Source: a candidate division SR1 bacterium (GTDB lineage: Bacteria; Patescibacteriota; JACMRA01). Taken from it: 64,000 bases of DNA. The notes under the pieces were generated by a model. The model searched no databases. It was not told where the DNA came from and saw only the letters and a program-made list of their open reading frames with translations. Shown piece by piece: positions 1-64,000 of this stretch. The position numbers and the translations under genes are program-made. Location of the stretch: contig JACMQI010000036.1 of NCBI GenBank assembly GCA_014377045.1, positions 1-64,000 on the forward strand, given 5' to 3'. How positions within the stretch are numbered: the first letter of the stretch is position 1; each line of letters opens with the position of its first letter.

Positions 1-7
1 AAAAAAA

Positions 8-289
8 ATGCATATGTTTGGCTCTATAAAAAGATTTTTCCTAAGCAAATTACAACCCATTAGTTTCTACAAAAAATTACTTAACGATCCAAGAACTCGT
101 ATCTTTACTATCATTTTTACTCTTATATATCTCGTCAATCCTTTCGATGTTATACCTGACTTTATCCCCGTAATAGGTTGGATCGATGATCTAGCACTTA
201 TTGCAATTTTGACCGAAAGCCTGATCCAAAAAAACAGAGAAAAGAAAAGAAGCAGCGTAGATGCAAAAAGTTTTAGGAGTAATAGATAA
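8..289 (+). CDS. DUF1232 small membrane protein
   Basis: A 93-residue protein whose centre (residues about 28-70) matches the DUF1232/YkvA-type domain: an NDPRTR lead-in, a hydrophobic helix, then the family core NPFDVIPDFIPVIGWIDD and a second hydrophobic stretch. The C-terminus is basic. The function of DUF1232 proteins is not established. Only seven A residues precede the first ATG, so the true start could lie beyond the window. The downstream neighbour is convergent. The family call is firm; the function is unknown. Confidence 0.8.
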   Translation: MHMFGSIKRFFLSKLQPISFYKKLLNDPRTRIFTIIFTLIYLVNPFDVIPDFIPVIGWIDDLALIAILTESLIQKNREKKRSSVDAKSFRSNR

Positions 290-403
290 GCTTAAAGCTA
301 GATCTAAGAACAATATGACTGTATAATTGTCGCAATATAATAGGTTTTTGTACGGCTATGATTTTTTTGATTTATTTTTGTAATAATGTAATAATAAATG
401 TAA

Positions 404-436
404 GTAGGTTTATATATTTATCCTACAATATTTTTT
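404..436 (+). terminator. weak intrinsic terminator after the DUF1232 gene
   Basis: A short inverted repeat (GTAGG at 404-408, CCTAC at 422-426) is followed by a run of seven T at 430-436. The five-pair stem is weak. It lies between convergent genes, where a terminator is expected. Confidence 0.4.
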
Positions 437-448
437 TAAAATAGTTAC

Positions 449-1339
449 TTACGCGTTTATACCTGGAAAGCCATCGGATACCAACATCGTCAAATCTAGT
501 CTAACCACAACAAATTCAAAGTTAATCTGTTTTTGTAGGTCATATATCTTTTCTTGATTATCTCCGAGTAAGCATACTACAGTAGCCATAATATCTGCTG
601 TCAGGGTATCTTTAGCTATTACGAATGAGCCAAAGTCAGCTTTGCTATCTGTGTTTTGTGGGTTGAGAATATGTCCGAACTCTTCCCCAGTTTTAGAATC
701 TTTCCAAGTTCGCCTTCTATTTGATGAACAACCCAAAGCTTGATTTTGAAGATCGATCCTACCCAACTCATACCCAGGGGCAAAAGGATGCTCTAAAATT
801 ATTTCATGGGATGTGTCACCCGCAACATAAATATCGCCTCCACCATTTATCATAAAATGATTTAAGTCTAGCTTTTCACAAAATATTTTGGCTAATTTAT
901 CTACCAGATACCCCTTGCCATATCCTCCAAAATCGATATTACCTTGTCCACTTAGCTCTACTTTATGAAGATCTACGTATAGCAAATCATCGAAGGATGA
1001 CACCCTCTCAAGCTGCCCTTTGTTTTGAAACGAATAATTAGTATCATACCCACGATTTTCCAATATATGACCGATTGCAGGATTAAATAGACCTAAAGTT
1101 TTATTATAAAACTCTTTACCGATTGCTAACAGTTCCAGCAATTCTACCGAGGGATTAACTAGTTCTCTATGCCTATTTAACAATGAAATCTGAGAGTCAG
1201 TTAAAAATCTCGAGTAAGCTCGTTCAAATCTTTGTATCTCTTGGATGATAATGTTTTGATAATACTCACTTGATTCATTACCGTCATAAATCTGAAACCA
1301 CCAATACGTACCAACACCTTTTACCCCATCAATAAGCAT
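449..1339 (-). CDS. apbE: FAD:protein FMN transferase (ApbE)
   Basis: Known ApbE enzymes use FAD to attach FMN covalently to a Thr of extracytoplasmic FMN-binding domains. The 296-residue sequence has the family landmarks: DFGGYGKGYLVDKL (around residues 136-149) and MINGGGDIYVAGD (around 163-175), then a C-terminal part with HILNPQ and a DTLTADIMAT segment typical of the Mg-binding region. No cleavable signal peptide is obvious. It starts 6 bp after the stop of its likely substrate, the FMN-binding protein, and is third in an operon with the membrane reductase. The supported inference is that it flavinylates that neighbour. Confidence 0.92.
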   Translation of the reverse strand: MLIDGVKGVGTYWWFQIYDGNESSEYYQNIIIQEIQRFERAYSRFLTDSQISLLNRHRELVNPSVELLELLAIGKEFYNKTLGLFNPAIGHILENRGYDTNYSFQNKGQLERVSSFDDLLYVDLHKVELSGQGNIDFGGYGKGYLVDKLAKIFCEKLDLNHFMINGGGDIYVAGDTSHEIILEHPFAPGYELGRIDLQNQALGCSSNRRRTWKDSKTGEEFGHILNPQNTDSKADFGSFVIAKDTLTADIMATVVCLLGDNQEKIYDLQKQINFEFVVVRLDLTMLVSDGFPGINA

Positions 1340-1345
1340 AATTTG

Positions 1346-1903
1346 TTATACTTTAGCCTGCGATTGCACTTGAGAAATACCCTGCATAAAAGCATTGGTT
1401 GTAAGTGATGCACCGCCAACCGCATTAAGACTCAGAGAATCAATCTTTTTACCAATAGTGGCTGATTTAATCTTAGCTTCAAAAGCTGCTTGGTATTCAC
1501 GAGAATTTCTATTGGTAGCTGTATAGGTGTTTTTAAACTCAGTTATAACATCGCCTGTTAATCCAACCGAGGTATTAATTTTTTCAGTATTTCCTTCTGG
1601 CACACGATATGACAATGAAAAACTGTAAACTCCATCTTTATAAATATTGGAATTTTTTGGTACTAAAGAAGGTTCTATAGCTGGAGTTGAAACATTACTA
1701 TCTGGGGGTGAGATTTGTTTGACTGGCTTCATCGGCTCCATAATTGTCGGAGATGTTGCAGATTTGTCATTTGTAGCAATATCAGACATTATTATTGCAG
1801 TGCTATTTTGACTACTTAAAATACTAAAAATAAGTACAAAAGTGCTAATACCAAAAATAACAATAAAACTTACAATAATTATATTTCTTTTTTTAATATT
1901 CAT
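1346..1903 (-). CDS. membrane-anchored FMN-binding domain protein
   Basis: A 185-residue protein with an N-terminal membrane anchor (residues about 8-30), a Pro/Ser/Thr-rich linker (about 45-85) and a C-terminal FMN-binding domain. The domain ends with GGASLTTNAF, matching the flavinylation motif (S/D)G(A/S)(T/S)xT in which a Thr receives FMN from ApbE. It lies between a ferric-reductase-like membrane protein (26 bp upstream) and apbE (6 bp downstream). The inference is an extracytoplasmic one-electron carrier fed by the membrane reductase; the terminal acceptor cannot be read from sequence. Confidence 0.85.
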   Translation of the reverse strand: MNIKKRNIIIVSFIVIFGISTFVLIFSILSSQNSTAIIMSDIATNDKSATSPTIMEPMKPVKQISPPDSNVSTPAIEPSLVPKNSNIYKDGVYSFSLSYRVPEGNTEKINTSVGLTGDVITEFKNTYTATNRNSREYQAAFEAKIKSATIGKKIDSLSLNAVGGASLTTNAFMQGISQVQSQAKV

Positions 1904-1929
1904 AATATATTTTCTAAATTAGGTTTATT

Positions 1930-3252
1930 TTAATACGAAAATTTTTCTGTATAAATTTGGGATGTGTTGACTTTATTTGATTTGAGGATATCTACCATAG
2001 AAGTTATAAAATCAGGACTTCCACACAAAAAATACTGGTAATTATTTGCTAATTTTTGCCCTCCTATCAAACGCAGAAGTATATCTTTATCTATTCTATG
2101 ATATACAATATTTGACTTATTAACTCCCTCTTCTTGAGTAACAAATGCTGTATAATTTAGTCCCATAAGTGTCTTAAATTTGTCATGAAATAATATCTGA
2201 CTGCTTAGTTTATTTGAGTAAAGTAGTATAGTTTGATCATTACAAAATTTATTAATCACGTCAACAAATGGTGTAATACCGATACCTCCTGCAATTAAGA
2301 CTTTTGGCTTATCGTTGTGTGCTTCGCGCGTAAAAATTCCAAATGGCCCACTAAACATTACTCGACTACCTATGTCTAAATATTCCATTTTTTTTGTAAA
2401 AATTCCTGTAGTTTTTATCCCAATCGTGATCTGACCTGTATTTTCATCAAATTCCATAACTGAGAACGGATGAGATTCACCAAAATGCTTGATTTGCATA
2501 AATATAAACTGACCTGGAATTGCTTTGATACTCCTACCAGCTGGCTGAAAAACAAGAATAACGATATTTTCAGTAGGCTTTGATTTCGAAATTACTTTGT
2601 ATTTAGGTTTTAGCCAGCCAGCCCACTCCACTATCCTATAAATAACCAAAATTTGAAACAAGAATAAAAGTGCGAACCACAAAGTTTTAAGTCCTAGATA
2701 TTTGTTTAAATAAGTGCCGATACTATTTGCATGCAAAAAAGTCAAAAATAACATCGGATAAGATAGATAATGGATATATAGCCATGGGCGGTATTTTAGT
2801 CTGGATCGCAGTACTGCACTAGTCAAATAAATTACTAAAAATAATATAAAAGCAAACCTACCAACGGTAATATACACTTGAGTTTCAGTTGATAAATTTG
2901 GAACAAATAGCCAGTCTATACCTTCAAGATAATAAATCATTTCAAGAATTGGATGCACAAAGACTAACAATAAACCATATTTCCCAATCCATTTATGAAC
3001 TTTGAGTACCCAAATCAAGTCTGGTGTGATAAGCAAAACAAGAGATCTAATACCAAGCAGGAAGCTCCATACCAAAAGAATAGTACCTATTAATCCACTA
3101 ACATTTGCAGTGATAAATACGAATTTAGCCCAGAAATCTCCAGAATTTGTAATGGGTAAAACTTCAGAAAGGTTGATAAATAGTAGTAGAAAAGGTAAGG
3201 TAGTTGCTAAAATTAATCCTATGATTATCTTTCGGTCGAATCTATTTTGCAT
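1930..3252 (-). CDS. ferric-reductase-like transmembrane flavin oxidoreductase
   Basis: A 440-residue protein: an N-terminal region of about six membrane helices, then an FNR-like FAD/NAD(P)H module. Two helices carry His pairs spaced as in bis-haem ferric reductase/NOX proteins (HKWIGKYGLLLVFVH and HYLSYPMLFLTFLH). The cytoplasmic part has the FAD motif HPFSV and the nucleotide motif GGIGITPF, and ends with a CGSP segment and a C-terminal aromatic residue. It would move electrons from cytoplasmic NAD(P)H across the membrane. It is first of three co-oriented genes with the FMN-binding protein and apbE. Substrate is unknown: iron, quinone, oxygen or an extracellular acceptor are all possible. 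Confidence 0.87.
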   Translation of the reverse strand: MQNRFDRKIIIGLILATTLPFLLLFINLSEVLPITNSGDFWAKFVFITANVSGLIGTILLVWSFLLGIRSLVLLITPDLIWVLKVHKWIGKYGLLLVFVHPILEMIYYLEGIDWLFVPNLSTETQVYITVGRFAFILFLVIYLTSAVLRSRLKYRPWLYIHYLSYPMLFLTFLHANSIGTYLNKYLGLKTLWFALLFLFQILVIYRIVEWAGWLKPKYKVISKSKPTENIVILVFQPAGRSIKAIPGQFIFMQIKHFGESHPFSVMEFDENTGQITIGIKTTGIFTKKMEYLDIGSRVMFSGPFGIFTREAHNDKPKVLIAGGIGITPFVDVINKFCNDQTILLYSNKLSSQILFHDKFKTLMGLNYTAFVTQEEGVNKSNIVYHRIDKDILLRLIGGQKLANNYQYFLCGSPDFITSMVDILKSNKVNTSQIYTEKFSY

Positions 3253-3342
3253 ATTTGAATTATTATAAATAATCTTAATGTTTAGTTTATCTTAGTCAAA
3301 TGACTGTTAAATAAAACTATATAAATTAAAAACTATATATAA

Positions 3343-3371
3343 TTGACTATGCGTCATAACTGTGATATAAT
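3343..3371 (+). promoter_or_regulatory. promoter, near-leaderless, for the DUF3137 gene
   Basis: TTGACT at 3343-3348, a 17-bp spacer, and a perfect TATAAT at 3366-3371. The ATG at 3381 lies 9 bp beyond the -10 box, so the 5' UTR would be only about 2-3 nt. Confidence 0.75.
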
Positions 3372-3380
3372 TAGTAAAAT

Positions 3381-4244
3381 ATGACATTGCAAGATTTAGA
3401 AGACCATAGAAAAAAGCTAATTATTTCTAGTCAAATGATAGTGAGATGGTTTTTTGGACTAACTTTTATTACCATAGTAATAAATATTTGGCTTGCGCGC
3501 ACCAATCAAACTGGATGGGGACAATTAATCTTTGCTGTTAGTACAGTTATATTTGGTTATATATTATCAAATTTCATGAAAAAAAAAGATATATTTAATG
3601 AAAACTATAAAAAATTAATTATACCTGATATAATAGAGAAAATTTCCCCACAATTCTCGTATAGTCCAGAAAAATCAATCGATATAAGCATAATTCTAGA
3701 ATCAAAATTAGTCCTACCAGATTATACCGACTTTGGAGGCGAAGACCATATTATTTTCAAAACTTACGGTAATTTGCAAATATGTGAAGCTGTAATGGCT
3801 AAACATGTAAATAAAGATGATTATCAAGTTTATCTCAAAGGTCTTTTTGGCTATGCTACTTTTCCTTTTTCATTTGATGGAATAACAGTACTGCGACCAA
3901 AAAATTATCCTATAAAAACATTTAATGGAGAGAGAGTAAGATTGGAAAGTCCACGATTTATGGAAATTTGGGATATCGAAACTGATAATCAACTTGGTGC
4001 AAGAATGGCGCTAGGAACTGACATTATGAATAATCTGTTGCATCTAAATGATGCTATAAAAATACCTATATCAATTAGTTTTATAGCGGATAAGGTTTAT
4101 TTTGCTACTCTTGAGGATGGATCATTTTTAGAGCCAAGTTTTTACAACTCTGTGTACGATAATGAAAATATACAAAAATTTAGCATAGAGCTAAGCATTA
4201 TATATGATATTGTACAAACTTTCAAACTAAGACAAAGTAAGTGA
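3381..4244 (+). CDS. DUF3137 membrane protein
   Basis: A 287-residue protein with two membrane helices near the N-terminus (about 20-40 and 48-65), then a soluble domain resembling DUF3137: a segment around LESPRFMEIWDI followed by ISFIADKVYFATLEDGSFLEPS. The family is uncharacterised. Its last 18 bases overlap the 3' end of the convergent dnaE gene, so the two transcripts are antisense there. A strong promoter lies directly upstream. It ends in TGA. Confidence 0.75.
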   Translation: MTLQDLEDHRKKLIISSQMIVRWFFGLTFITIVINIWLARTNQTGWGQLIFAVSTVIFGYILSNFMKKKDIFNENYKKLIIPDIIEKISPQFSYSPEKSIDISIILESKLVLPDYTDFGGEDHIIFKTYGNLQICEAVMAKHVNKDDYQVYLKGLFGYATFPFSFDGITVLRPKNYPIKTFNGERVRLESPRFMEIWDIETDNQLGARMALGTDIMNNLLHLNDAIKIPISISFIADKVYFATLEDGSFLEPSFYNSVYDNENIQKFSIELSIIYDIVQTFKLRQSK

Positions 4245-7073
4245 GTTTGAGTTTAGCCCCAATCGATCTACTAACTGACCACCTATTTCATCCAGACAGC
4301 CTGCGAAGATCAGTGCCTCCAGTGACTTTTTACTAAAACCTTGAAAATGAGACATACGATCTAAAAAATCTTCTAAACTGCCAAATTTGCCATCTTTCTG
4401 GCGATTTTCGATCATAAACCTGATCACATCACTTCCCAAATTTTTGACCGAGCTTAGTCCATATCTTATAGTAGTATTATTTTCAATCTCGTATCCATCA
4501 AATGAATAGTTTACATCTGGTGGTTTGACTTCGATTCCTAGTTGCTCACATTCATTGATTGCTGCGGCTATTCTATCGAGCCTAGACCCTTCCGCCGTCA
4601 TGAGTGCAGTCATAAACTCTACAGTATAAACTGCTTTCATGTAAGCGGTCCAGTAAGCTACCATGCCGTAACTACTCGAGTGAGCTTTATTGAATCCATA
4701 TGCACCAAATGGGACCATCAAAGACCAAATATGCTCAGCTGTCTCTCTATCGAGATTAGAGTGACTTACACACCCGTCAACAAAAATAGGATGCTGAGAA
4801 TCGATAACCTCTTGAACTTTTTTACCCATACCTTTTCGGAGTACATCCGCTTGACCCCAATCATATCCCGCAAGTTCGATAGCCGTCATCAAAAGATCCT
4901 CCTGATAAACAAATATACCGTAGCTTGGTTCCATCCATTTTTCCATTTGCGGCACCAAATATTTGACCAGCTTTGGATTTTTCTTACGTTTTATATATTC
5001 TGGTATACTACCCATAGGACCGGGACGGTACAAAGCAACCATCGCCATCAAATCCTGCACTTTGGTTGGCTCAAGCTCTACAAGATACTTAGTCATGGCA
5101 ACACCTGAAAGCTGGAAAGTACCCATAGTTCTACCTTTCGACAAAACATCAAACGTTGCACTATTTTGCAGATCAATATTGAGCAAATCTATCTTGAGAT
5201 CACGTCTTTCTTGAGTTATTTTGATAGCATTTCCAAGAATTGCAAGATTTCGAATACCTAAAATATCGAGTTTTACAAGCCCCATTTTTTCGGCAGTTCT
5301 CATATCATACTGACAAATAATCATTTTGTGATCTGAATCCCATTGAAGCGGACAGTAATCAGTCATCTTAGTTGGAGAAATGATAACACCTGCTGCATGA
5401 CAACTCGAATGGCGATAATTTGCTTCTATTTTAATTGCCAAATCAATTACTTGTTTAACTTCGCTATCACGCTCATACACTTCTGCAAGTTCCTGTGAAG
5501 TTTCTAAAGCCCACTTAAATGTAGTTTTTTTACCTTGAGGGGCTATCGGAATGAGTTTACTAAGCTTGTCGCACTTATTGTAGCTGATACCTAGTGCCCT
5601 ACCCACATCACGTACACCCGCACGAGGAAGCATAGTTCCAAAAGTTATAATCTGACAAACCTGGGTATCTCCATACTTTTGAGTAATGTATTTGATTACC
5701 TCATCACGCCTATCATCAGCAAAATCACCATCTATATCAGGTGGAGAAGGTCTAAGTGGGTTAAGAAACCTTTCAAAAGGAATTGTATAAACTAGAGGAT
5801 CTAGGATATTGATAGAATTTAGAAACCCTACTAGTGATCCTGCAGCACTACCACGAGTGTTGGTCACTATACCGTTATCACGGCAAAATCTCATAATGTC
5901 ACCAAACACCAAAAAATAATCTGCGTAACCCTTAGTAATTATGATATCTAGCTCATATTCTATACGTGCAATATAATCTTTTACCGATTTTTCTCTGGTC
6001 CAATAGTCCAGCGAATATCCCAAAAGTTTACTGGTATCTGGTACCAACGTTTGTGCCAAAAGTTTTAATTCTTCAAATCTTGAATATGGATACTCTTTGA
6101 TGTAATCATCTTTTAATTTACTTGGTGAAAAATACGACACAAATCCCATGTATGTCTCCCATCGTAGCCGATCTGCAGGATTTTCACCCTCTTGCACTTG
6201 AAATTTAGGGAAAAAAGCATCATCTGCGTGTTTATCATAATTAGTAACGATTTCTATATTTATGCTATCCTCGATATCCTGTGTTTCAAAGGCTTCAGGC
6301 AAGTAATCAAACCACTCTCCAAGCTCCTCTTTGCTCGGTAAGTAATACTCACGCTGCAGCGATACCCCGCTAGCCCGCTTACCATCGCGAATAGCAAGTA
6401 CAATCTTAAAAACCTCCTCATCTTCTTTGTTGCAATACCTCGGTGCTGGCGATGCCACATATCTGACTCCCATTTCTTTACATATTTCAGCTAATTTAAC
6501 ATTGATTTTTTTTACCATTTCCTTTGTTTCATCAAAAATTGGAATTGCCAATTCAACAAGCAAGTTTGATACACCAATATACTCAACATATTTTTTTAAA
6601 ATTGATTTTGCATGATCATATTTCTCATATCGTATATTTGATACAAATTCACTATCATTACCAGCTACCACAATATACAGTTCTTGGCTTTCTTTAAGAT
6701 AGTTTTGTAAATCTATTAAATCTAAATGAGGTTTCTGTTCTTCTTTTTGAGTACGGGCTATACTAATAAGCTCAAGTAGCTGCCGATAGCCTTTTTCAGA
6801 CTTAGCAAGTAAAGCAATTTTGCTAAATTCACTATTACCAAAATTAGAATCAGAGTTTTTTGATAGATTTGGAAGTGCTGTAGTTACTCCAAGTATTGGC
6901 TTAATATCATGATTTTTACAATATTCATAAAATTCTACAAAAGCAGAGCCAGTATTCTCATCGGTGAGAGCTACGCTTGTATATCTTTTTTCCTTAGCAT
7001 TTTGAACTAATGCTGGTATTTTAGGCACAGCAGAAAGCAAAGAGTGATGAGAAAAGGATCGGGCTAGTAACAT
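4227..7073 (-). CDS. dnaE: DNA polymerase III alpha subunit, short form
   Basis: The replicative polymerase catalytic subunit. The palm motif PDIDGDF followed by DDRRDEV carries the two catalytic Asp, and KLDILGIRNL supplies the third. An RGSAAGSLVG segment and a C-terminal helix-hairpin-helix region are present. At 948 residues it is about 200 shorter than E. coli DnaE and stops after the HhH region, with no OB fold or tau-binding domain. The N-terminal PHP domain is eroded: the usual HxH and TDH motifs read SHHSLL and ALTDENT. I use the ATG at 7073: an in-frame ATG at 7097 lies inside the promoter spacer, while 7073 sits 6 bp after the -10 box. Clamp binding and the partner exonuclease cannot be judged here. 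Confidence 0.92.
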   Translation of the reverse strand: MLLARSFSHHSLLSAVPKIPALVQNAKEKRYTSVALTDENTGSAFVEFYEYCKNHDIKPILGVTTALPNLSKNSDSNFGNSEFSKIALLAKSEKGYRQLLELISIARTQKEEQKPHLDLIDLQNYLKESQELYIVVAGNDSEFVSNIRYEKYDHAKSILKKYVEYIGVSNLLVELAIPIFDETKEMVKKINVKLAEICKEMGVRYVASPAPRYCNKEDEEVFKIVLAIRDGKRASGVSLQREYYLPSKEELGEWFDYLPEAFETQDIEDSINIEIVTNYDKHADDAFFPKFQVQEGENPADRLRWETYMGFVSYFSPSKLKDDYIKEYPYSRFEELKLLAQTLVPDTSKLLGYSLDYWTREKSVKDYIARIEYELDIIITKGYADYFLVFGDIMRFCRDNGIVTNTRGSAAGSLVGFLNSINILDPLVYTIPFERFLNPLRPSPPDIDGDFADDRRDEVIKYITQKYGDTQVCQIITFGTMLPRAGVRDVGRALGISYNKCDKLSKLIPIAPQGKKTTFKWALETSQELAEVYERDSEVKQVIDLAIKIEANYRHSSCHAAGVIISPTKMTDYCPLQWDSDHKMIICQYDMRTAEKMGLVKLDILGIRNLAILGNAIKITQERRDLKIDLLNIDLQNSATFDVLSKGRTMGTFQLSGVAMTKYLVELEPTKVQDLMAMVALYRPGPMGSIPEYIKRKKNPKLVKYLVPQMEKWMEPSYGIFVYQEDLLMTAIELAGYDWGQADVLRKGMGKKVQEVIDSQHPIFVDGCVSHSNLDRETAEHIWSLMVPFGAYGFNKAHSSSYGMVAYWTAYMKAVYTVEFMTALMTAEGSRLDRIAAAINECEQLGIEVKPPDVNYSFDGYEIENNTTIRYGLSSVKNLGSDVIRFMIENRQKDGKFGSLEDFLDRMSHFQGFSKKSLEALIFAGCLDEIGGQLVDRLGLNSNSLTLS

Positions 7074-7079
7074 GTATTC

Positions 7080-7108
7080 AACATACAAAAAGTCCACTAT
7101 TCTGTCAA
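7080..7108 (-). promoter_or_regulatory. leaderless promoter of dnaE
   Basis: On the minus strand: TTGACA (7103-7108), 17-bp spacer, TATGTT (7080-7085), then six bases and ATG at 7073. The predicted +1 falls on the start codon, which excludes the upstream ATG at 7097. Confidence 0.75.
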
Positions 7109-7218
7109 TCTGATCAAAATTTACTGTAGTTGCAAATTAAGTTAAACTTAAATAATATTATTATTCATTTTAAAATTGACTATTCTAACAAAGTTATTGA
7201 GATTGAGACATAGAGTAT

Positions 7219-8565
7219 ATGACCCAACAACTTAAAAATATCGTAAATAGAATAATTGCCAATCAAAATACCACTGTTTATTTATTAGTAATTTGTACAA
7301 CTTTTTTTGCAAAATTTCTTGGAATGATAAAACAGCCCTATCTTATATCGAAACTAGGTGCTAGTGGAAGCGATCTTTTTCTTACAAGTGACAAACCTTC
7401 GCAAATTATTGCTGCATTTCTAGTTGGTGGAACAATTTATTCCTCGATCTTACCCTCGTTCACTATTTTTTATTCGAAAGAAAAAGAGGTTTACCAAGAA
7501 TATATAAAAACTATCGGTATAATTATTATTTTTTTAGTCGTTATTATAAGTTTATTTTTTGGCCTTACACTTGATAACTTATTACCATTTATCGTTGATA
7601 AAAATACTCTATCTAGATTAATTGCTGAAAATCAATACTTCAATTTTGCCCTTTCTTGTCGTATTTTATTAACTATACCTACTTTGATGGCAATCCAAAC
7701 TATCCTTGGAGTATATTTAAATCTTAAAAAAGAATTTTTTTGGTTCAATTTCTCTTCCGTTGTAACAAATTTTAGTATATTATGTGGTCTATTTTTATAC
7801 AATTCTTATTTAAATATTGCTATATTTTCTGCTTTTGGTTGGCTAATTTCGTGTTTCATTATTTTATTTGCATCTATTAAAAGTGGTTTCACACTTACTT
7901 TTTTTGATATGAAGAATAGTATAGCCAAACATAAATCTCATATTTTTGAAGCTTTGAAGCTTATACTTTCAAAAGTTTTTTTGTTAGATGTGACTGCAGT
8001 TGCACTTATTTTAATAGTACCGTACAAACAGTTTGAAGGTCAGATCGCCGCCTTTGATTTAGGGATTACCATACAAAATAGTTTAGTCTTTCTAATGCTT
8101 AGCTACAACTATGTTCTATTTCCTCAGCTCTCTTTAGATTTTCACAGCACAAACACTTCAGAAAAATTCCAACAAAATATCAAAAAACTTATAAAAATAA
8201 ACTTTATCATTGGACTTATTTGTATTATTTCAACTTTACTTCTTGGCCTTCTGATAACTTTTATACTTCAAAAAATAGGTAAAATAGGTGATTTAGGTGA
8301 TTATATTAGAAATATAATGTATCTTGGACTTCCAATAATACTATTAATCAGCTTTAAAGATATTGTGCTAAAATACTTACAGATTCAAAAGGATATTAAA
8401 ATTACGCAGTTTCTAAATCTATCATCATTAATATTATTAGGCTGTACTTTTTATTTTTTATTTTTTATAAAATTTGACAGTGGTTACGCATTAATGTTAT
8501 CGCTTCTTTTTTCATATTTACCTTGGATATATTATTTAGTAAAAAAAATAACCTTTAAAAGCTAG
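7219..8565 (+). CDS. murJ: MurJ/MviN-like lipid II flippase
   Basis: A 448-residue, very hydrophobic protein with about 12-14 predicted membrane helices. The N-terminal part (residues about 28-75) has the MurJ arrangement: a KFLGMIKQPYLISKLGASG loop, a D followed by aromatic residues, then FLVGGTIYSSILPSF, matching the family's LVGGA..SAFIPVF. It is somewhat shorter than typical MurJ (about 510). Known members flip lipid II, and the window's other wall genes fit that role. A wider MOP-superfamily exporter for another lipid-linked glycan is the main alternative. Confidence 0.75.
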   Translation: MTQQLKNIVNRIIANQNTTVYLLVICTTFFAKFLGMIKQPYLISKLGASGSDLFLTSDKPSQIIAAFLVGGTIYSSILPSFTIFYSKEKEVYQEYIKTIGIIIIFLVVIISLFFGLTLDNLLPFIVDKNTLSRLIAENQYFNFALSCRILLTIPTLMAIQTILGVYLNLKKEFFWFNFSSVVTNFSILCGLFLYNSYLNIAIFSAFGWLISCFIILFASIKSGFTLTFFDMKNSIAKHKSHIFEALKLILSKVFLLDVTAVALILIVPYKQFEGQIAAFDLGITIQNSLVFLMLSYNYVLFPQLSLDFHSTNTSEKFQQNIKKLIKINFIIGLICIISTLLLGLLITFILQKIGKIGDLGDYIRNIMYLGLPIILLISFKDIVLKYLQIQKDIKITQFLNLSSLILLGCTFYFLFFIKFDSGYALMLSLLFSYLPWIYYLVKKITFKS

Positions 8566-8802
8566 TAATGTTATATATAAAAGGCCTACAAATATGTTAG
8601 TAATAGAAAAGCCCTCGAGAAAAATATCTGAAGGTGTAGTTGTTTAGATAAATATCTTTTAAATGTAGAGAAACTCCATAAATCGCAAACATTCGTTACA
8701 ACAATATAACACTAGTACAAAAATAAGCATTTCTCAAGAGATGATTAGCATAATTTATTAAAAATTTATGACTTAAAATAGATTTTTAAAAGCTACTTAA
8801 AT

Positions 8803-9879
8803 CTATAATTTTTTGCTCTTCTTCAAACTCCAAATAATCGGCATTAAATCACCTTCTTCAAGAATACGATTAGTATCGTTTGTTTCCCATCCAGACCTCA
8901 CATCCTTGACTAGCCTGTAAGGGTGCAAAACATAATTTCGGATCTGACTACCCCACTCTGCTGATACAAATGCCCCTTTTAGCTCATTTTCTAGGTCTTT
9001 TTGCTTTTTTAGTTCCAGTGCTGCTAGCTTATTTTTCAGGTATTTCATAGCTTGGGCTTTATTTTGCACTTGACTACGCTCATTTTGACAAGTTACCGTA
9101 ATATTTGTTGGTATATGTACCAGCCTTACCGCGCTATAAGTAGTATTGACACTTTGTCCACCTTTACCAGACGCTTGATAGAAATCCCATCTAATGCATT
9201 TTTCATCAAGATCTATCACTATTTCATTTTCTAAATCAGCAGGTATTACCTCTACAAGAGCAAAAGAGGTTTCACGGGTTTTACCACTATTAAATGGAGA
9301 TATCCTAACTAGACGATGTACTCCAACTTCTTCTTTTAAATAACCATATACATATTTTCCACTTATTTCAAGTGACAACGACTTTACACCACCCTCTTCA
9401 CCTGGAGATATAGATATGACCTCGTAGTCAAAATCCTCTCGTTTACAAAATGCCTGGTACATGCTTGCAAGCATAGCTGCAAAATCCATAGCATCTACAC
9501 CTCCAGCTCCTGCATGAATCGAAAGAATACAGTTATGCGAATCGAATTTTCCATTCAAAAAGTTTTGATTTTGTAGATGTTCATAGCTTCTAAGAATTTT
9601 CTGATTTATATTTTCAAATTCCGCCTCATCAGCTAGATCAAACGCTACTTGTAGATCATCGAGCAATGATCGATATTTATCAATAAGTTCTATCTTGCCC
9701 TGCACAATCCCTAATTGCTGATTTAGTTTACCAGCTTGATGAGGATTTGACCAAATGGCTTCACTTTCAAGCTCTTTTTGGATTACACTTCTCTCTAACA
9801 CATAGGAGTCGTAATTAAGCGAATTTAGTAATCCGTTTTTATCTTCTAAGTATTCTTTAAATTCATGCTGAGTAATCAC
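8803..9879 (-). CDS. prfB: peptide chain release factor 2
   Basis: A 358-residue class I release factor. Domain 2 has the SPF tripeptide in VRISPFNSG, which reads UGA/UAA and identifies RF2; the GGQ motif lies in SGKGGQSVNTTYSAVR. The start is GTG. The gene reads through continuously with no internal UGA near codon 26, so it lacks the autoregulatory +1 frameshift known from E. coli and many bacteria. It starts 11 bp after the baseplate-J-like gene and is probably co-transcribed with it. Its presence agrees with UGA being a stop codon here. Confidence 0.95.
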   Translation of the reverse strand: MITQHEFKEYLEDKNGLLNSLNYDSYVLERSVIQKELESEAIWSNPHQAGKLNQQLGIVQGKIELIDKYRSLLDDLQVAFDLADEAEFENINQKILRSYEHLQNQNFLNGKFDSHNCILSIHAGAGGVDAMDFAAMLASMYQAFCKREDFDYEVISISPGEEGGVKSLSLEISGKYVYGYLKEEVGVHRLVRISPFNSGKTRETSFALVEVIPADLENEIVIDLDEKCIRWDFYQASGKGGQSVNTTYSAVRLVHIPTNITVTCQNERSQVQNKAQAMKYLKNKLAALELKKQKDLENELKGAFVSAEWGSQIRNYVLHPYRLVKDVRSGWETNDTNRILEEGDLMPIIWSLKKSKKL

Positions 9880-9890
9880 AATAATTAGTA

Positions 9891-11723
9891 TTAATTTGTT
9901 TGAATATATTTTATATTTGTTGCTGGAGAAAGAAAAGGAATTTTAATACCCAACTCTTTTTTATCGATATTTATTATACCTTGATATTCTTTTTGGATTT
10001 TTTCTTTTACATTTGCAAAGTCTGTATTACTAGTAATTGTTTTCTCAATTTGTTTTTTATCTATATTTAATTTTTTAGTGAATTTATAGTTGACCTTGAT
10101 TTTTATATCAGTTGCCTGTTCTTTAAATTGACCCACCGACTCTACAATATTAACATCTGTTACTTTGTCTACATTTTCATTCTCTCGTTGTAATATCTCA
10201 TTAAGAGTTACTTGAGGCATGTAGTATACATCACTATCAACAGTAGCATCTAAGCTAGTATCAAGAGAAGAATCTCCTAAATTAGGTTTGAATACATAGC
10301 TTGAGTTCGTATTATTATACCAGTCATTATTTACAATAATATCGTCTATACCACTTTTTTCTTCTTTTAGAGCCTGTATTTTAGATATTTTTTGCTGTGC
10401 TAGCATACCATCTACAGTTGTACGCAAAAGAGATTGATCGGCTTCTGTAACTACTTTTTTCCCTATTGCGCTTCCTGCTATTATTTCGCTAGTTGATATT
10501 CCAAAACAACTACTACAAGGTTTTTGATCCAAAATATTCAAGATTTCAAAAATGCTATTTACTGGTTGATTTGAATCTGATCCTAATTCTGTAGCTTGAA
10601 CAGTTATAGTAACAGGGCTTCGGTCGTTAAATGGAGCTAAAATTATTTGGTCGGGCAACGTAGTATTTCTTAAATGAGTATATGTTTTTCCATCTTTTAC
10701 GAGACTAAAAGCACCATTAGAAAGACTAACAGGTTTGCTGCTTTTATTTATCAAATCTATCCTGCCCAACGCTCTTTCAGATCTATTTTGATTATCACCA
10801 CTTGTAGCAATACTGGTTGTTGCATTTGTTTTTATGGCTTGATTAGCAAATGCAGTTGATGGTATCGAAAGATTGATAGTAGCTAAATCTACTGGAGAAT
10901 TGACCTCTAAAGTATACACATTAGTTGGGAAAAAAACCATCCCCAAAATGAAAATTAATGCACATGAAAAAAACGAAGTTATAAATAAATATGCGCGAGG
11001 TTGTTTTTTATTTTGTCTAAAAGGTAAAAATGAAGAAAAATTTTTGTTTTCTACAACTAATTTTGTATTAGTTTGGGGCTCGATATTAGAGTCACTTTCT
11101 AACTCTTCTTCACTTTTCATGCTGTTTAAAGCTTTTTTCGTAGCTTCAATACGATCTATCCAGGAATCAAGATCCTGTAGAGTTTTACCCTTACTCAAAA
11201 TATCAGAATCCATATTTTCATCATCAATCGATACAGATCGGTTAGAATCACTACTTTGAAATAGCTCTTTGAGTAAAATCTTTGAATTATCTTTTAAATT
11301 GGTAGTCTGTAGCGGTAATTCAGCTCGTTTCTCAGAATTATGAATAGATATAGTACTTAATGAGCTAAGAGTCAGACTTGTTGTTACTTTTTTTTCTACT
11401 ATAGAAACATCCGTATTATTTATCAGTTGCTTTGGGGTAGAGGAATTGTGCTCATATGATAAAATCTCTTCTTTTGTAAGGTGTGGTTTGATTGGTATCT
11501 CACCGAGCTTCATCAGTTGCAAAACTCTATCTTCACTAGCAGTCCAAATAATTTGTCTTGGGAAATTACGCAACTGGTAATTAAAAATTTTAAATGCTAT
11601 TGATGTACTTAAAAAAATAGGTAGAGATTCAACAAAAATATAAAGATCTCCAGGCTTTTTAGATTGCCCAGATAATTCCGTAAGAAGTAGTTTCTGGAAT
11701 GTATCTTTTGTTATTTTTATCAT
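9891..11723 (-). CDS. membrane-anchored baseplate-J-like protein
   Basis: A 610-residue protein: an N-terminal region (about 25-75) with a small alpha/beta pattern (LYIFVESLPIF, then IIWTASEDRVLQLMKLGEI), a long acidic Ser-rich linker, one membrane helix (about 244-265), then an exported region. Residues about 315-435 (RALGRIDLINKSSKPVSL and following) resemble the baseplate J-like domain of membrane proteins widespread in Patescibacteria. No phage structural genes are nearby, so a phage origin is unlikely. The exported part would face the outside of the membrane. Function unknown; prfB follows in the same operon. The domain call is by eye. Confidence 0.55.
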   Translation of the reverse strand: MIKITKDTFQKLLLTELSGQSKKPGDLYIFVESLPIFLSTSIAFKIFNYQLRNFPRQIIWTASEDRVLQLMKLGEIPIKPHLTKEEILSYEHNSSTPKQLINNTDVSIVEKKVTTSLTLSSLSTISIHNSEKRAELPLQTTNLKDNSKILLKELFQSSDSNRSVSIDDENMDSDILSKGKTLQDLDSWIDRIEATKKALNSMKSEEELESDSNIEPQTNTKLVVENKNFSSFLPFRQNKKQPRAYLFITSFFSCALIFILGMVFFPTNVYTLEVNSPVDLATINLSIPSTAFANQAIKTNATTSIATSGDNQNRSERALGRIDLINKSSKPVSLSNGAFSLVKDGKTYTHLRNTTLPDQIILAPFNDRSPVTITVQATELGSDSNQPVNSIFEILNILDQKPCSSCFGISTSEIIAGSAIGKKVVTEADQSLLRTTVDGMLAQQKISKIQALKEEKSGIDDIIVNNDWYNNTNSSYVFKPNLGDSSLDTSLDATVDSDVYYMPQVTLNEILQRENENVDKVTDVNIVESVGQFKEQATDIKIKVNYKFTKKLNIDKKQIEKTITSNTDFANVKEKIQKEYQGIINIDKKELGIKIPFLSPATNIKYIQTN

Positions 11724-11799
11724 ATTTATAAAAAGAAGGAGTTATAGTGATGTTTAAGATAACTGAAATGGTTTTTTAGTTTTTTGTCTACAAAACTTT

Positions 11800-11874
11800 T
11801 GGCGGCGCTACGGGGAATCGAACCCCGGTTACAAGAATGAGAATCTCGCGTCCTAACCACTAGACGATAGCGCC
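11800..11874 (-). tRNA. tRNA-Glu (anticodon CTC)
   Basis: On the minus strand a full cloverleaf folds: acceptor GGCGCTA/TAGCGCC with G73 and an encoded CCA, anticodon stem CGAGA/TCTTG around loop TTCTCAT (anticodon CTC), and a T arm with TTCGAAT. Length is 75 nt including CCA. It is nearly identical to the tRNA-Glu(TTC) at 47274-47348. Confidence 0.96.
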
Positions 11875-11887
11875 AAAATACTAAAAT

Positions 11888-11916
11888 AGTAAAGTAAAAG
11901 AAACTAAACCTGTCAA
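11888..11916 (-). promoter_or_regulatory. promoter of tRNA-Glu(CTC)
   Basis: TTGACA (11911-11916), 17-bp spacer, TTTACT (11888-11893) on the minus strand, about 13 bp before the mature tRNA 5' end. The -10 box is imperfect. Confidence 0.5.
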
Positions 11917-11946
11917 GGGTACCAACAAACTAAAATATATCATTTT

Positions 11947-12372
11947 TTAGCTTATTTTAGATAATCTTCTCGTATGCCTCTCTTCTTTAATAAAAGGAGT
12001 GTTTAGAAACACTTTTACTATTGCTATAGCCTTTTTGTGAGTAGTGTATTTTCCAGCTAAACAGATTATATTTGAATCGTTATGTTGACGAGATAATCTT
12101 ACAATCTCACGCTTTGGTGATAAAACGGCTCTAATCCAAGTATATCTATTTAATGCTATGCAGATGCCTACACCAGTTCCACAAATAGCAATACCTTTCG
12201 CTTTTGAATTTTCTTTTAATTTAGTTGCAAGCTCTTTTGCTCGATCTGGATAGTCATCAGCTTCAATGAATTCAGGATAAAGGTCTTCAAACTCCTTATT
12301 ACTTTTTTGAAACCACGCTACAAGTATATTTTTAAGTTCAAAACCAGCGTGGTCACTTGTTATATAAATCAT
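11947..12372 (-). CDS. rpiB: ribose-5-phosphate isomerase B
   Basis: A 141-residue RpiB/LacAB-family enzyme interconverting ribose 5-phosphate and ribulose 5-phosphate in the pentose phosphate pathway. It has the N-terminal SDHAGFELK motif, the catalytic Cys in AICGTGVGICIALNR, and the HNDSNIICLAGKYTTHKKA phosphate-binding segment. Length is normal for the family. It is monocistronic between tRNA-Glu and the beta-CASP gene. A TATAAT with a TTGAGT 16 bp upstream of it precedes the start by about 20 bp. Confidence 0.92.
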   Translation of the reverse strand: MIYITSDHAGFELKNILVAWFQKSNKEFEDLYPEFIEADDYPDRAKELATKLKENSKAKGIAICGTGVGICIALNRYTWIRAVLSPKREIVRLSRQHNDSNIICLAGKYTTHKKAIAIVKVFLNTPFIKEERHTRRLSKIS

Positions 12373-12454
12373 CTATCTAAAAAAAACCAAAATTATAATT
12401 TTAGTCAAAAAAAACTCAACTATAACACTATGGAATAGCTAAAAGGTAAATAAT

Positions 12455-13912
12455 TTAATCCTTCCAAAGTTCAACTTTTTCACCAAACCGAGGCCAATAA
12501 GTGTCTATTTTGTCGTGAAAAGCATCTTTAAGTTCTTTACCTAAAGCTAGAGCTGCATCTTTTTCACCATGCATGAGGAATACGGTCGGTATCAGCGGTC
12601 CTTTCGACTCTTGCATCAAACCAACAATAAACTTTTTAAGCATTTTTTGATCTGCGTGAGCCGAAAATTCATTGATTACTTCCACTTTTGCCAGTACTCG
12701 AAAATTTCTATCTTCTATCTCAATTTCTTTATTACCATCTACAATTTTTCTTCCTAAAGTCCCCTCTGCTTGGTATCCAACTATTATAAGAGTATTATGC
12801 GGATTCTCTATATTAAATTTTAGATGCTTTAAAATACGGCCTCCGTTCATCATACCGCTTCCCGCAATAATAATACTAGGAGTGTGTTCTAAATTCAACA
12901 TTTTACTTTCTTGAGAAGTAGATAATATTTTGAGATTTTTATAAATTAGCGGGTTGGCTTTTTCTCTTATTTTATCTTGCAGGGCCACATCATACAGCTC
13001 TGGGTGATCTAAGCATACTTCTAAAACACGCTCTGCCATTGGTGAATCAAGATAAATAGGTACACTTGGTACTTTACCTTCTCGCATCAATTCTACAATA
13101 AAATATATCACTTCCTGTGCCCTCTCGACAGAAAATGAAGGTATCAAAACTTTTCCATTATCACGAATTGTTTCATTGATTATTTTTCTGAGCCTTTCTT
13201 TTGGTATAAACTTAGGGTGTAATCGATTTCCATATGTGGTTTCTGTAAAAATGTGCGTAAGGTTCGGGACATGTGTCACCATCTCAGGATCTTCAATAAT
13301 AGGCTTATTTGGATTGCCAAGATCTCCCGAAAAAGCCAAACGACGCCCGCTACTAATCTCTGTAAAAATCACAGTAGCAGAGCCAAGAATATGACCAGCA
13401 TCATTAAATTCTACTCGTAAGTTAGGATGAATTAAAAATGGTTCATGATAATCATAAGTCTTGAATCTTGTCATCGTAGTATCTACATCTATAAAATCAT
13501 ACAACTTCTCTCCACCTTTAGGATTTTCTTTGGTAGGAACAAATTCACCGTTTTCAGTAAGCTCAGTCATTTCGCCTTCTCCAGAATGTTTAGATGCGTC
13601 ACGCATGACAATCTCAGCAATATCCTTAGTAGCAGGAGTAGAATAGATACGGCCACCATAGCCTTTTTTTACAAGGTAAGGAATACGGCCACAGTGGTCA
13701 AGATGAGCATGTGTAAGTACAATAGCATCTAATTTTTTCGGATCAAATAGCAAATGCGAGTTTATTTTAAATAAATTTACTTTCTGACCAACCTGAAACA
13801 TTCCAGAATCAAGACAAAAATTAAATTTTTTTCCATTTGGATCGACATACTCCATATAGTATTGAGATCCTGTAACCGTGCGAGCTGCCCCACAAAATGT
13901 AACTGATAACAT
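12455..13912 (-). CDS. beta-CASP metallo-beta-lactamase-fold RNase
   Basis: A 485-residue protein of the YSH1/CPSF-like MBL-fold family. The MBL motif THAHLDHCGRIPYL is at about residues 67-80, the second metal segment is GHILGSATV, the beta-CASP stretch contains SGMMNGGRILKHL, and the C-terminal RMMBL part contains EFSAHADQ. Known relatives are zinc-dependent RNA exo/endonucleases. A leaderless promoter places +1 on the ATG at 13912. The chemistry is well supported; specific RNA targets are not. Confidence 0.9.
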   Translation of the reverse strand: MLSVTFCGAARTVTGSQYYMEYVDPNGKKFNFCLDSGMFQVGQKVNLFKINSHLLFDPKKLDAIVLTHAHLDHCGRIPYLVKKGYGGRIYSTPATKDIAEIVMRDASKHSGEGEMTELTENGEFVPTKENPKGGEKLYDFIDVDTTMTRFKTYDYHEPFLIHPNLRVEFNDAGHILGSATVIFTEISSGRRLAFSGDLGNPNKPIIEDPEMVTHVPNLTHIFTETTYGNRLHPKFIPKERLRKIINETIRDNGKVLIPSFSVERAQEVIYFIVELMREGKVPSVPIYLDSPMAERVLEVCLDHPELYDVALQDKIREKANPLIYKNLKILSTSQESKMLNLEHTPSIIIAGSGMMNGGRILKHLKFNIENPHNTLIIVGYQAEGTLGRKIVDGNKEIEIEDRNFRVLAKVEVINEFSAHADQKMLKKFIVGLMQESKGPLIPTVFLMHGEKDAALALGKELKDAFHDKIDTYWPRFGEKVELWKD

Positions 13913-13918
13913 AATCTT

Positions 13919-13947
13919 ATTATATCATTAGTTTTATGGCTTGTCAA
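13919..13947 (-). promoter_or_regulatory. consensus leaderless promoter of the beta-CASP gene
   Basis: TTGACA (13942-13947), 17-bp spacer, perfect TATAAT (13919-13924), then six bases and the ATG. This is the clearest example of a predicted +1 on the A of the start codon. Confidence 0.85.
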
Positions 13948-14017
13948 AAGAAATATTATATAAAAAAATAGGTAATCAAACAAAACAGTTGACTACCAAG
14001 TAATTATTATAATCTTT

Positions 14018-14611
14018 TTATTTCAATATAGCTTCCATTTGAGATAAATCAGGTATTTTGCAAATTAGATCAGGGTTTTGACTTTTTTGAAGTGCTAATG
14101 CACGCTGACTGACACAATTGTTTACTACATTACCTTGAACATACAATTTGGTACGTTTTGTTTCTGACTCTTGTTCGATAGTTTTGAGCCTTAGATAATC
14201 AGGACATTGAGCTGTGTTATAACTAATACTTGCTTGGTATCCTGGAGCAGTAGAACTAGCATTCTGATTTACAACTCCTCCAGTAAAAGACAAGCCACAT
14301 TGTGTAGTATTTTGAGAACTATACTGCTGAGTGGTATTACTATAAAAGCTACTATTGGTTTGTAGTGGTGTGATTGAGGTTGAGTTAACTACTCCCACAC
14401 TACTATTACTATTAGCGTTATAAGCCGAACCTGTTCCATTGTTAGGTAAAGGAGAGATAGTATTCACCTGATTATTAGGCAATACCTCGCTAGACACTGT
14501 TACAGGTTGAGTGTTTTGAGGAGAGCTTTCTATACTTCCAGCATAAGCAGAAGATGAGAATAAAGAACCTAGAACAGTAAAAAAAATAAGATTATTTTTG
14601 AAGGATTTCAT
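14018..14611 (-). CDS. secreted Ser/Thr/Asn/Gln-rich protein
   Basis: A 197-residue protein with a clear signal peptide (residues 1-24, ending SSAYA). The mature part starts with a low-complexity S/T/N/Q-rich region to about residue 100 and ends in a more ordered region with four Cys (CGLSF, QCPDYL, NCVSQ, ICKIPD) that could form disulfides. No family recognised. It is divergent from the ricin-lectin gene and shares an intergenic region of paired strong promoters, so the two may be co-expressed surface or secreted factors. Confidence 0.7.
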   Translation of the reverse strand: MKSFKNNLIFFTVLGSLFSSSAYAGSIESSPQNTQPVTVSSEVLPNNQVNTISPLPNNGTGSAYNANSNSSVGVVNSTSITPLQTNSSFYSNTTQQYSSQNTTQCGLSFTGGVVNQNASSTAPGYQASISYNTAQCPDYLRLKTIEQESETKRTKLYVQGNVVNNCVSQRALALQKSQNPDLICKIPDLSQMEAILK

Positions 14612-14639
14612 GATGAAAAAAGAAAAGAATTACTTGTAA

Positions 14640-14668
14640 ATACTAGCACGAAAATCAGCTTTTGTCAA
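14640..14668 (-). promoter_or_regulatory. extended -10 promoter of the 197-residue secreted protein
   Basis: TTGACA (14663-14668), 17-bp spacer ending in TGC, TAGTAT (14640-14645). The 5' UTR would be about 22 nt. Confidence 0.75.
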
Positions 14669-14703
14669 GTATTATTTAGTATAAAATATAGATTCGAATA
14701 CTC

Positions 14704-14732
14704 TTGACAACCGTTATTTTTTATGCTATCAT
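14704..14732 (+). promoter_or_regulatory. extended -10 promoter of the ricin-lectin gene
   Basis: TTGACA (14704-14709), 17-bp spacer ending in TGC, TATCAT (14727-14732). The 5' UTR is about 105 nt, long for this genome, and ends in a small ACTC/GAGT hairpin just before the ATG. Confidence 0.8.
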
Positions 14733-14844
14733 ACAAGTAGTTCTATCATCTATTTATATTAGTTTACCAACCTTAGTGGTAGGTGAATTTGTGTGTTAGC
14801 TATTAGACAACTTATACTTCATACTCTATTTAGAGTCTAAATCA

Positions 14845-16095
14845 ATGAATTCATTATTTCGCTTTGTTTCATTAGTTGCTTCAACTGTACTAGTTTCTAT
14901 TTCTTCTACCACTTCTTCAAAAGCTGCCGATCAATACGGCTTTCCTAATCTAAATGGGAAAGTTGTAAAGTTAGAGCTAGAAAATGGAGTAAGAGTTAAT
15001 CTACCTACTAATCGAGCTATTGATAATTATCAACTAAATTCTTTCGTTCCAGATAACACTGACGATTGGAAGTTTAAAATTATCGATAACGGTTCTGGCG
15101 GCATTATGTTTACTCGTGTTAACACTAATAAGGCTATTACTGTCTCTAATCTCAATGTAGTCAATGGAACTTCTATTGTAGCCTACGAGCAAGCTGGAAA
15201 CGGTCGCTGGATTGACTGGAATCCTGAACATGTTGGTAATGGATATTATCTTATTCATTTAAGACATAATCCCAGTCAATGTCTCAATATCCCTGGATCA
15301 CAAAGCAACGTCTGGGTAACTACTTGGACTTGCGATAGAAATGATCGAGATCAGCGGATGAAAATTGAAGAAGTTGCAGGTAATTTTGGAAGTGGAGTTT
15401 TATATCATATTACTCCAGTACCTGTTCCTATTTCACAACCCGTGATTCAGACAACCACACTCGCGATTACACCACTCTATGAAGCTTGGATTGTTAGTAG
15501 AAAATTTGAAAGTCCTTTTCCTAGTACATCAAATATTGGACATTCATTCATTGCGATAATTCGCAAAAATCAAAAAGTAGTAGTAACCTATAAAGATGGT
15601 TATAAAGTTTCTACATCATCCCCACAAGATGACGGAAATTGGAATATCCATCGCACTTATGGTTACTGGCCAAAACAAGGTACAGTGGGTGCTGGACCTG
15701 GAGAAATCAGAATCAATAATGACTGCAATTCAAATAGCCGAAATACTGAATGTCAAGATGTTAAAGACATTCTAAGAGGAATCTCTATAAGCAACCGAGG
15801 ACAAGCAATCCGTAAGTCTCGAATTTCCGAAAGCCGAGCAAATTGGATTGATAATAATCGAAATGTAGCTAGTTGTTCAAGTTATAATGTTAACGGTATT
15901 TGGTATGGATACAATTTTCCTTGTAATTGTGTAACATATGCTACCTTACAATGGTCATATTTTACTGCGAAGCAAGATAATTGGATTCCTGCAACTGAAT
16001 ATGGTTCTTCACCAGATGCTGTTATGGAGTCTATTAATTCAAAAAACCGATCTACTAACAATGATTTCATAGACAGTGGTAATACTTGGAATTAA
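14845..16095 (+). CDS. secreted ricin-type lectin with possible permuted papain-like domain
   Basis: A 416-residue protein with a signal peptide (1-27, ending SSKAA). Residues about 35-175 look like a ricin-type beta-trefoil: repeated hydrophobic/aromatic blocks, QCLNIPGSQSN, and a final WTCDRNDRDQRMKI with the QxW-like position. Residues 210-416 form a second domain with IGHSFIAI (His233) and, later, PCNCVTYATLQW (Cys362). His before Cys is the order seen in permuted NlpC/P60-like hydrolases, but this is inference by eye. It has its own strong promoter and terminator and is the only gene of that transcript. It may bind and modify a glycan or protein on another cell surface. Confidence 0.7.
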   Translation: MNSLFRFVSLVASTVLVSISSTTSSKAADQYGFPNLNGKVVKLELENGVRVNLPTNRAIDNYQLNSFVPDNTDDWKFKIIDNGSGGIMFTRVNTNKAITVSNLNVVNGTSIVAYEQAGNGRWIDWNPEHVGNGYYLIHLRHNPSQCLNIPGSQSNVWVTTWTCDRNDRDQRMKIEEVAGNFGSGVLYHITPVPVPISQPVIQTTTLAITPLYEAWIVSRKFESPFPSTSNIGHSFIAIIRKNQKVVVTYKDGYKVSTSSPQDDGNWNIHRTYGYWPKQGTVGAGPGEIRINNDCNSNSRNTECQDVKDILRGISISNRGQAIRKSRISESRANWIDNNRNVASCSSYNVNGIWYGYNFPCNCVTYATLQWSYFTAKQDNWIPATEYGSSPDAVMESINSKNRSTNNDFIDSGNTWN

Positions 16096-16136
16096 GTCCT
16101 AAAATTTCAAATTTAAGCTTAATAACAAAAAATATA

Positions 16137-16170
16137 CTCCCTAGATTTAATTATCTAGGGAGCTTTTATT
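16137..16170 (+). terminator. intrinsic terminator of the ricin-lectin gene
   Basis: Perfect nine-pair stem CTCCCTAGA (16137-16145) / TCTAGGGAG (16154-16162) with an 8-nt loop, followed by CTTTTATTT. Confidence 0.9.
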
Positions 16171-16180
16171 TAAAAAAATA

Positions 16181-16492
16181 TTATTTTTTTATAAATTTAC
16201 TGTATGCAAAAAATAATGGTGAATTTAATAAAGTTAAAATTACTACTGGTATCAATCCTAGCGAAATAAACCCTATTAAAATACTAAAAAGATCTCTCAA
16301 AATAGAATTATCTGAATACCAATTATATGGAATTATACTTCCTATAATCGATACTAATATTATAGTATTAGGAAAGACTATAAAAATAATTTCGACTAAT
16401 AGTATTATTATAAATCCTACTAAATGAATAGGATTAATTTTATAATTAGTTAGCTGCTGGCTTATTTTTGATTCCTTGTTGGTTCGAAACAT
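16181..16492 (-). CDS. small hydrophobic membrane protein
   Basis: A 103-residue protein with a basic N-terminus (MFRTNKESK) and two or three membrane helices (about 26-50 and 68-95). No family recognised. I prefer this reading to the overlapping plus-strand frame because it has a promoter of the local type with exactly six bases between -10 box and ATG, and because two degenerate copies of its 5' region lie at 16681-16889 and near 17274-17338. Confidence 0.6.
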   Translation of the reverse strand: MFRTNKESKISQQLTNYKINPIHLVGFIIILLVEIIFIVFPNTIILVSIIGSIIPYNWYSDNSILRDLFSILIGFISLGLIPVVILTLLNSPLFFAYSKFIKK

Positions 16493-16498
16493 AAATTT

Positions 16499-16527
16499 AT
16501 GGTAGCATACATTTTAGGTAAAGTCAA
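16499..16527 (-). promoter_or_regulatory. leaderless extended -10 promoter of the small membrane protein
   Basis: TTGACT (16522-16527), 17-bp spacer ending in TGC, TACCAT (16499-16504), six bases, then ATG at 16492. Confidence 0.65.
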
Positions 16528-16680
16528 TAGATCAAAAAAATAAATGAATTCTTACTCATGAATTAGCAAAAGCTATATCTTAATAACCTATAATTCACTC
16601 CAAAAGTTTTAAAACATAAAGATTTTTTTTAGGAAATTTAACATTATCTAAAAATTTAAATCTAAAAAAAATATACGATG

Positions 16681-16854
16681 TTAATGTCTCAATTTTTGAA
16701 CCATATTGCCAATTAAATTGTCTAATTTTTGATATAAAAATTGTAATGAAAAACTTAAAATATTTAACATCAAAATTAGAAAATTAAACCATATTATTTT
16801 TATCTAACTAATTTGCTGTTGGCTTTTTACTATTATAGGATTTATTAGAGACGT
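16681..16854 (-). pseudogene. decayed second copy of the small membrane protein gene
   Basis: The promoter region of the 16181-16492 gene is repeated here: TTGACT (16884-16889), 17 bp ending in TGC, TGCCAT (16861-16866), six bases, then ACG where ATG should be. The frame that follows retains a matching segment (AAGCCAACAGC against AAGCCAGCAGC) and a hydrophobic stretch, but has an in-frame TAG at codon 17 and ends early at 16681. Similarity was judged by eye and is weak after the first 40 codons. Confidence 0.5.
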
Positions 16855-17593
16855 ATTGTTATGGCAGCATAGATTTTTAGTGTAGTCAATGGTACCATGA
16901 CATTCATGCAACTAAAAAAATTAAAATACAATAATGACGTAAATTGCGTATTTTATAACTAACAATATTCTCCTTTAAGCTGATTATCTGAAGAACTTTT
17001 ATATATCAAAATATTTTTATAAATTCATAATAGATGAAAATTAGTGTTATACTTATAGTAAAAAGTATGAGTCAGAAGATAAAAAATCAAACTATAATTT
17101 GAATTAAATTAATAGCAGAACTTAAAATTATATTTTCTGAAAATATTAAATTATTTACTTCGAAATCAGCCATAACTATTGAAATTAATAATAAATTTAT
17201 AACAACTTATAAAAATAACATTCAGTAACAAAAATACAGCAAATATCATTAGGCAAATGGAACTATTTTTATTGCTGATTTACCGCTGGCTTTATACTAA
17301 TTTACTTTTTACTTAAAACACAAACTTAATCTATGATAAATTTTGAATTAAGTAAACATTACTTTCGTATCATCGCGTGTATAAAATTATTGACCTAATT
17401 AGACCTGTATATTATATACCATATTTAGTAATAATGACGAATTTGGATTTATATGGGATATAATCAAAAGATTAATTAAAAATCCTATTTTAGCTTTTTT
17501 GATATATATTTTAATGGGAATTTTGATAATCGCAATATTTATTTTCACTAAAACTTTATATTAAAGAAACTCAAATTAAGAAATCAATATGTA
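16855..17593. other. AT-rich region with gene remnants
   Basis: No intact gene. On the minus strand near 17274-17338 there is a third, more degraded copy of the 16181-16492 gene start (AAAGCCAGCGG, preceded by TATCAT and an AAG where ATG would be). On the plus strand at about 17410-17562 a short frame encodes a single membrane-helix-like stretch (LAFLIYILMGILIIAIFIF) without a usable start codon. The rest shows no structure I can name. Confidence 0.4.
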
Positions 17594-18768
17594 CTACTGC
17601 TTTTTTACTTCATATGGATCTATTCCAATTCTCCAGCGTTGATTTGCTCCTCCATGACAGCTAAATAAATATATATATGAATCATAAGTATCTCCGTTAT
17701 AACTATCCCAGCATTGCCCAGATTCCATATTTCTAATTGTACTATTTTCACCCCAATACCATTTTTGATTTGGTCTTCCGTTACAATCTTTAAGCACAAT
17801 CTGATTATTTTCAGCTGCAAGACACCATTCGTTTACTCCTTTTATTTCACCTCCTCTTTGCCACTCCCAGGAAGATGTTATATTTTATTTTTCATTTCCT
17901 AGCATGATTCTTTCACCCCTTATTGGACGTGCCGTTTTAATAGCTAATTGCGATCCATAATAATTTATTTTACTCGCCCAATTATTATATTGTATATTAG
18001 GAACTGAATTTGTAGAAGTATTTGTAGTTCCTTCTACTGGGGTACCATTTTGACATTGATTTCCGATTAAATCACAGTCTTCAAAATATGTCGGAATTGA
18101 AGTCCCATTTTTGTTGACTTAAAAGTGAATATGTGGATCAGGAGTGCTACATTGAGTTACTAAATCTAGGCACGTATAGCCTGTATAACCTTCGATACCT
18201 AAGGGGGTTCCTTGATCTATATACTTACCTACCCATAAATCTAATGGTAGACTACCCCCGCGCATATGAAGATAGTAGGAAGTAGAGCCATCTGAGTGAT
18301 TTATTAAAATATGATTTCCGTGCCATACTCCGCCTTTGTTATAACAATCAGTATTTGAATTGCACCACTGATTCCATTTTCCATCAAAATTTATAGCCAC
18401 GATCGTACCATTTCGCGCTGATACAATAGTACCTCCTGGCGATCTCATATCGAGAGCGTAAACACCTTGATGGCTAAAGATACCATTATAACTCTGATCC
18501 TGATATACTCTAGAACCTGCAGCAAATAGAAGTCTCCATGATTCATCACCAAAGTTGAATTTTAAAACAGTTTTAATAGTGTTAGGAGTTATTTTACTAT
18601 AGTTTGCGCTATTTTGTAATTTAATTTCTCGTATTCTATTAGATGGCTATTATCATTCATTTCATTCATATCTTCGTCTTTCGATAATGCCGAAATAGGA
18701 AGTAAAAAGACTCCAATTAAAACTATAAAGCATAATGTAGCAGTTTTAAAAACTCTCTTAAAAAACAT
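17594..18768 (-). pseudogene. broken secreted M23 peptidase with ricin-type lectin domain
   Basis: An ATG at 18768 opens a signal peptide (MFFKRVFKTATLCFIVLIGV, ending PISALS). The reading frame shifts by one base between 18589 and 18646. The following frame encodes an M23/LytM metallopeptidase: SHQGVYALDM, GNHILINHSDGSTSYYLHM, and the HxH motif in DPHIHF. An in-frame TAA at 18119 interrupts HF*VNKNGTS, where AAA (Lys) would fit. The frame then stays open to a second TAA at 17885, and a ricin domain follows (CLAAENNQIVLKDCNGRPNQKW and ANQRWRI). One frameshift plus two stops argue for recent inactivation. Its promoter is still recognisable. Confidence 0.85.
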
Positions 18769-18779
18769 ATTATAGCTTA

Positions 18780-18808
18780 ATTATGATATAAGGAAGTTAC
18801 TTAGTCAA
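18780..18808 (-). promoter_or_regulatory. surviving promoter of the broken M23-ricin gene
   Basis: TTGACT (18803-18808), 17-bp spacer, CATAAT (18780-18785). The original ATG at 18768 lies 11 bp beyond the -10 box. Confidence 0.5.
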
Positions 18809-19109
18809 AACTACTTAAAAAATAGCCTAATTATAATACTAACTAGACTATTTGTTTAATGCTACTTAAAATACGTTTTTTTGATGAATATTATTCTCTA
18901 ACACTAGTTTGATCAATCATAACAATCAAATAAAAATACTTTGTAATTGCAACCTTACTTATACATGCTTGTACCAATACTAATTTACTTAAAAATGAAA
19001 ATTTTAATATGATTTCTCATGGAAATATTCAAATATAGCAGTATAAATCAATTGCAATATAGAAAATTCAAACTAACTAAGACTATAAAAAATACCCAAA
19101 GAAAAATTA
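18809..19109. other. intergenic region, nothing recognised
   Basis: AT-rich stretch between the broken M23-ricin gene's promoter and the 3' end of rpsO. I see no open frame with a start, no tRNA and no convincing hairpin. Confidence 0.5.
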
Positions 19110-19385
19110 TTAATGATTATACTTTAAATTATTTGCTAATGCAGTTTTTTTATACCTTGCTTGGCTTATAGAAGACAAATATCTTAGTAGTGATTTTCTC
19201 TTTCCGACTTTTTTGAGTAAACCTCTTCTGGAAGAAAAATCTTTTGGATTAATTTTTAGATGCTCAGTTAACTGGAGTATACTTTCTGTAAGAATGGCAA
19301 TTTGAACTTCTGGAGTTCCTGTATCTGTTTCATGGATTTGGTGTTTAGAAATTATTTTTGATTTTAGTGCATTAACTTTTGGCAT
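19110..19385 (-). CDS. rpsO: ribosomal protein uS15
   Basis: A 91-residue small-subunit protein that binds 16S rRNA in the platform. It has the canonical core: [17 protein letters not shown], then LTEHLK...HD-region equivalent [23 protein letters not shown]. Length is normal. It follows lemA by 27 bp and is probably co-transcribed with it. The adjacent pnp gene found in many bacteria is absent here. No Shine-Dalgarno sequence is visible. Confidence 0.97.
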
Positions 19386-19412
19386 AATATATTGTACAGT
19401 TTAAGGTAGTAT

Positions 19413-19976
19413 TTAAAATTTAACTTGGGGATTTTTTCTTTCTTCAGTAGGATTCTCTAATTCAAAAAAAAGTTCCGGTTTTGCACCAGCAAGTCCTTTA
19501 AATAATAATGCTGGAAACTGGTCCTGTTGGGCATTATAGTCTGTCACAACTTGATTATAAAACCTACGTGCAGCTAAAACTCGATCTTCGGTATTTGTAA
19601 GTTCTGTCTGGAGAGCCAAAAAGTTTTGGTTTGACTTAAGATCAGGATAATTCTCTGAAAGAGCAAAGAGTTGCCTGAGTGCCCCACTTAATTGATTTTC
19701 AGCGTCTGCTTTTTCTGAAGATAGCCCTGATATACTGACAGCTTGATTTCTAGCCTGAATAACTTTTTCGAGTGTCTCTTGTTCAAAATTTTTAGAGCCT
19801 TTCACAGATTCTACAAGATTTGGAATTAAATCATATCTTCTCTTTAATTGAACATCGATATCGCTGGCAGCTTCTCGAACTCTAGTTTTGAGTGTGATTA
19901 AGCCATTGTAAGTGGTGACAGCTACTATTGCTAAAATAACAATAATACCTAAGAAAATCAGTAATGATGTACCCAT
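19413..19976 (-). CDS. lemA: LemA family membrane protein
   Basis: A LemA protein of 187 residues: one N-terminal membrane helix followed by a long alpha-helical cytoplasmic or peripheral domain with the family signature RVREAASDIDVQLKRRYDLI and VIQARNQA. The family's role is unclear. I place the start at the ATG at 19976. A longer in-frame reading starts with TTG at 20030, but that TTG is the -35 box of the promoter. Confidence 0.9.
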   Translation of the reverse strand: MGTSLLIFLGIIVILAIVAVTTYNGLITLKTRVREAASDIDVQLKRRYDLIPNLVESVKGSKNFEQETLEKVIQARNQAVSISGLSSEKADAENQLSGALRQLFALSENYPDLKSNQNFLALQTELTNTEDRVLAARRFYNQVVTDYNAQQDQFPALLFKGLAGAKPELFFELENPTEERKNPQVKF

Positions 19977-20000
19977 ATTAATAATAAATAATGTAATATC

Positions 20001-20030
20001 ATAATACACGACCTGAACCAATTTTGTCAA
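20001..20030 (-). promoter_or_regulatory. promoter of lemA-rpsO
   Basis: TTGACA (20025-20030), 18-bp spacer, TATTAT (20001-20006). The 5' UTR to the ATG at 19976 is about 18 nt. It fixes the lemA start. Confidence 0.8.
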
Positions 20031-20064
20031 GGGTTTTTATTCTTAACATGCCAATACTATAAGC

Positions 20065-21225
20065 CTAAAGTCCAAGATCTCGATTAATTTGTTTTACTTT
20101 TTCTATATTTTGACTATGTCCTGATTCATCTGTAGCAAAATACACTTTGCCAGTAACATCAGCAACAAAGTAAATGTAATTATTCTGCGCAGGGCTTAAG
20201 GCTGCTGAAATATTGTCAAAATCAGGGTTTGAAATAGGACCAATTGGATAACCATTAACTAGATATGTATTGTATTTGGTTAAAGCTAATGGATTGTCAA
20301 GAAATATACAATCTTTAACCTTAAACGTTTGTTGGCAGATATCATATCCATGACCGTAGGTAGCTGTAACATCAGATTGCCATTTAATATCTTGTTCTGT
20401 ACGATTAAAAAGGGCACCGGCTATATTTTTACGCTCAGACTGAAGCTCGCTTCTATTTGAATCCGTCACCCCTTTTGTCCTTCCTGACTCTTTTTCAAGA
20501 ACAGAAGCAAGTGTTAATGTTTTATAAAAACTATCTATATCTGGCTTATTTTTTAGTTTTTGCCAAACTTTAATATTGAAATTTTCCAATAATTTTAAAA
20601 AAATATCTTCTGGCTTACTATTTTTAAAAAATGTATATGTGTCAGGATATAAGTAGCCTTCAAAATAATATTTAGCGCAATTTTTTAAATTTCCATAATT
20701 ACAATTAAGCTTATTTGGAAGAAAATCAAACTTAAACTTGGACGCATTTAATGGATCGCTGGCAAATTTTACCAATTCAGACTTTTTTATGATTTCTTTT
20801 TGTTCCAAAATATCGAACATTTGGTCGAGAGTCACACCTTCTTTAAAAGTCACAATGGCTTTAGGTTGGCTTCCAAATCTTCTTACTTCTTCAGCCTTTT
20901 TTTGAGAAATTAAGTCTATCTGCTTTAAAATATCTTCACTAGTTGCGGGAACAGTTAGAATATAATCACCTAACTGAATAGGCTCAGTCTTTTGAAGTTT
21001 AGCTTTTAGTAAAAAAATATCTTTATTACTTATCACTCCATCTTTTTCTAGTTTATCCGCAAATGAAGTTAGCGTTGTGTCTTCCTTAGACTGTAGAGTA
21101 TACTGATTTTTAGCAAAATTATTTGGATAACTGTTCCAAACATTGTACGCAAATACTGAAGAGCTGATCAGTACTGCAAATATAACGATAAATAAAAACA
21201 GTTTGATTTTAGAAGATGAAGACAT
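20065..21225 (-). CDS. mltG: endolytic murein transglycosylase MltG
   Basis: A 386-residue YceG/MltG protein that cleaves nascent glycan strands and is thought to terminate their growth. It has an N-terminal anchor (about 8-28), a LysM-like N-terminal half, and a catalytic half with ASVLEKESG containing the active Glu, a KWQSDVTATYG segment, and the C-terminal YNTYLVNGYPIGPISNPD and NYIYFVADVTGKVYFA blocks. Length is typical. It is divergent from the exonuclease gene. A TTGACA lies at 21274-21279 but its -10 box is ambiguous. Confidence 0.93.
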   Translation of the reverse strand: MSSSSKIKLFLFIVIFAVLISSSVFAYNVWNSYPNNFAKNQYTLQSKEDTTLTSFADKLEKDGVISNKDIFLLKAKLQKTEPIQLGDYILTVPATSEDILKQIDLISQKKAEEVRRFGSQPKAIVTFKEGVTLDQMFDILEQKEIIKKSELVKFASDPLNASKFKFDFLPNKLNCNYGNLKNCAKYYFEGYLYPDTYTFFKNSKPEDIFLKLLENFNIKVWQKLKNKPDIDSFYKTLTLASVLEKESGRTKGVTDSNRSELQSERKNIAGALFNRTEQDIKWQSDVTATYGHGYDICQQTFKVKDCIFLDNPLALTKYNTYLVNGYPIGPISNPDFDNISAALSPAQNNYIYFVADVTGKVYFATDESGHSQNIEKVKQINRDLGL

Positions 21226-21290
21226 GAAGATAAAATAAATTTACTAATTTATAGTTATCAAACCAACAGTGCTTGTCAATGGTACCCATA

Positions 21291-21319
21291 TTGACGAAAA
21301 TGTAGAATTAAGTTATTTA
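21291..21319 (+). promoter_or_regulatory. leaderless promoter of the exonuclease/DinG-like gene
   Basis: TTGACG (21291-21296), 17-bp spacer, TATTTA (21314-21319), six bases, then ATG at 21326. It excludes the upstream GTG reading at 21269. Confidence 0.65.
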
Positions 21320-21325
21320 TTTAAA

Positions 21326-23467
21326 ATGAAACTACTATTTTTAGATACTGAAACTTCAGGATTAAATCCAAACAGTGGACAGATTATAGAAATTGGGGCC
21401 ATTTTGACAACTTTAGATACTACAAGTCTTAAAATAACCATCGATTCTAAGTTTGAAGATTTGATAGCTTTGAGATCGCAAATGGACGATAGAATTACTC
21501 GTATTACAGGGATCACGAGTGAGGAGCTTTTTGTGGCAAAACCAATCCATAAAGTTCAAGAAAAATGGTTTGAATTTTTAAGAGATTGTCCTGAAAACAT
21601 AGTAATAATCGGCCACTCACTTCAATTCGATCTTGATTTTCTCAAAGCTGAAAGCTGGTTTTTACCTGAAAAATATATATTTTGTGATTCACTTGATATC
21701 TCGAAGATATTGTTGCCCACTTGTAACGCTGTAAACTTAGAATACTTAGTAGAAAAATTAAAACTAGAACCTCAAAGAAATCAACTAGAACAGCTTGGCA
21801 TAACTGATAAAACTCTACTGAAGCATCATCGAGCATTATATGATACAATAGCTTGTGTTAATTTAGTGCAGAATCTGTTCAATATATTAAGTAAAAGTAA
21901 TTTTGATCAAGTTGCATACAAGACTATTTTAGAAGAATTTATACCTATTGATACATCTTTCTTTTCTAAAAGTATTTCAAAACATAACATTTCGAATGAA
22001 CCAAAAATAGATATTCTGCAAGAAAATAAACAAAAGGTTTCTATTCATTTTGATGGAAGTGTGATTCAAGATGGGTTGTACGATAAAATAAATAAGCCTA
22101 CAAGCCAAATTTTTATTGGTAAAATGGTTGAATACTTAAAGCTGAGCTTACCTCGCAACCTTAAACAAATCGTACTTCAAATTTATGTAATATCCGTTTT
22201 AAATATATCTAATAACAAACAATCTCTCAAAATCCACACAAAAAATGCTACAGAATTATTATTCGCTAATAAAATTTATGATTCAATTGTTTCTATAGAT
22301 AACTTAATAGACATATCACATTTAACATCTATTATATCACCTTTTGAAGCAATTATAAGCCAAATAAAATATGTTTCTGAACACAATTATAAACTATCAG
22401 TTTTTATTTCTTTGTTAGAGATATATTATGATATTTTAAAGTCCGAAAAGTCTGAAGATCCATTATTAGTAAAAATCCAAGAGATAATAGTTTGCTACGA
22501 CTTTTTACTACTAAATTTACAACAATTTTGGCAAAAGAGTGAATATTTTTACACTCCCAATCAGCTTAAACCAGAAGAAGAGATTATAAGAAAAAAAATT
22601 ACGGAAATGTATCATCTTTTTTCTCGATTTGATCCAAATATGTTAAAAGAAACTAACCCAATCACAGCTCAACTAAAATACAGCATAATAGCTGAATATT
22701 TAAGTTTTTTTGACCAATCGGGTAAGTTGCAAATTGCTCCCAGTAATAAATTACTATTTAGGAACCAAGGTATGCAAATTAGTATTAGTACCTTTGTATA
22801 TCAATTCAATTTAAACACGATCTTTGAGAAAACTATGAATCAATATAATTCTCATATTCTAGAAACTTATCTCAAGAAAGAAGATTTTACAGCATTGTTA
22901 AAATTAACAGGATTACAAAAAATAATAGATGAATACTCATCTAAAATAACCGTTGTATACTTAAATAATCCTAACTGTAACATCATTTTTAATGATACTA
23001 AAGCTAATGTTAAACTAAGTGATTTTTTAGAAGAAAGAAAAGAAATCGTAAATTTAGAAAATAAGTACTCCCTGCTCCTCTGTGGACAAAATTCAAGTCT
23101 AAAAGAAATCGAGCGACAATTCACTCAAGATTATGAACCGGATGAATATTTTGTACTAGGCGAATCAGGTAGTTTGACTAAAGTAGTATCCAAAATGATA
23201 AAAAATCAAAAATCTATGGTGGCTATCAAAAACGGTGACTTTTATTATCTGTCACGATATCTAGATCTAATAGAATTTGCTGAGATCTGGATAATTAATC
23301 AACCATATTTTCCTATTCACAAATATTGGCAAACCTTATCCCTCAATTCTACCGATAAAGACGAGTATATGCACAAATTAAAATGGCTATACTTAAAATC
23401 ACAAACAGGATTTATATCAGCTAAAACTGGACTAGATATCAATTTTCTAAAAAGTTACCGAGTTTGA
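21326..23467 (+). CDS. DEDDh exonuclease fused to a degenerate DinG-like helicase
   Basis: A 713-residue protein. Residues 1-180 are a DnaQ-type 3'-5' exonuclease: FLDTETSGLNPNSGQIIEIG, then GHSLQFDLDFL and the HHRALYDT motif. The remaining 530 residues follow the layout of DinG/XPD helicases (a Q-motif-like segment, a region aligning with the strand after Walker A around KIHTKNATELLF, and a C-terminal WIINQPYFPIHKYW like the family's KLPFxxPxxP). No Walker A GxGKT, DEAH or Cys cluster is present. B. subtilis DinG has the same exonuclease-helicase order. The inference is an active nuclease with a helicase domain that lost ATPase function. The start was chosen by promoter position. Confidence 0.75.
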   Translation: MKLLFLDTETSGLNPNSGQIIEIGAILTTLDTTSLKITIDSKFEDLIALRSQMDDRITRITGITSEELFVAKPIHKVQEKWFEFLRDCPENIVIIGHSLQFDLDFLKAESWFLPEKYIFCDSLDISKILLPTCNAVNLEYLVEKLKLEPQRNQLEQLGITDKTLLKHHRALYDTIACVNLVQNLFNILSKSNFDQVAYKTILEEFIPIDTSFFSKSISKHNISNEPKIDILQENKQKVSIHFDGSVIQDGLYDKINKPTSQIFIGKMVEYLKLSLPRNLKQIVLQIYVISVLNISNNKQSLKIHTKNATELLFANKIYDSIVSIDNLIDISHLTSIISPFEAIISQIKYVSEHNYKLSVFISLLEIYYDILKSEKSEDPLLVKIQEIIVCYDFLLLNLQQFWQKSEYFYTPNQLKPEEEIIRKKITEMYHLFSRFDPNMLKETNPITAQLKYSIIAEYLSFFDQSGKLQIAPSNKLLFRNQGMQISISTFVYQFNLNTIFEKTMNQYNSHILETYLKKEDFTALLKLTGLQKIIDEYSSKITVVYLNNPNCNIIFNDTKANVKLSDFLEERKEIVNLENKYSLLLCGQNSSLKEIERQFTQDYEPDEYFVLGESGSLTKVVSKMIKNQKSMVAIKNGDFYYLSRYLDLIEFAEIWIINQPYFPIHKYWQTLSLNSTDKDEYMHKLKWLYLKSQTGFISAKTGLDINFLKSYRV

Positions 23468-23504
23468 CAAGATGAGTTAGAGCAACCATAAAAATACTAC
23501 TGTA

Positions 23505-24137
23505 GTGACTAAAATTCTAAAACAATATCCAACTTTACTTAAGTATGTAACTTGGGGATTAATTATTTTATTGCTACCTTTATCAATTTACACAATTCAA
23601 GAAATGTTTTTTAGGTCGAATAAAAATGAGACTAGTATTGCGATGGTACTAGGTGCAGGAATAATAAATAACGAATTGCCTACTAAGGTTTTAGAAAAAC
23701 GATTAGAAAGTGCTATAAAATTATATAACGAAAAAAAGATTACGAAGATCTTGGTCAGTGGAGACAATAGTAGTGTGTCGCATAATGAACCTGAAGTAAT
23801 GCAAAATTATCTGATCAAAAATGGAATTCCAGAGCGAGACATTATACAAGACTACGGAGGTCGCCGAACAATCGATAGTTGCTGGCGAGCCAAAAATGTA
23901 TTTAAAGTAAAAAATCTATATTTAATTAGTCAAAATTTCCATTTACCACGAGCATCATTTTTATGTAGGAACCAAAATATCGGAGTTATACCAGAGCCTG
24001 CCATTAACAGCACATTAGGAATAGAATTCAATGGTTTTGTACGTGAAATTCCAGCAAGCTGGGTAGCGCTTTGGGAAACATCTAGTAGTTATGAACCTGA
24101 AATAAAAGGAAATGGAAGTGAACAGAGTATAAATTAG
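23505..24137 (+). CDS. SanA/YdcF-like DUF218 membrane protein
   Basis: A 210-residue protein with an N-terminal membrane helix (about 13-32) and a DUF218 domain: AMVLGAGIINNELPTKVLEKRL, KILVSGDN, the ERDIIQDYGGRRTIDSCWRA segment and the LISQNFHLPRASFLC block. SanA-like members are linked to envelope integrity and lipid carrier metabolism, but their reaction is not settled. The start is GTG. It begins 37 bp after the exonuclease gene; a TTGACA overlaps that gene's stop codon and may give independent expression. Confidence 0.82.
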   Translation: MTKILKQYPTLLKYVTWGLIILLLPLSIYTIQEMFFRSNKNETSIAMVLGAGIINNELPTKVLEKRLESAIKLYNEKKITKILVSGDNSSVSHNEPEVMQNYLIKNGIPERDIIQDYGGRRTIDSCWRAKNVFKVKNLYLISQNFHLPRASFLCRNQNIGVIPEPAINSTLGIEFNGFVREIPASWVALWETSSSYEPEIKGNGSEQSIN

Positions 24138-24140
24138 CTC

Positions 24141-24169
24141 TTGACAAATGGTAAAAATTAGGTTATTGT
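24141..24169 (+). promoter_or_regulatory. promoter of the 102-residue protein
   Basis: TTGACA (24141-24146), 17-bp spacer, TATTGT (24164-24169). The 5' UTR is about 32 nt. It sits immediately after the DUF218 stop. Confidence 0.7.
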
Positions 24170-24207
24170 ATCTGTAGTACTATTTCTATAATTAGAAAAT
24201 ATTTGTC

Positions 24208-24516
24208 ATGAATAAGGAATTGCTGTCTATTTTTCTTAGAGATTTTTGTGAACCAATCGGTTTCGAAAATGATTGTTTTGTATACTCACTTAAAAATAAA
24301 TATCTACCAAATAGAGGTATTCAATCTAAACCTAAAAATAACGGAGACTATTTTATTTTGATAAATAGTAGTGATTTCACTGTTTATGAATTGAGAAAGC
24401 TGAAAAATTTCTCGAATGAAACAGCTATAATGACAATACCAAATAAACCAGAATTATCTCTTTCTTCTGCAATTTTGCAACTTAGTGAAATGGATTATAA
24501 GAAATTTATTACTTAA
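24208..24516 (+). CDS. hypothetical 102-residue protein
   Basis: A soluble protein with no signal peptide or membrane helix. No family recognised. It is bracketed by its own promoter and a strong terminator, which supports a real monocistronic gene. Confidence 0.65.
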   Translation: MNKELLSIFLRDFCEPIGFENDCFVYSLKNKYLPNRGIQSKPKNNGDYFILINSSDFTVYELRKLKNFSNETAIMTIPNKPELSLSSAILQLSEMDYKKFIT

Positions 24517-24545
24517 CCAATAATTTATCTTTGAATGCAAACCAA

Positions 24546-24574
24546 TACCCTTGAAAATCAAGGGTAATTTTTTT
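24546..24574 (+). terminator. strong intrinsic terminator
   Basis: Perfect nine-pair stem TACCCTTGA (24546-24554) / TCAAGGGTA (24558-24566), 3-nt loop, then a T run to 24574. It serves the 102-residue gene. The T run touches the nusG stop codon on the other strand, so it may also reduce convergent transcription. Confidence 0.88.
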
Positions 24575-25193
24575 ACTCAATAACTCTTTTTACTTCCAAA
24601 ATATCAAGCTCGACTCGTGTCTCACGATCGAAAATAGAAAGAAGTACATCAATACGAGAATTTTGCGCATCTATACCACAGACTTTACCTTGCATATCTT
24701 TAAATGGACCGTCCACAACTTTCACTAGATCACCTAATTGGTAAAGAATATTCGATGCAGATTCAATAGTCTGGCCTTCTTTTAGTAGGTTTTCTTTAAG
24801 TCTATCTACATATCCATCTTCAAGAGCGACCGCATAATCTCCTGTGCCAGCAATTTTAGAAACATATTGGGTATTTTGCATTAGATAACCAACCTCTTTA
24901 TCTAAAATCATATGAACGTACATATATCCTGGATAAACTTTTTCTTGCTTTTCTAGTTTATCACCTTTTTTGTTGGTTTTGATGACTGTCTTTGATGGTA
25001 TAAAGAGCTCTAATATTTTATCTTCTAAAGCCAAATTTGAGATTTTTTGTTCTAACGTTTTTCTTACAGCATCTTCAAAACCAACATAAGTCTGAACAAT
25101 ATACCAATGAGGCTTGTTATCATTTGAAATAGTTTTGATTTCATTTACCGCATGTTTATCTTTATTGATAACGTTTTTTGATTGTGAAGCCAT
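24573..25193 (-). CDS. nusG: transcription termination/antitermination protein NusG
   Basis: A 206-residue NusG. The NGN domain includes HWYIVQTYVGFEDAVRKTLE and KVYPGYMYVHMILD; the C-terminal KOW domain has YQLGDLVKVVDGPFKDMQG. A charged N-terminal extension of about 25 residues precedes the NGN domain. It follows secE by 35 bp, the usual secE-nusG pair, but the ribosomal genes rplK/rplA that commonly follow are absent and the operon ends here. Confidence 0.96.
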   Translation of the reverse strand: MASQSKNVINKDKHAVNEIKTISNDNKPHWYIVQTYVGFEDAVRKTLEQKISNLALEDKILELFIPSKTVIKTNKKGDKLEKQEKVYPGYMYVHMILDKEVGYLMQNTQYVSKIAGTGDYAVALEDGYVDRLKENLLKEGQTIESASNILYQLGDLVKVVDGPFKDMQGKVCGIDAQNSRIDVLLSIFDRETRVELDILEVKRVIE

Positions 25194-25228
25194 AGCAAAA
25201 TTTGTATAGGATTTATTTTAAAAAAGTG

Positions 25229-25618
25229 TTAACCTCTAAAGCTTATATTTTTGACTAAATCAGTATTGCAATCTTTAAATCGATTGTTATTTTCATCTTT
25301 GTCGTTACTTGCGGCAGTAGTAATATTAGCCGTACACTGTACATACTTAAGACTTGAATCAAAAACATGATCTATTAAACCAATCGACAAAGCAAAAAAA
25401 GTAGTGAAAATAATGATAATGACTGACCAGTTTACAGTGTATTTAAAAGAAGGCCATTCAACTTTTTTCATTTCTTCTATAGTGCTAGCCAAAAAACCTG
25501 GTTTTTTCTCGAGTTTTTTCGGTAAGCTTCTATCTGAAGATGAATTTTTTTGTTCGACTTGCTTTTCAGTAAGTTCTGTTTGGCCGAGCGTGTTAGCTTT
25601 TGTTTGTCTAATTGCCAT
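25229..25618 (-). CDS. secE: preprotein translocase subunit SecE with C-terminal extension
   Basis: SecE stabilises SecY in the translocon. The core is present: STIEEMKKVEWPSFKYTVNW followed by one membrane helix (IIIIFTTFFALSIGLIDHVF). At 129 residues it is longer than minimal bacterial SecE (about 60-65): it has a Ser/Gln-rich N-terminal region and about 40 residues after the helix, with two Cys, that would lie outside the membrane. The start is the ATG at 25618; a longer TTG reading at 25669 begins in the -35 box. Confidence 0.9.
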   Translation of the reverse strand: MAIRQTKANTLGQTELTEKQVEQKNSSSDRSLPKKLEKKPGFLASTIEEMKKVEWPSFKYTVNWSVIIIIFTTFFALSIGLIDHVFDSSLKYVQCTANITTAASNDKDENNNRFKDCNTDLVKNISFRG

Positions 25619-25640
25619 GAGGTTAAGAATTAACCTTTCA

Positions 25641-25669
25641 ATATTGCAATATGTGTGCTTTTTTGTCAA
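25641..25669 (-). promoter_or_regulatory. promoter of secE-nusG
   Basis: TTGACA (25664-25669), 17-bp spacer, CAATAT (25641-25646). It excludes the TTG reading of secE that begins at 25669. Confidence 0.65.
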
Positions 25670-25687
25670 TAGCTAATTACTAGCCTG

Positions 25688-25718
25688 TTGACATCTAATA
25701 AAAATATACCAATATAGT
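25688..25718 (+). promoter_or_regulatory. promoter of the MurT-like ligase gene
   Basis: TTGACA (25688-25693), 19-bp spacer, TATAGT (25713-25718). The ATG follows at 25730. It is back to back with the secE promoter. Confidence 0.6.
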
Positions 25719-25729
25719 TAAAAGTATTT

Positions 25730-27034
25730 ATGCTCATCTCTATTCTCATTTATCCAACTATTTGGTTGTCAAAAATTTTATACAGACTTACATTACTTAC
25801 CAAAAGAGGTAGTGGAACTTCCCTACCTGGTCTATTTGTTGAAAAGTATATTCCTTGGATTTTGGGTTATTTTAATGGTAAGTTCGACGAGATTATCATG
25901 GTTACTGGCACAAATGGGAAAACTACCACTCGTGCATTGATCGCTCATATATACGAAGCAAATGACGTCAATATAGTCACTAATCGTGGTGGAGCAAATA
26001 TTTTTCGTGGAATAGCGAGTAGTTTAATGCTTGACGTTGATATCTGGGGAAGAACAAAATCTAAAACCCTCATATTAGAAGTTGAAGAGGCTACCCTACC
26101 CAAGCTTACTATGTATATCAAACCAAACAAACTCATTTTTACCAACATATTTCGTGACCAGCTAGATGCTTATGGTGAAATAGATCATACTCTAGATTTT
26201 TTTAAAAATGCTATTGCAAACTGCAATAAAAATCTCGAAATTATCATAAATAAAGACGATACTAAATTGCTTACCATAATACCACCAAATAAGCAAGTCA
26301 TTTTTTTTGGTCTTGGAGACGATATACAAAAACCTAATTACGAAAAAAATAATACTATTGTCGATATCAGATCGCATCCTGCCTTTTTTGCAACAAAAAT
26401 AACATCACTATCAGATAATAGTACAAATATAGAGGTTCAAAACGGGGCAAATACTTATAGCATAAACACACTATTACCTGGTAACTATAATGTATATAAT
26501 GTGTTGGCGGCTCTAGCTGTGACTTATCATAAGTTTGGAAGAAATGCATTTGAACCTATCAGTTATTTCCAGCCTGTTTTTGGTCGAGGTGAAGAAATAC
26601 AGGTAGGTAAGGCTAAATTTTGTATGCACTTAGTGAAAAATCCTGCTGGTTTTGATGAAGTACTAAACCATATTCGTAGCACAAATCAAAATAGTTCTAT
26701 AAGCATAGCTTTTCTTATAAATGACAATATCGCCGATGGTAAAGATATGTCGTGGCTTTGGGATATCAATATCGAAAACTTTATCACAAATCAAAAAATT
26801 TCCCAGATACACACCAGTGGTCAAAGAGGTCTAGATATGATGCTACGAATGGAGTATGCAGGAGCAGTAGTCAATATCGACAATCATTACAGCAATATAG
26901 AAAATATGATTGACGATTTTTCAAAACACAATAAAGTCTATTATATACTTTCAACTTATACTGCCCTACTTAAAGCCCGCAGCATATTGGAGCAATATAC
27001 AACTCTAACTAAAATCACTGATTCTGGAAACTAA
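25730..27034 (+). CDS. murT: MurT-like Mur ligase family protein
   Basis: A 434-residue Mur ligase with the P-loop MVTGTNGKTTTRALIAHI, and the MurT signatures TNRGGANIFRGIASSL, EVEEATLPKL and FTNIFRDQLDAYGEIDHTL, plus a C-terminal DUF1727-like region. Known MurT works with the glutaminase GatD to amidate lipid II D-Glu. Two oddities: no gatD is adjacent, and the Cys4 zinc-ribbon inserted in typical MurT is missing (the stretch between the central and C-terminal parts has no Cys cluster). A hydrophobic N-terminus (about 1-20) is also typical of the family. A related Mur ligase of different substrate is possible. Confidence 0.8.
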   Translation: MLISILIYPTIWLSKILYRLTLLTKRGSGTSLPGLFVEKYIPWILGYFNGKFDEIIMVTGTNGKTTTRALIAHIYEANDVNIVTNRGGANIFRGIASSLMLDVDIWGRTKSKTLILEVEEATLPKLTMYIKPNKLIFTNIFRDQLDAYGEIDHTLDFFKNAIANCNKNLEIIINKDDTKLLTIIPPNKQVIFFGLGDDIQKPNYEKNNTIVDIRSHPAFFATKITSLSDNSTNIEVQNGANTYSINTLLPGNYNVYNVLAALAVTYHKFGRNAFEPISYFQPVFGRGEEIQVGKAKFCMHLVKNPAGFDEVLNHIRSTNQNSSISIAFLINDNIADGKDMSWLWDINIENFITNQKISQIHTSGQRGLDMMLRMEYAGAVVNIDNHYSNIENMIDDFSKHNKVYYILSTYTALLKARSILEQYTTLTKITDSGN

Positions 27035-28166
27035 ATAAACTTTTTGCGTCACGCAAAAATAATCTTTTACCAAATGAAGAAGAAATCAAACATACTTTGG
27101 AAGATCAGGAATTAGAAAAAGAAAATGAGGAATTAGTTGAAGTAAATAAAGAACTAATAGAAGAAAATGAAGAACTAGAAACAGATGTCAAAAAAGTGAA
27201 AAAAGAAGTGATTTGGCTCATAGTTCTGATGTTTTTACTTGCTATAATATTAGGAGGTGCCATAGGTTACTATTACTTTCAAAATATCAAAACTGGGCAA
27301 AATCTAAATGAGACCGCAAAGAAAGCTCAATCTGCGGAAGAAAAAACTCTAGCCGATGGTAAATTAAGAATGGATCAGGAACTTAAATTCACACAAGCCA
27401 CTAAAGAAAACCAAAGCCTTAAAGAGGCTGCGGCAAAGAAAGCCTAAGAAGACGAGACAAAAGAACTAAAAGCTAAAGAAGAGGCGGACAAAGCTGCCCG
27501 AAAATATGTTGTAGCAAATAAGAAAGAGTCCACATCACCAGGGTTAAATTCTCGAACATCACCGTGTGGTAATTTGATTGGTTCACTGCGGGTCTGGGGA
27601 ACTGCGGGAGAGGTGCTTGAAGGACCAAATAAGCCGGGGCCGTGCTTAGGAGGCGAGTACGAATGGTATAAGGTCAAATGGAATGACGGAGCGGAAGGCT
27701 GGTCAATAGTAAATTATCTTGATTTTACTGGTGAAAGATAATTTAACAAAACTGGATATATTACTGGTTACGCACCTATAGGTTATAATTACGACAATAA
27801 TTCCAACACTATTCTACCTAAAATCTGTGCTAAAAATATAACAGATAATATCACTTATTGTAATGCAGAGATCAATATATCGCAACAAAATTGCAAACTG
27901 CTTGTACCTGAAGGTGAATATGTCATGTCAGGCAAATATAGGTACCAAAATTATGAAACAAAAAAATGGAAGAATTTGATTTGATATCTTCTGTTATGCA
28001 GCAATGTGGTAACCCTTCAGAATGTTACCAAAAATATCCAGATGGATCAGGATATACTCGAAATGCCAAAATAAAGGTAACAGCGGGCTGCGTTGTAACC
28101 AGTGTTAATCTAAATACATATTACAATAACGACGGAACCCCTGGAGTTAATAATGGAGCGATTTAA
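27022..28166 (+). pseudogene. broken gene for a coiled-coil, single-pass, SH3-domain protein
   Basis: An open frame from 27022 has no ATG; the first usable start is TTG at 27097. It encodes an acidic E/K-rich coiled coil, one membrane helix (VIWLIVLMFLLAIILGGAIGY) and a second coil, then TAA at 27445. The same frame continues into a bacterial SH3-like domain (LNSRTSPCGNLIGSLRVWG, EYEWYKVKWNDGAEGWSIVN), with a further TAA at 27739, then a Cys-containing region. At an A7 run (27960-27966) the frame shifts into the last 66 codons, ending at 28166. The SH3 part is visibly richer in G+C than its surroundings. I infer a decayed, possibly acquired, wall-binding surface protein. Confidence 0.8.
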
Positions 28167-28174
28167 GTTGTTAG

Positions 28175-28951
28175 TTAATCATCGCCTACATTATCATTAT
28201 TTAAACTAAGTAATGTTACACTGTTTTTAAAATCTATAATTCGAGAATTCTGATCTTTTATATTAAACGAATACTCGCTAGAATTCTGCCCTTTTTGATT
28301 TATTTTAGTAATATTTTCGTCTATAAAATTTTCAGTTTTAGCATTTCTGAATTCTGGTTCTGAAATTTGAGCAAATGTGTAACCTTGATCATTTTTTATA
28401 AAGCCCAGCCAATATATTTTGTCGTTTGTTCTGAAACTTGAAAGATAATATAATCCTAAATCAGCAACAATATATTTCATTTTTGTTTTAATTATAGTGC
28501 ATCTATTTGCACAAATACTTTTACTTAAATCGATGTTATAAAATTTTGATTCTAGCTTTAAAGTTTTTATGTTTTCACGACTAACACTATAAACTATACT
28601 TCCATCCAAAAGTGTATCAACTTTATATTTTTCAAGTTCCACCTCTTTTTCAAAATCTGTAAAAGTCCTGTACTCATCAAATTCTGATGATATACCAAGT
28701 GGACTATCAGAAATTGCTGTAGTAGTATTACTTGTATTACTTTTTACGATTCCACTTTGAACAATATTTTTAGCTGTCTGTTTGAGATCCTGATCCCCAA
28801 TAACCTCATTATTCGCACTTTCAATCGCTTTTTCAACAGTCAAATTATTATCACTTTTAGGCTTATCAAAAAAAACCGTTGTAATCAATACAACAATTAC
28901 ACCAATAGAAAATAGTGTGGCTGCCGCGATTATTAGTTGTTTAGTCGACAT
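28175..28951 (-). CDS. membrane-anchored hypothetical protein downstream of the 2103-residue protein
   Basis: A 258-residue protein with one N-terminal membrane helix (about 7-28) and an exported domain. It contains CANRC, probably a disulfide, and beta-rich segments such as IYWLGFIKNDQGYTFAQISE. No family recognised. It starts 13 bp after the stop of the giant multidomain protein and has no promoter of its own, so they form an operon. A partner, regulator or self-protection factor for the giant enzyme is a reasonable inference, not shown by sequence. Confidence 0.75.
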   Translation of the reverse strand: MSTKQLIIAAATLFSIGVIVVLITTVFFDKPKSDNNLTVEKAIESANNEVIGDQDLKQTAKNIVQSGIVKSNTSNTTTAISDSPLGISSEFDEYRTFTDFEKEVELEKYKVDTLLDGSIVYSVSRENIKTLKLESKFYNIDLSKSICANRCTIIKTKMKYIVADLGLYYLSSFRTNDKIYWLGFIKNDQGYTFAQISEPEFRNAKTENFIDENITKINQKGQNSSEYSFNIKDQNSRIIDFKNSVTLLSLNNDNVGDD

Positions 28952-28964
28952 AAATATTAAAATT

Positions 28965-31900
28965 TTATTTTAATTCACTTTTAATTTCATTTAAAAATTT
29001 AGTTATAGGATTGCTTAGTTTAAAAGTATATATTGGATCACCTTCTAAAAGTCCATCGGTTTTTATATTGTAAATCATGGTTACGTAATAAACTTTACCC
29101 TCTATGCTAAGCTTTGAAGAAATTCCTAATACCGAACTTGTATTTCCATGTTTGAACGCTTCGACATATTGAGCGCCTTGGAATTTGTGAGGGTTAGTTT
29201 TTAAAGCTTCCTTGGCTATGTCATAACCACCTCCACTATTATTAAATATATCTATAAATGCTTTATTAGTATCTTCAACACTTGCATTTCGTTTACCACC
29301 ACTATCCATTCCAGGCATATTAGAATTTGCTGTAAACCACCTATTAAACGAAACTGAACTATAGCCTACTACCTTTGCCTTAGCATCAAAGCCTCTAGGA
29401 TTTGGTCCACCAGCTGCATCCATACCACCCACTTCTTTCATCAAAGCATTTGCAGCCGTATTATTTGAATCATTCAGCATTGTTTTAAGTAAATCACCAA
29501 TAGCTACAGTTTGATTTTTTGTATACGTTTTTTCATCTGGTAACCAAATATCTGACGATAGCGTCAACTGTTTATTTAAATCTATATTATTCTTTAAAGC
29601 GACTGACGCAATAATAACTTTGAAAATCGATGCACCTGTTACAGGCTGACTACCATTTATTTGTTTTATTACTTTCCCGGATTCATCTGTAATTATTAGA
29701 TTTGCAGGTGGATTTTTAGATATCGCTTTTGAATTTGCTCCTAAGTTTGATGTGGTCGAAACAGTAGGGCATGGCGCTAAAGCTGTAACTCCATTTATTC
29801 CCTTATACGCAACACTGGATGCCTTTGCTAATCCAATATGAATGTGATTATGGTGTCCGTTTGTTGTACCTACTGGTGCTGGAGCTTGCCTCAAACCTTG
29901 ACTCAAATCAGTGCTATGACCTTGAAATGTTTTGCCTTTGTATTTTGCTGAAAGGCTGGCTGCAATTTTATCTGTAGTAAATAATTGCTGAACTCCATTA
30001 TCCCTAATAGTGCCTGTCGACACAGCCGCCTCTGCAACTTTTGTAATTATATCAGTCGCTTCTTGTGCAATCGTCCCGTTAGATGAAAACAAATCTATGT
30101 GCCTCTTTATTCTTGGATCTGATTTATTACCTTCTGAGCCTGGGTCTGGGCCTAAAAATGGTAATGGTGCGTATCCTCCATCCATCTTACCAAATGGTTT
30201 TTTTGCTCCTTCTACCTCTGAAACCTTTGCAAATGCCCAAAAATCAACAGCAGATCCTTCACCTGTTGTACGGTGATCTCCATATGACCTAGTAAGATCA
30301 AGTGGGCCACCAATCCAAGTTATACCTAAATTATAATACAAGTCATACATAAATTGTATCATATTGTCATCAAAATCTTTTTCATATCCAGATCTATCAC
30401 TTACTTGAGGATTTTCACCCTGACCAATATATTTTGCATCAAAAAGTTGCGTGAGTTTTTTACGTTTTTCTGCAACTGTCGTCGCTGACTGTGCGTTCAC
30501 ATTTACGGAACCAAATGAACCTGTGTTTTCTAAAGATGGAATAAAATCTAATCTATTAAATAATTTTACTGTTTTCCCATCTGTAGCTGGTGTTGGGGTG
30601 GTAGTTGGTGCTGGAGTTGATGGTTGGGTACAAGCACATGAAGACGATGATGAGTTACTAGCAGTCGTTGCCCCACCAATCTGGAACGAAGTGAGCGGTG
30701 TAGACAGTTTATATTTATCATTGCCCACAAATTGCCAGTGCCAAGGTTCAAATCCTGCGCCTTTATTTGAGCCCTTTGGATAAGATTCTTTAAATCCATA
30801 TATTGTAGCATTTACTTTTAGCCAAGTGTAACCGCTAGTTGACTCAAAGCGATCTTCTATTGGGCTAAAGTCAACAGCTAATCCAGTGCTATGTTGACTA
30901 TAAGATGGAGGTGCGGAGACAGTACCACGAGCCAGATATTCAGCTTTAACTTCCTTCAATTCATCTGGTGTGAGGTTTGAACTCCAATACTTAGAGATTG
31001 GTTTTGTAACTCCACTAGAAGTGAAATAAGTACCTACTTGAGTATCGTATGACCTATAAGTTACTCCAACCTCAAGTTTCCCTCCTGAAGCTGATACCAT
31101 AGCGGCTAAAGCAGTTTCCATCTCTGTATTTTTACCACCTGCGTCTTTGTACTGCTCATATCCCCTGGTATCTGCAATTTCTTTAAGGAAAGCAAGGTAC
31201 TTAGTGTCGCTTTTTATGGTGCTGTATGATGCTGGCTTAGTACCATACGCAGCATTTACATAAACACCCTGCAGTAATCCGTTTAATATATTTTGACTTA
31301 TATTATTATCAGTTTTAAGCTGTGCTAATTCAGTAGTTTGGTGTACTGACTCGATAAATGCACTAGATTTATATACAGCAAGACGCTTCTCATAATATGA
31401 TTTATATGTGGCAAGATCAGCTTTACTTTGTTTAGTATCTGCATGTCTATATCCACCGATTACTGGAGCAGATGCCCATTCAGCACTTGCAATTCCTACA
31501 GCTCGTTCAAAATTAGATGTTAACAATTCTTGAATTGATCCATTTTCTTTATTTGTATCAACTGCTCTATAGTACCACCTTCCAACTGCAAATAAATCTT
31601 GATTTTTAGCATCAAATCCAACCACCTCTGTAAGTCCTTTTTTCTTTAGAAAAGTGTTGGCCTCAGTACGATCACCAACTGGTAAGACTTGATATCTACC
31701 ACCATTTCCAGGTGAGTCAATTTGAGGGTAAGATGTTGCATATTTAGTTGAATCAAAAACGTTTGGTTTGTAGTTACCCGAATTATATGATACTAATCCT
31801 AACTTATCAGAACCTTCAGCTTCCCAATTTGCTATGGTGTCTAAAAACGCTCTTACTTCAGGAGTAAATACCTCACCTTTTGATACAGTTCCTGGGCCAG

Positions 31901-34900
31901 TTGCAGTACCTATATTTCCACTGCCGCTACTATTTCCCCCTCCACAAACGCAATCATTGGCACTTGCTGTACTTCCTGATAAACCTTTGCCTGCAGTCAC
32001 TGTGGCAGATGGGTCGAACCGCAAATCATAATGATTTTCGTGGATAGCTCCGTATATAGGGTTAGACTTATCATCTCTAATTATCCTAGTTCCAGTCATG
32101 TAAGAGTCTGTCGATATTTTATCAAATATTTTACCTCCTGATATAATCCAAAGTAAAACGCTAGTATCTTTTGCCGATTTAGCTAACTCATAAAATGCTT
32201 CTATAGCAGAGGAATCTCCATCATTTGCTGATTGGTGAATGTATACTTTACCTTTATAACTTACTGAATCAATATCAACTTTTTGTCCTGAACCATGGCC
32301 ACTTGTAGGGTTATCACCAGCTCTATAAGCACTGCTAATCTGAATCCAGTCGAATTTTCCTGAATTCACTATTGAGATCATACCTTTTAAAGTGTTTGGT
32401 TCAAGCACTTTTTTTTCAATTTGAGTTTTTAAAGAATCTCGACTTGGGCTAACAATTTGGATTACATCTTTTATTTTTCCAGAATCAATCAATCCTATTA
32501 CTGTTTTGTCTTCATCGCTATATATAAAGTTACCTGGTGTAGCAGCTTCTACATCAATTCCATTCAAAATACGAGTCAAAATATTACCGTTTTGTTCTTT
32601 ACCTATTGGTTTTAGAGAATCCTCATCTTTACGATTTAATCGATCTTTAACTTGATTTATAAGAGTGGCTTTGAGATTATTCATTCTTGAATCACTAGTA
32701 TTTTCTGCCAATTGATCAACAATTTTATCTATACCATCCTTATTATCTACTTTTGCTGATTGATTAGGTACCGGAGTGGTCCCTTCTCCTAAACACTTTA
32801 CTACATCAGCAGCTCGATTTAGTGTATCAGTGCCATAATCTTTTCCTGTAGTGCTTGAATCACCATTTTTAGCACCACTAAAGCCTGCATTATTAGCAGC
32901 TAGTAACCTTATCCACCAAGCTTTGGATCCTTTAGGTCCCGCAGTAGCAATTTGCTTACTATACAGCTTTTCTAGTTCTACTACATGGTATGCTACATAT
33001 CGAATACCACTTTCACATTCATTCCAAATAAATGGTTGACCATTTTTATCTTTTACAACAGTAGGAGTACCTAAAGGCATATTTTTCGTACCTGCACTTC
33101 CCCAAGCTCCAGAGGTAGGATCTATCTGACCCAGACCATGACCAGCACCACTATCTCCATAACCAGCACAGCCCTTAGGCACATTACCTTCTCCAACATC
33201 ACTCTCACGAGACATTATCGCACCGATAATAGGACTAGGTATACCGTAGTCAGCACTTGCTTTATCTATAAACGATTTATACTCTTTCAATTTTGCACAT
33301 TGAGAAGAAGTAATTTTACCCGTTGGAGTACCATACTCTGCACTGATTGAGCCACCAGAGGTTCCACTAGTTCCCGGATTACATTTATCAGGACTTTTAT
33401 CAGGACATATACCGCCTTTATTATAAAATACATTTTTATAAAGCTCAGAATGAGTGGCTATAGCATCTCCGACCTTAGCCGCAACTCCGCCAGCTACAGG
33501 TATTCCATCTGCTGCTTGGATTAAATTCTTTTCATCTCCTGTAAGAGCATATTCGATAATACCACGAACGACTGGTCTAGGTGTACAATATGCATCTACT
33601 AAAATGGCTGAAAAAATAGCTATAAATAGGACAACTGCGATTATAAAAGGTATCAAAAAACCTGATATTCCAGCTAAAGCTCCTCCTATAGAGCTTGCTA
33701 TAGACGATGCTACGCTTCCCGCTGCTTGTGCCGCTCTTGCAGCTGCTTGTGCAGCTCTTTTAGCAGCTTCCTTTGCTGCTTTTTGTGCATACTCCTTGAG
33801 TTTATCCTCTGCAGCCTGTTTTGCGGCTCCACCAGGATCTTGTGCTATATTTTTTGCTACATTTAATTTATTACCTGCATCGTTTAGTCTACTTCCTATC
33901 TTTGACCTATCTCCTACTTTGGAATTATCATCAGACACTAGAGTATCTTTAATATTTTCCTTTGATGAAACTTTATTTTTTAAATTATCAGATTTTTGAC
34001 CAAACGGCTCAGATTCAGTATTTGTAATAGATTTAGAATCCGTATTTTCACTTATATCAGGCGTATTTTGAAATTGTGATTGTTTTTTTTCTTGATCTAA
34101 TGTTCGTTGTTCAGCCACGCTTTCCTTGGTAGGTGTTGTGTCACGATTGCTATCTGTATAATCTTTCCATTGCTGGTCTTCAACTTTAGAGTTTGCATTC
34201 TCTTCTTTTTCTTGTGTAGCTCGTTTTTCATCTTCTGCTTGTTGTTGTCTTAGCCTATCTACACTGGCTTTGTTTGCTGCATCTATTTTAGGATCTCCTG
34301 TGGGAGCATAGTCAGCATAGTTTGAAGATCCGTTATTATTAGTGCTAGAATTAGCTACGGGTATAGACGAATCTTTACCTTCTAATAAATTATCTTCGTT
34401 ATTTGGTTGTAGTGATTCAGTTTGATTATCAGTTGATTGTAAATCATCATTATTTACATATTGGTTCGAATTTATATTATCATCGCGTTTTCCAAGCTCT
34501 TTATCTAATTGATTTTTAGTAAATTCCTCACTGACTTCATTTCTAGTTGGTGCGGTGTCTCGCTTACCATTTTGGTAATCATCCCACTGCTTATCAAATA
34601 TTTCATCTTTTGCACTATCTTCCTTTTCTTGTTTTTCTTGTTCTTCCTGTCTTATTCTATTTTGTATTCCCTGATTTGTATCTTCTTTTTGTCTAAATCT
34701 TGCAATTTCAGCTCTATTTGCAACATTCTCAGTAGTATTTCCAGTAGAAGTATAGTCTATATAATTTGAACCATCAGCAATACCAACGGAATCAGTCTCA
34801 CTAGGGTCTACAAAATTGCTTTTATCATCAAAAGTCTCTTGGTCTTCTTCATTAATAACTTTTTTATTGTCAGTTTTGCTTTCTTTTTCTGTACTTTTCT

Positions 34901-35276
34901 CATTCTTTTTTTCTTCGGTAGAGCCATCTTTTGAAACTTGTATAGTCGAATTTGGCAACTCTTGTTTTTCTTGTGTTTCACTATTATCACCTCCAATTGT
35001 CGGATCTTGTGAATCTTCATTAGATTCTTTTTGTTTGTCTTCTATATTTTCTTCATCTGGCTCTTTTTCAAATGTGTCATTAGGTTGATTCGCTATATCT
35101 TGTCGTTCTTTTTTTATTTCTGTATCTAATTTTTGTTTTTCTTGATCCAATATTTTAATAGCATCCTCTATATCTTTTTTACTCAAGCTACTAGAAGCTA
35201 CACCTCCTTTCGGGTTAGTTCCATCGGATCCAGAAGGTGTATTTTGTTTTGGTTTTGGTTTATCTTCCAAACTCAT
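28965..35276 (-). CDS. giant membrane-anchored multidomain peptidoglycan-active protein
   Basis: A 2103-residue protein. Residues 1-480: charged, low complexity, with two related blocks (170-260, 318-398). 483-527: Ala-rich helix; 532-561: membrane helix. The exported part carries, in order: lysozyme-like transglycosylase (657-830, Glu691); Zn D-Ala-D-Ala peptidase-like domain (975-1090: His994, Asp1001, His1082); lambda-R/GH104-like lysozyme (1136-1303, EG at 1154-1155, GGRYQ); VanY-type D,D-carboxypeptidase (1358-1520: QHSTGLAVDF, EPWHWQF); MepA-like LAS endopeptidase (1566-1818: His1668, Asp1678, HNHIHIGL); class A beta-lactamase-like serine hydrolase (1853-2103: SIFK at 1883-1886, SNN at 1937-1939, KHG at 2042-2044). 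Domains are joined by Ser/Gly/Pro linkers. Catalytic residues are present in each, but activity is inferred. It could act on the cell's own wall or on another cell's. Confidence 0.9.
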   Translation of the reverse strand: MSLEDKPKPKQNTPSGSDGTNPKGGVASSSLSKKDIEDAIKILDQEKQKLDTEIKKERQDIANQPNDTFEKEPDEENIEDKQKESNEDSQDPTIGGDNSETQEKQELPNSTIQVSKDGSTEEKKNEKSTEKESKTDNKKVINEEDQETFDDKSNFVDPSETDSVGIADGSNYIDYTSTGNTTENVANRAEIARFRQKEDTNQGIQNRIRQEEQEKQEKEDSAKDEIFDKQWDDYQNGKRDTAPTRNEVSEEFTKNQLDKELGKRDDNINSNQYVNNDDLQSTDNQTESLQPNNEDNLLEGKDSSIPVANSSTNNNGSSNYADYAPTGDPKIDAANKASVDRLRQQQAEDEKRATQEKEENANSKVEDQQWKDYTDSNRDTTPTKESVAEQRTLDQEKKQSQFQNTPDISENTDSKSITNTESEPFGQKSDNLKNKVSSKENIKDTLVSDDNSKVGDRSKIGSRLNDAGNKLNVAKNIAQDPGGAAKQAAEDKLKEYAQKAAKEAAKRAAQAAARAAQAAGSVASSIASSIGGALAGISGFLIPFIIAVVLFIAIFSAILVDAYCTPRPVVRGIIEYALTGDEKNLIQAADGIPVAGGVAAKVGDAIATHSELYKNVFYNKGGICPDKSPDKCNPGTSGTSGGSISAEYGTPTGKITSSQCAKLKEYKSFIDKASADYGIPSPIIGAIMSRESDVGEGNVPKGCAGYGDSGAGHGLGQIDPTSGAWGSAGTKNMPLGTPTVVKDKNGQPFIWNECESGIRYVAYHVVELEKLYSKQIATAGPKGSKAWWIRLLAANNAGFSGAKNGDSSTTGKDYGTDTLNRAADVVKCLGEGTTPVPNQSAKVDNKDGIDKIVDQLAENTSDSRMNNLKATLINQVKDRLNRKDEDSLKPIGKEQNGNILTRILNGIDVEAATPGNFIYSDEDKTVIGLIDSGKIKDVIQIVSPSRDSLKTQIEKKVLEPNTLKGMISIVNSGKFDWIQISSAYRAGDNPTSGHGSGQKVDIDSVSYKGKVYIHQSANDGDSSAIEAFYELAKSAKDTSVLLWIISGGKIFDKISTDSYMTGTRIIRDDKSNPIYGAIHENHYDLRFDPSATVTAGKGLSGSTASANDCVCGGGNSSGSGNIGTATGPGTVSKGEVFTPEVRAFLDTIANWEAEGSDKLGLVSYNSGNYKPNVFDSTKYATSYPQIDSPGNGGRYQVLPVGDRTEANTFLKKKGLTEVVGFDAKNQDLFAVGRWYYRAVDTNKENGSIQELLTSNFERAVGIASAEWASAPVIGGYRHADTKQSKADLATYKSYYEKRLAVYKSSAFIESVHQTTELAQLKTDNNISQNILNGLLQGVYVNAAYGTKPASYSTIKSDTKYLAFLKEIADTRGYEQYKDAGGKNTEMETALAAMVSASGGKLEVGVTYRSYDTQVGTYFTSSGVTKPISKYWSSNLTPDELKEVKAEYLARGTVSAPPSYSQHSTGLAVDFSPIEDRFESTSGYTWLKVNATIYGFKESYPKGSNKGAGFEPWHWQFVGNDKYKLSTPLTSFQIGGATTASNSSSSSCACTQPSTPAPTTTPTPATDGKTVKLFNRLDFIPSLENTGSFGSVNVNAQSATTVAEKRKKLTQLFDAKYIGQGENPQVSDRSGYEKDFDDNMIQFMYDLYYNLGITWIGGPLDLTRSYGDHRTTGEGSAVDFWAFAKVSEVEGAKKPFGKMDGGYAPLPFLGPDPGSEGNKSDPRIKRHIDLFSSNGTIAQEATDIITKVAEAAVSTGTIRDNGVQQLFTTDKIAASLSAKYKGKTFQGHSTDLSQGLRQAPAPVGTTNGHHNHIHIGLAKASSVAYKGINGVTALAPCPTVSTTSNLGANSKAISKNPPANLIITDESGKVIKQINGSQPVTGASIFKVIIASVALKNNIDLNKQLTLSSDIWLPDEKTYTKNQTVAIGDLLKTMLNDSNNTAANALMKEVGGMDAAGGPNPRGFDAKAKVVGYSSVSFNRWFTANSNMPGMDSGGKRNASVEDTNKAFIDIFNNSGGGYDIAKEALKTNPHKFQGAQYVEAFKHGNTSSVLGISSKLSIEGKVYYVTMIYNIKTDGLLEGDPIYTFKLSNPITKFLNEIKSELK
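34083..34325 (-). repeat. second copy of the cytoplasmic repeat block in the giant protein
   Basis: Codes for residues 318-398. Shared landmarks with the block at 34497-34769: SNYxDYxxTG, an AxRxRQ-like helix, a Q/E/K-rich stretch, and QWxDYxxxxRDTxPT. The copies have diverged, so this is an old internal duplication. Confidence 0.75.
34497..34769 (-). repeat. first copy of the cytoplasmic repeat block in the giant protein
   Basis: Codes for residues 170-260, with SNYIDYTSTGN at the start and QWDDYQNGKRDTAPT towards the end. It pairs with the block at 34083-34325. Confidence 0.75.
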
Positions 35277-35283
35277 ACCCTTG

Positions 35284-35312
35284 AGTATATCTCACTTTTT
35301 GCTTATCTGCAA
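35284..35312 (-). promoter_or_regulatory. leaderless promoter of the giant wall-enzyme operon
   Basis: TTGCAG (35307-35312), 17-bp spacer, TATACT (35284-35289), seven bases, then ATG at 35276. Confidence 0.65.
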
Positions 35313-35331
35313 ATCTAAGGCAATTTAGATA

Positions 35332-35366
35332 AAAAAATACCGCCATTACTCAAAAAGTGTGGCGGA
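35332..35366 (-). terminator. intrinsic terminator of the 35379-35786 gene
   Basis: Stem CCGCCA (35340-35345) / TGGCGG (35360-35365) with an inner ACT/AGT pairing. On the minus strand it is followed by TATTTTTTT. It separates this gene from the giant-protein operon. Confidence 0.85.
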
Positions 35367-35378
35367 AAGTGTATTTTA

Positions 35379-35786
35379 TTACTTTACATATTTGACTACA
35401 AAATCTTCGAAATACATGGGTACAAAATCACCCGTTGTATTTAGAATTGACATACTTGCGATACCTCTTGCGATAGAATCATAAGTCAAACCAGCTTCCA
35501 TAATTTGGAAAGTAGATTGCCTATATCTTAAATAAGGTTCAAGGGCAACTCTAATTTTTTCAGCTTCTCTTTCTTTATTTGCACAAATACCAACCGTAGC
35601 TAATAATGTCCCGCAAGAAATAGATGGTCCAAAAATATATTTGATCATTATTTGACTTGCACTCAAACCCTGAGTTGGAATTAAAACACAAAATAATAAC
35701 AATACAGTAGAAAAAATAGATTGAAAGAAAAGCCAAAAAAGCATTTGCTTGATCGGACTTTTCGTCTTTGTAGTTTTGATATTCAA
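35379..35786 (-). CDS. hypothetical small membrane protein
   Basis: About 135 residues: a basic N-terminus, two hydrophobic segments (FWLFFQSIFSTVLLLFCVL and a weaker one around IFGPSISCGTLLATVGI) and a soluble C-terminal half. No family recognised. The frame opens with GTG at 35825, but that codon lies inside the promoter; the first usable in-frame start after the predicted +1 is TTG at 35786, and an ATG follows at 35744. The start is therefore uncertain. It is transcribed alone. Confidence 0.55.
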   Translation of the reverse strand: MNIKTTKTKSPIKQMLFWLFFQSIFSTVLLLFCVLIPTQGLSASQIMIKYIFGPSISCGTLLATVGICANKEREAEKIRVALEPYLRYRQSTFQIMEAGLTYDSIARGIASMSILNTTGDFVPMYFEDFVVKYVK

Positions 35787-35815
35787 AATTTTACCTAATA
35801 TTAAACTATCTGCTA

Positions 35816-35844
35816 AATGTATCACTCAAAATCACTTTTGTCAA
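35816..35844 (-). promoter_or_regulatory. promoter of the 35379-35786 gene
   Basis: TTGACA (35839-35844), 17-bp spacer, TACATT (35816-35821). It overlaps the GTG at 35825 and so excludes that start. Confidence 0.7.
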
Positions 35845-35982
35845 GCTTCACTACAATGGTATCTATGTTCGTATTCTGATGTATTTTGATTCATTAATAT
35901 TACAAATTAGGGTGTACGATTTATATCCATTCTTCCAATTACCAATTGGTACTACTTCAAAACTTAAAAAATTTGGTTATTC

Positions 35983-36018
35983 TTAGCACTTGACAAGTTT
36001 GGTTGCTAATGTTAATAT
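35983..36018 (+). promoter_or_regulatory. CIRCE-like operator overlapping the dnaK promoter
   Basis: TTAGCACTT (35983-35991), 9-bp spacer, GGTTGCTAA (36001-36009). The HrcA operator CIRCE is TTAGCACTC-N9-GAGTGCTAA: 8/9 and 7/9 bases match with exact spacing, and the outer six bases are perfectly inverted. The promoter TTGACA (35990-35995), 17 bp, TAATAT (36013-36018) lies across it, the usual geometry for repression. Confidence 0.75.
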
Positions 36019-36062
36019 TTGTCCAAAGTAAATTATACTTTATTAATCAAATTAATCTTAAT

Positions 36063-37967
36063 ATGTCTATAGTTCTAGGAATCGATTTAGGTACTACAAA
36101 CTCAGCAATGGCTTACGTGGTCGCTGGTAAACCAAAAATCATCGAAAATGCAGAAGGTAATCGTACCACTCCATCTGTTTTTTATTATAATGTTAAAGAT
36201 GGTTCTGTATCCATCGGAGAAGTTGCAAAACGAAACAGCGTGTTAAACCCAGAAAATACTTTTTACGAAGCAAAACGTTTTATAGGCCACAGTTATAGCG
36301 ACGGTGATGTGACTCGCGACAAATCATTGATGCCTTTTAAAGTTTCCGATGATTCAGGTAAGATTAAGCTCGAGACAAAAGATGGTAAAAAATTTGCTCC
36401 AGAAGAAGTATCTGCTGCAATTTTACGCAAATTGAAGACCGATGCAGAATCCAAGCTCGGTCAATCTATCTCAGAAGCGGTCATTACAGTACCAGCATAT
36501 TTTAATGATGCACAGCGACAAGCTACAAAAGATGCTGGTGAAATTGCTGGACTCAAAGTGCTCCGTATAATAAATGAGCCAACAGCAGCTGCTCTTGCAT
36601 ATGGGTTTGAAAAGGGTCAAGACGAAAAAGTACTTGTATATGATCTAGGTGGCGGTACATTTGATGTGACCGTGCTCGATATTTCAAACGAGACTATCGA
36701 AGTATTGGCTACCAATGGTGATACTCATCTTGGAGGACATGATTTTGATAAAAAAGTTATCGAATATATTATGGCCGATTTCAAAAAAGAAACTGGTGTA
36801 GATCTTATTAGCGATAAAGCCGCAATTCAACGTATTAAAGAGGCTTCAGAAAAAGCAAAACATGATCTTTCTACTCAAAATGAACACCAAATTAATTTAC
36901 CATTTATAACTATGGGAACTGATAATCAACCACAGCATTTATTGGTAAACCTGACTCGATCTAAGCTCGAAGAGTTAGTTGGTGATTTAGTTGAAAAAAC
37001 TATGGAACCAGTTAAAAAAGCACTTGCTGACAGCGGTTTAGATAAAGGTCAAATCAATGAAATTATTATGGTTGGAGGTATGACTCGTATGCCATTAGTT
37101 CAAAAGACTGTAGAAGAATATTTTGGTAAAAAACCAAACTTGAGTGTAAACCCCGACGAAGTAGTTGCCTTAGGAGCTTCTATCCAAGGTGCGGTATTGA
37201 AAGGCGATGTAAAAGACATCTTGCTTCTTGACGTTACCCCTCTTACTCTTGCCATCGAGACAGCTGGAAATATTGCAACAGCCATGATCCCACGTAATAC
37301 TACTATTCCGACAAGTAAAAGCCAAATCTTTTCTACATATGCTGATAACCAAACAGCAGTTGATGTTCACGTAGTTCAAGGCGAGCGTCCGCTTGCAATA
37401 GACAACAAATCTTTAGGTAAATTTACTCTTTCTGGAGTAGCTCCAGCACCACGAGGCGCTCCACAAATTGAAGTTACTTTTGACCTTGATGCTAATGGTA
37501 TTCTCAAAGTTACTGCAGCTGATAAAGGAACTGGGAAAGAGGCAAATATCACTATTACAGGATCTTCTACTCTAACTGAAGAAGAAAAGCATAAAGCAAT
37601 TGAAGAAGCAGAGAGACAGAAAGATGCTGATCTTGCTAAAAAAGCAAAAATTGAAGCTAAAAATAATGCAGAATCATCTATTTTCCAAACTGAAAAACTC
37701 GTCAAAGACATGGGCGATAAGCTAAGCAGTGAAGATAAAGAAGGCGTAAATAAAGTCAAAACTGAATTAGAAGACTTGGTAAAAAAAGAAGGTGCATCAA
37801 AAGATGATTTAGAAGCTAAAACTAAGGAGCTACAAGATGCATTGATGAAAGTCGGTGAAAAAATCTATAGTTCTAGTGAAGCTAATACACCTAGTGAAGC
37901 TACTGAAGAAAAACCAGCTGATGACACACAAGATGTTGAAGCAAAAGCAAAAAAAGAAGAAAAATAA
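36063..37967 (+). CDS. dnaK: molecular chaperone DnaK (Hsp70)
   Basis: A 634-residue Hsp70 with [17 protein letters not shown] at the N-terminus, [34 protein letters not shown], and a substrate-binding domain with [14 protein letters not shown], ending in an acidic/basic low-complexity tail without the EEVD-like motif. I chose the ATG at 36063: an in-frame ATG at 36003 falls between the -35 and -10 boxes. A CIRCE-like operator suggests HrcA control. No grpE or dnaJ is adjacent. Length and motifs are standard. Confidence 0.97.
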
Positions 37968-37991
37968 TGTTCAAAATTCTTTCTTTTATCT

Positions 37992-38012
37992 ACCTATCCG
38001 GTAGGTTTTTTT
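37992..38012 (+). terminator. short intrinsic terminator of dnaK
   Basis: ACCTA (37992-37996) / TAGGT (38002-38006) with a 5-nt loop, followed by six T. The stem is short but well placed 25 bp after the dnaK stop. Confidence 0.55.
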
Positions 38013-38017
38013 GTAGT

Positions 38018-38049
38018 AAAAAAATAGCACTTGCTGAAAACAGGTGCTA
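38018..38049 (-). terminator. intrinsic terminator of the 38077-38460 gene
   Basis: Nine-pair stem TAGCACTTG (38025-38033) / CAGGTGCTA (38041-38049) with one G-T pair and a 7-nt loop. On the minus strand it is followed by seven T. Confidence 0.82.
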
Positions 38050-38076
38050 AATATATATTTCTAAAACATTTAAAAA

Positions 38077-38460
38077 TTAGTCAAACCTAGCTCGAGTAGT
38101 ACCGTCCTTTAAAAATCTGAAAAATTTCAAATTTGACCGAGCGTACGATATCTCATCTTGAGTTGCCCATCTTAACCTGATTTGATTACTATCGCTGTAA
38201 CCAGTCACAAATGTGCTCGGGTTAGCGGGAACATTATAAATGTAACAATTTTGAGTGTTTTTCAAAGAACGAGCGATTGCATATAACTGATAAGAGTATA
38301 TACCGTTTTGTCTTACTTCATCATAATCACTTTGTGTAGTGTAATGACAGACATCAAATTCATCTACACGATCTAATACATTTGGCCTTGCTTTAACAGA
38401 GATAGGCGAAGCAACAGCTATTGAAATAATCAACGCAATTAAGTATCTATAATTTCTCAT
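38077..38460 (-). CDS. small secreted protein, paralogue A
   Basis: A 127-residue protein with a signal peptide (residues 1-24, ending SVKA). The mature domain has two Cys (VCHYTT and NCYIYNV) and a C-terminal RWATQDEISYARSNLKFF. The neighbour at 38580-38978 has the same plan and length and a matching YSTKEEINFHKFYN, so I call them paralogues. No known family recognised. It has its own promoter and terminator. Confidence 0.7.
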   Translation of the reverse strand: MRNYRYLIALIISIAVASPISVKARPNVLDRVDEFDVCHYTTQSDYDEVRQNGIYSYQLYAIARSLKNTQNCYIYNVPANPSTFVTGYSDSNQIRLRWATQDEISYARSNLKFFRFLKDGTTRARFD

Positions 38461-38485
38461 TGTTTACATGAAATAGGTTGAAATT

Positions 38486-38514
38486 AAAATAAAAGAAAAA
38501 CTTTCTTTTGTCAA
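38486..38514 (-). promoter_or_regulatory. promoter of secreted paralogue A
   Basis: TTGACA (38509-38514), 17-bp spacer, TATTTT (38486-38491). Confidence 0.65.
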
Positions 38515-38579
38515 CTACCCTTTTTTTTTGAGAAAAAAAATTGACACTAATAACAGTGTCAACGAATGTTTAATAAATA

Positions 38580-38978
38580 CTACTTTACTACTCCAGTGAC
38601 AATAGTTTTTTTTACTTTTTTTGGAGCACGTCGAGTAATTGGAGGATTGTAAAATTTGTGAAAATTTATCTCCTCTTTAGTTGAATATCTTGAGTCTCCA
38701 TTACCTTCAAATGTAATGTAAGCAATATCTCCGTCATTATATACTTGAAGTATCAAGCATGTGTTATCTGGCTCCTCATCGGCTTTTGCATTTACTTTTA
38801 ATCGTATTTTTTTACTTAGATCACTGAGCGCGCTATATTCGTTTTTATCAGATAAGGGTTGGCAAAGGACAGATAAGTCACCTGGCCATAGTTTTTTTGA
38901 AACCTCTATTGACTTTGCACTAATAGGCGCTACAGTAAGAATAGCAACTGAAACAAATACCAAAATTTTTTTAAACAC
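38580..38978 (-). CDS. small secreted protein, paralogue B
   Basis: A 132-residue protein with a signal peptide (1-22, ending PISA). The mature part has two Cys (VLCQPL and NTCLILQV) at positions comparable to paralogue A and a basic C-terminus. The start is GTG, preceded by a clear Shine-Dalgarno GGAG, unusual for this window. No known family recognised. The two Cys suggest one disulfide. Confidence 0.7.
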   Translation of the reverse strand: MFKKILVFVSVAILTVAPISAKSIEVSKKLWPGDLSVLCQPLSDKNEYSALSDLSKKIRLKVNAKADEEPDNTCLILQVYNDGDIAYITFEGNGDSRYSTKEEINFHKFYNPPITRRAPKKVKKTIVTGVVK

Positions 38979-39012
38979 GGTTTTTCTCCTATAAAAAACA
39001 AAACCAAACTAA

Positions 39013-39040
39013 TATATAGCTTCACTTCGCTTTTTGTCAA
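39013..39040 (-). promoter_or_regulatory. promoter of secreted paralogue B
   Basis: TTGACA (39035-39040), 16-bp spacer, TATATA (39013-39018). A GGAG ribosome-binding site precedes the GTG start. Confidence 0.6.
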
Positions 39041-39106
39041 GTGTAAATATAAAATCTACCATTAATTCCAATTTTGTATTTTATAATATTATATACTTAC
39101 AATTCT

Positions 39107-40813
39107 TTAAGGATAAATATAATATTTGCTAACATCAAATGTACTACTTTTCAAAGCACTATTGGGATCATACAAGTTGATCAAATCGATTAATTTTTTA
39201 GTTTCATCTGCGTCAATTTCACTATAGTTTTGATATTTAGATATAACACTTTTTTGATTAATTTCATAATCTTTGAGTATGCTTGAAAGCTCACTATTAG
39301 CTCGACCATCTGAACCAGTACTATTTCTTATATAATCAATACTCTGATTTATACCGTCTAAAACATCTTTTTTTTCTGATTCGCTAAACTTAGAAGTGTC
39401 TATAACTAAACTGGCAAGCGGGAGATTTTTAAAGCCTACACCTTGAACTAACGATTTGTCTTTATTTACTCTTGAAATTCCAAGCTCATTTTCAATATCA
39501 GAAACGAATGGCTCAGGCCCCAAAAAACTTTCAATAAAACCTGTCTTAATACTTTGAACTAGAGATAAAGGATCGTTTGAAGATGTATAGGTAATATTGG
39601 AAGTATTTACACCACTTTTGAATAGACTAAAATCTAGCCCTGATTTGATAAGTGAATTATTTGGATAGTATCCTACAATAGAATTTTCCAATCCTTTTAA
39701 ATTATCTAACGAATTAACTTTTTTACCAATTAAAAATAAGGAGGGGCTAGATGGGCTCTCTACTAACTGAGCAACCATACGTAGTTTACTATTTTTCTCA
39801 ATTCCAGTAAGAGCATTTGGCATATCAATGAAACCAGCTATATCAGCTTTTCCTGCCTGTAGTGTATCCATAGCTTGTAAACCGCTACCAGTTTGTACTA
39901 GCGAAAAATTAAGAGAATTAAATTTTTTAATATACACCATTAGTGGTAAATTTGCAGTAGCCGAATAAGTCACAATCACACGCTTTTTAGAAAAAAATGA
40001 AAATGAACTGAGATATGAACCTGCAGAAACGAAAATCAGAGTAATCAAAATAATCCAGATAGTAGCCTTCTTTATGTCCCATATAAATCTGCTGAACGCC
40101 TGAATAATTACTAACTCGAATAAAAAAGTAATCCCAATTATTAACAATAAATACGAATATAACTCACCAGTTTTATAAAGTTGCTGGAATTGTAATAACC
40201 TTACTCCTATTCCTGATTTTCCGCCCAATATCATTTCGACTATAACCTCTATACTCAGTACCCAGATAATCAAAGTAGGTATAACTCGATACCCGAGATA
40301 GTTTGACATTGGAAATAGAAACTTCCAAAATCTTTGCCACGGAGTGATCACCCACGAAATTCTAACAAATTCGTACGCCTTTTCCTCCTTTTCAATTAGG
40401 GAAAAATTATGCTGTAGTAGAATAGTAAACGTTGCGAGCGCAACAAGAAAAATATTAACAGCAGAGCTCAGTCCAAAAAATAATATACCTATAGGAATTA
40501 GCGCAGGAAGGGGAATATATTTTAATATAGTATTGATAAATCTTATGAAATAAGCAAAAAACGAAGAATAAAAAGATATAATAAGTAATGTATAAACTAT
40601 AAAATATCCAATGACAACTCCAATACAAATGTTAGAAAATGTAGTAAACAGGTCAATCGCAAATAACAACCAGAAACTTTTATTAAAAAACACTTCTAAT
40701 ATGTTCAGTGGGCTTGGTAAAAATGCCTTGTTAATATATCCTAAATAAAAAAATGACTGCCATACAGTGACAAATAAGCTGATTATTAGTCCAAAACTAT
40801 ACCATTTCTTCAT
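39107..40813 (-). CDS. ABC transporter permease fused to a substrate-binding domain
   Basis: A 568-residue protein. Residues 1-270 form a TauC/SsuC-type permease with about six to seven membrane helices and the coupling-loop region EFVRISWVITPWQRFWKFLFP. Residues about 280-568 form an exported periplasmic-binding-protein-like domain of the NMT1/TauA type (VTYSATANLPLMVYIKK, QTGSGLQAMDTLQAGKADIAGF, FLGPEPFVSDIENELGI). In known systems these are separate proteins. It overlaps the ATPase gene by 17 bp. The family suggests uptake of a small sulfonate, nitrate, thiamine-precursor or similar compound; substrate not determinable. Confidence 0.82.
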   Translation of the reverse strand: MKKWYSFGLIISLFVTVWQSFFYLGYINKAFLPSPLNILEVFFNKSFWLLFAIDLFTTFSNICIGVVIGYFIVYTLLIISFYSSFFAYFIRFINTILKYIPLPALIPIGILFFGLSSAVNIFLVALATFTILLQHNFSLIEKEEKAYEFVRISWVITPWQRFWKFLFPMSNYLGYRVIPTLIIWVLSIEVIVEMILGGKSGIGVRLLQFQQLYKTGELYSYLLLIIGITFLFELVIIQAFSRFIWDIKKATIWIILITLIFVSAGSYLSSFSFFSKKRVIVTYSATANLPLMVYIKKFNSLNFSLVQTGSGLQAMDTLQAGKADIAGFIDMPNALTGIEKNSKLRMVAQLVESPSSPSLFLIGKKVNSLDNLKGLENSIVGYYPNNSLIKSGLDFSLFKSGVNTSNITYTSSNDPLSLVQSIKTGFIESFLGPEPFVSDIENELGISRVNKDKSLVQGVGFKNLPLASLVIDTSKFSESEKKDVLDGINQSIDYIRNSTGSDGRANSELSSILKDYEINQKSVISKYQNYSEIDADETKKLIDLINLYDPNSALKSSTFDVSKYYIYP

Positions 40814-41459
40814 AGCTCATTTCAGTTAATGTTAGTTTTTTAGGCGTTCCTTCAGTATCTAGTACAATTACTTTTCCCTTCATTAATTCTATTATTCTTT
40901 TATCATGACAAATATTTACTATTTTAAAATCCAGCCGTTTTTGTTCTTCTAAAAGCCAGCTTATAACGTCTTCTACTACCTCAATATCTAGTGCAGAAAA
41001 AGCTTCGTCAAGAAGTACGATTTCGGGTTTTGCAATTAGTTCTCTCAAAAATATTAGCCTTTGAAGTTGACCTCCACTGACTCCTGCACTTTGTATTTCG
41101 TTTCCCTTACTAAAGTCGTATTGAGCAACTATTTTTGAAAGCAATGGCTTAATCCAAGATTGCTGTCTATTGTATATATCTAGTTCAATAAACTTTTTTC
41201 CTGAGTGAATATTACCAGTTATCAAATCTAGGTTTTCTTCAATTTTCATCCACCATAACCAACTTGTCCTATAGTTTTGATCCATAAACGCAAATCGAAT
41301 TTTTTTTTCAATGCAATCAGCAAGTATAAGCTTGATAAGTGTGGATTTACCTACCCCATTTTTACCCCACAAGTGATATATTGGCTTTTCTAAATTAATA
41401 ACTACATTATCAATTAAAGGTAGATTTTTTTTATTTAAAGCAAGGGGTCCAATATACAT
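40797..41459 (-). CDS. ABC transporter ATP-binding protein
   Basis: A 220-residue ATPase: Walker A in GKNGVGKSTLIKL, Q-loop around FAMDQNYRTSWLWWM, signature SGGQLQRL, Walker B IVLLDEAFSALD, and switch His in NICHDK. It overlaps the permease-binding-protein gene by 17 bp, so the two are translationally linked. It energises that transporter. The N-terminus is somewhat short (P-loop near residue 33). Confidence 0.92.
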   Translation of the reverse strand: MYIGPLALNKKNLPLIDNVVINLEKPIYHLWGKNGVGKSTLIKLILADCIEKKIRFAFMDQNYRTSWLWWMKIEENLDLITGNIHSGKKFIELDIYNRQQSWIKPLLSKIVAQYDFSKGNEIQSAGVSGGQLQRLIFLRELIAKPEIVLLDEAFSALDIEVVEDVISWLLEEQKRLDFKIVNICHDKRIIELMKGKVIVLDTEGTPKKLTLTEMSYEEMV

Positions 41460-41464
41460 AACAG

Positions 41465-42133
41465 CTACTTAGCTCCTTCAAAAAGTGCGAATACTGGTTG
41501 ATTTGGAAGTGTAGATATTTTTATTATGTTAGTACCAGGATTATTCTCAAGATTAGTAGATAGTAATATAGGTTGCTCAGCAGTAGCTTGAGGAATAGTA
41601 ATACCAGCGGTACTAATAGCTTGAAATAACTTAAAACTAGTTTCCGCATCAACCGGTGTTTCTACTCCATTATTATCAATCACCAGGCTTGGAGCTATAG
41701 ATTCAATACTAATTTTAAGTGTTTTGGTATCTGCTAAAGTTGCTTTCCCTGAAATAGCAAGGTTTACTGAAGGATAAATATTATTTATTTTCAATGCTGC
41801 GTTTGCCAATGCTGCCAAACTTAATCCTTTGCTATTTAACGTCATCGCACCTGTACTATCTACTTTGAGTGTAGAAGTAGGAAATACGAGACTTTGAGTG
41901 ATAAGCGAGGCCCTACCTTTGTATAAACCAGCGATATCAGCAATACTACCACTAATAGACAGTTTTTTTACATTGGTCTCATCTTGACTCTTTTTTGTGT
42001 CTGAAATAATTTCACTATCTGAAACTGACTTGTTATTATCCTTCTTATTTTTTGTAACAAATAGGGCGATAACCCCTACAATAATTATAATAATAACTAA
42101 CGAAATAAAGATATTTAGATTGTTTTTGGACAT
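41465..42133 (-). CDS. membrane-anchored hypothetical protein of the ABC operon
   Basis: A 222-residue protein with one N-terminal membrane helix (about 7-26), a charged linker, and an exported Ala/Leu/Ser-rich domain with the look of an LppX/LprG-like beta fold. That resemblance is weak. It is the first gene of the operon with the ABC ATPase (5 bp downstream) and the permease fusion, so it may assist the transporter. It lacks a lipobox Cys. Confidence 0.65.
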   Translation of the reverse strand: MSKNNLNIFISLVIIIIIVGVIALFVTKNKKDNNKSVSDSEIISDTKKSQDETNVKKLSISGSIADIAGLYKGRASLITQSLVFPTSTLKVDSTGAMTLNSKGLSLAALANAALKINNIYPSVNLAISGKATLADTKTLKISIESIAPSLVIDNNGVETPVDAETSFKLFQAISTAGITIPQATAEQPILLSTNLENNPGTNIIKISTLPNQPVFALFEGAK

Positions 42134-42139
42134 ATATAG

Positions 42140-42168
42140 ACTCTAATAATAGGTATCGGATTTATCAA
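42140..42168 (-). promoter_or_regulatory. possible leaderless promoter of the ABC operon
   Basis: TTGATA (42163-42168), 17-bp spacer, TAGAGT (42140-42145), six bases, then ATG at 42133. Boxes are weaker than elsewhere but the spacing matches the local pattern. Confidence 0.45.
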
Positions 42169-42249
42169 TGAAATATAAAAATTGGTCAAGTACAAATTAT
42201 ATATATCTAAAACTGTTTTATTTTTTTGTACGATTACTGTATTAACTAC

Positions 42250-42268
42250 AAAAATAGTAGACAACTAT
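42250..42268 (-). terminator. weak terminator after the FEN nuclease gene
   Basis: Five-pair stem ATAGT (42254-42258) / ACTAT (42264-42268), followed on the minus strand by a run of T. Confidence 0.35.
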
Positions 42269-42269
42269 C

Positions 42270-43358
42270 TTAAAATAATGCATCAGTCTCACCTTGATCA
42301 AATCCTACTGTATTTGTGGTCATAGTGACCAGTGATTTAAATCCATATTCTTGAAACAAATCAGTGCCTTTGTGGAGGTCAAAACCTTTATCGATCTCTA
42401 CCCCACCAGGTACTATTTCTAGCTGTGATAAACGATGCGTCTGATGCAACAACTCTAAATTATCACGTATTTTATCCATCAATTTGAAGTTTTTAGGATT
42501 TTCAATATATTCTTTTGCTACTTCATGATATTTTTGTTGAGCCCAACTACCTAAAATATAATTTGTATTATCAATCTCCATTAGCTCAAATAGTATGTAT
42601 AAACTACCAATCTGGTTTAATAGACTAGTTGCAGTTTTAGGACCCACTCCTGGCAAACCTTGTAAATTATCTGAACCATCACCTACAAGTGTTTTATAAT
42701 CTATCCACTGTATAGGATCTAATTCATATTTTTCTCTAAACTCTTTTTGACTGAACAAACTAAAGCCGTCTTTAGTACTTTTACTCTGAATAAAACAAAC
42801 ATTAGGATATACCAGCAATTGAAAAAGATCTCGATCTGAAGAAAAAATATAAACCTGATCTTTCATATTAATATCAAGCTTAGCAAGCTCTTGATGAGTC
42901 ATTGGCTCAAACATTTTCGGTTTATTTGTGTTATCAAACTGATCGGCAAACAAGTCTTCATCTTTTATATTTTTATGCTCAGTAGTCAATATATAATCTT
43001 GTATAATATTGTAACAAGCTGTGCAAATAAAATCATCTGCCTCATAACCATCTTGCACAAAGTAGTTTTTAGTAATAAGTTTACACCAGTTTTGTATAGT
43101 TGGAATTTGAGCAACCATATTTTTATCAGCCTCTGGTCGACCAGCCTTATAGTCATTTTTGACCTCATGTCTCCACGTAGGTTTTGGGGTATCAAGTGCA
43201 AAAATAAGTGTATCAGGAGTATATTCTTTGATCAAGGCTATAACAGTTTTTGCAAAACCAAAAAATGCTCCAGTTGGTATATCATTACTTGTTAATTTTG
43301 GATAAGCAAAATGAGATCTATAAATTAAATACGAAGTATCAATAATCAAATGTTTCAT
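42270..43358 (-). CDS. 5'-3' exonuclease (FEN/PolA N-terminal type)
   Basis: A 362-residue flap-nuclease-family protein, free-standing rather than fused to DNA polymerase I. Metal-site motifs are visible: IIDTSYLIYRSHFA, DGYEADDF, FSSDRDLFQLL, and GDGSDNLQGLPGVGPKTA (H3TH). An insert of about 40 residues (around 120-160) interrupts the region between the second and third motifs. Known relatives remove RNA primers and flaps in replication and repair. It follows lepB by 20 bp in one operon. Confidence 0.9.
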   Translation of the reverse strand: MKHLIIDTSYLIYRSHFAYPKLTSNDIPTGAFFGFAKTVIALIKEYTPDTLIFALDTPKPTWRHEVKNDYKAGRPEADKNMVAQIPTIQNWCKLITKNYFVQDGYEADDFICTACYNIIQDYILTTEHKNIKDEDLFADQFDNTNKPKMFEPMTHQELAKLDINMKDQVYIFSSDRDLFQLLVYPNVCFIQSKSTKDGFSLFSQKEFREKYELDPIQWIDYKTLVGDGSDNLQGLPGVGPKTATSLLNQIGSLYILFELMEIDNTNYILGSWAQQKYHEVAKEYIENPKNFKLMDKIRDNLELLHQTHRLSQLEIVPGGVEIDKGFDLHKGTDLFQEYGFKSLVTMTTNTVGFDQGETDALF

Positions 43359-43378
43359 AGAATATTATTTTAATGATA

Positions 43379-44164
43379 CTAAACTGTACTTTTACTATAT
43401 TTTGTTTTATACTCATCTCTTATTGATTTTAAAGAGTCGCTCAATGGTAGTATTGGATACTCTGGTAGATGAAATAACTCAGCTTTTTCAAGAGGCCAAT
43501 ATTTTAACGTTTCTTGTCCAAAAATATCATATACTGGAAAAGATCCTCTAACTCGTGAGTCTGTACTATTGCTCCTATTGTCACCCATTACAAAATAGCT
43601 ATCTGAAGGAATTTTTGTTTTAGCAAAATAGTATTTTTTTTGATCTTCAACAAGTTTTGCTCTTGAGCCAACATAATTCTCTTTTAGTGCAAAGCCATCT
43701 GGATTCTCAGAATTATAGATAATAACAGTGCTTCCGATAATTTCTATTTCTTCATTTGGAAGACCAATTACTCGTTTTAAATAAAACTTAGTGTTGAATC
43801 TAGTAAAATAATTAGAGTTTTTACCAGCATCTTTATCTTCGTATACAGCGGTAACCTGGCCTCGCTTAATATTTTTATTGATCGTATTAACAAGTAACAT
43901 TTGTCCAGTAGAAAAATTTGGTTCCATACTTTCTCCAATTACATTTACTTGTTGATAGACTGCAAATTTCAAGATCAGTAAACTAATAGTAAAAATCCAA
44001 ATTAGAGACCAAACCAAATCTGCACGACTAGCTTTTTTTTTCGTATAATCAAAGTTTTGATCTGACTTTAAGTTACTTGAAAATTCTGTTTCCTTGGTAT
44101 TTTTTGATGCTGTTTCATCAGTAACTGAGGTTATATTAAAAGGGTTTTGAGAGCTTTGTGGCAT
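43379..44164 (-). CDS. lepB: signal peptidase I
   Basis: A 261-residue type I signal peptidase. The catalytic Ser lies in VIGESMEPNF, the catalytic Lys in FYLKRVIGLPNE, and the C-terminal box is FVMGDNRSNSTDSR. A Ser/Lys-rich cytoplasmic N-terminus of about 45 residues precedes the single membrane helix (about 50-70). It cleaves signal peptides of exported proteins, of which this window has many. The leaderless promoter fixes the ATG at 44164. Confidence 0.94.
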   Translation of the reverse strand: MPQSSQNPFNITSVTDETASKNTKETEFSSNLKSDQNFDYTKKKASRADLVWSLIWIFTISLLILKFAVYQQVNVIGESMEPNFSTGQMLLVNTINKNIKRGQVTAVYEDKDAGKNSNYFTRFNTKFYLKRVIGLPNEEIEIIGSTVIIYNSENPDGFALKENYVGSRAKLVEDQKKYYFAKTKIPSDSYFVMGDNRSNSTDSRVRGSFPVYDIFGQETLKYWPLEKAELFHLPEYPILPLSDSLKSIRDEYKTKYSKSTV

Positions 44165-44170
44165 TCACTT

Positions 44171-44199
44171 AAAATATCAATTATTTTTTATCCTGTCAA
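44171..44199 (-). promoter_or_regulatory. leaderless promoter of lepB-FEN operon
   Basis: TTGACA (44194-44199), 17-bp spacer, TATTTT (44171-44176), six bases, then ATG. Confidence 0.75.
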
Positions 44200-44455
44200 T
44201 TTTTAAAACTACCTATCAAAAATTACGGTTCTTTGCCTGCACTTAAATAATCTCAGTCAATAATATTCAATTTTACACAATAAACAGCCTCCTAAAAAGA
44301 TATAGTTTGTAAGTATTCTATAATAAAATGGTCAAAAAACTGATAAACATAGGTATAACTATGGTATAAAAAATCACTGGACAAACTTAATCAAAGGTGA
44401 TACACTGTATAATCAAACGGCTATTAATCTTCTAGGTTCGCCACCTAAATAATAG

Positions 44456-45148
44456 ATGAAAACACTACTAGTAAGCTCTTTAATAAGTCTTACACTACTA
44501 AATTCAGGATTCTCATACGCTCCAAACAATAAAATCAAGGAGTACGATAATACTGAACTAAAACAAATAATTGCTATTTCGGACTATAAACCAAGGTCTA
44601 TAGATTTAGGTATATCAAAAATATCATCCAATTTAGAAAAAATTAAGGAAGATGAAGCTCGTAAAATTGAAGAACAAAAAAAGATAGAGGAAGAAAATCG
44701 ATTGAGAGAAGAAGAGCGTAATCGTCAAATTGAGGAAGAAAAGCAGGCAAAATCCAAACAAGAAATTGCTACTGCAAATAAAATAGCATCTATGAGGCAG
44801 CAGTCCGTAGTAAAAGCACCCGAACCCGCTGTCAGTACTGTAGTACCAGCTGGAGATTTACAAGCATATGCCAAAAACCGTGTATGTGAAGTATTTGGAT
44901 GCGATCAATGGGACGCCTATTACTATATTATTGATAAAGAAAGTCACTGGAATTACCTTGCAATCAATAAATCATCAGGAGCTGGTGGTTTATGCCAAGC
45001 CTTACCATTTAGTAAAATGGCTACAGCAGGATCCGACTATACTACCAATCCAAATACTCAAACCGAATGGTGTATTTCATATATCCAATCCAGATATAAA
45101 AATCCCTTAGGTGCAAAAGCTTTCTGGATAGCCAATTATTGGTTTTAA
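44456..45148 (+). CDS. secreted coiled-coil protein with lysozyme-like (Apf-type) domain
   Basis: A 230-residue protein: signal peptide (1-22), an E/K/R-rich coiled coil (about 60-110) and a C-terminal transglycosylase-like domain of the aggregation-promoting-factor type (IIDKESHWNYLAINKSSGAG, GLCQALPFSKMATAGSDY, NTQTEWCISYIQSRY). The Glu in DKESHW is the expected catalytic residue. A TATAAT at about 44408 precedes it without a good -35 box. It is followed by a PcsB-like protein, a functional cluster for wall remodelling or daughter-cell separation. Confidence 0.82.
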   Translation: MKTLLVSSLISLTLLNSGFSYAPNNKIKEYDNTELKQIIAISDYKPRSIDLGISKISSNLEKIKEDEARKIEEQKKIEEENRLREEERNRQIEEEKQAKSKQEIATANKIASMRQQSVVKAPEPAVSTVVPAGDLQAYAKNRVCEVFGCDQWDAYYYIIDKESHWNYLAINKSSGAGGLCQALPFSKMATAGSDYTTNPNTQTEWCISYIQSRYKNPLGAKAFWIANYWF

Positions 45149-45198
45149 GTTTAACTGGCAACACTTAAATTTTATCTTAACAAATAGAAATTTAATAT

Positions 45199-45227
45199 TT
45201 GACATAGCTATAAAAAGCATATAATAT
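45199..45227 (+). promoter_or_regulatory. promoter of the PcsB-like gene
   Basis: TTGACA (45199-45204), 17-bp spacer, TAATAT (45222-45227). It covers a TTG at 45227 and so excludes it as a start. Confidence 0.72.
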
Positions 45228-45256
45228 TGTTTTCGAAAATCACTAACAAAACCAAT

Positions 45257-46621
45257 ATGAATTTTTTGCATAAAAAAAATACTTACAAAACTGTATCAAT
45301 TGCAATATTGCTCACCTCGCTTATAGCTTTAGTGGGACATCAAAATATTTCTACTCTTGCTCAGTCTGAAGTGCTTAAATCAAAATATGATCAGCAAAAA
45401 TCAGAAATCGATCAAAAAATTAGCAATATCAGCGGTCAAATTAACACATTAACAGGAGATCTAGATAATGTATCGGCGCGAAAAAATTCTTTAGCAGAGC
45501 AAGTGAATGAAATGAAAACTGAAATAAATAAAACAGAAAGTCTTATCACCGATACAAAAATTGCAATTAGTAAACTTGAAGAACAGATTTCAGAAAATCA
45601 AAAAAAAATTACAACACTGGAGGGAGACATGAAAAATCTAGTCAGGGAAATCCAGAAACAGGATAAAAATAGTCCACTTGAAGCAATCCTATCAAGTAAA
45701 AATCTCGGTGAAATTTTAAGTAATGCTTATAATTTATCTTCTATTCAAGAAAAAGCAGCTAGAATCAATAAGCAGCTAGAATTAGCAACAGAAGAACTTG
45801 ATCAAAATAAAAAACAACAAGAAGACACTGAAAAAGCTCTCAATGATACTCAATTTTTATTAAATAGTAAAAAAGATTCACTCAGCACCCTTCTCATCGA
45901 AACCCAAGGACAAGAAGATCGATATCAAAAACTAATTAAAGCTTCAAATGAACAGAAAAAAACTGTAGTTGCTCAATCTTTCCAGGTAGACGCTGATTTC
46001 AAATCAGCTGTAACAAAAGAAAATGAAGAGTTAGAAAGACAAAAACGAGCTGAGGCAGAAGCTAAAGCTGAAACAAATAAAAGTAATCGAAATCCAATAA
46101 CATCCAATGGTGACACTAGCCAAGGAGCCTACGGATATGAGACAAATGGTGCTGGATGTAGTTTTACTGAAAAAGGTAAGCTTACAGCTCCAGCTGGATA
46201 TTTTATTTGGCCAACAAATGGCTATGTATCACAGAGTTATGGTTGCCCTAGTAGTGCTGGAGGCAGTCACGATGCCTTTGATATTGCAAATTCATCAGGT
46301 ACCCCTCTTTTTGCTATTGCAGCTGGGTCGGTGATGCAAAAAGGTTTTCATGCTGGAGGATTTGGTAATTTTATTATTATAAGACATGTTTTACCTAGCG
46401 GTCAGCGTGTTTATTCTCTTTATGCACATATGTTGCAGCCCTCTACAGTCTCAGGAGTGGTAAGTCAAGGACAAACTATAGGTTATATGGGTTCTACTGG
46501 TAGCTCTACAGGTACACACACACATTTTATGTTAATTTCTGATAGTATAGAGACTACTGGAAGTGTAGGATGTAACTATGGAGGTTCTAAGTGTTTTGAC
46601 CCAGCTACGTTTTTACCATAA
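45257..46621 (+). CDS. EnvC/PcsB-like coiled-coil M23 metallopeptidase
   Basis: A 454-residue secreted protein: signal peptide (about 1-38), a long coiled coil (about 45-270) and an M23/LytM domain. The zinc motifs look intact: GGSHDAFDIA (HxxxD), SLYAHM and THTHF (HxH). EnvC-like proteins usually have a dead LytM domain and act as activators, whereas this one could be an active endopeptidase. ATG 45257 was chosen because a TTG 30 bp upstream is part of the -10 box. The secreted nuclease gene follows after 12 bp. Confidence 0.9.
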   Translation: MNFLHKKNTYKTVSIAILLTSLIALVGHQNISTLAQSEVLKSKYDQQKSEIDQKISNISGQINTLTGDLDNVSARKNSLAEQVNEMKTEINKTESLITDTKIAISKLEEQISENQKKITTLEGDMKNLVREIQKQDKNSPLEAILSSKNLGEILSNAYNLSSIQEKAARINKQLELATEELDQNKKQQEDTEKALNDTQFLLNSKKDSLSTLLIETQGQEDRYQKLIKASNEQKKTVVAQSFQVDADFKSAVTKENEELERQKRAEAEAKAETNKSNRNPITSNGDTSQGAYGYETNGAGCSFTEKGKLTAPAGYFIWPTNGYVSQSYGCPSSAGGSHDAFDIANSSGTPLFAIAAGSVMQKGFHAGGFGNFIIIRHVLPSGQRVYSLYAHMLQPSTVSGVVSQGQTIGYMGSTGSSTGTHTHFMLISDSIETTGSVGCNYGGSKCFDPATFLP

Positions 46622-46633
46622 AAAATAATTGAT

Positions 46634-47230
46634 ATGAAAGAAAACAAACCCTTACAAGTTTTCCTTATTAGTTTAGCTATTTTTAGCATTATAATTATTG
46701 GCTCTTTACCCGAAATTCAGTTGTCTTTAAGCAATTTATTTGGATTGTCATCGAATCTAAGTAATATCCAGCCAAATAAAAAAACTAAAAATAGCGATAA
46801 AAAAACTGAAACTGTTAAAGTTAATCGCGTAATTGACGGCGATACGATTATTCTTTCAGATGGTAGAACAATAAGATACTTAGATATGGATACTCCTGAA
46901 ACTAAAAAACCAAATACTCCAATAATGTGTTTTGGACCAGAGGCGTCAGAATATAATAAAAAGTTGGTTGAAGGTAAAGAAATAGTTATAGTTCCAGATG
47001 TAGAAAAAACCGATAAATACGGTCGAGAGTTAAGATTTGTTTTTCTTATTGGGAAAGATACCGATAAAATAGAGCAAAGTGTAAATGCAGATCTTGTAAT
47101 AAAAGGTTTTGCTAGGAGTAAATCATATAGTCCAAATACAACATATGAAAAACAGTTTAGTGATTTCAGCTATAAAGCTCAAAGAGAGAGTCTCGGAGTT
47201 TGGAAATGTCCTAAGCCTTTTGAAGAATAA
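46634..47230 (+). CDS. membrane-anchored thermonuclease-like nuclease
   Basis: A 198-residue staphylococcal-nuclease-fold protein with one N-terminal membrane helix (about 8-30) and an exported domain. Catalytic landmarks are VIDGDTI, RYLDMDTPE and DKYGREL. Known relatives degrade DNA and RNA outside the cell with Ca2+. It starts 12 bp after the PcsB-like gene, so it is probably co-transcribed. Nucleotide scavenging is a plausible role in a reduced organism; that is inference. Confidence 0.9.
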   Translation: MKENKPLQVFLISLAIFSIIIIGSLPEIQLSLSNLFGLSSNLSNIQPNKKTKNSDKKTETVKVNRVIDGDTIILSDGRTIRYLDMDTPETKKPNTPIMCFGPEASEYNKKLVEGKEIVIVPDVEKTDKYGRELRFVFLIGKDTDKIEQSVNADLVIKGFARSKSYSPNTTYEKQFSDFSYKAQRESLGVWKCPKPFEE

Positions 47231-47242
47231 TAAAATACATAA

Positions 47243-47274
47243 AAATAATCCCCCAAAGGAATATTTATTTTTTT
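47243..47274 (+). terminator. intrinsic terminator of the PcsB-nuclease operon
   Basis: Stem AAATAATCC (47243-47251) / GGAATATTT (47258-47266) with one mismatch, followed by A and seven T. The T run abuts the CCA end of the convergent tRNA-Glu gene. Confidence 0.7.
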
Positions 47275-47348
47275 GGCGGCGCTACGGGGAATTGAACCCC
47301 GGTTACAAGAATGAAAATCTCGCGTCCTAACCACTAGACGATAGCGCC
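47274..47348 (-). tRNA. tRNA-Glu (anticodon TTC)
   Basis: Cloverleaf on the minus strand: acceptor GGCGCTA/TAGCGCC, G73, encoded CCA, anticodon loop TTTTCAT (anticodon TTC), T loop TTCAATT. It differs from the tRNA-Glu(CTC) at 11800-11874 only at the wobble position and in the T loop. Length 75 nt. Confidence 0.96.
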
Positions 47349-47360
47349 ACAGTAATATAA

Positions 47361-47389
47361 TTTATAACGTTATTTATCACTTTTGTCAA
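47361..47389 (-). promoter_or_regulatory. promoter of tRNA-Glu(TTC)
   Basis: TTGACA (47384-47389), 17-bp spacer, TATAAA (47361-47366). Confidence 0.75.
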
Positions 47390-47435
47390 GTAGTGTGCTA
47401 GACATAAATAAAAAATTGGCCAAATTAGTTAGTAT

Positions 47436-48248
47436 ATGGTATCAAAAATCAGTGATAATCTCACTTCTTTACAAATAGAAAAGCTTTCTAAGGCTGGAAT
47501 TCTAAATCTGTACCAGTTACTCACATATTTTCCCTATAAACTAGACTATCTCGAGCCTTTTCATAATTCTGAAAAGTTGATAAATAAAAAATATATTTTA
47601 AATGGTTTTATAGTTCGCTACGAAATAATACCTCGAGGAACCAAGTTTATTAAAATTCAAATTAGCGGTAAGGATAGTTTGACACTGTATCTATTTAATT
47701 CTGCTCCGTACATAATTAAAATGATAAATCAAAGTTGTGAGTTTCAGTTTATCATAATAAATAAAAATGGATTTTGGACAATTGAAAAGTTTGCAGAAAA
47801 AAAGGATTTACAAAATGATAAGTTTGTTATGGGTCGTGCAACTCTAAAAAATCATATTATTCCACAATATAGTAAAATTCTTTCATTAACAAATACTACT
47901 TTATCCTCGATACATCAAAGATTAAATAAGTCTGATTATATATTGAATTTGCATGGTTTGATACCACCTGGCAATCTCTATATACCTGAACAAATTAACC
48001 TAAATCATATTCATCACCCTACTAACAAAGATCTTTTTTACAATACACAAAAGCAATTTACATCGCTTCAGGTCTTTTTGAAAGTAGCCTTGCTAAAACA
48101 AATTAGCTTAAATACCGCCAATAAAGTTGGTCTTTCAAGTCATCTGGATACCGAATATCTAAAGCAAATCACTAACCAGTTACCATACATACTGTCTCAA
48201 TCACAAAAAATTACTATTTGGAATATTCTCCAAGATCTAGCAGCATAA
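47436..48248 (+). CDS. recG: RecG wedge domain only (truncated RecG)
   Basis: A 270-residue protein matching the N-terminal part of RecG: the NLYQLLTYFPYKLDY helix-hairpin start, an OB-fold wedge domain, VMGRATLKNHIIPQYS, and the LPYILSQSQKITIWNILQDL segment that in full RecG leads directly into the helicase. A stop follows at that point, and the motor domains (GSGKT, DEQH and others) are absent. RuvX begins on the other strand 4 bp later. Full RecG is about 690 residues. The retained part is long, open and undamaged, so it may be a kept fork-binding fragment or a cleanly truncated pseudogene. Confidence 0.75.
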   Translation: MVSKISDNLTSLQIEKLSKAGILNLYQLLTYFPYKLDYLEPFHNSEKLINKKYILNGFIVRYEIIPRGTKFIKIQISGKDSLTLYLFNSAPYIIKMINQSCEFQFIIINKNGFWTIEKFAEKKDLQNDKFVMGRATLKNHIIPQYSKILSLTNTTLSSIHQRLNKSDYILNLHGLIPPGNLYIPEQINLNHIHHPTNKDLFYNTQKQFTSLQVFLKVALLKQISLNTANKVGLSSHLDTEYLKQITNQLPYILSQSQKITIWNILQDLAA

Positions 48249-48251
48249 AAC

Positions 48252-48650
48252 TTATACTTTGAAGTATTTTTCAAAATATCTAATTAAGATTTCAGCGGCA
48301 GACTGATTATCTAATTGATATTTTAATGTCTTACCTATTTTAATTTGTGAATCCTTTGTTGTACCTCTCTCATCAATAGTTACTACATCGCAATCTGGAA
48401 ACAAAAATTGAGTTTTAGCAATAAACACCTCAATAAGGATAGTGACTCTAGTTTTATTTCCATAGAAAGTAAGCGGAAACCCTACAACAATATGAGCTAT
48501 TTTTCTCGTATTTACTTCGTATTCGAGTTTTTCAAAAATTATTTTTGTTTCAGTTTTTTCGGAACCAGGTATCACTAATTTAGTTTCCGAATCACCAAAC
48601 GATAATCCACATATTTTTTCTCCCCAGTCTATACCAATATAATCAAACAT
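48252..48650 (-). CDS. ruvX: RuvX/YqgF family nuclease
   Basis: A 132-residue YqgF-fold protein: YIGIDWGEKICGLSFGD, VGFPL, TIDERGTT and DNQSAAEILIRYF, which supply the acidic active site. Relatives are involved in 16S rRNA 5' maturation or Holliday-junction resolution. It follows the fused bS6-bS18 gene by 35 bp on the same strand, so a role in ribosome biogenesis fits the context. Confidence 0.92.
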   Translation of the reverse strand: MFDYIGIDWGEKICGLSFGDSETKLVIPGSEKTETKIIFEKLEYEVNTRKIAHIVVGFPLTFYGNKTRVTILIEVFIAKTQFLFPDCDVVTIDERGTTKDSQIKIGKTLKYQLDNQSAAEILIRYFEKYFKV

Positions 48651-48685
48651 ACAAAAAAAGTACCCTAAAGCACTAATTTAATTTA

Positions 48686-49264
48686 CTATCTAGAAGTAAA
48701 TGGCATAAGAGCCATATGTCTAGCTCTTTTTATAGCTTGAGCAATTTTTCGTTGTGATTTAGCAGACGTGCCAGTTTTCTCTTTTATAAAAATTTTGGCA
48801 TATGGAGAGGTAAACTGATTTAAGAAAGCTATGTTTTTAAAGTCTATAACTCGATAACCCAAGTAAGTAGCTAAATCTTTCTTTTTTGCATTAGCTTTGT
48901 TTAAATCTCTATGGGTGGTTATATCAGTTACAATATTAAGTTTTTCTTTAGACTTTTGTACAAGAAAGTCAGTTTGATTTATAAGAATGTAGCGAATAAT
49001 AGGCTCTATAAGATTAATTTTTTTCTCAAAATTACTTACTTTATAAGTGTTATCATCATTAATATTAAATGTAATGGAAGTATAAAATCCAGTTTGATGC
49101 TTATTTATAAGATAAGATAACTTTTTCAATCCTTCAGAATTTTCAATAACGTTCTCTGCACCAAAATCAGTAGTAATAATTGTTTTTATAGACTCTACTA
49201 TTTCTTTAGTTTGATCACCTGATAGCTCAGGATTAATAATAAAATAAAACTCGTAATTTTGCAT
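48686..49264 (-). CDS. rpsF-rpsR: fused ribosomal proteins bS6-bS18
   Basis: A single 192-residue frame. Residues 1-105 are bS6 (NYEFYFIINPELSGDQTKEI, LKKLSYLINKHQTGFYTSI, IRYILI). After a charged linker, residues about 128-192 are bS18 (YRVIDFKNIAFLNQF, KTGTSAKSQRKIAQAIKRARHMALMPF). In most bacteria these are separate genes, usually with ssb between them. The two proteins touch each other in the 30S platform, so fusion is structurally sensible. No stop or frameshift separates them, and no ssb is present here. Confidence 0.93.
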   Translation of the reverse strand: MQNYEFYFIINPELSGDQTKEIVESIKTIITTDFGAENVIENSEGLKKLSYLINKHQTGFYTSITFNINDDNTYKVSNFEKKINLIEPIIRYILINQTDFLVQKSKEKLNIVTDITTHRDLNKANAKKKDLATYLGYRVIDFKNIAFLNQFTSPYAKIFIKEKTGTSAKSQRKIAQAIKRARHMALMPFTSR

Positions 49265-49303
49265 AATAATATTTAGAATATAATAATTGTGATTATATAT
49301 AAG

Positions 49304-49331
49304 AGATAATACAAAACTAAAAACTTGTCAA
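49304..49331 (-). promoter_or_regulatory. promoter of bS6-bS18-ruvX
   Basis: TTGACA (49326-49331), 16-bp spacer, TTATCT (49304-49309). The 5' UTR is about 35 nt. Confidence 0.55.
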
Positions 49332-49361
49332 GCGCAGTGTTGCGATATAAAATTACTTAAT

Positions 49362-50453
49362 CTAATTTGAAAGATATTCAAGAGTAGCTCCACCACCCAT
49401 TGACACAAAATCAAATTTTTCAAGAGTCTCCTGAGGTAAAACTGCTACGCTATCTCCTCCGCCTAATACTTTATAGGCCTGAGATAAATCAGAAATATAT
49501 TTTCCAATTTCTAAAGTACCCAAAGCATATTTTTTATCTAAATAGTAGCCTAAAGGACCATTCCAAAAAATTGAATTCGCTTTTTCTAACTCTAATTCGA
49601 AAAGTCTTAAAGTTTTTGGACCAAGATCAAGAGCAAGTTTTTTATTATCTATATTTCCATATATAAAGTCTACTGGTAAAATAATTTTAGTTGGATATTT
49701 AGATAATAGTTCTTTAGCTTTAGATATAAAAGCTTCTTCAATTAGTGAGTCGTAAATTTGAAGAGGACTATTTACAGCTTTAAGAAAAGTAAAGCATAGT
49801 TCACCTCCAAGTAACACTTTATCACCCTTTTCACACATCTTAGCTATTAATGGCAACTTTGTTTCAAGTTTAGACCCTGCCATTATTATAGCAAATGGCT
49901 TACTTGGGTTAGTTCTTATAATTTCTAGTTTCTGCAATTCGTTCATAAATGATAAACCATAAGCATATGGTAAATGTTTTTTAAGCTCATAGTTTGTTAC
50001 CTCTTGCCTATGACTTACTGGAAACGCCTCATCGACAAAATATTGAGCTATTTCTCTATACTTTTGAGCTAACGAATCTCTATTAAGCAGGTTTTTTGAA
50101 GTCTCATACGGGCTAAATCTTGTATTTTCAAACAAAAATAATTTTGTTCTAGTGATTTTCATTATATCTTGCAAACTAATATTTTTCTCAAAATAATCAT
50201 ATTGATTGATAAATTCCACTGGCTCAGAGAAGTTTGACTGAACAGATTCTAAAAGTTTTTCAAGACTAAGTTCAGATATTTTTTTTCCATCTGGACGACC
50301 CCAGTGACTTAATAAAATAACCTGGTTTCCTTGATTTAATAGTTGTCTTATAGTTGCTTTACTATCTAAAATACGATCACTACTCTCAAGATTTGGTAAA
50401 TCATAGCATACACGTACGAACACTATAGAGTTATTAATATTAATTAAATTCAT
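49362..50453 (-). CDS. pgk: phosphoglycerate kinase
   Basis: A 363-residue Pgk, about 30 shorter than most, converting 1,3-bisphosphoglycerate and ADP to 3-phosphoglycerate and ATP. Recognisable segments: VFVRVCYDLPNLES, LLSHWGRPDGK, LFLFENTRFSPYE, FVDEAFPVSHRQ, IMAGSKLETKLPLI, FWNGPLGYYL and the C-terminal VLGGGDSVAVL. Substrate-binding Arg residues are present. Apart from rpiB it is the only central-carbon gene here and stands alone, without gap or tpi. The leaderless promoter fixes its start. Confidence 0.94.
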   Translation of the reverse strand: MNLININNSIVFVRVCYDLPNLESSDRILDSKATIRQLLNQGNQVILLSHWGRPDGKKISELSLEKLLESVQSNFSEPVEFINQYDYFEKNISLQDIMKITRTKLFLFENTRFSPYETSKNLLNRDSLAQKYREIAQYFVDEAFPVSHRQEVTNYELKKHLPYAYGLSFMNELQKLEIIRTNPSKPFAIIMAGSKLETKLPLIAKMCEKGDKVLLGGELCFTFLKAVNSPLQIYDSLIEEAFISKAKELLSKYPTKIILPVDFIYGNIDNKKLALDLGPKTLRLFELELEKANSIFWNGPLGYYLDKKYALGTLEIGKYISDLSQAYKVLGGGDSVAVLPQETLEKFDFVSMGGGATLEYLSN

Positions 50454-50459
50454 ACATTA

Positions 50460-50488
50460 AGTATGCTAAATTTATAAAAACATGTCAA
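50460..50488 (-). promoter_or_regulatory. leaderless promoter of pgk
   Basis: TTGACA (50483-50488), 17-bp spacer, CATACT (50460-50465), six bases, then ATG at 50453. The -35 box directly follows the T run of the upstream gene's terminator. Confidence 0.75.
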
Positions 50489-50521
50489 AAAAATAAGCTA
50501 CCAAAAAAATGTTGATAGCTT
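50486..50521 (-). terminator. intrinsic terminator of the 86-residue gene
   Basis: Stem AAGCTA (50495-50500) / TAGCTT (50516-50521), followed on the minus strand by ATTTTTTTGAC. The last T residues are shared with the pgk -35 box. Confidence 0.65.
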
Positions 50522-50545
50522 AAAAATGAGTAATTATTAAATTTT

Positions 50546-50806
50546 TTAATCTTCTAATGGAATAAAATTGATTCCTGGATGTATGTCTCCCTGTTGCGAG
50601 ACAGTGATTACACCTTCAGTCTTTAGTACTTTTAGAGCTTCACAAGCAGGATCAATAAATTTAATAAACCAATTATCTTTACTAAGCTCAGTGATTGAGC
50701 TTAGACGTTGGTATTGTTTTTCCGCATTATACACGCATGAAAAATTAATCATTAAGCATTTTTTAGCATAATTGATTTCTTTACTGATCGGGGTTTGAGT
50801 TTTCAT
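50546..50806 (-). CDS. hypothetical 86-residue protein
   Basis: A soluble protein with three Cys and a C-terminal DIHPGINFIPLED. No family recognised. It has its own promoter and terminator, which supports a real gene. Confidence 0.65.
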   Translation of the reverse strand: MKTQTPISKEINYAKKCLMINFSCVYNAEKQYQRLSSITELSKDNWFIKFIDPACEALKVLKTEGVITVSQQGDIHPGINFIPLED

Positions 50807-50836
50807 TGTTATTATAAATAAACGACGAACACTTCA

Positions 50837-50865
50837 AATATAACTTAGAAATAGGCTTTTGTCAA
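50837..50865 (-). promoter_or_regulatory. promoter of the 86-residue gene
   Basis: TTGACA (50860-50865), 17-bp spacer, TATATT (50837-50842). The 5' UTR is about 28 nt. Confidence 0.72.
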
Positions 50866-50868
50866 GTC

Positions 50869-52548
50869 TTAGGCCGCGTATTCTACAATTTTATCTTCCC
50901 AGAGACCAACTATTTTGATTTCACCTGGATATTTGACTTCAGTCTGAATTCGTTTTGCTATCTCACGCGTAGCAGTATGCATCTGGCCTGGCGTTATCTT
51001 CTCTGTATCAAAAAACACCCATAGTTCTCTACTCCCCCTCATTATCCAGCTTTTAGTAACTCCTGGTGTAGTCTCGCCTATTTTTTCTAAAGATTCCATT
51101 CGCTGAAAATACGCTTCACCTGTTTCTTTGCGAGCTCCCATACGTCCTCCACTTATGTTGTCACATGCATCAACTAAAGCGGCTTCAAGACAAAATCCGT
51201 GCTCAGCATCGTAGTAACTTTCATCATGATGAGAAGAAACACACTTTCGGATACGCCAATCGAGTCCAAAGGTCTCGCAAACCCTTTCACCTAAATCTAT
51301 ATGATTTCCTTTTGGATTACTTTCTTCATCAATAGCTTTACCAATATCGTGTAGTAAAGCACCTTTAATACATATATCTACATCTACTGGATTTCTTTGT
51401 GGAAACTGAGTATTCATCTCCTTTGCTAACAACGCAGCAAGCTTAGCCATTTCAATACTGTGTCTAAGCATGTTTTGACCATAACTCGTACGATATTTAA
51501 GCCTACCTATAATTCGTATAAGCTTGGCTGGGAAATCATAAATTCCTAACTCATTTACTGCCCATTGCCCAGATTCAGCTATTTCTTGAGCTATTTCGGC
51601 TTTTGACTTTTCATACATTTCTTCTATTGAAGCAGGGTGTATTCGTCCATCCTCAAGTAATTTTTCAAGGGTTTTTTTAGCTATATGTCTACGAATAGAA
51701 TTAAATCCACTAATAGTAACTACTTCAGGAGTCTCATCGATGACCAACTCAACTCCGAGCGTTTTTTCGAGCCACTGGATATTTCTACCACCCTTACCTA
51801 TTATCTTACCTTTCGCATCTTCATCAGGAAGTCTAACTGTAGTTATCGTAAATTCATTTGCCACTTCACTACTGCATCTTTGAACTGCCAGGGCTACTAT
51901 TTCTCGCGCTTTGCTTACCGCTTCCTCCTCAGCGTTTTCCAGCATTTTTTTTTGCCACTCAAGTAACTCGCCACCCATTTCAGTTTTGGAAACTTCTAAA
52001 ATTTGATCTTTAGCCTCTGACTTGCTCAGCCCTGCGATTTCAGTTAATTTAGTATTTAAAATTTCTTGTTGTTGAGTTTCTTTGAGAATTACCTCAGATT
52101 CTTTTTGCACCAATCTTGCTTTGATACTATCTATTTCATCTTTCAAGCCCAGAACATGCTTTTTTTCATCTTCAAATTTTTCTAGTTTTTCATTTAAAAT
52201 AGACTCTTTTCTATCAATATTTTCTTGAAGGTCCAGTATTCGCTTTCTCATTTCTTTTTCCTCCTCTTTCAGTTCTGCCATCGCTTCAAGTTTAATCTTG
52301 CTAAAGGCTACTTCATTATCTTTTTCGAGCAACAACTTTTTAGCTTCATATTCAGATTTGAGAGATTTTTGTAGAGTTTCAAGCTCAATCTGATTTTGAT
52401 AACGAATCTTGTCCTCTTCTAACTGTCTATCTTCGATAGATAACGAATCCTGACTCGTTTTAGTTTTTCTAGATACTGTAATGAATATTAATATTACAAT
52501 AAGTGTAATGATAAAAAGTATCGCAGGTATTATATATACTGATTCCAT
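50869..52548 (-). CDS. rny: ribonuclease Y
   Basis: A 559-residue RNase Y: N-terminal membrane helix (about 5-25), a long coiled coil (about 30-200), a KH domain with GKIIGKGGRNIQWLEKTLGV, and an HD domain with ALLHDIGKAIDEE and VSSHHDESYYD. Length is slightly above typical. It is the membrane-bound endonuclease that starts mRNA decay in many bacteria. The nearest clear promoter lies about 190 bp upstream, giving an unusually long leader. Confidence 0.94.
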   Translation of the reverse strand: MESVYIIPAILFIITLIVILIFITVSRKTKTSQDSLSIEDRQLEEDKIRYQNQIELETLQKSLKSEYEAKKLLLEKDNEVAFSKIKLEAMAELKEEEKEMRKRILDLQENIDRKESILNEKLEKFEDEKKHVLGLKDEIDSIKARLVQKESEVILKETQQQEILNTKLTEIAGLSKSEAKDQILEVSKTEMGGELLEWQKKMLENAEEEAVSKAREIVALAVQRCSSEVANEFTITTVRLPDEDAKGKIIGKGGRNIQWLEKTLGVELVIDETPEVVTISGFNSIRRHIAKKTLEKLLEDGRIHPASIEEMYEKSKAEIAQEIAESGQWAVNELGIYDFPAKLIRIIGRLKYRTSYGQNMLRHSIEMAKLAALLAKEMNTQFPQRNPVDVDICIKGALLHDIGKAIDEESNPKGNHIDLGERVCETFGLDWRIRKCVSSHHDESYYDAEHGFCLEAALVDACDNISGGRMGARKETGEAYFQRMESLEKIGETTPGVTKSWIMRGSRELWVFFDTEKITPGQMHTATREIAKRIQTEVKYPGEIKIVGLWEDKIVEYAA

Positions 52549-52956
52549 ATTTTTTGTCTTTTATATTTAGTCTACTTTATATTAGATACATTGCAGAAAT
52601 AGTGGGGTTTTGTATAATTTATAAACAAACTTAGCTTCTATCGCTTACCTATTTAGTTTATTAGCTTTGCTATAAACATTAGAAAATATTTTAAATTATT
52701 TTTATTTGATTTGAGTTTCTTGTTTATCGTATAGACTATGATATGCATAAATCCTAGATTTGTCAATTATTCTAAAAAAGGCCTAAAATTAGGTATTTAG
52801 TATTTAAAAATTTATCAAAATCGCACTATAGCTAGAAATTAGACTATTTAGTATCAGAATATAATTATTGTATTTTTAAATAAGATTTAGATTTACTTTA
52901 AAAATAGTGGCTGTAAAATATAATTCTTTTCTAAGAATAACCTTGCCTACCAGAAA
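52549..52956. other. rny leader and intergenic region
   Basis: The rny promoter lies at 52738-52766; the roughly 180-nt transcribed leader (52549-52731) is AT-rich. I see no strong hairpin and no convincing open frame in it. Bases 52767-52956, 3' of the neighbouring gene, show nothing recognisable. Confidence 0.4.
52738..52766 (-). promoter_or_regulatory. distal promoter of rny
   Basis: TTGACA (52761-52766), 17-bp spacer, TATCAT (52738-52743) on the minus strand. Confidence 0.72.
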
Positions 52957-53712
52957 TTATTTTAAATCAATTTGCAAATTAGATTGCCTTGTTAATGAAT
53001 TTTCATTTTTAGTTAAAAACTCGTAATTGCTGCCGCTATTATCGCTAAAAATATAGATATAGTCAGTAGAAAACGCTTTTCTCTCTCTAAATTTTCGTTT
53101 AACAACTTTAACATTATCCTTGACCGTTGACTTTATAGCGGTGCTTAAAAATGGGATATTAGATTTATCTAATGAAGTTTGATCATAGCTTACGAGACAA
53201 ATACTTTTTTGGCCAGTCTGGCCACTAAGCATATCTGTATGATTTTCAAGACATAAAGAACGATTTAAATCAATTTCATCGAATAAAGTATAATCTAAAT
53301 CACCATAAAATTTTTTAGTTTTGTTATCGGTGCATTTCATCTGAAAATATACTTGATTTGGATTCAACAGCCCATTAAATAGCTCATCACCATCATCTTT
53401 AAAAGCTATTTTATAATCAAACTGATTTACAACAGATGAGGTAATTAGATTGCTTTGATAACTAATTTTCAAATTACTACACAAGTCATTTGTTATTTCA
53501 GTTTTTAAAATACTTAACGTGTCTACGGGCCAAGTAATGGAGTAGCTTTTTATTACTTCGAAGTATTTGGGTATCGAGTTTTGTAAAAATGTAAACGGTC
53601 TATACACATCTAAGGCTATTGTTTGAACAAAGAGTATACCCAAAATAAATAAAGCACATAAAATAATTCTAGCTTTAAAAAAATTTGTAAAATGTAAAAA
53701 TCTATTTGCCAT
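52957..53712 (-). CDS. membrane-anchored hypothetical protein
   Basis: A 251-residue protein with one N-terminal membrane helix (about 14-32) and an exported domain with four Cys (DLCSNL, MKCTD, SLCLEN, SICLVS). No family recognised. It follows a short membrane-helix frame (53723-53953) on the same strand and precedes rny, without clear operon links. Confidence 0.65.
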   Translation of the reverse strand: MANRFLHFTNFFKARIILCALFILGILFVQTIALDVYRPFTFLQNSIPKYFEVIKSYSITWPVDTLSILKTEITNDLCSNLKISYQSNLITSSVVNQFDYKIAFKDDGDELFNGLLNPNQVYFQMKCTDNKTKKFYGDLDYTLFDEIDLNRSLCLENHTDMLSGQTGQKSICLVSYDQTSLDKSNIPFLSTAIKSTVKDNVKVVKRKFRERKAFSTDYIYIFSDNSGSNYEFLTKNENSLTRQSNLQIDLK

Positions 53713-53722
53713 AAAATGAATC

Positions 53723-53953
53723 TTAATATGTTTGTATCAAAGACTTATAAAATATAAAACCTAAAAGAGTACCACCTAATATATAAATATTACAGATGGC
53801 AACAATGAAAACTTTTGTATTAAAATTACTCTGCGTCAATGAGTAAGCTGCTTGATAATATTTACAAACAATATCGGGTATATTGTCAAGCTCTTTTGAG
53901 GTTATCTTTGAGTTTTGTATGAGAAAAAGTACTGCTAGTTTTCCCTTTTTTGA
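53723..53953 (-). pseudogene. membrane-helix gene fragment without a proper start
   Basis: An uninterrupted 76-codon frame lacking ATG or GTG, with a protein-like end: KYYQAAYSLTQSNFN, then a membrane helix (KVFIVAICNIYILGGTLLGF) and YKSLIQTY. The only canonical start inside is TTG at 53839, which would leave 38 residues. It ends 10 bp before the next gene. Either a 5'-truncated relic or a small membrane protein from TTG. Confidence 0.35.
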
Positions 53954-54170
53954 TTAGAATCTATGGCTCTTTGTAATGTAATTTATTCATGTTGAAGTTA
54001 TAAAGTATAAAGATATACTATTTTTATAGCTAGTATCTACGCTAATTTGAATTTCATAACTATTTGGTCTCCATTTTTGCTCAAAAGTAATAAAGCCTCA
54101 CAAGTAAATTGACAAGTTAAAGATAAAAACTATGTATATAAACAACTTTTATTCTTTTAGATAAGAAATA
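53954..54170. other. intergenic region, nothing recognised
   Basis: AT-rich stretch between the membrane-helix fragment and the decayed glycosyltransferase. No frame, hairpin or promoter could be supported. Confidence 0.4.
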
Positions 54171-55442
54171 TTGCTTTTTACCTTTTTCTTAATTGCTTGG
54201 ATTTTGTTAGTTTTATGTATTTACACTTTTCAAAACATTTTAATTGAGGGCTGAGATGAATCAATCTATACTCAGCTTGAAGTCGAATTTGTCAGAAAAC
54301 CTGACTTTATTTTTTTATAATGGTGAGCCTTGACTCGAAAAACCTTTTTTAATAGGCTGATTACTATTATTATTCATTTTATTAGTCTATACAATACAAC
54401 TTTATTACGTACATTTTTCTCTCTTATTAGGGTTATTAACCTATATTTCGTTCATAAGATCACTAAAAATATACTTAATTTTGGCAGTGAACGCCGTAAA
54501 AATATTGTTAGCCTTTTGTCACCAATTTTTGTCACTTTAACGTACTTATTTTTAGAAAAATTTATTACTATCAATACCGACATAGTTCTATTTTTTGGTT
54601 TACTTGGATATTTTACTTATAAAGAAGTTTTTTGGGTAAAGTTGATATTTCTATGCTTTGCAGTATGGAGTAAATCCCTACTCGGCTTTTTGCCATATAT
54701 TGTAGATTTAGCAATTAGTTACAAGTAAAATTCGAATAAAAAATTCATTTTAGAAAACCTCATGCTGTTCGTTGGTGGCTTTATTTGGAATATTTAATAA
54801 AGACTTCCCTTGCTGCAAGTGTCTTGATACTGCTATATCTGTACTATACTTCATATCTAGCATTTAAATGCCATAAAAAATTTTATATTTATAAAAAAAT
54901 TAATCCTATTTTAATAGGTTTAGTTTTTTAGTCTTAGTCTCTGTATCTAAAAGTAAATTAGAGTGATATTTATTACCTGTCATATTTCTTGTTAGTCCCA
55001 TTATATCTATAATCTAGAGTAATACAAGCAAGTATATCATTTTGATTTTAGTTATTATTTTTGGGAGTTTTATTTTTGTAACGACTTTTACAAGTCCGAT
55101 CTATTCTCGTAATTCTCAAGATAATATAGAACTAATCAATATAGCTAAATGCATCTCACAATTGTCTCAAAAAAAATACTATATCAAAATATTGAAAATA
55201 TAAAAAATTATAATGCATTTAAAGTCTCGGACGGATCTATATCATCAATTTTTAGATACGGTAGAAATCTGGCATTTATCTATTATACTAAAAAAGAAAA
55301 AGCTAATTTTATTTATTCTAATTATCAAGGCAAATTAAATGAAAACAATATAAATATTATATCAAAAAATAACAGCCCCTTAATAATTGAAAATAATTTA
55401 ATTTTAAGTTTTTCAAACAATAATTATATAGTTGCAAAATAG
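54171..55442 (+). pseudogene. decayed GT39/ArnT-like membrane glycosyltransferase
   Basis: The frame from TTG 54171 encodes a membrane helix, then IEG*DESIYTQLEVEFVRKPD, which matches the GWDE(A)xYAxIxxEM motif of PMT/ArnT-type GT39 enzymes with a TGA (54252) where Trp is expected. Stops TAA 54318 and TGA 54324 follow in the same frame. The frame stays open to 54728 (INTDIVLFFGLLGYFTYKE, WSKSLLGFLPYIVDL), typical of the family's second half. It then continues by shifts into other frames (membrane helices near 54760-54910 and 55020-55080, stops at 54964 and 55015) and, past an A8 run at 55169-55176, into a final 90-codon soluble part. At least three shifts and five stops: inactive. Confidence 0.7.
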
Positions 55443-55490
55443 TTTTGATTGACATCTTGATCAAATGGTGAGATATTTTTGGTCATATCT

Positions 55491-56324
55491 ATGAAGTTAG
55501 TTATATATCTATTGATACCAGTTATCGTCATATCATCAGCGTTATTATCGTATAATTCATTGTTTTCTACAAAAATGAATTCGCAGCCAGAACTCAAAAA
55601 AATAAATACATTGTTAGGCGAATCTAAAATAAGTGTTATTAGTGACGAGGAGATGAGTATAACAGCAAGTATGCCAAGAATATCTATAACAAAGGAGGAA
55701 GCCCCTATCATACCAAAAATTGTACCAGATATTTTTAAAGCCTCAGAAAAGCCAAACACACCTTTTTTAATCTCACTTGAAACAAAAAAGCCAGTTATTT
55801 TTCTTGGCATTGATGATGGACTTGTTAAAAACCCAGAAGCTTTAGAGTTTTTTAAAAAACATAAGTGGCCAGTAACTCTTTTCCTCAATCAAATGTATTT
55901 TAAAGAAAATCCAGGTTATTTTAAGACTATTTTAGATAGTGGTGCAAATCTTGGAAATCACACCAACACCCATTTAAATCTTCTTAAGCTTAGCTATGAA
56001 CAGCAAAAAAGAGAAATTTGCGATGCTCAAAACGTATATAAAGACTCCTTCGGGATTACACCAAAGTTTTTTCGCCCTCCATATGGAAATTATAACGATA
56101 ACACATTAAAAGCTGCTAAATCTTGTGGGATTACTGCTGTCATAGGCTGGAAAGCACGTGTAGATGAAGGTAAAGTTTGGTATCAAGTAGGAGATAAACT
56201 AAATGCTGGTGAAATTATTTTAATGCATTTTAGACCACAAATTATGGATGATCTAAAAGCATTTGAAGCCGAAATAAATAGGCAGAAATTGACTGTTGAA
56301 GATTTAAACGAGTGGGTTAAGTAA
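55491..56324 (+). CDS. membrane-anchored polysaccharide deacetylase (NodB domain)
   Basis: A 277-residue protein with an N-terminal anchor (about 4-24) and a NodB homology domain: IFLGIDDG (catalytic and metal Asp), NHTNTHLNL (metal His pair), RPPYGNYN and a final ILMHFRP. Known members deacetylate peptidoglycan GlcNAc/MurNAc or chitin, often conferring lysozyme resistance. I chose the ATG at 55491 over a TTG 12 bp upstream. A TTGACA lies about 40 bp upstream. Protection of the cell's own wall from its numerous hydrolases is a plausible role; that is inference. Confidence 0.88.
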   Translation: MKLVIYLLIPVIVISSALLSYNSLFSTKMNSQPELKKINTLLGESKISVISDEEMSITASMPRISITKEEAPIIPKIVPDIFKASEKPNTPFLISLETKKPVIFLGIDDGLVKNPEALEFFKKHKWPVTLFLNQMYFKENPGYFKTILDSGANLGNHTNTHLNLLKLSYEQQKREICDAQNVYKDSFGITPKFFRPPYGNYNDNTLKAAKSCGITAVIGWKARVDEGKVWYQVGDKLNAGEIILMHFRPQIMDDLKAFEAEINRQKLTVEDLNEWVK

Positions 56325-56326
56325 AC

Positions 56327-58162
56327 TTAGTGAGCTGAAACGTTTTCCAGCTTTTCTTTTTTTGGATTTGGTAGTCCAAACGACATTAGGAAAGATAATA
56401 ATATAAATACTCCAGTATACATAATTGCTACTTTACTTCCATCAGTTATACTTTTTTTGACCTCATTAGAAATTTCTAATTCAGTTTTTCGATAAGATTT
56501 TAAGAATATAGCTTGAGCATTCTGTTCTGATATTATTTTTCTTTGTGTTTTAGCACTCTCTACAATACCTTTAATTGCATTTTTATTGTTTGGCTCATCT
56601 ACTACTTCCTGATCACTTTTAGCAGTGGTTGTACCTGCATTAACCTCACCATCATCAATTGATTTAATAATAACATTCTTTGCTTGTACTCCTATATTTT
56701 TATTGTTATTTAAATTCTCTTTTAATGATGATCCAAGAGTAGAGATAAATGCAGCACCAATAAGAGCTACTCCAAACGAACGACCTACTTCACGTATAGT
56801 ACCATTAATCCCACTGGCAACACCTGCAAGGCTAACATCAACAGAAGATAGCACAAGATTATTTATTTGAGCTATCATTAATCCAAATCCTGTACCAAAT
56901 AGTAAAAGTGAAGGAACAAATGTCCACACTGTGGCATCTGGTTTAAACTCGGTATACATTAATGCAGTACCAACTAAAGTTAGCAAAATTCCACATTGTA
57001 CAATATTTTTGGAACCAAACCTGGGACTAAATTTAGCTGAAAGTGGAGCCATCATGAATGTCATTATTGAAAGAGGAATCAAAGCTAGACCTGCACCTAG
57101 AGAGTCAAGCTGGATTACAGTAAGATAGAAAAATACTACTCCATAGGTAATAATACCAGTGAACCCAGAAAACAGTGTAGTTTGAGTAGCAATTCCAAAA
57201 CTAAACGTTGGATTTTTGAAGATTTCTACTCTAATCATTGGCTCTTTTCCTGATTTTTCTACTTGAAGCTCCCAAAATACAAAAGCAATCAACAATAAAA
57301 TACCTAATACTATAAGATATGGAGTAATAGAAAGACCTAATAAATTATATGTATGACCAAATATTTCAAATGCTTTTTTAGCACCAAACCATCCATATGT
57401 TGATGATTCTATAATACCGTATACTATCGAAGTTAAACCTACAGATGATAATATAACACCTGGCAAATCTAAATTAACTTTTTCATTTGATTTGATATGA
57501 AAGTCTTTGATAACTCTGGACCCAATAAGTAAAAAGAGAACAATTATTACATTTATACCAAAAGCCCATCTCCATCCTGAAAAATGGTTAAAGTAGTTAC
57601 TAATTGTGGGATTAAACTTAAAAATATTCGCTAAAAATTCACTAATATTTGCTCCATATTTTGCTAAGAAACCTCCTATGATAGGTCCAAAAGCACTTGC
57701 ACCACCTGCAGTAGCACCAAAGATAGCAAAAGCTGTTCCTCTGTCACGCCCTTCGTAGTTTGAGACAAGCAATGCAGAAGCTGCAGGGGTCATAAGAGCA
57801 GCGCCTACACCTTCAATCAAAGACCAACCTAGTAGCAGTATTCCAACATTTGGTGAGATAGTAGTTAAAAAAGACCCAACAGCAAATAATACAGCACCTA
57901 GCCTAAACATTTTTTTACGACCAAAAAGATCCCCTAGCCTACCACCAAAAATGGTAAGTGCAGCTATAACAAGAGAGTAACTGGTAAAAGCCCACTGAAT
58001 AGTTTTAAGATCAGTTCCTAGGTCATTTATAATGCTTTTTTGTGATACGTTCAAAACAGTTCCGTCGATGACTATAATAGCCAAAGAAAGAGCAATGATA
58101 AACATTGGTAGCCATTTTTGAAATTTGGATTGAGATACTTGATTTTCTGGTATTTTTGACAT
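56327..58162 (-). CDS. MFS multidrug exporter, DHA2 (14-helix) family
   Basis: A 611-residue transporter with about 14 membrane helices. Motifs: IVIDGTVLNVSQ (DHA2 helix 1), WAFTSYSLV, GGRLGDLFGRKK (motif A) and GPIIGGFLAKY (motif C, antiporter type). A soluble loop of about 75 residues near the C-terminus (about 490-560) precedes the last helix and is unusual in length. Relatives (EmrB/QacA/LfrA) export drugs or lipophilic compounds with protons. It has its own promoter. Confidence 0.9.
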   Translation of the reverse strand: MSKIPENQVSQSKFQKWLPMFIIALSLAIIVIDGTVLNVSQKSIINDLGTDLKTIQWAFTSYSLVIAALTIFGGRLGDLFGRKKMFRLGAVLFAVGSFLTTISPNVGILLLGWSLIEGVGAALMTPAASALLVSNYEGRDRGTAFAIFGATAGGASAFGPIIGGFLAKYGANISEFLANIFKFNPTISNYFNHFSGWRWAFGINVIIVLFLLIGSRVIKDFHIKSNEKVNLDLPGVILSSVGLTSIVYGIIESSTYGWFGAKKAFEIFGHTYNLLGLSITPYLIVLGILLLIAFVFWELQVEKSGKEPMIRVEIFKNPTFSFGIATQTTLFSGFTGIITYGVVFFYLTVIQLDSLGAGLALIPLSIMTFMMAPLSAKFSPRFGSKNIVQCGILLTLVGTALMYTEFKPDATVWTFVPSLLLFGTGFGLMIAQINNLVLSSVDVSLAGVASGINGTIREVGRSFGVALIGAAFISTLGSSLKENLNNNKNIGVQAKNVIIKSIDDGEVNAGTTTAKSDQEVVDEPNNKNAIKGIVESAKTQRKIISEQNAQAIFLKSYRKTELEISNEVKKSITDGSKVAIMYTGVFILLSFLMSFGLPNPKKEKLENVSAH

Positions 58163-58185
58163 ATTTATTGAATTGTACTTTATGC

Positions 58186-58215
58186 ATTTTAAGACTAGTT
58201 TTAAGTTGTAGTCAA
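58186..58215 (-). promoter_or_regulatory. promoter of the MFS exporter gene
   Basis: TTGACT (58210-58215), 18-bp spacer, TAAAAT (58186-58191). Confidence 0.6.
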
Positions 58216-58223
58216 CCGCTATT

Positions 58224-59192
58224 CTACTTTATTAAACCGTTTTCCCTTATAATAGAAACAAAATCAGCTTTAATAGGTAATGAAATATGACTCTCGTTTA
58301 CATACGTTATAAGACTCACCAACCCTCTATTTGGGCAATCGGTTATCTTTTGTACTAAAATATTTGTAGATTCTTTTTCTTCTGATTTTTCACCGCATTT
58401 ATTTATTTGTGCTACATTTGTAAGCGTATTCTGCCCACTCAATACTATGCCCGAAACCGGAGTAGTGAGATTTCCCCCTTCATATGGAACAAATATATCT
58501 TTTTTACCTAAAATATAAATTGAATTAGTAGGCAAAAATTTGCACTGCTCGGCCTGGTTAGTCAATAATGATGCAACAATAGATAACATATTTCTAACCA
58601 ATCCATCATTTTCACATGCTATAGTCTGCACCATAAACCCACCGCTTGAGACACCAATTAAAGTTGTGTTATCTTTTCCTACCCCATACTGGCTTTGCAG
58701 AGACTGAACAAGCTCATTTATAAAACCGATATCATCTACCTCTTCGTTACTTACTCTAATATCGTTCCATCTTTCGCCAATACTGTCTGGATAAGCAATT
58801 ATAGTATTATTATCTGATACTAGATCACTTAATCGCAAAATTTTTTGTAATTTTTCTCCACTACTACCACTTTCATGCAAAGCAACGATTATATTTTTAA
58901 CATTAGTTTTATCGACTGGTTTTTCAAGTATATACATACGGTCTTTTGCACCAGTTTTTAGAATTAATACCTCTGTACTTGAAGTCTTTTTATCAACTTC
59001 TGGTAACTCTACTATTTCTCCAGGCTTAATTTTAGAATTATCAAGAATAGATTCTTTTTTTTCTGTTATTATCTCATTTTGTAGCTGTAAACCACGATCT
59101 TTTGATTTTCTGTCCAAAGTGTTCCAAATACCAATAAGAGTGAGAAATATTAGAAAACAAACTCCAATAATAAATAATACTTTTTTGTTCAT
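58224..59192 (-). CDS. secreted/anchored LpqC-like esterase (PHB-depolymerase fold)
   Basis: A 322-residue alpha/beta hydrolase with an N-terminal membrane anchor (about 5-22). Catalytic elements: oxyanion HESGSSGE, nucleophile in IGVSSGGFM (GxSxG), Asp in ILGKKDIFVPYEGG, His in NESHISLP. LpqC-type proteins are often annotated as polyhydroxybutyrate depolymerases but more likely hydrolyse feruloyl or other esters. Substrate unknown. It is transcribed from a near-leaderless promoter and may continue into the MFS gene, although a promoter lies between. Confidence 0.82.
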   Translation of the reverse strand: MNKKVLFIIGVCFLIFLTLIGIWNTLDRKSKDRGLQLQNEIITEKKESILDNSKIKPGEIVELPEVDKKTSSTEVLILKTGAKDRMYILEKPVDKTNVKNIIVALHESGSSGEKLQKILRLSDLVSDNNTIIAYPDSIGERWNDIRVSNEEVDDIGFINELVQSLQSQYGVGKDNTTLIGVSSGGFMVQTIACENDGLVRNMLSIVASLLTNQAEQCKFLPTNSIYILGKKDIFVPYEGGNLTTPVSGIVLSGQNTLTNVAQINKCGEKSEEKESTNILVQKITDCPNRGLVSLITYVNESHISLPIKADFVSIIRENGLIK

Positions 59193-59569
59193 ATTTATTT
59201 AGTATTTTCGATTATAGAATTAGCGTCAACTCAAATTTTATACATTATTCATTTTCTATGTACACAAATACAAATATATTTAAACTACTAGCAAATCCAA
59301 AATTGCTATTAATTTTACTATTTTACCCATATTTAGCAGGACAACAATCTCGGCTAGCTACATTTTATTTGATCTATAGAATGAGCGATTAAATCAAATA
59401 CAAGTATGATTTTGGAGAATGAAAATAACATGAAGATTAAATTGATAGTTAATGTGCTGAATAGAAATGTACTTGCTTAAAATGTTTTTATATGTTATGC
59501 CTATTGTAGTAGATTTTACTAATCGTACAGTCTCTGTAACAAATAACTTGTATTATTTTCTAGGAGAAA
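59193..59569. other. intergenic region with a possible 44-residue frame
   Basis: After the esterase promoter there is one short plus-strand frame, 59258-59392 (MYTNTNIFKLLANPKLLL and following; one hydrophobic helix). It has no clear promoter or ribosome-binding site, so I do not call it a gene. The rest is AT-rich without recognisable structure. Confidence 0.35.
59201..59229 (-). promoter_or_regulatory. near-leaderless promoter of the esterase gene
   Basis: TTGACG (59224-59229), 17-bp spacer, AATACT (59201-59206), eight bases, then ATG at 59192. Confidence 0.55.
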
Positions 59570-60142
59570 ATGATGTCTAATGCACTTGCTGTGAATATTT
59601 ATGATTACGTCCGGTTAATGGGTAGTGATATTTCAGAAGCAACTAAAGTTGCTGAAAAAAAAGTATCAGACCCTTGGATTACTTATATGAACGTTTTATC
59701 GGCTTTTGGTTTTCGCAACTGGATCAATGATTTAGAAGGTAATTTATCAATTAATTTTGAAAATTCACCAGTATTTGACTTGTCTAGTTTAAAAACTAAT
59801 GCTACTGAAATAATTGTAAGTGGAGGTCTTAGTGAGACACCCTTTAAAGTCTCAGTGCTTTATAAAGAATTCGGATTATATGATGAGTCTTTAGTTGGCC
59901 TAAATGAAGAGTTCGTTACAAATCCGCATCACTTCTATGTTTTAATGGACGTGATTGAAGTAGGAGAAGGAAGCATTTCTAAACCGATAGCTTTCTTACG
60001 ACATGATCAAGAAGTAAACAATCTTTCTGCTTATAAACAGGATAATGAGTATTTAATACCATTTGATATTTTTAATAAGGAGTTGATTGAACTATCATCT
60101 TATCTGCAATGTTTCGATGCAGACAGAATTTTACTAGTGTAA
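59570..60142 (+). CDS. hypothetical cytoplasmic protein
   Basis: A 190-residue soluble protein, acidic, without signal peptide or membrane helix. No family recognised. It has one of the few good Shine-Dalgarno sequences in the window (AGGAGA, 5 nt before ATG), which suggests a different expression style or an acquired gene. A long-loop terminator follows. Confidence 0.65.
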   Translation: MMSNALAVNIYDYVRLMGSDISEATKVAEKKVSDPWITYMNVLSAFGFRNWINDLEGNLSINFENSPVFDLSSLKTNATEIIVSGGLSETPFKVSVLYKEFGLYDESLVGLNEEFVTNPHHFYVLMDVIEVGEGSISKPIAFLRHDQEVNNLSAYKQDNEYLIPFDIFNKELIELSSYLQCFDADRILLV

Positions 60143-60161
60143 TCAAATAATTATTTGTTCT

Positions 60162-60206
60162 GGGAGGTGTTCTATACTTTATAAGTTTTAGACCCTCCCT
60201 ATTTTT
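60162..60206 (+). terminator. possible intrinsic terminator
   Basis: GGGAGG (60162-60167) / CCTCCC (60194-60199) with a 26-nt loop, followed by TATTTTTA. Confidence 0.5.
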
Positions 60207-60234
60207 ACGAATACATACTGATAGTAATTATAAT

Positions 60235-60263
60235 TTGCAGTAATATATAAACTAGGTTATAAT
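60235..60263 (+). promoter_or_regulatory. promoter of the Excalibur-domain gene
   Basis: TTGCAG (60235-60240), 17-bp spacer, TATAAT (60258-60263). The ATG is at 60303. Confidence 0.65.
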
Positions 60264-60302
60264 GTACTTAATCTATAAAATAAAAATAAATAACCAAAAT
60301 TT

Positions 60303-60971
60303 ATGAAAAGCAAAATTAGCTGGTTTAAGATATTATTAGGAATATTATTTTTCTGGTTTACTGTACCCTATTTAATAATCAAATATACTAAGAACAAAAA
60401 GCTCAAAGCTGGATTAGTAACAGGATGGGTATTACTACTACTCCTTAGCGTAGGATTAAATGCTAGCCCTGCTAAAAATCAATCTACTACCGTACCAAAA
60501 AATGTTGCTGGAGTAAATGAAAAAAAGATAACTGAAGATGAGAATGTCAAAAAAGAAGCCCTGAAACAGCAAGAAATATCACATAAAAAAGCTAACGAAA
60601 CCGAATTACAAGAGGTAAAGCAGGAAGCTGTAAAAAAGGTATTAGATGAAAAACAAAAAGAAGAAATAGCAAGAGCAGAACAAACAAAAAAGACTAACGA
60701 GGAAGCTGATAATCAGCAAGCTCTAGAAAACGAGCAAAAAGACCAGGAAAAGGAAAATATTCAAGCGGAGCAGGAAAAAAATAATATATCAAGTAAATCA
60801 AACTCGAGCGTGAGTAATAATGATTGCAATCCTTCTTACCCTACACTTTGTATTCCAACAAATTCACCTGATTTAGATTGTAAAGATATTCCACAAAAAA
60901 GATTTCCAGTGTTACAACCTGACAGGCATGGTCTTGATCGAGATAAAGATGGTATAGGATGTGAAAAATGA
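60303..60971 (+). CDS. membrane protein with Excalibur calcium-binding domain
   Basis: A 222-residue protein: two membrane segments (about 5-25 and 35-55), an E/K/Q-rich coiled coil (about 75-165), a Ser/Asn linker, and a C-terminal Excalibur domain (DLDCKDIPQKRFPVLQP, then DRDKDGIGCE with the DxDxDGxxCE calcium loop). Excalibur domains occur in surface proteins and near nuclease domains. It is convergent with the phosphohexomutase gene, 4 bp apart. Confidence 0.82.
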   Translation: MKSKISWFKILLGILFFWFTVPYLIIKYTKNKKLKAGLVTGWVLLLLLSVGLNASPAKNQSTTVPKNVAGVNEKKITEDENVKKEALKQQEISHKKANETELQEVKQEAVKKVLDEKQKEEIARAEQTKKTNEEADNQQALENEQKDQEKENIQAEQEKNNISSKSNSSVSNNDCNPSYPTLCIPTNSPDLDCKDIPQKRFPVLQPDRHGLDRDKDGIGCEK

Positions 60972-60975
60972 TTTA

Positions 60976-62403
60976 CTAAACCCCGCCAATTCTCCTAACT
61001 AGCTCTATTTTCTCTTGTACACTATCTACGCCTGTAGTTTCCAAAATAAAACGAATCAATGGCTCAGTGTTGCTTGGTCTCATACTAAATTTCCATTCAG
61101 GGTAAAATACACTTACACCATCCATCTCACTGATACGTGCATCATGGAAATACTCTTCAATCTTAGCTTTTACATCTCCAAATGTTTGCCCTTGAGGTAT
61201 TTTGAGGTTCATAAGATCGCTTACAAAATATTCATCTGCATATCTAGCAAAAAGATCTGAAAACTTTTTATTTTGCGTCACATAGATTTTTATCATCAGT
61301 GAGACGGCTATCGCTCCACTATCCATAGATCCAAACTGACCAAAATAGTGGTGTCCACTAAACTCACCTCCATAAATCGCTTTATATTTGTCAACTTCAG
61401 ATTTGATATAAGTGTGTCCTTGTTTAGAAGGTATTGCTACACCATCGTTTTCTGTGATCACATCTATAGCTAGTCGACTTCCAGGCTGACAGTAAACCAC
61501 AGCATTATTAAACTCTGGATACTTTCCTTGTTTCTTATCTTTTAAAAGAGTTTCGGCGAAAAGTGCAACCAGAAAATCTCCTGGAAGAGGCTCGCCATTT
61601 TCATCTACAAAAAATGCCCTGTCTCCATCTCCGTCAAATGCTATACCGAAGTCGCATTTTTGATCCAAAACGACCTTTTTAAGATCGACCAAATTATTTA
61701 TATTTTGTGGATCGGCAGGGTGGTTGGGAAAATTACCATCTAAGTCCCAAAAAAGTGGTATAAACTCAATGTTTGTATATAGTTTTTGAATATATGGCAT
61801 GATAAACCCACCCATACCATTACCACAGTCTACGGCAATTTTTAACTTTCGGCCTTGCCAAGCAAGCATTTCGTTTATATCACTAGAATCCCCTATTTCT
61901 CTTATTTTAGAGACAAAAAATTCTATTACTTTATTTCTTGCTAATTCATGGACTTTGGACTCACTAATTTGTGGTAATACTGTTTCATCAATGACCGAAA
62001 GTACGACATCTCTTACTTTATCAAGACCGCTTTCAAGACCTAACATTTGTGGTACTTTTTTGACGATTTTGATGCCATTATCATCTCTTGGATTGTGACT
62101 AGCTGTGACCATACAACCAGAACATTTAAACAACAAAGTAGCAGCATAAAGCGTATCCGTAGTACAGTGTCCTATACCTATTACTTCGGCACCAGCGTCA
62201 ATTATACCTTGTATCAAAGCATTGTAGAATTTAGGCGATGTCAATCTGTAATCACGGGCAACGATAACGGTCAAAGGAAGCTTTTCTACTTTTAATATTT
62301 GTTCTACGAAGCTAAAACCAGAAAAATAGTATACTTTTTCATTGATTTGAGGACTAGTACCGCGAATATCGTAAGCTTTGAATAATTGAGAATATTGAGA
62401 CAT
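60976..62403 (-). CDS. phosphomannomutase/phosphoglucomutase
   Basis: A 475-residue alpha-D-phosphohexomutase. The phosphoserine loop is MVTASHNPRDDNGIK, the metal loop FDGDGDRAF, the sugar loop GGEFSGHHYFG and the phosphate-binding site RPSNTEPLIRF. Order and length fit the AlgC/ManB class, supplying glucose 1-phosphate or mannose 1-phosphate for envelope glycans. Glycan use in this organism is otherwise little represented here, apart from the decayed GT39 gene. Exact substrate undetermined. Confidence 0.92.
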   Translation of the reverse strand: MSQYSQLFKAYDIRGTSPQINEKVYYFSGFSFVEQILKVEKLPLTVIVARDYRLTSPKFYNALIQGIIDAGAEVIGIGHCTTDTLYAATLLFKCSGCMVTASHNPRDDNGIKIVKKVPQMLGLESGLDKVRDVVLSVIDETVLPQISESKVHELARNKVIEFFVSKIREIGDSSDINEMLAWQGRKLKIAVDCGNGMGGFIMPYIQKLYTNIEFIPLFWDLDGNFPNHPADPQNINNLVDLKKVVLDQKCDFGIAFDGDGDRAFFVDENGEPLPGDFLVALFAETLLKDKKQGKYPEFNNAVVYCQPGSRLAIDVITENDGVAIPSKQGHTYIKSEVDKYKAIYGGEFSGHHYFGQFGSMDSGAIAVSLMIKIYVTQNKKFSDLFARYADEYFVSDLMNLKIPQGQTFGDVKAKIEEYFHDARISEMDGVSVFYPEWKFSMRPSNTEPLIRFILETTGVDSVQEKIELVRRIGGV

Positions 62404-62560
62404 ATTAATAGTGTAATAAATTGCATATAAAAATCAGAAATGTCAACATCAAAATCAATTAAACTAATTCGTATAATATCAAATACCTAACTGTAGATAC
62501 CATTTATACGTTATTTTATAAAGACAATTATTTAAATTTAGTTTAAAAAAATATAATCTC

Positions 62561-62590
62561 TTGACAAATTGTCAAAAATCCCCGTATCCT
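62561..62590 (+). promoter_or_regulatory. promoter of ftsZ
   Basis: TTGACA (62561-62566), 18-bp spacer, TATCCT (62585-62590). The 5' UTR is about 37 nt. Confidence 0.65.
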
Positions 62591-62633
62591 GTAGACAATT
62601 ATTTCTTCTAATCTAATAGACTACACATTAGGT

Positions 62634-63926
62634 ATGCTTCCAAAAAATCTAAAAAGCGATTTTTCACCTCGTGCTGATACGTACAATATGAATATGGTTA
62701 ACTCTACAAAATTTACTCCTGCGGCAAAAATCAAAGTCATCGGATGTGGTGGCGGAGGTGGAAACGCCATTCGTCGAATGATTGAAATAGGACTTGAAGG
62801 CGTCGAATTCTGGGCTATGAATACTGATTTACAGGTTTTAAAAGGCATTCATGCTGATGGTGTAATTCAATTGGGTGCAAATATTACTCGTGGATTAGGT
62901 GCGGGTATGAGCGCTGAGGTTGGTCGCCAAGCTGCTGAAGAAAGTCTTGCAGAAATCGAAGCTGCGCTCGCTGGTGCTGACATGGTATTTATTACTGCGG
63001 GTATGGGAGGAGGAACTGGAACTGGTGCTGCTCCTGTTATAGCGGAAGTTGCCAAACGGATGGGTATATTGACCGTTGGTGTTGTTACCAAACCTTTTGA
63101 ATTTGAAGGCCAAAAACGTAAGCAAATTGCTGAAGAGGGTATTGAAAGTCTCAAATCAAATGCTGACGCAGTAATCATTGTACCAAATCAAAGACTTTTA
63201 CAGATTATAGATAAGCGCACTTCAGTTTATGAAGCATTCAAAATTTCCGATGACATTCTCAGACAAGCTGTACAAGGTATTTCCGATTTAATTAACTTCC
63301 CTGGCGAGATCAATGTCGATTTTGCGGATGTTAGAGCTATTATGAGTAATGCAGGTACTGCACTCATGGGTATGGGTAGAGCTAGTGGTTCTGGAGAAGA
63401 CCGTGCTAAGCAAGCCGCATTTATGGCTATCGATTCTCCACTACTTGAATTATCGATCGAAGGTGCAAGAGGAGTTCTCTTTAATGTACAAGGTGGCAAG
63501 AACCTTTCAATGTTTGAAATTGGAGAAGCTGCTGATGTTATCAATCAGCATGTAGATCCAGAAGCTAAAATTATTTTTGGAACATCCATTGATCCCAACT
63601 TGCAAGATGAAATACGTATAACTGTTGTAGCAACAGGATTTACTAAAGAAAAAGAGGAAGTGCCTGAAACATTTACTAGCCCTATTAACGGTGGCATCAA
63701 AATGCCATATAATGTACCAAAATTTGGTCGAGAGCGTGAAGATAACCATAACGATAATGCGTCAGTAAATAGCAACAATTATTCACAAGTTTATTCACAA
63801 ACTGGAAATACAAGACTTAATTCAAATAATACACGGCCTCAACAACAGCAAGAACCAGCAGAACAGCTAGATATTCCAGCTTTTTTACGTAAAAAAATTC
63901 AAGGTGATAACAGTGATGATGAATAA
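62634..63926 (+). CDS. ftsZ: cell division protein FtsZ
   Basis: A 430-residue FtsZ: KVIGCGGGGGNAIRRM, the tubulin signature MGGGTGTGAAPVIAE, the T7 loop NVDFADVRAIM, and the conserved C-terminal peptide LDIPAFLRKK after a flexible N/Q-rich linker. An N-terminal extension of about 30 residues precedes the GTPase core; a second ATG lies in it (62688). It polymerises with GTP to form the division ring. It stands alone, without ftsA or ftsQ next to it in the window, and has its own promoter and terminator. Confidence 0.97.
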   Translation: MLPKNLKSDFSPRADTYNMNMVNSTKFTPAAKIKVIGCGGGGGNAIRRMIEIGLEGVEFWAMNTDLQVLKGIHADGVIQLGANITRGLGAGMSAEVGRQAAEESLAEIEAALAGADMVFITAGMGGGTGTGAAPVIAEVAKRMGILTVGVVTKPFEFEGQKRKQIAEEGIESLKSNADAVIIVPNQRLLQIIDKRTSVYEAFKISDDILRQAVQGISDLINFPGEINVDFADVRAIMSNAGTALMGMGRASGSGEDRAKQAAFMAIDSPLLELSIEGARGVLFNVQGGKNLSMFEIGEAADVINQHVDPEAKIIFGTSIDPNLQDEIRITVVATGFTKEKEEVPETFTSPINGGIKMPYNVPKFGREREDNHNDNASVNSNNYSQVYSQTGNTRLNSNNTRPQQQQEPAEQLDIPAFLRKKIQGDNSDDE

Positions 63927-63948
63927 ATAAGCATAGTCCCTTCAAAAT

Positions 63949-63990
63949 AATGGTATATAAGATTCTAACCCCTATATACCATTATTTTCA
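63949..63990 (+). terminator. hairpin terminator of ftsZ
   Basis: Perfect eleven-pair stem AATGGTATATA (63949-63959) / TATATACCATT (63973-63983), 13-nt loop, followed by ATTTTCA. The T run is short. Confidence 0.7.
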
Positions 63991-64000
63991 CTATAACTTT

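Follow-up and report, generated by a model that had tools for sequence, protein, structure and literature searches.

The genome of a candidate division SR1 bacterium encodes, in a single open reading frame, a 2,103-residue and predicted membrane-anchored protein with a string of putative wall-cutting modules (hereafter, the giant). We interpret it, with a probability of roughly 55%, as an expanded, module-shuffling version of a VirB1/PrgK-like wall-opening enzyme associated with type IV secretion systems (T4SS). Two lines of evidence lead to this T4SS-associated reading, namely the grouping of the membrane anchor with proteins encoded next to VirB4 and PrgI, and the exchange of catalytic modules between related genera. 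The analyzed window is the whole 64,000-nucleotide stretch of DNA that contains the gene.

The giant is encoded at positions 28965..35276 of the minus strand, a strand assignment that was absent from the sequence-only reading. As that reading had claimed, the frame runs without a stop through 2,103 codons at exactly these coordinates, and syntenic orthologs are present in two further genomes (G001 and G004). All segments of the giant described below lie on the same strand. The N-terminal region (residues 1-527; 33696..35276) is charged and, judging from its composition and sequence, is predicted to be cytoplasmic; it contains no Cys residues and includes two similar repeats of ~85 residues that were recognized by eye. 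The claim of a single membrane helix was borne out by hydropathy analysis, which gave one strong hydrophobic segment at about residues 534-564 (33585..33677), while the only other window above a mild cut-off is located inside domain F. The anchor segment (residues ~478-640; 33357..33845) is composed of an Ala/Lys-rich stretch, the helix and a Cys-bearing juxtamembrane part; it is conserved in the three giants, and its N-terminal half resembles VirB4-adjacent proteins. The predicted topology thus places a cytoplasmic tail on one side of the membrane and a string of modules on the other, in an ectodomain of ~1,540 residues. The ectodomain includes two CxC linkers, one between domains D and E (Cys 1547 and 1549; 30624..30644) and one between domains B and C (Cys 1109 and 1111; 31935..31958); CxC or CxxC linkers similar to the latter occur in the G004 and G001 sequences.

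The earlier proposal of six wall-active domains is supported by profile or sequence searches for four of them (A, C, D and F). Domain A (residues ~650-830; 32787..33329) is similar to goose-type lysozymes/transglycosylases (phmmer E-value of 1.2e-8), and the aligned region includes the SRES motif with E691. Domain C (residues ~1125-1306; 31359..31904) belongs to the GH104 family of lambda-type lysozymes, as supported by a profile match and by the presence of the catalytic Glu and both the GRYQ and WAS-P motifs. A domain C profile built with phage and G001 relatives retrieved the phage lambda lysozyme (3d3d/1am7, 2.5e-16) and a phage hub protein (8kea, 1.3e-85); the latter was also found in a separate search, at a weaker 1.6e-18. 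Domain D (residues ~1389-1518; 30723..31112) passes the Pfam gathering score for VanY (1.7e-21) and contains the complete HxxxxxxD...ExxH set of the VanY (M15B) carboxypeptidases (H1462, D1469, E1510, H1513). Domain F (residues ~1859-2103; 28968..29702) passes the gathering thresholds of three Pfam families (Beta-lactamase2, S11 and S13), and its SIFK, SNN and KHG motifs correspond to SxxK, SxN and KxG, KHG being a variant of KTG. By sequence, domain F is a member of the class A beta-lactamase/S11/S13 superfamily with a serine DD-peptidase/beta-lactamase fold, an assignment that does not imply beta-lactamase activity. The catalytic residues are intact in C, D and F.

The two remaining domains are candidate metallopeptidases of the LAS type. 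Domain B (residues ~925-1095; 31992..32504) contains the motif HxxxxxxD...HxxH (H994, D1001, H1079/H1082) and has relatives in G003 and G001, and domain E (residues ~1613-1830; 29787..30440), a candidate of the MepA-like type, contains the motif H...D...HxH (H1668, D1678, HxxHxH 1808-1813) and has a relative in G001. Their link to the LAS group (MepA/M15) is at the level of motifs and weak profile-pair matches. Neither domain had a match in Pfam scans, and profiles of B and E gave zero matches to PDB sequences. AlphaFold modelled A+B, for which the input alignment was poor over the A part, and E with low confidence; these models matched no fold in the PDB and thus speak neither for nor against the two assignments. 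The proposed labels, a Zn D-Ala-D-Ala peptidase-like domain for B and a MepA-like LAS endopeptidase for E, are accordingly those of candidates recognized by their motifs. The lack of profile support is confined to these two domains, where the sequence-only reading had set its limit at three or more.

Altogether, the giant would carry six putative hydrolases: two modules of the lysozyme type, two candidate LAS-like metallopeptidases, one VanY domain and one module with a serine DD-peptidase fold. The statement that every bond type of peptidoglycan is covered was overstated: the giant showed no domain of the amidase, glucosaminidase, CHAP or NlpC/P60 types, and CHAP and NlpC/P60 were without a match in Pfam scans of both the whole protein and its segments. 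Whole-protein scans of genome contigs and viral contigs returned no relatives, and the exact architecture was seen nowhere else. We know of no described wall hydrolase with as many catalytic modules, although the literature was not searched exhaustively.

The giant gene is located between two syntenic borders, dnaK (36003..37967, plus strand) and, on the opposite side, a gene for a MurT-like ligase (25730..27034, plus strand). A scan with the DnaK sequence gave distant matches only, the best being Candidatus Microgenomates at 55%; together with genome size and T4SS content, this suggests a Patescibacteria lineage. Two small membrane proteins are encoded on the minus strand next to it: an unknown protein of 148 aa upstream (35379..35825) and a protein of 258 aa directly downstream (28175..28951). 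The order dnaK - giant membrane protein - MurT is common to two sister genera, represented by G001 and G004, and the position downstream of the giant is taken by a membrane protein in G004 and by a related one in G001 (weak alignment, 18-21%). No giant copy was found at the dnaK or MurT borders in G002, G003 and G005, the assemblies of which are incomplete. The G004 ortholog is an uninterrupted protein of 1,859 aa at the same locus with an M23 domain at its C-terminus. The G001 ortholog is split between two contigs that overlap by 207 nt at 99% identity: C25 encodes GH104-like and E-like modules, and C49 encodes a B-like module, DPBB and M23, so that its modules are GH104-like, two LAS-like, DPBB and M23. 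The anchor is homologous among the three giants and the wall-cutting modules differ between the orthologs; catalytic modules have been exchanged between sister genera at one conserved locus.

The same comparison bears on whether the giant is an assembly artefact of joined genes or a decaying, degenerate fusion. The assembly is fragmented and 86% complete, and the G001 copy contains frame breaks, both of which would fit such an origin. However, since syntenic giants are present in G001 and G004, the giant is not an assembly join of separate genes. Decay is opposed by the unbroken frames of 2,103 and 1,859 codons found in two genera at one locus and by the intact catalytic residues of C, D and F. 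In G001, the only differences between the two contigs within their 207-nt overlap are in homopolymer lengths, which argues against decay of this ortholog; its frame breaks are more likely sequencing errors. We thus regard an artefact or a degenerate fusion as very improbable.

The anchor provides the connection to T4SS. Searches in samples of the phylum found similar anchors in 13 genomes outside the family, and VirB4 was encoded within the fetched stretch in 10 of them, compared with 1 of 18 control stretches. When a profile of the giants' anchors was run against 1,642 ORFs from 112 loci, a set that includes loci fetched for their matching anchor and is therefore not a fully independent test, the only matches were the giants and 11 of the proteins found in these anchor searches. 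Several of the latter carry M23, C39 or NlpC/P60 domains. Outside the family the similarity is modest (E-values of about 1e-6 to 1e-3) and spans mainly the Ala/Lys-rich helical segment and the membrane helix, so that shared composition could partly explain it. The virB4-adjacent proteins (L033, L052-L057, L183-L186) are similar to the giant in having a charged N-terminus, an Ala/Lys-rich stretch and a membrane helix, followed in most of them by a wall-peptidase domain (M23, C39 or NlpC/P60), and the giant fits this anchored-hydrolase layout at the same modest level of similarity. Unlike the giant, they are mostly 320-570 aa long (904 aa in L057), possess one or no recognized catalytic module, and their genes adjoin VirB4/PrgI. 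The genome of the giant encodes VirB4 (6.9e-192), PrgI and T4SS pilins, all on other contigs, and the giant gene is away from virB4 both in this genome and at the two orthologous loci. It lacks the virB4 neighbourhood of VirB1/PrgK-type hydrolases; in a survey of Patescibacteria, VirB1 homologues were often away from virB4 (PMC12102498). According to the same survey, the T4SS of Patescibacteria are chromosomal with the relaxase mostly missing, and Ca. S. epibionticum cannot grow as an epibiont without a peptidase and a lysozyme that are encoded downstream of virB4 (PMC12102498). A T4SS partnership of the giant is suggested by the anchor similarity.

The closest known counterparts are PrgK of pCF10 and the VirB1-like proteins of monoderm T4SS (TraG of pIP501, TrsG, CD419). 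Like the giant, they are membrane-linked, carry several extracellular wall-hydrolase domains and extracellular Cys residues, and are accompanied by a T4SS in the same genome. Their lysozyme/SLT-type domain would have its counterparts in A (goose-type) and C (GH104). The giant differs in its number of modules (six, compared with two or three), in the absence of the second domain of monoderm VirB1 (CHAP or NlpC/P60) and of LytM, in its location outside a T4SS locus, and in the variation of modules between orthologs. Dimerization of PrgK is mediated by Cys, and only one of its three hydrolase domains is active in vitro (PMC11323569); thus, the number of domains need not equal the number of activities.

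By analogy with the role of VirB1/PrgK in monoderm conjugation, the giant probably serves the cell's dispersed T4SS-like machine (VirB4, PrgI, T4SS pilins) by cutting glycan strands and stem peptides, which would allow a channel or pilus to pass the wall. Cutting could take place at the site of contact with a host cell and/or in the cell's own wall; the target would be the own wall, the host wall or both. Of the earlier proposal of an attack or penetration device or a self-wall remodelling factor, the general picture is supported, in which a reduced and probably host-dependent bacterium bears a wall-active protein of several domains anchored in its membrane, and the coverage of every bond type is not. 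Penetration and self-wall remodelling are possibly two targets of the same T4SS-associated wall opening.

Each of these functions may also be considered independently of secretion. Remodelling of the cell's own wall during growth or division, with the anchor holding the modules at the membrane, would be in line with the cell's own wall synthesis (MurT and MltG/YceG genes in the window), with the housekeeping surroundings (dnaK, MurT, SecE, NusG) that contain no T4SS cluster, and with the carboxypeptidase-type modules (VanY, S11-like), which are typical of wall maturation. We consider it unlikely, as the anchor is similar to VirB4-adjacent proteins, module turnover between sister genera is unexpected for a conserved housekeeping role, and ordinary-sized wall enzymes are also encoded in the window. 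We give equally little credence to a contact-dependent device that attacks the host wall without a T4SS, its long ectodomain spanning the gap to digest the partner's wall. In its favour are the combination of two lysozyme types with peptidases, the ectodomain length, and a module exchange that could follow different hosts; a role against host walls has been proposed for wall hydrolases of Patescibacteria such as Vampirococcus (PMC8080830). Against it, the giant is predicted to be tethered rather than released and has an anchor of the kind encoded at T4SS loci, no system for self-protection was found, and direct evidence of a host is lacking.

The T4SS of Patescibacteria have presumably been repurposed. 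For the breaching or engagement of host walls by these bacteria, the giant is a specific candidate as the component that opens the wall, and its module content could be compared with host wall chemistry. More speculatively, the conserved locus might be a module-exchange platform with a fixed T4SS-type anchor and a genus-specific string of enzymes tuned to the host wall. If so, the architecture would record host specificity in uncultured epibionts.

Individual modules resemble known enzymes. Domain D has the full set of metal and catalytic residues of the VanY D-Ala-D-Ala carboxypeptidases, but sits within a multi-enzyme chain. A phage origin of the whole giant was rejected: the best phage matches cover domain C alone, and those of D and F are weak single-domain matches. 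Domain C shares the fold family and catalytic motifs of the GH104 lysozymes of phage lambda and the cyanophage hub (8kea), yet it is a module of a chromosomal giant and not a phage enzyme.

The giant gene occupies a single uninterrupted frame at exactly the coordinates given in the sequence-only reading (28965-35276). It lies on the minus strand and runs from an ATG through 2,103 codons without an internal stop. The contig that carries it is 68.7 kb long and belongs to the source assembly, which totals 1.04 Mb over 42 contigs and is 86% complete. The protein has one strongly hydrophobic segment, at about residues 534-564, which separates a charged N-terminal part, free of cysteines, from a part of ~1,540 residues. 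All 12 cysteines lie from residue 564 onwards, the first of them at the outer edge of this helix; the membrane topology is predicted. By eye, the charged part contains two similar copies of an ~85-residue repeat (residues ~168-258 and ~316-396; 34503-34775 and 34089-34331); both begin with SNYxDY and share a QWxDY core.

Six wall-active domains, A to F from the N-terminus, had been proposed, of which A, C, D and F are supported and B and E are candidates by motif and relatives. Domain A (residues ~650-830) matched goose-type lysozyme at 1.2e-8, the alignment covering the SRES region. Domain C (residues ~1125-1306), a GH104 lysozyme, matched phage lambda lysozyme at 2.5e-16 using a profile built with phage relatives and the copy from sister genus G001. 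Domain D matched VanY (1.7e-21) with H1462, D1469, E1510 and H1513 present, and domain F scored above the Pfam thresholds for Beta-lactamase2, S11 and S13 and carries SIFK, SNN and KHG motifs. No amidase was found in the giant, and the proposal that it covers every bond type of peptidoglycan is therefore unsupported.

Because domains B and E had no match in Pfam, PDB profile or fold searches, we count four supported modules and two weaker, motif-based candidates. B carries H994-D1001 and HENH, E carries H1668, D1678 and HxxHxH, and relatives are present in G001 and the related genome G003. In pairwise profile comparisons, B matched VanY at E 0.001 (0.83 for an unrelated control domain) and domain E at 1.1e-6 across 73 columns; in a direct comparison with E. 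coli MepA, little aligned outside the HxH region. G003 also has a B-type domain in a separate protein of its own, which is probably secreted (L006:1294-2451); there the domain precedes two similar repeats of ~70 residues at the C-terminus, which by eye resemble peptidoglycan-binding repeats.

Related architectures were found in two sister genera, G001 and G004, whose giants lie at the same locus and differ in their modules. The recurring gene order is dnaK - giant - small membrane protein - MurT - SecE/NusG. The G004 giant is an uninterrupted 1,859-codon ORF ending in an M23 peptidase (4.6e-26), with two genes between it and dnaK, and a membrane protein and then MurT on the other side. About 700 residues ahead of its M23 domain (L150:8900-11100) have no family match; one stretch there shows a weak resemblance to the beginning of a VanY domain and may be what is left of a decayed module. 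In G001 the gene is split over two contigs, with its start near dnaK on C25 and the remainder on C49. These contigs share 207 nt at 99%, and homopolymer lengths are the sole difference within the overlap, a pattern that points to sequencing error as the source of the frame breaks in this gene. Its modules are GH104-like, E-like, B-like, DPBB (4.9e-14) and M23 (1.3e-17), and downstream are a weakly similar protein, then MurT and NusG. Near dnaK in G001 (C25, L030:7283-8466) are genes for two small proteins that look secreted and contain many QNQ repeats. No giant copy was found at the dnaK/MurT borders in the incomplete assemblies of three further related genomes (G002, G003 and G005).

An in-frame assembly join of separate genes could also produce such a reading frame; the giants conserved at this locus in G004 and G001 make it very unlikely. 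All three giants share the anchor (residues ~478-640 in the source protein) and have cysteine-bearing linkers between modules; thus, predicted catalytic modules vary on a conserved anchor.

Searches of phylum samples with the anchor-plus-A segment, and next with a three-giant anchor profile, found matches in 13 genomes outside the family. VirB4 was encoded in the same stretch in 10 of them, directly before the match in several, compared with 1 of 18 control stretches. The remaining three matches are one on a short contig with dnaA-, dnaN- and recF-like genes (G185) and two short, unrelated-looking ORFs. Several anchor-matched proteins have C-terminal M23, C39 or NlpC/P60 domains. Among 1,642 ORFs from 112 loci the anchor profile matched only the giants and 11 of the outside proteins, a check of specificity rather than an independent test, since these loci include those fetched as anchor matches. 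The source genome encodes VirB4 C- and N-terminal parts, PrgI and T4SS pilins, all on contigs other than that of the giant. A published survey describes the T4SS of Patescibacteria as chromosomal, for the most part without a relaxase, and related to monoderm conjugation machinery; it also states that Ca. S. epibionticum requires, for epibiotic growth, a peptidase and a lysozyme whose genes directly follow virB4 (PMC12102498). On source contig C40 (L061:9377-16807), a DnaA-like gene adjoins VirB4, followed by a TsaD-like gene, a T4SS pilin and two similar genes, in agreement with the published near-origin placement of these systems. Contig C41 (L062, 1-20000) carries a possible mobile element with a ParA-like protein, a second VirB4/TraG-like ATPase and a membrane-anchored C39 peptidase.

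Beyond the domain assignments we infer, from a modest anchor similarity, that the giant is most likely a wall opener beside the secretion channel. The cytoplasmic tail and anchor would position the string of wall enzymes at the channel, where glycan would be cleaved by the lysozyme modules and stem peptides cut or trimmed by the peptidase modules, opening a way for the apparatus. The target may be the cell's own wall or that of a host; the window encodes MurT and MltG/YceG, a sign that the source cell makes its own wall. The nearest characterised analogue is PrgK, which dimerises through a cysteine and has three hydrolase domains, of which SLT alone is active in vitro and is down-regulated by the others (PMC11323569); by analogy, some modules of the giant may be regulatory or inactive. 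The giant would work like a VirB1/PrgK enzyme, but we leave it outside that group because CHAP/NlpC is absent and its locus lies away from virB4. It is a variant among the anchored wall hydrolases of Patescibacteria, set apart by how many modules it has and by the way in which sister genera exchange them at a single locus; this surprising architecture bears on how Patescibacteria deal with the walls of their hosts.

Elsewhere in the window, adjacent wall-related genes (44456-46621) encode an aggregation-promoting-factor C-terminal-like protein and an EnvC-like M23 protein. A 568-aa protein (39107-40813), encoded next to an ABC ATPase gene, appears from a weak Pfam match to join an ABC permease with an NMT1-like substrate-binding domain.
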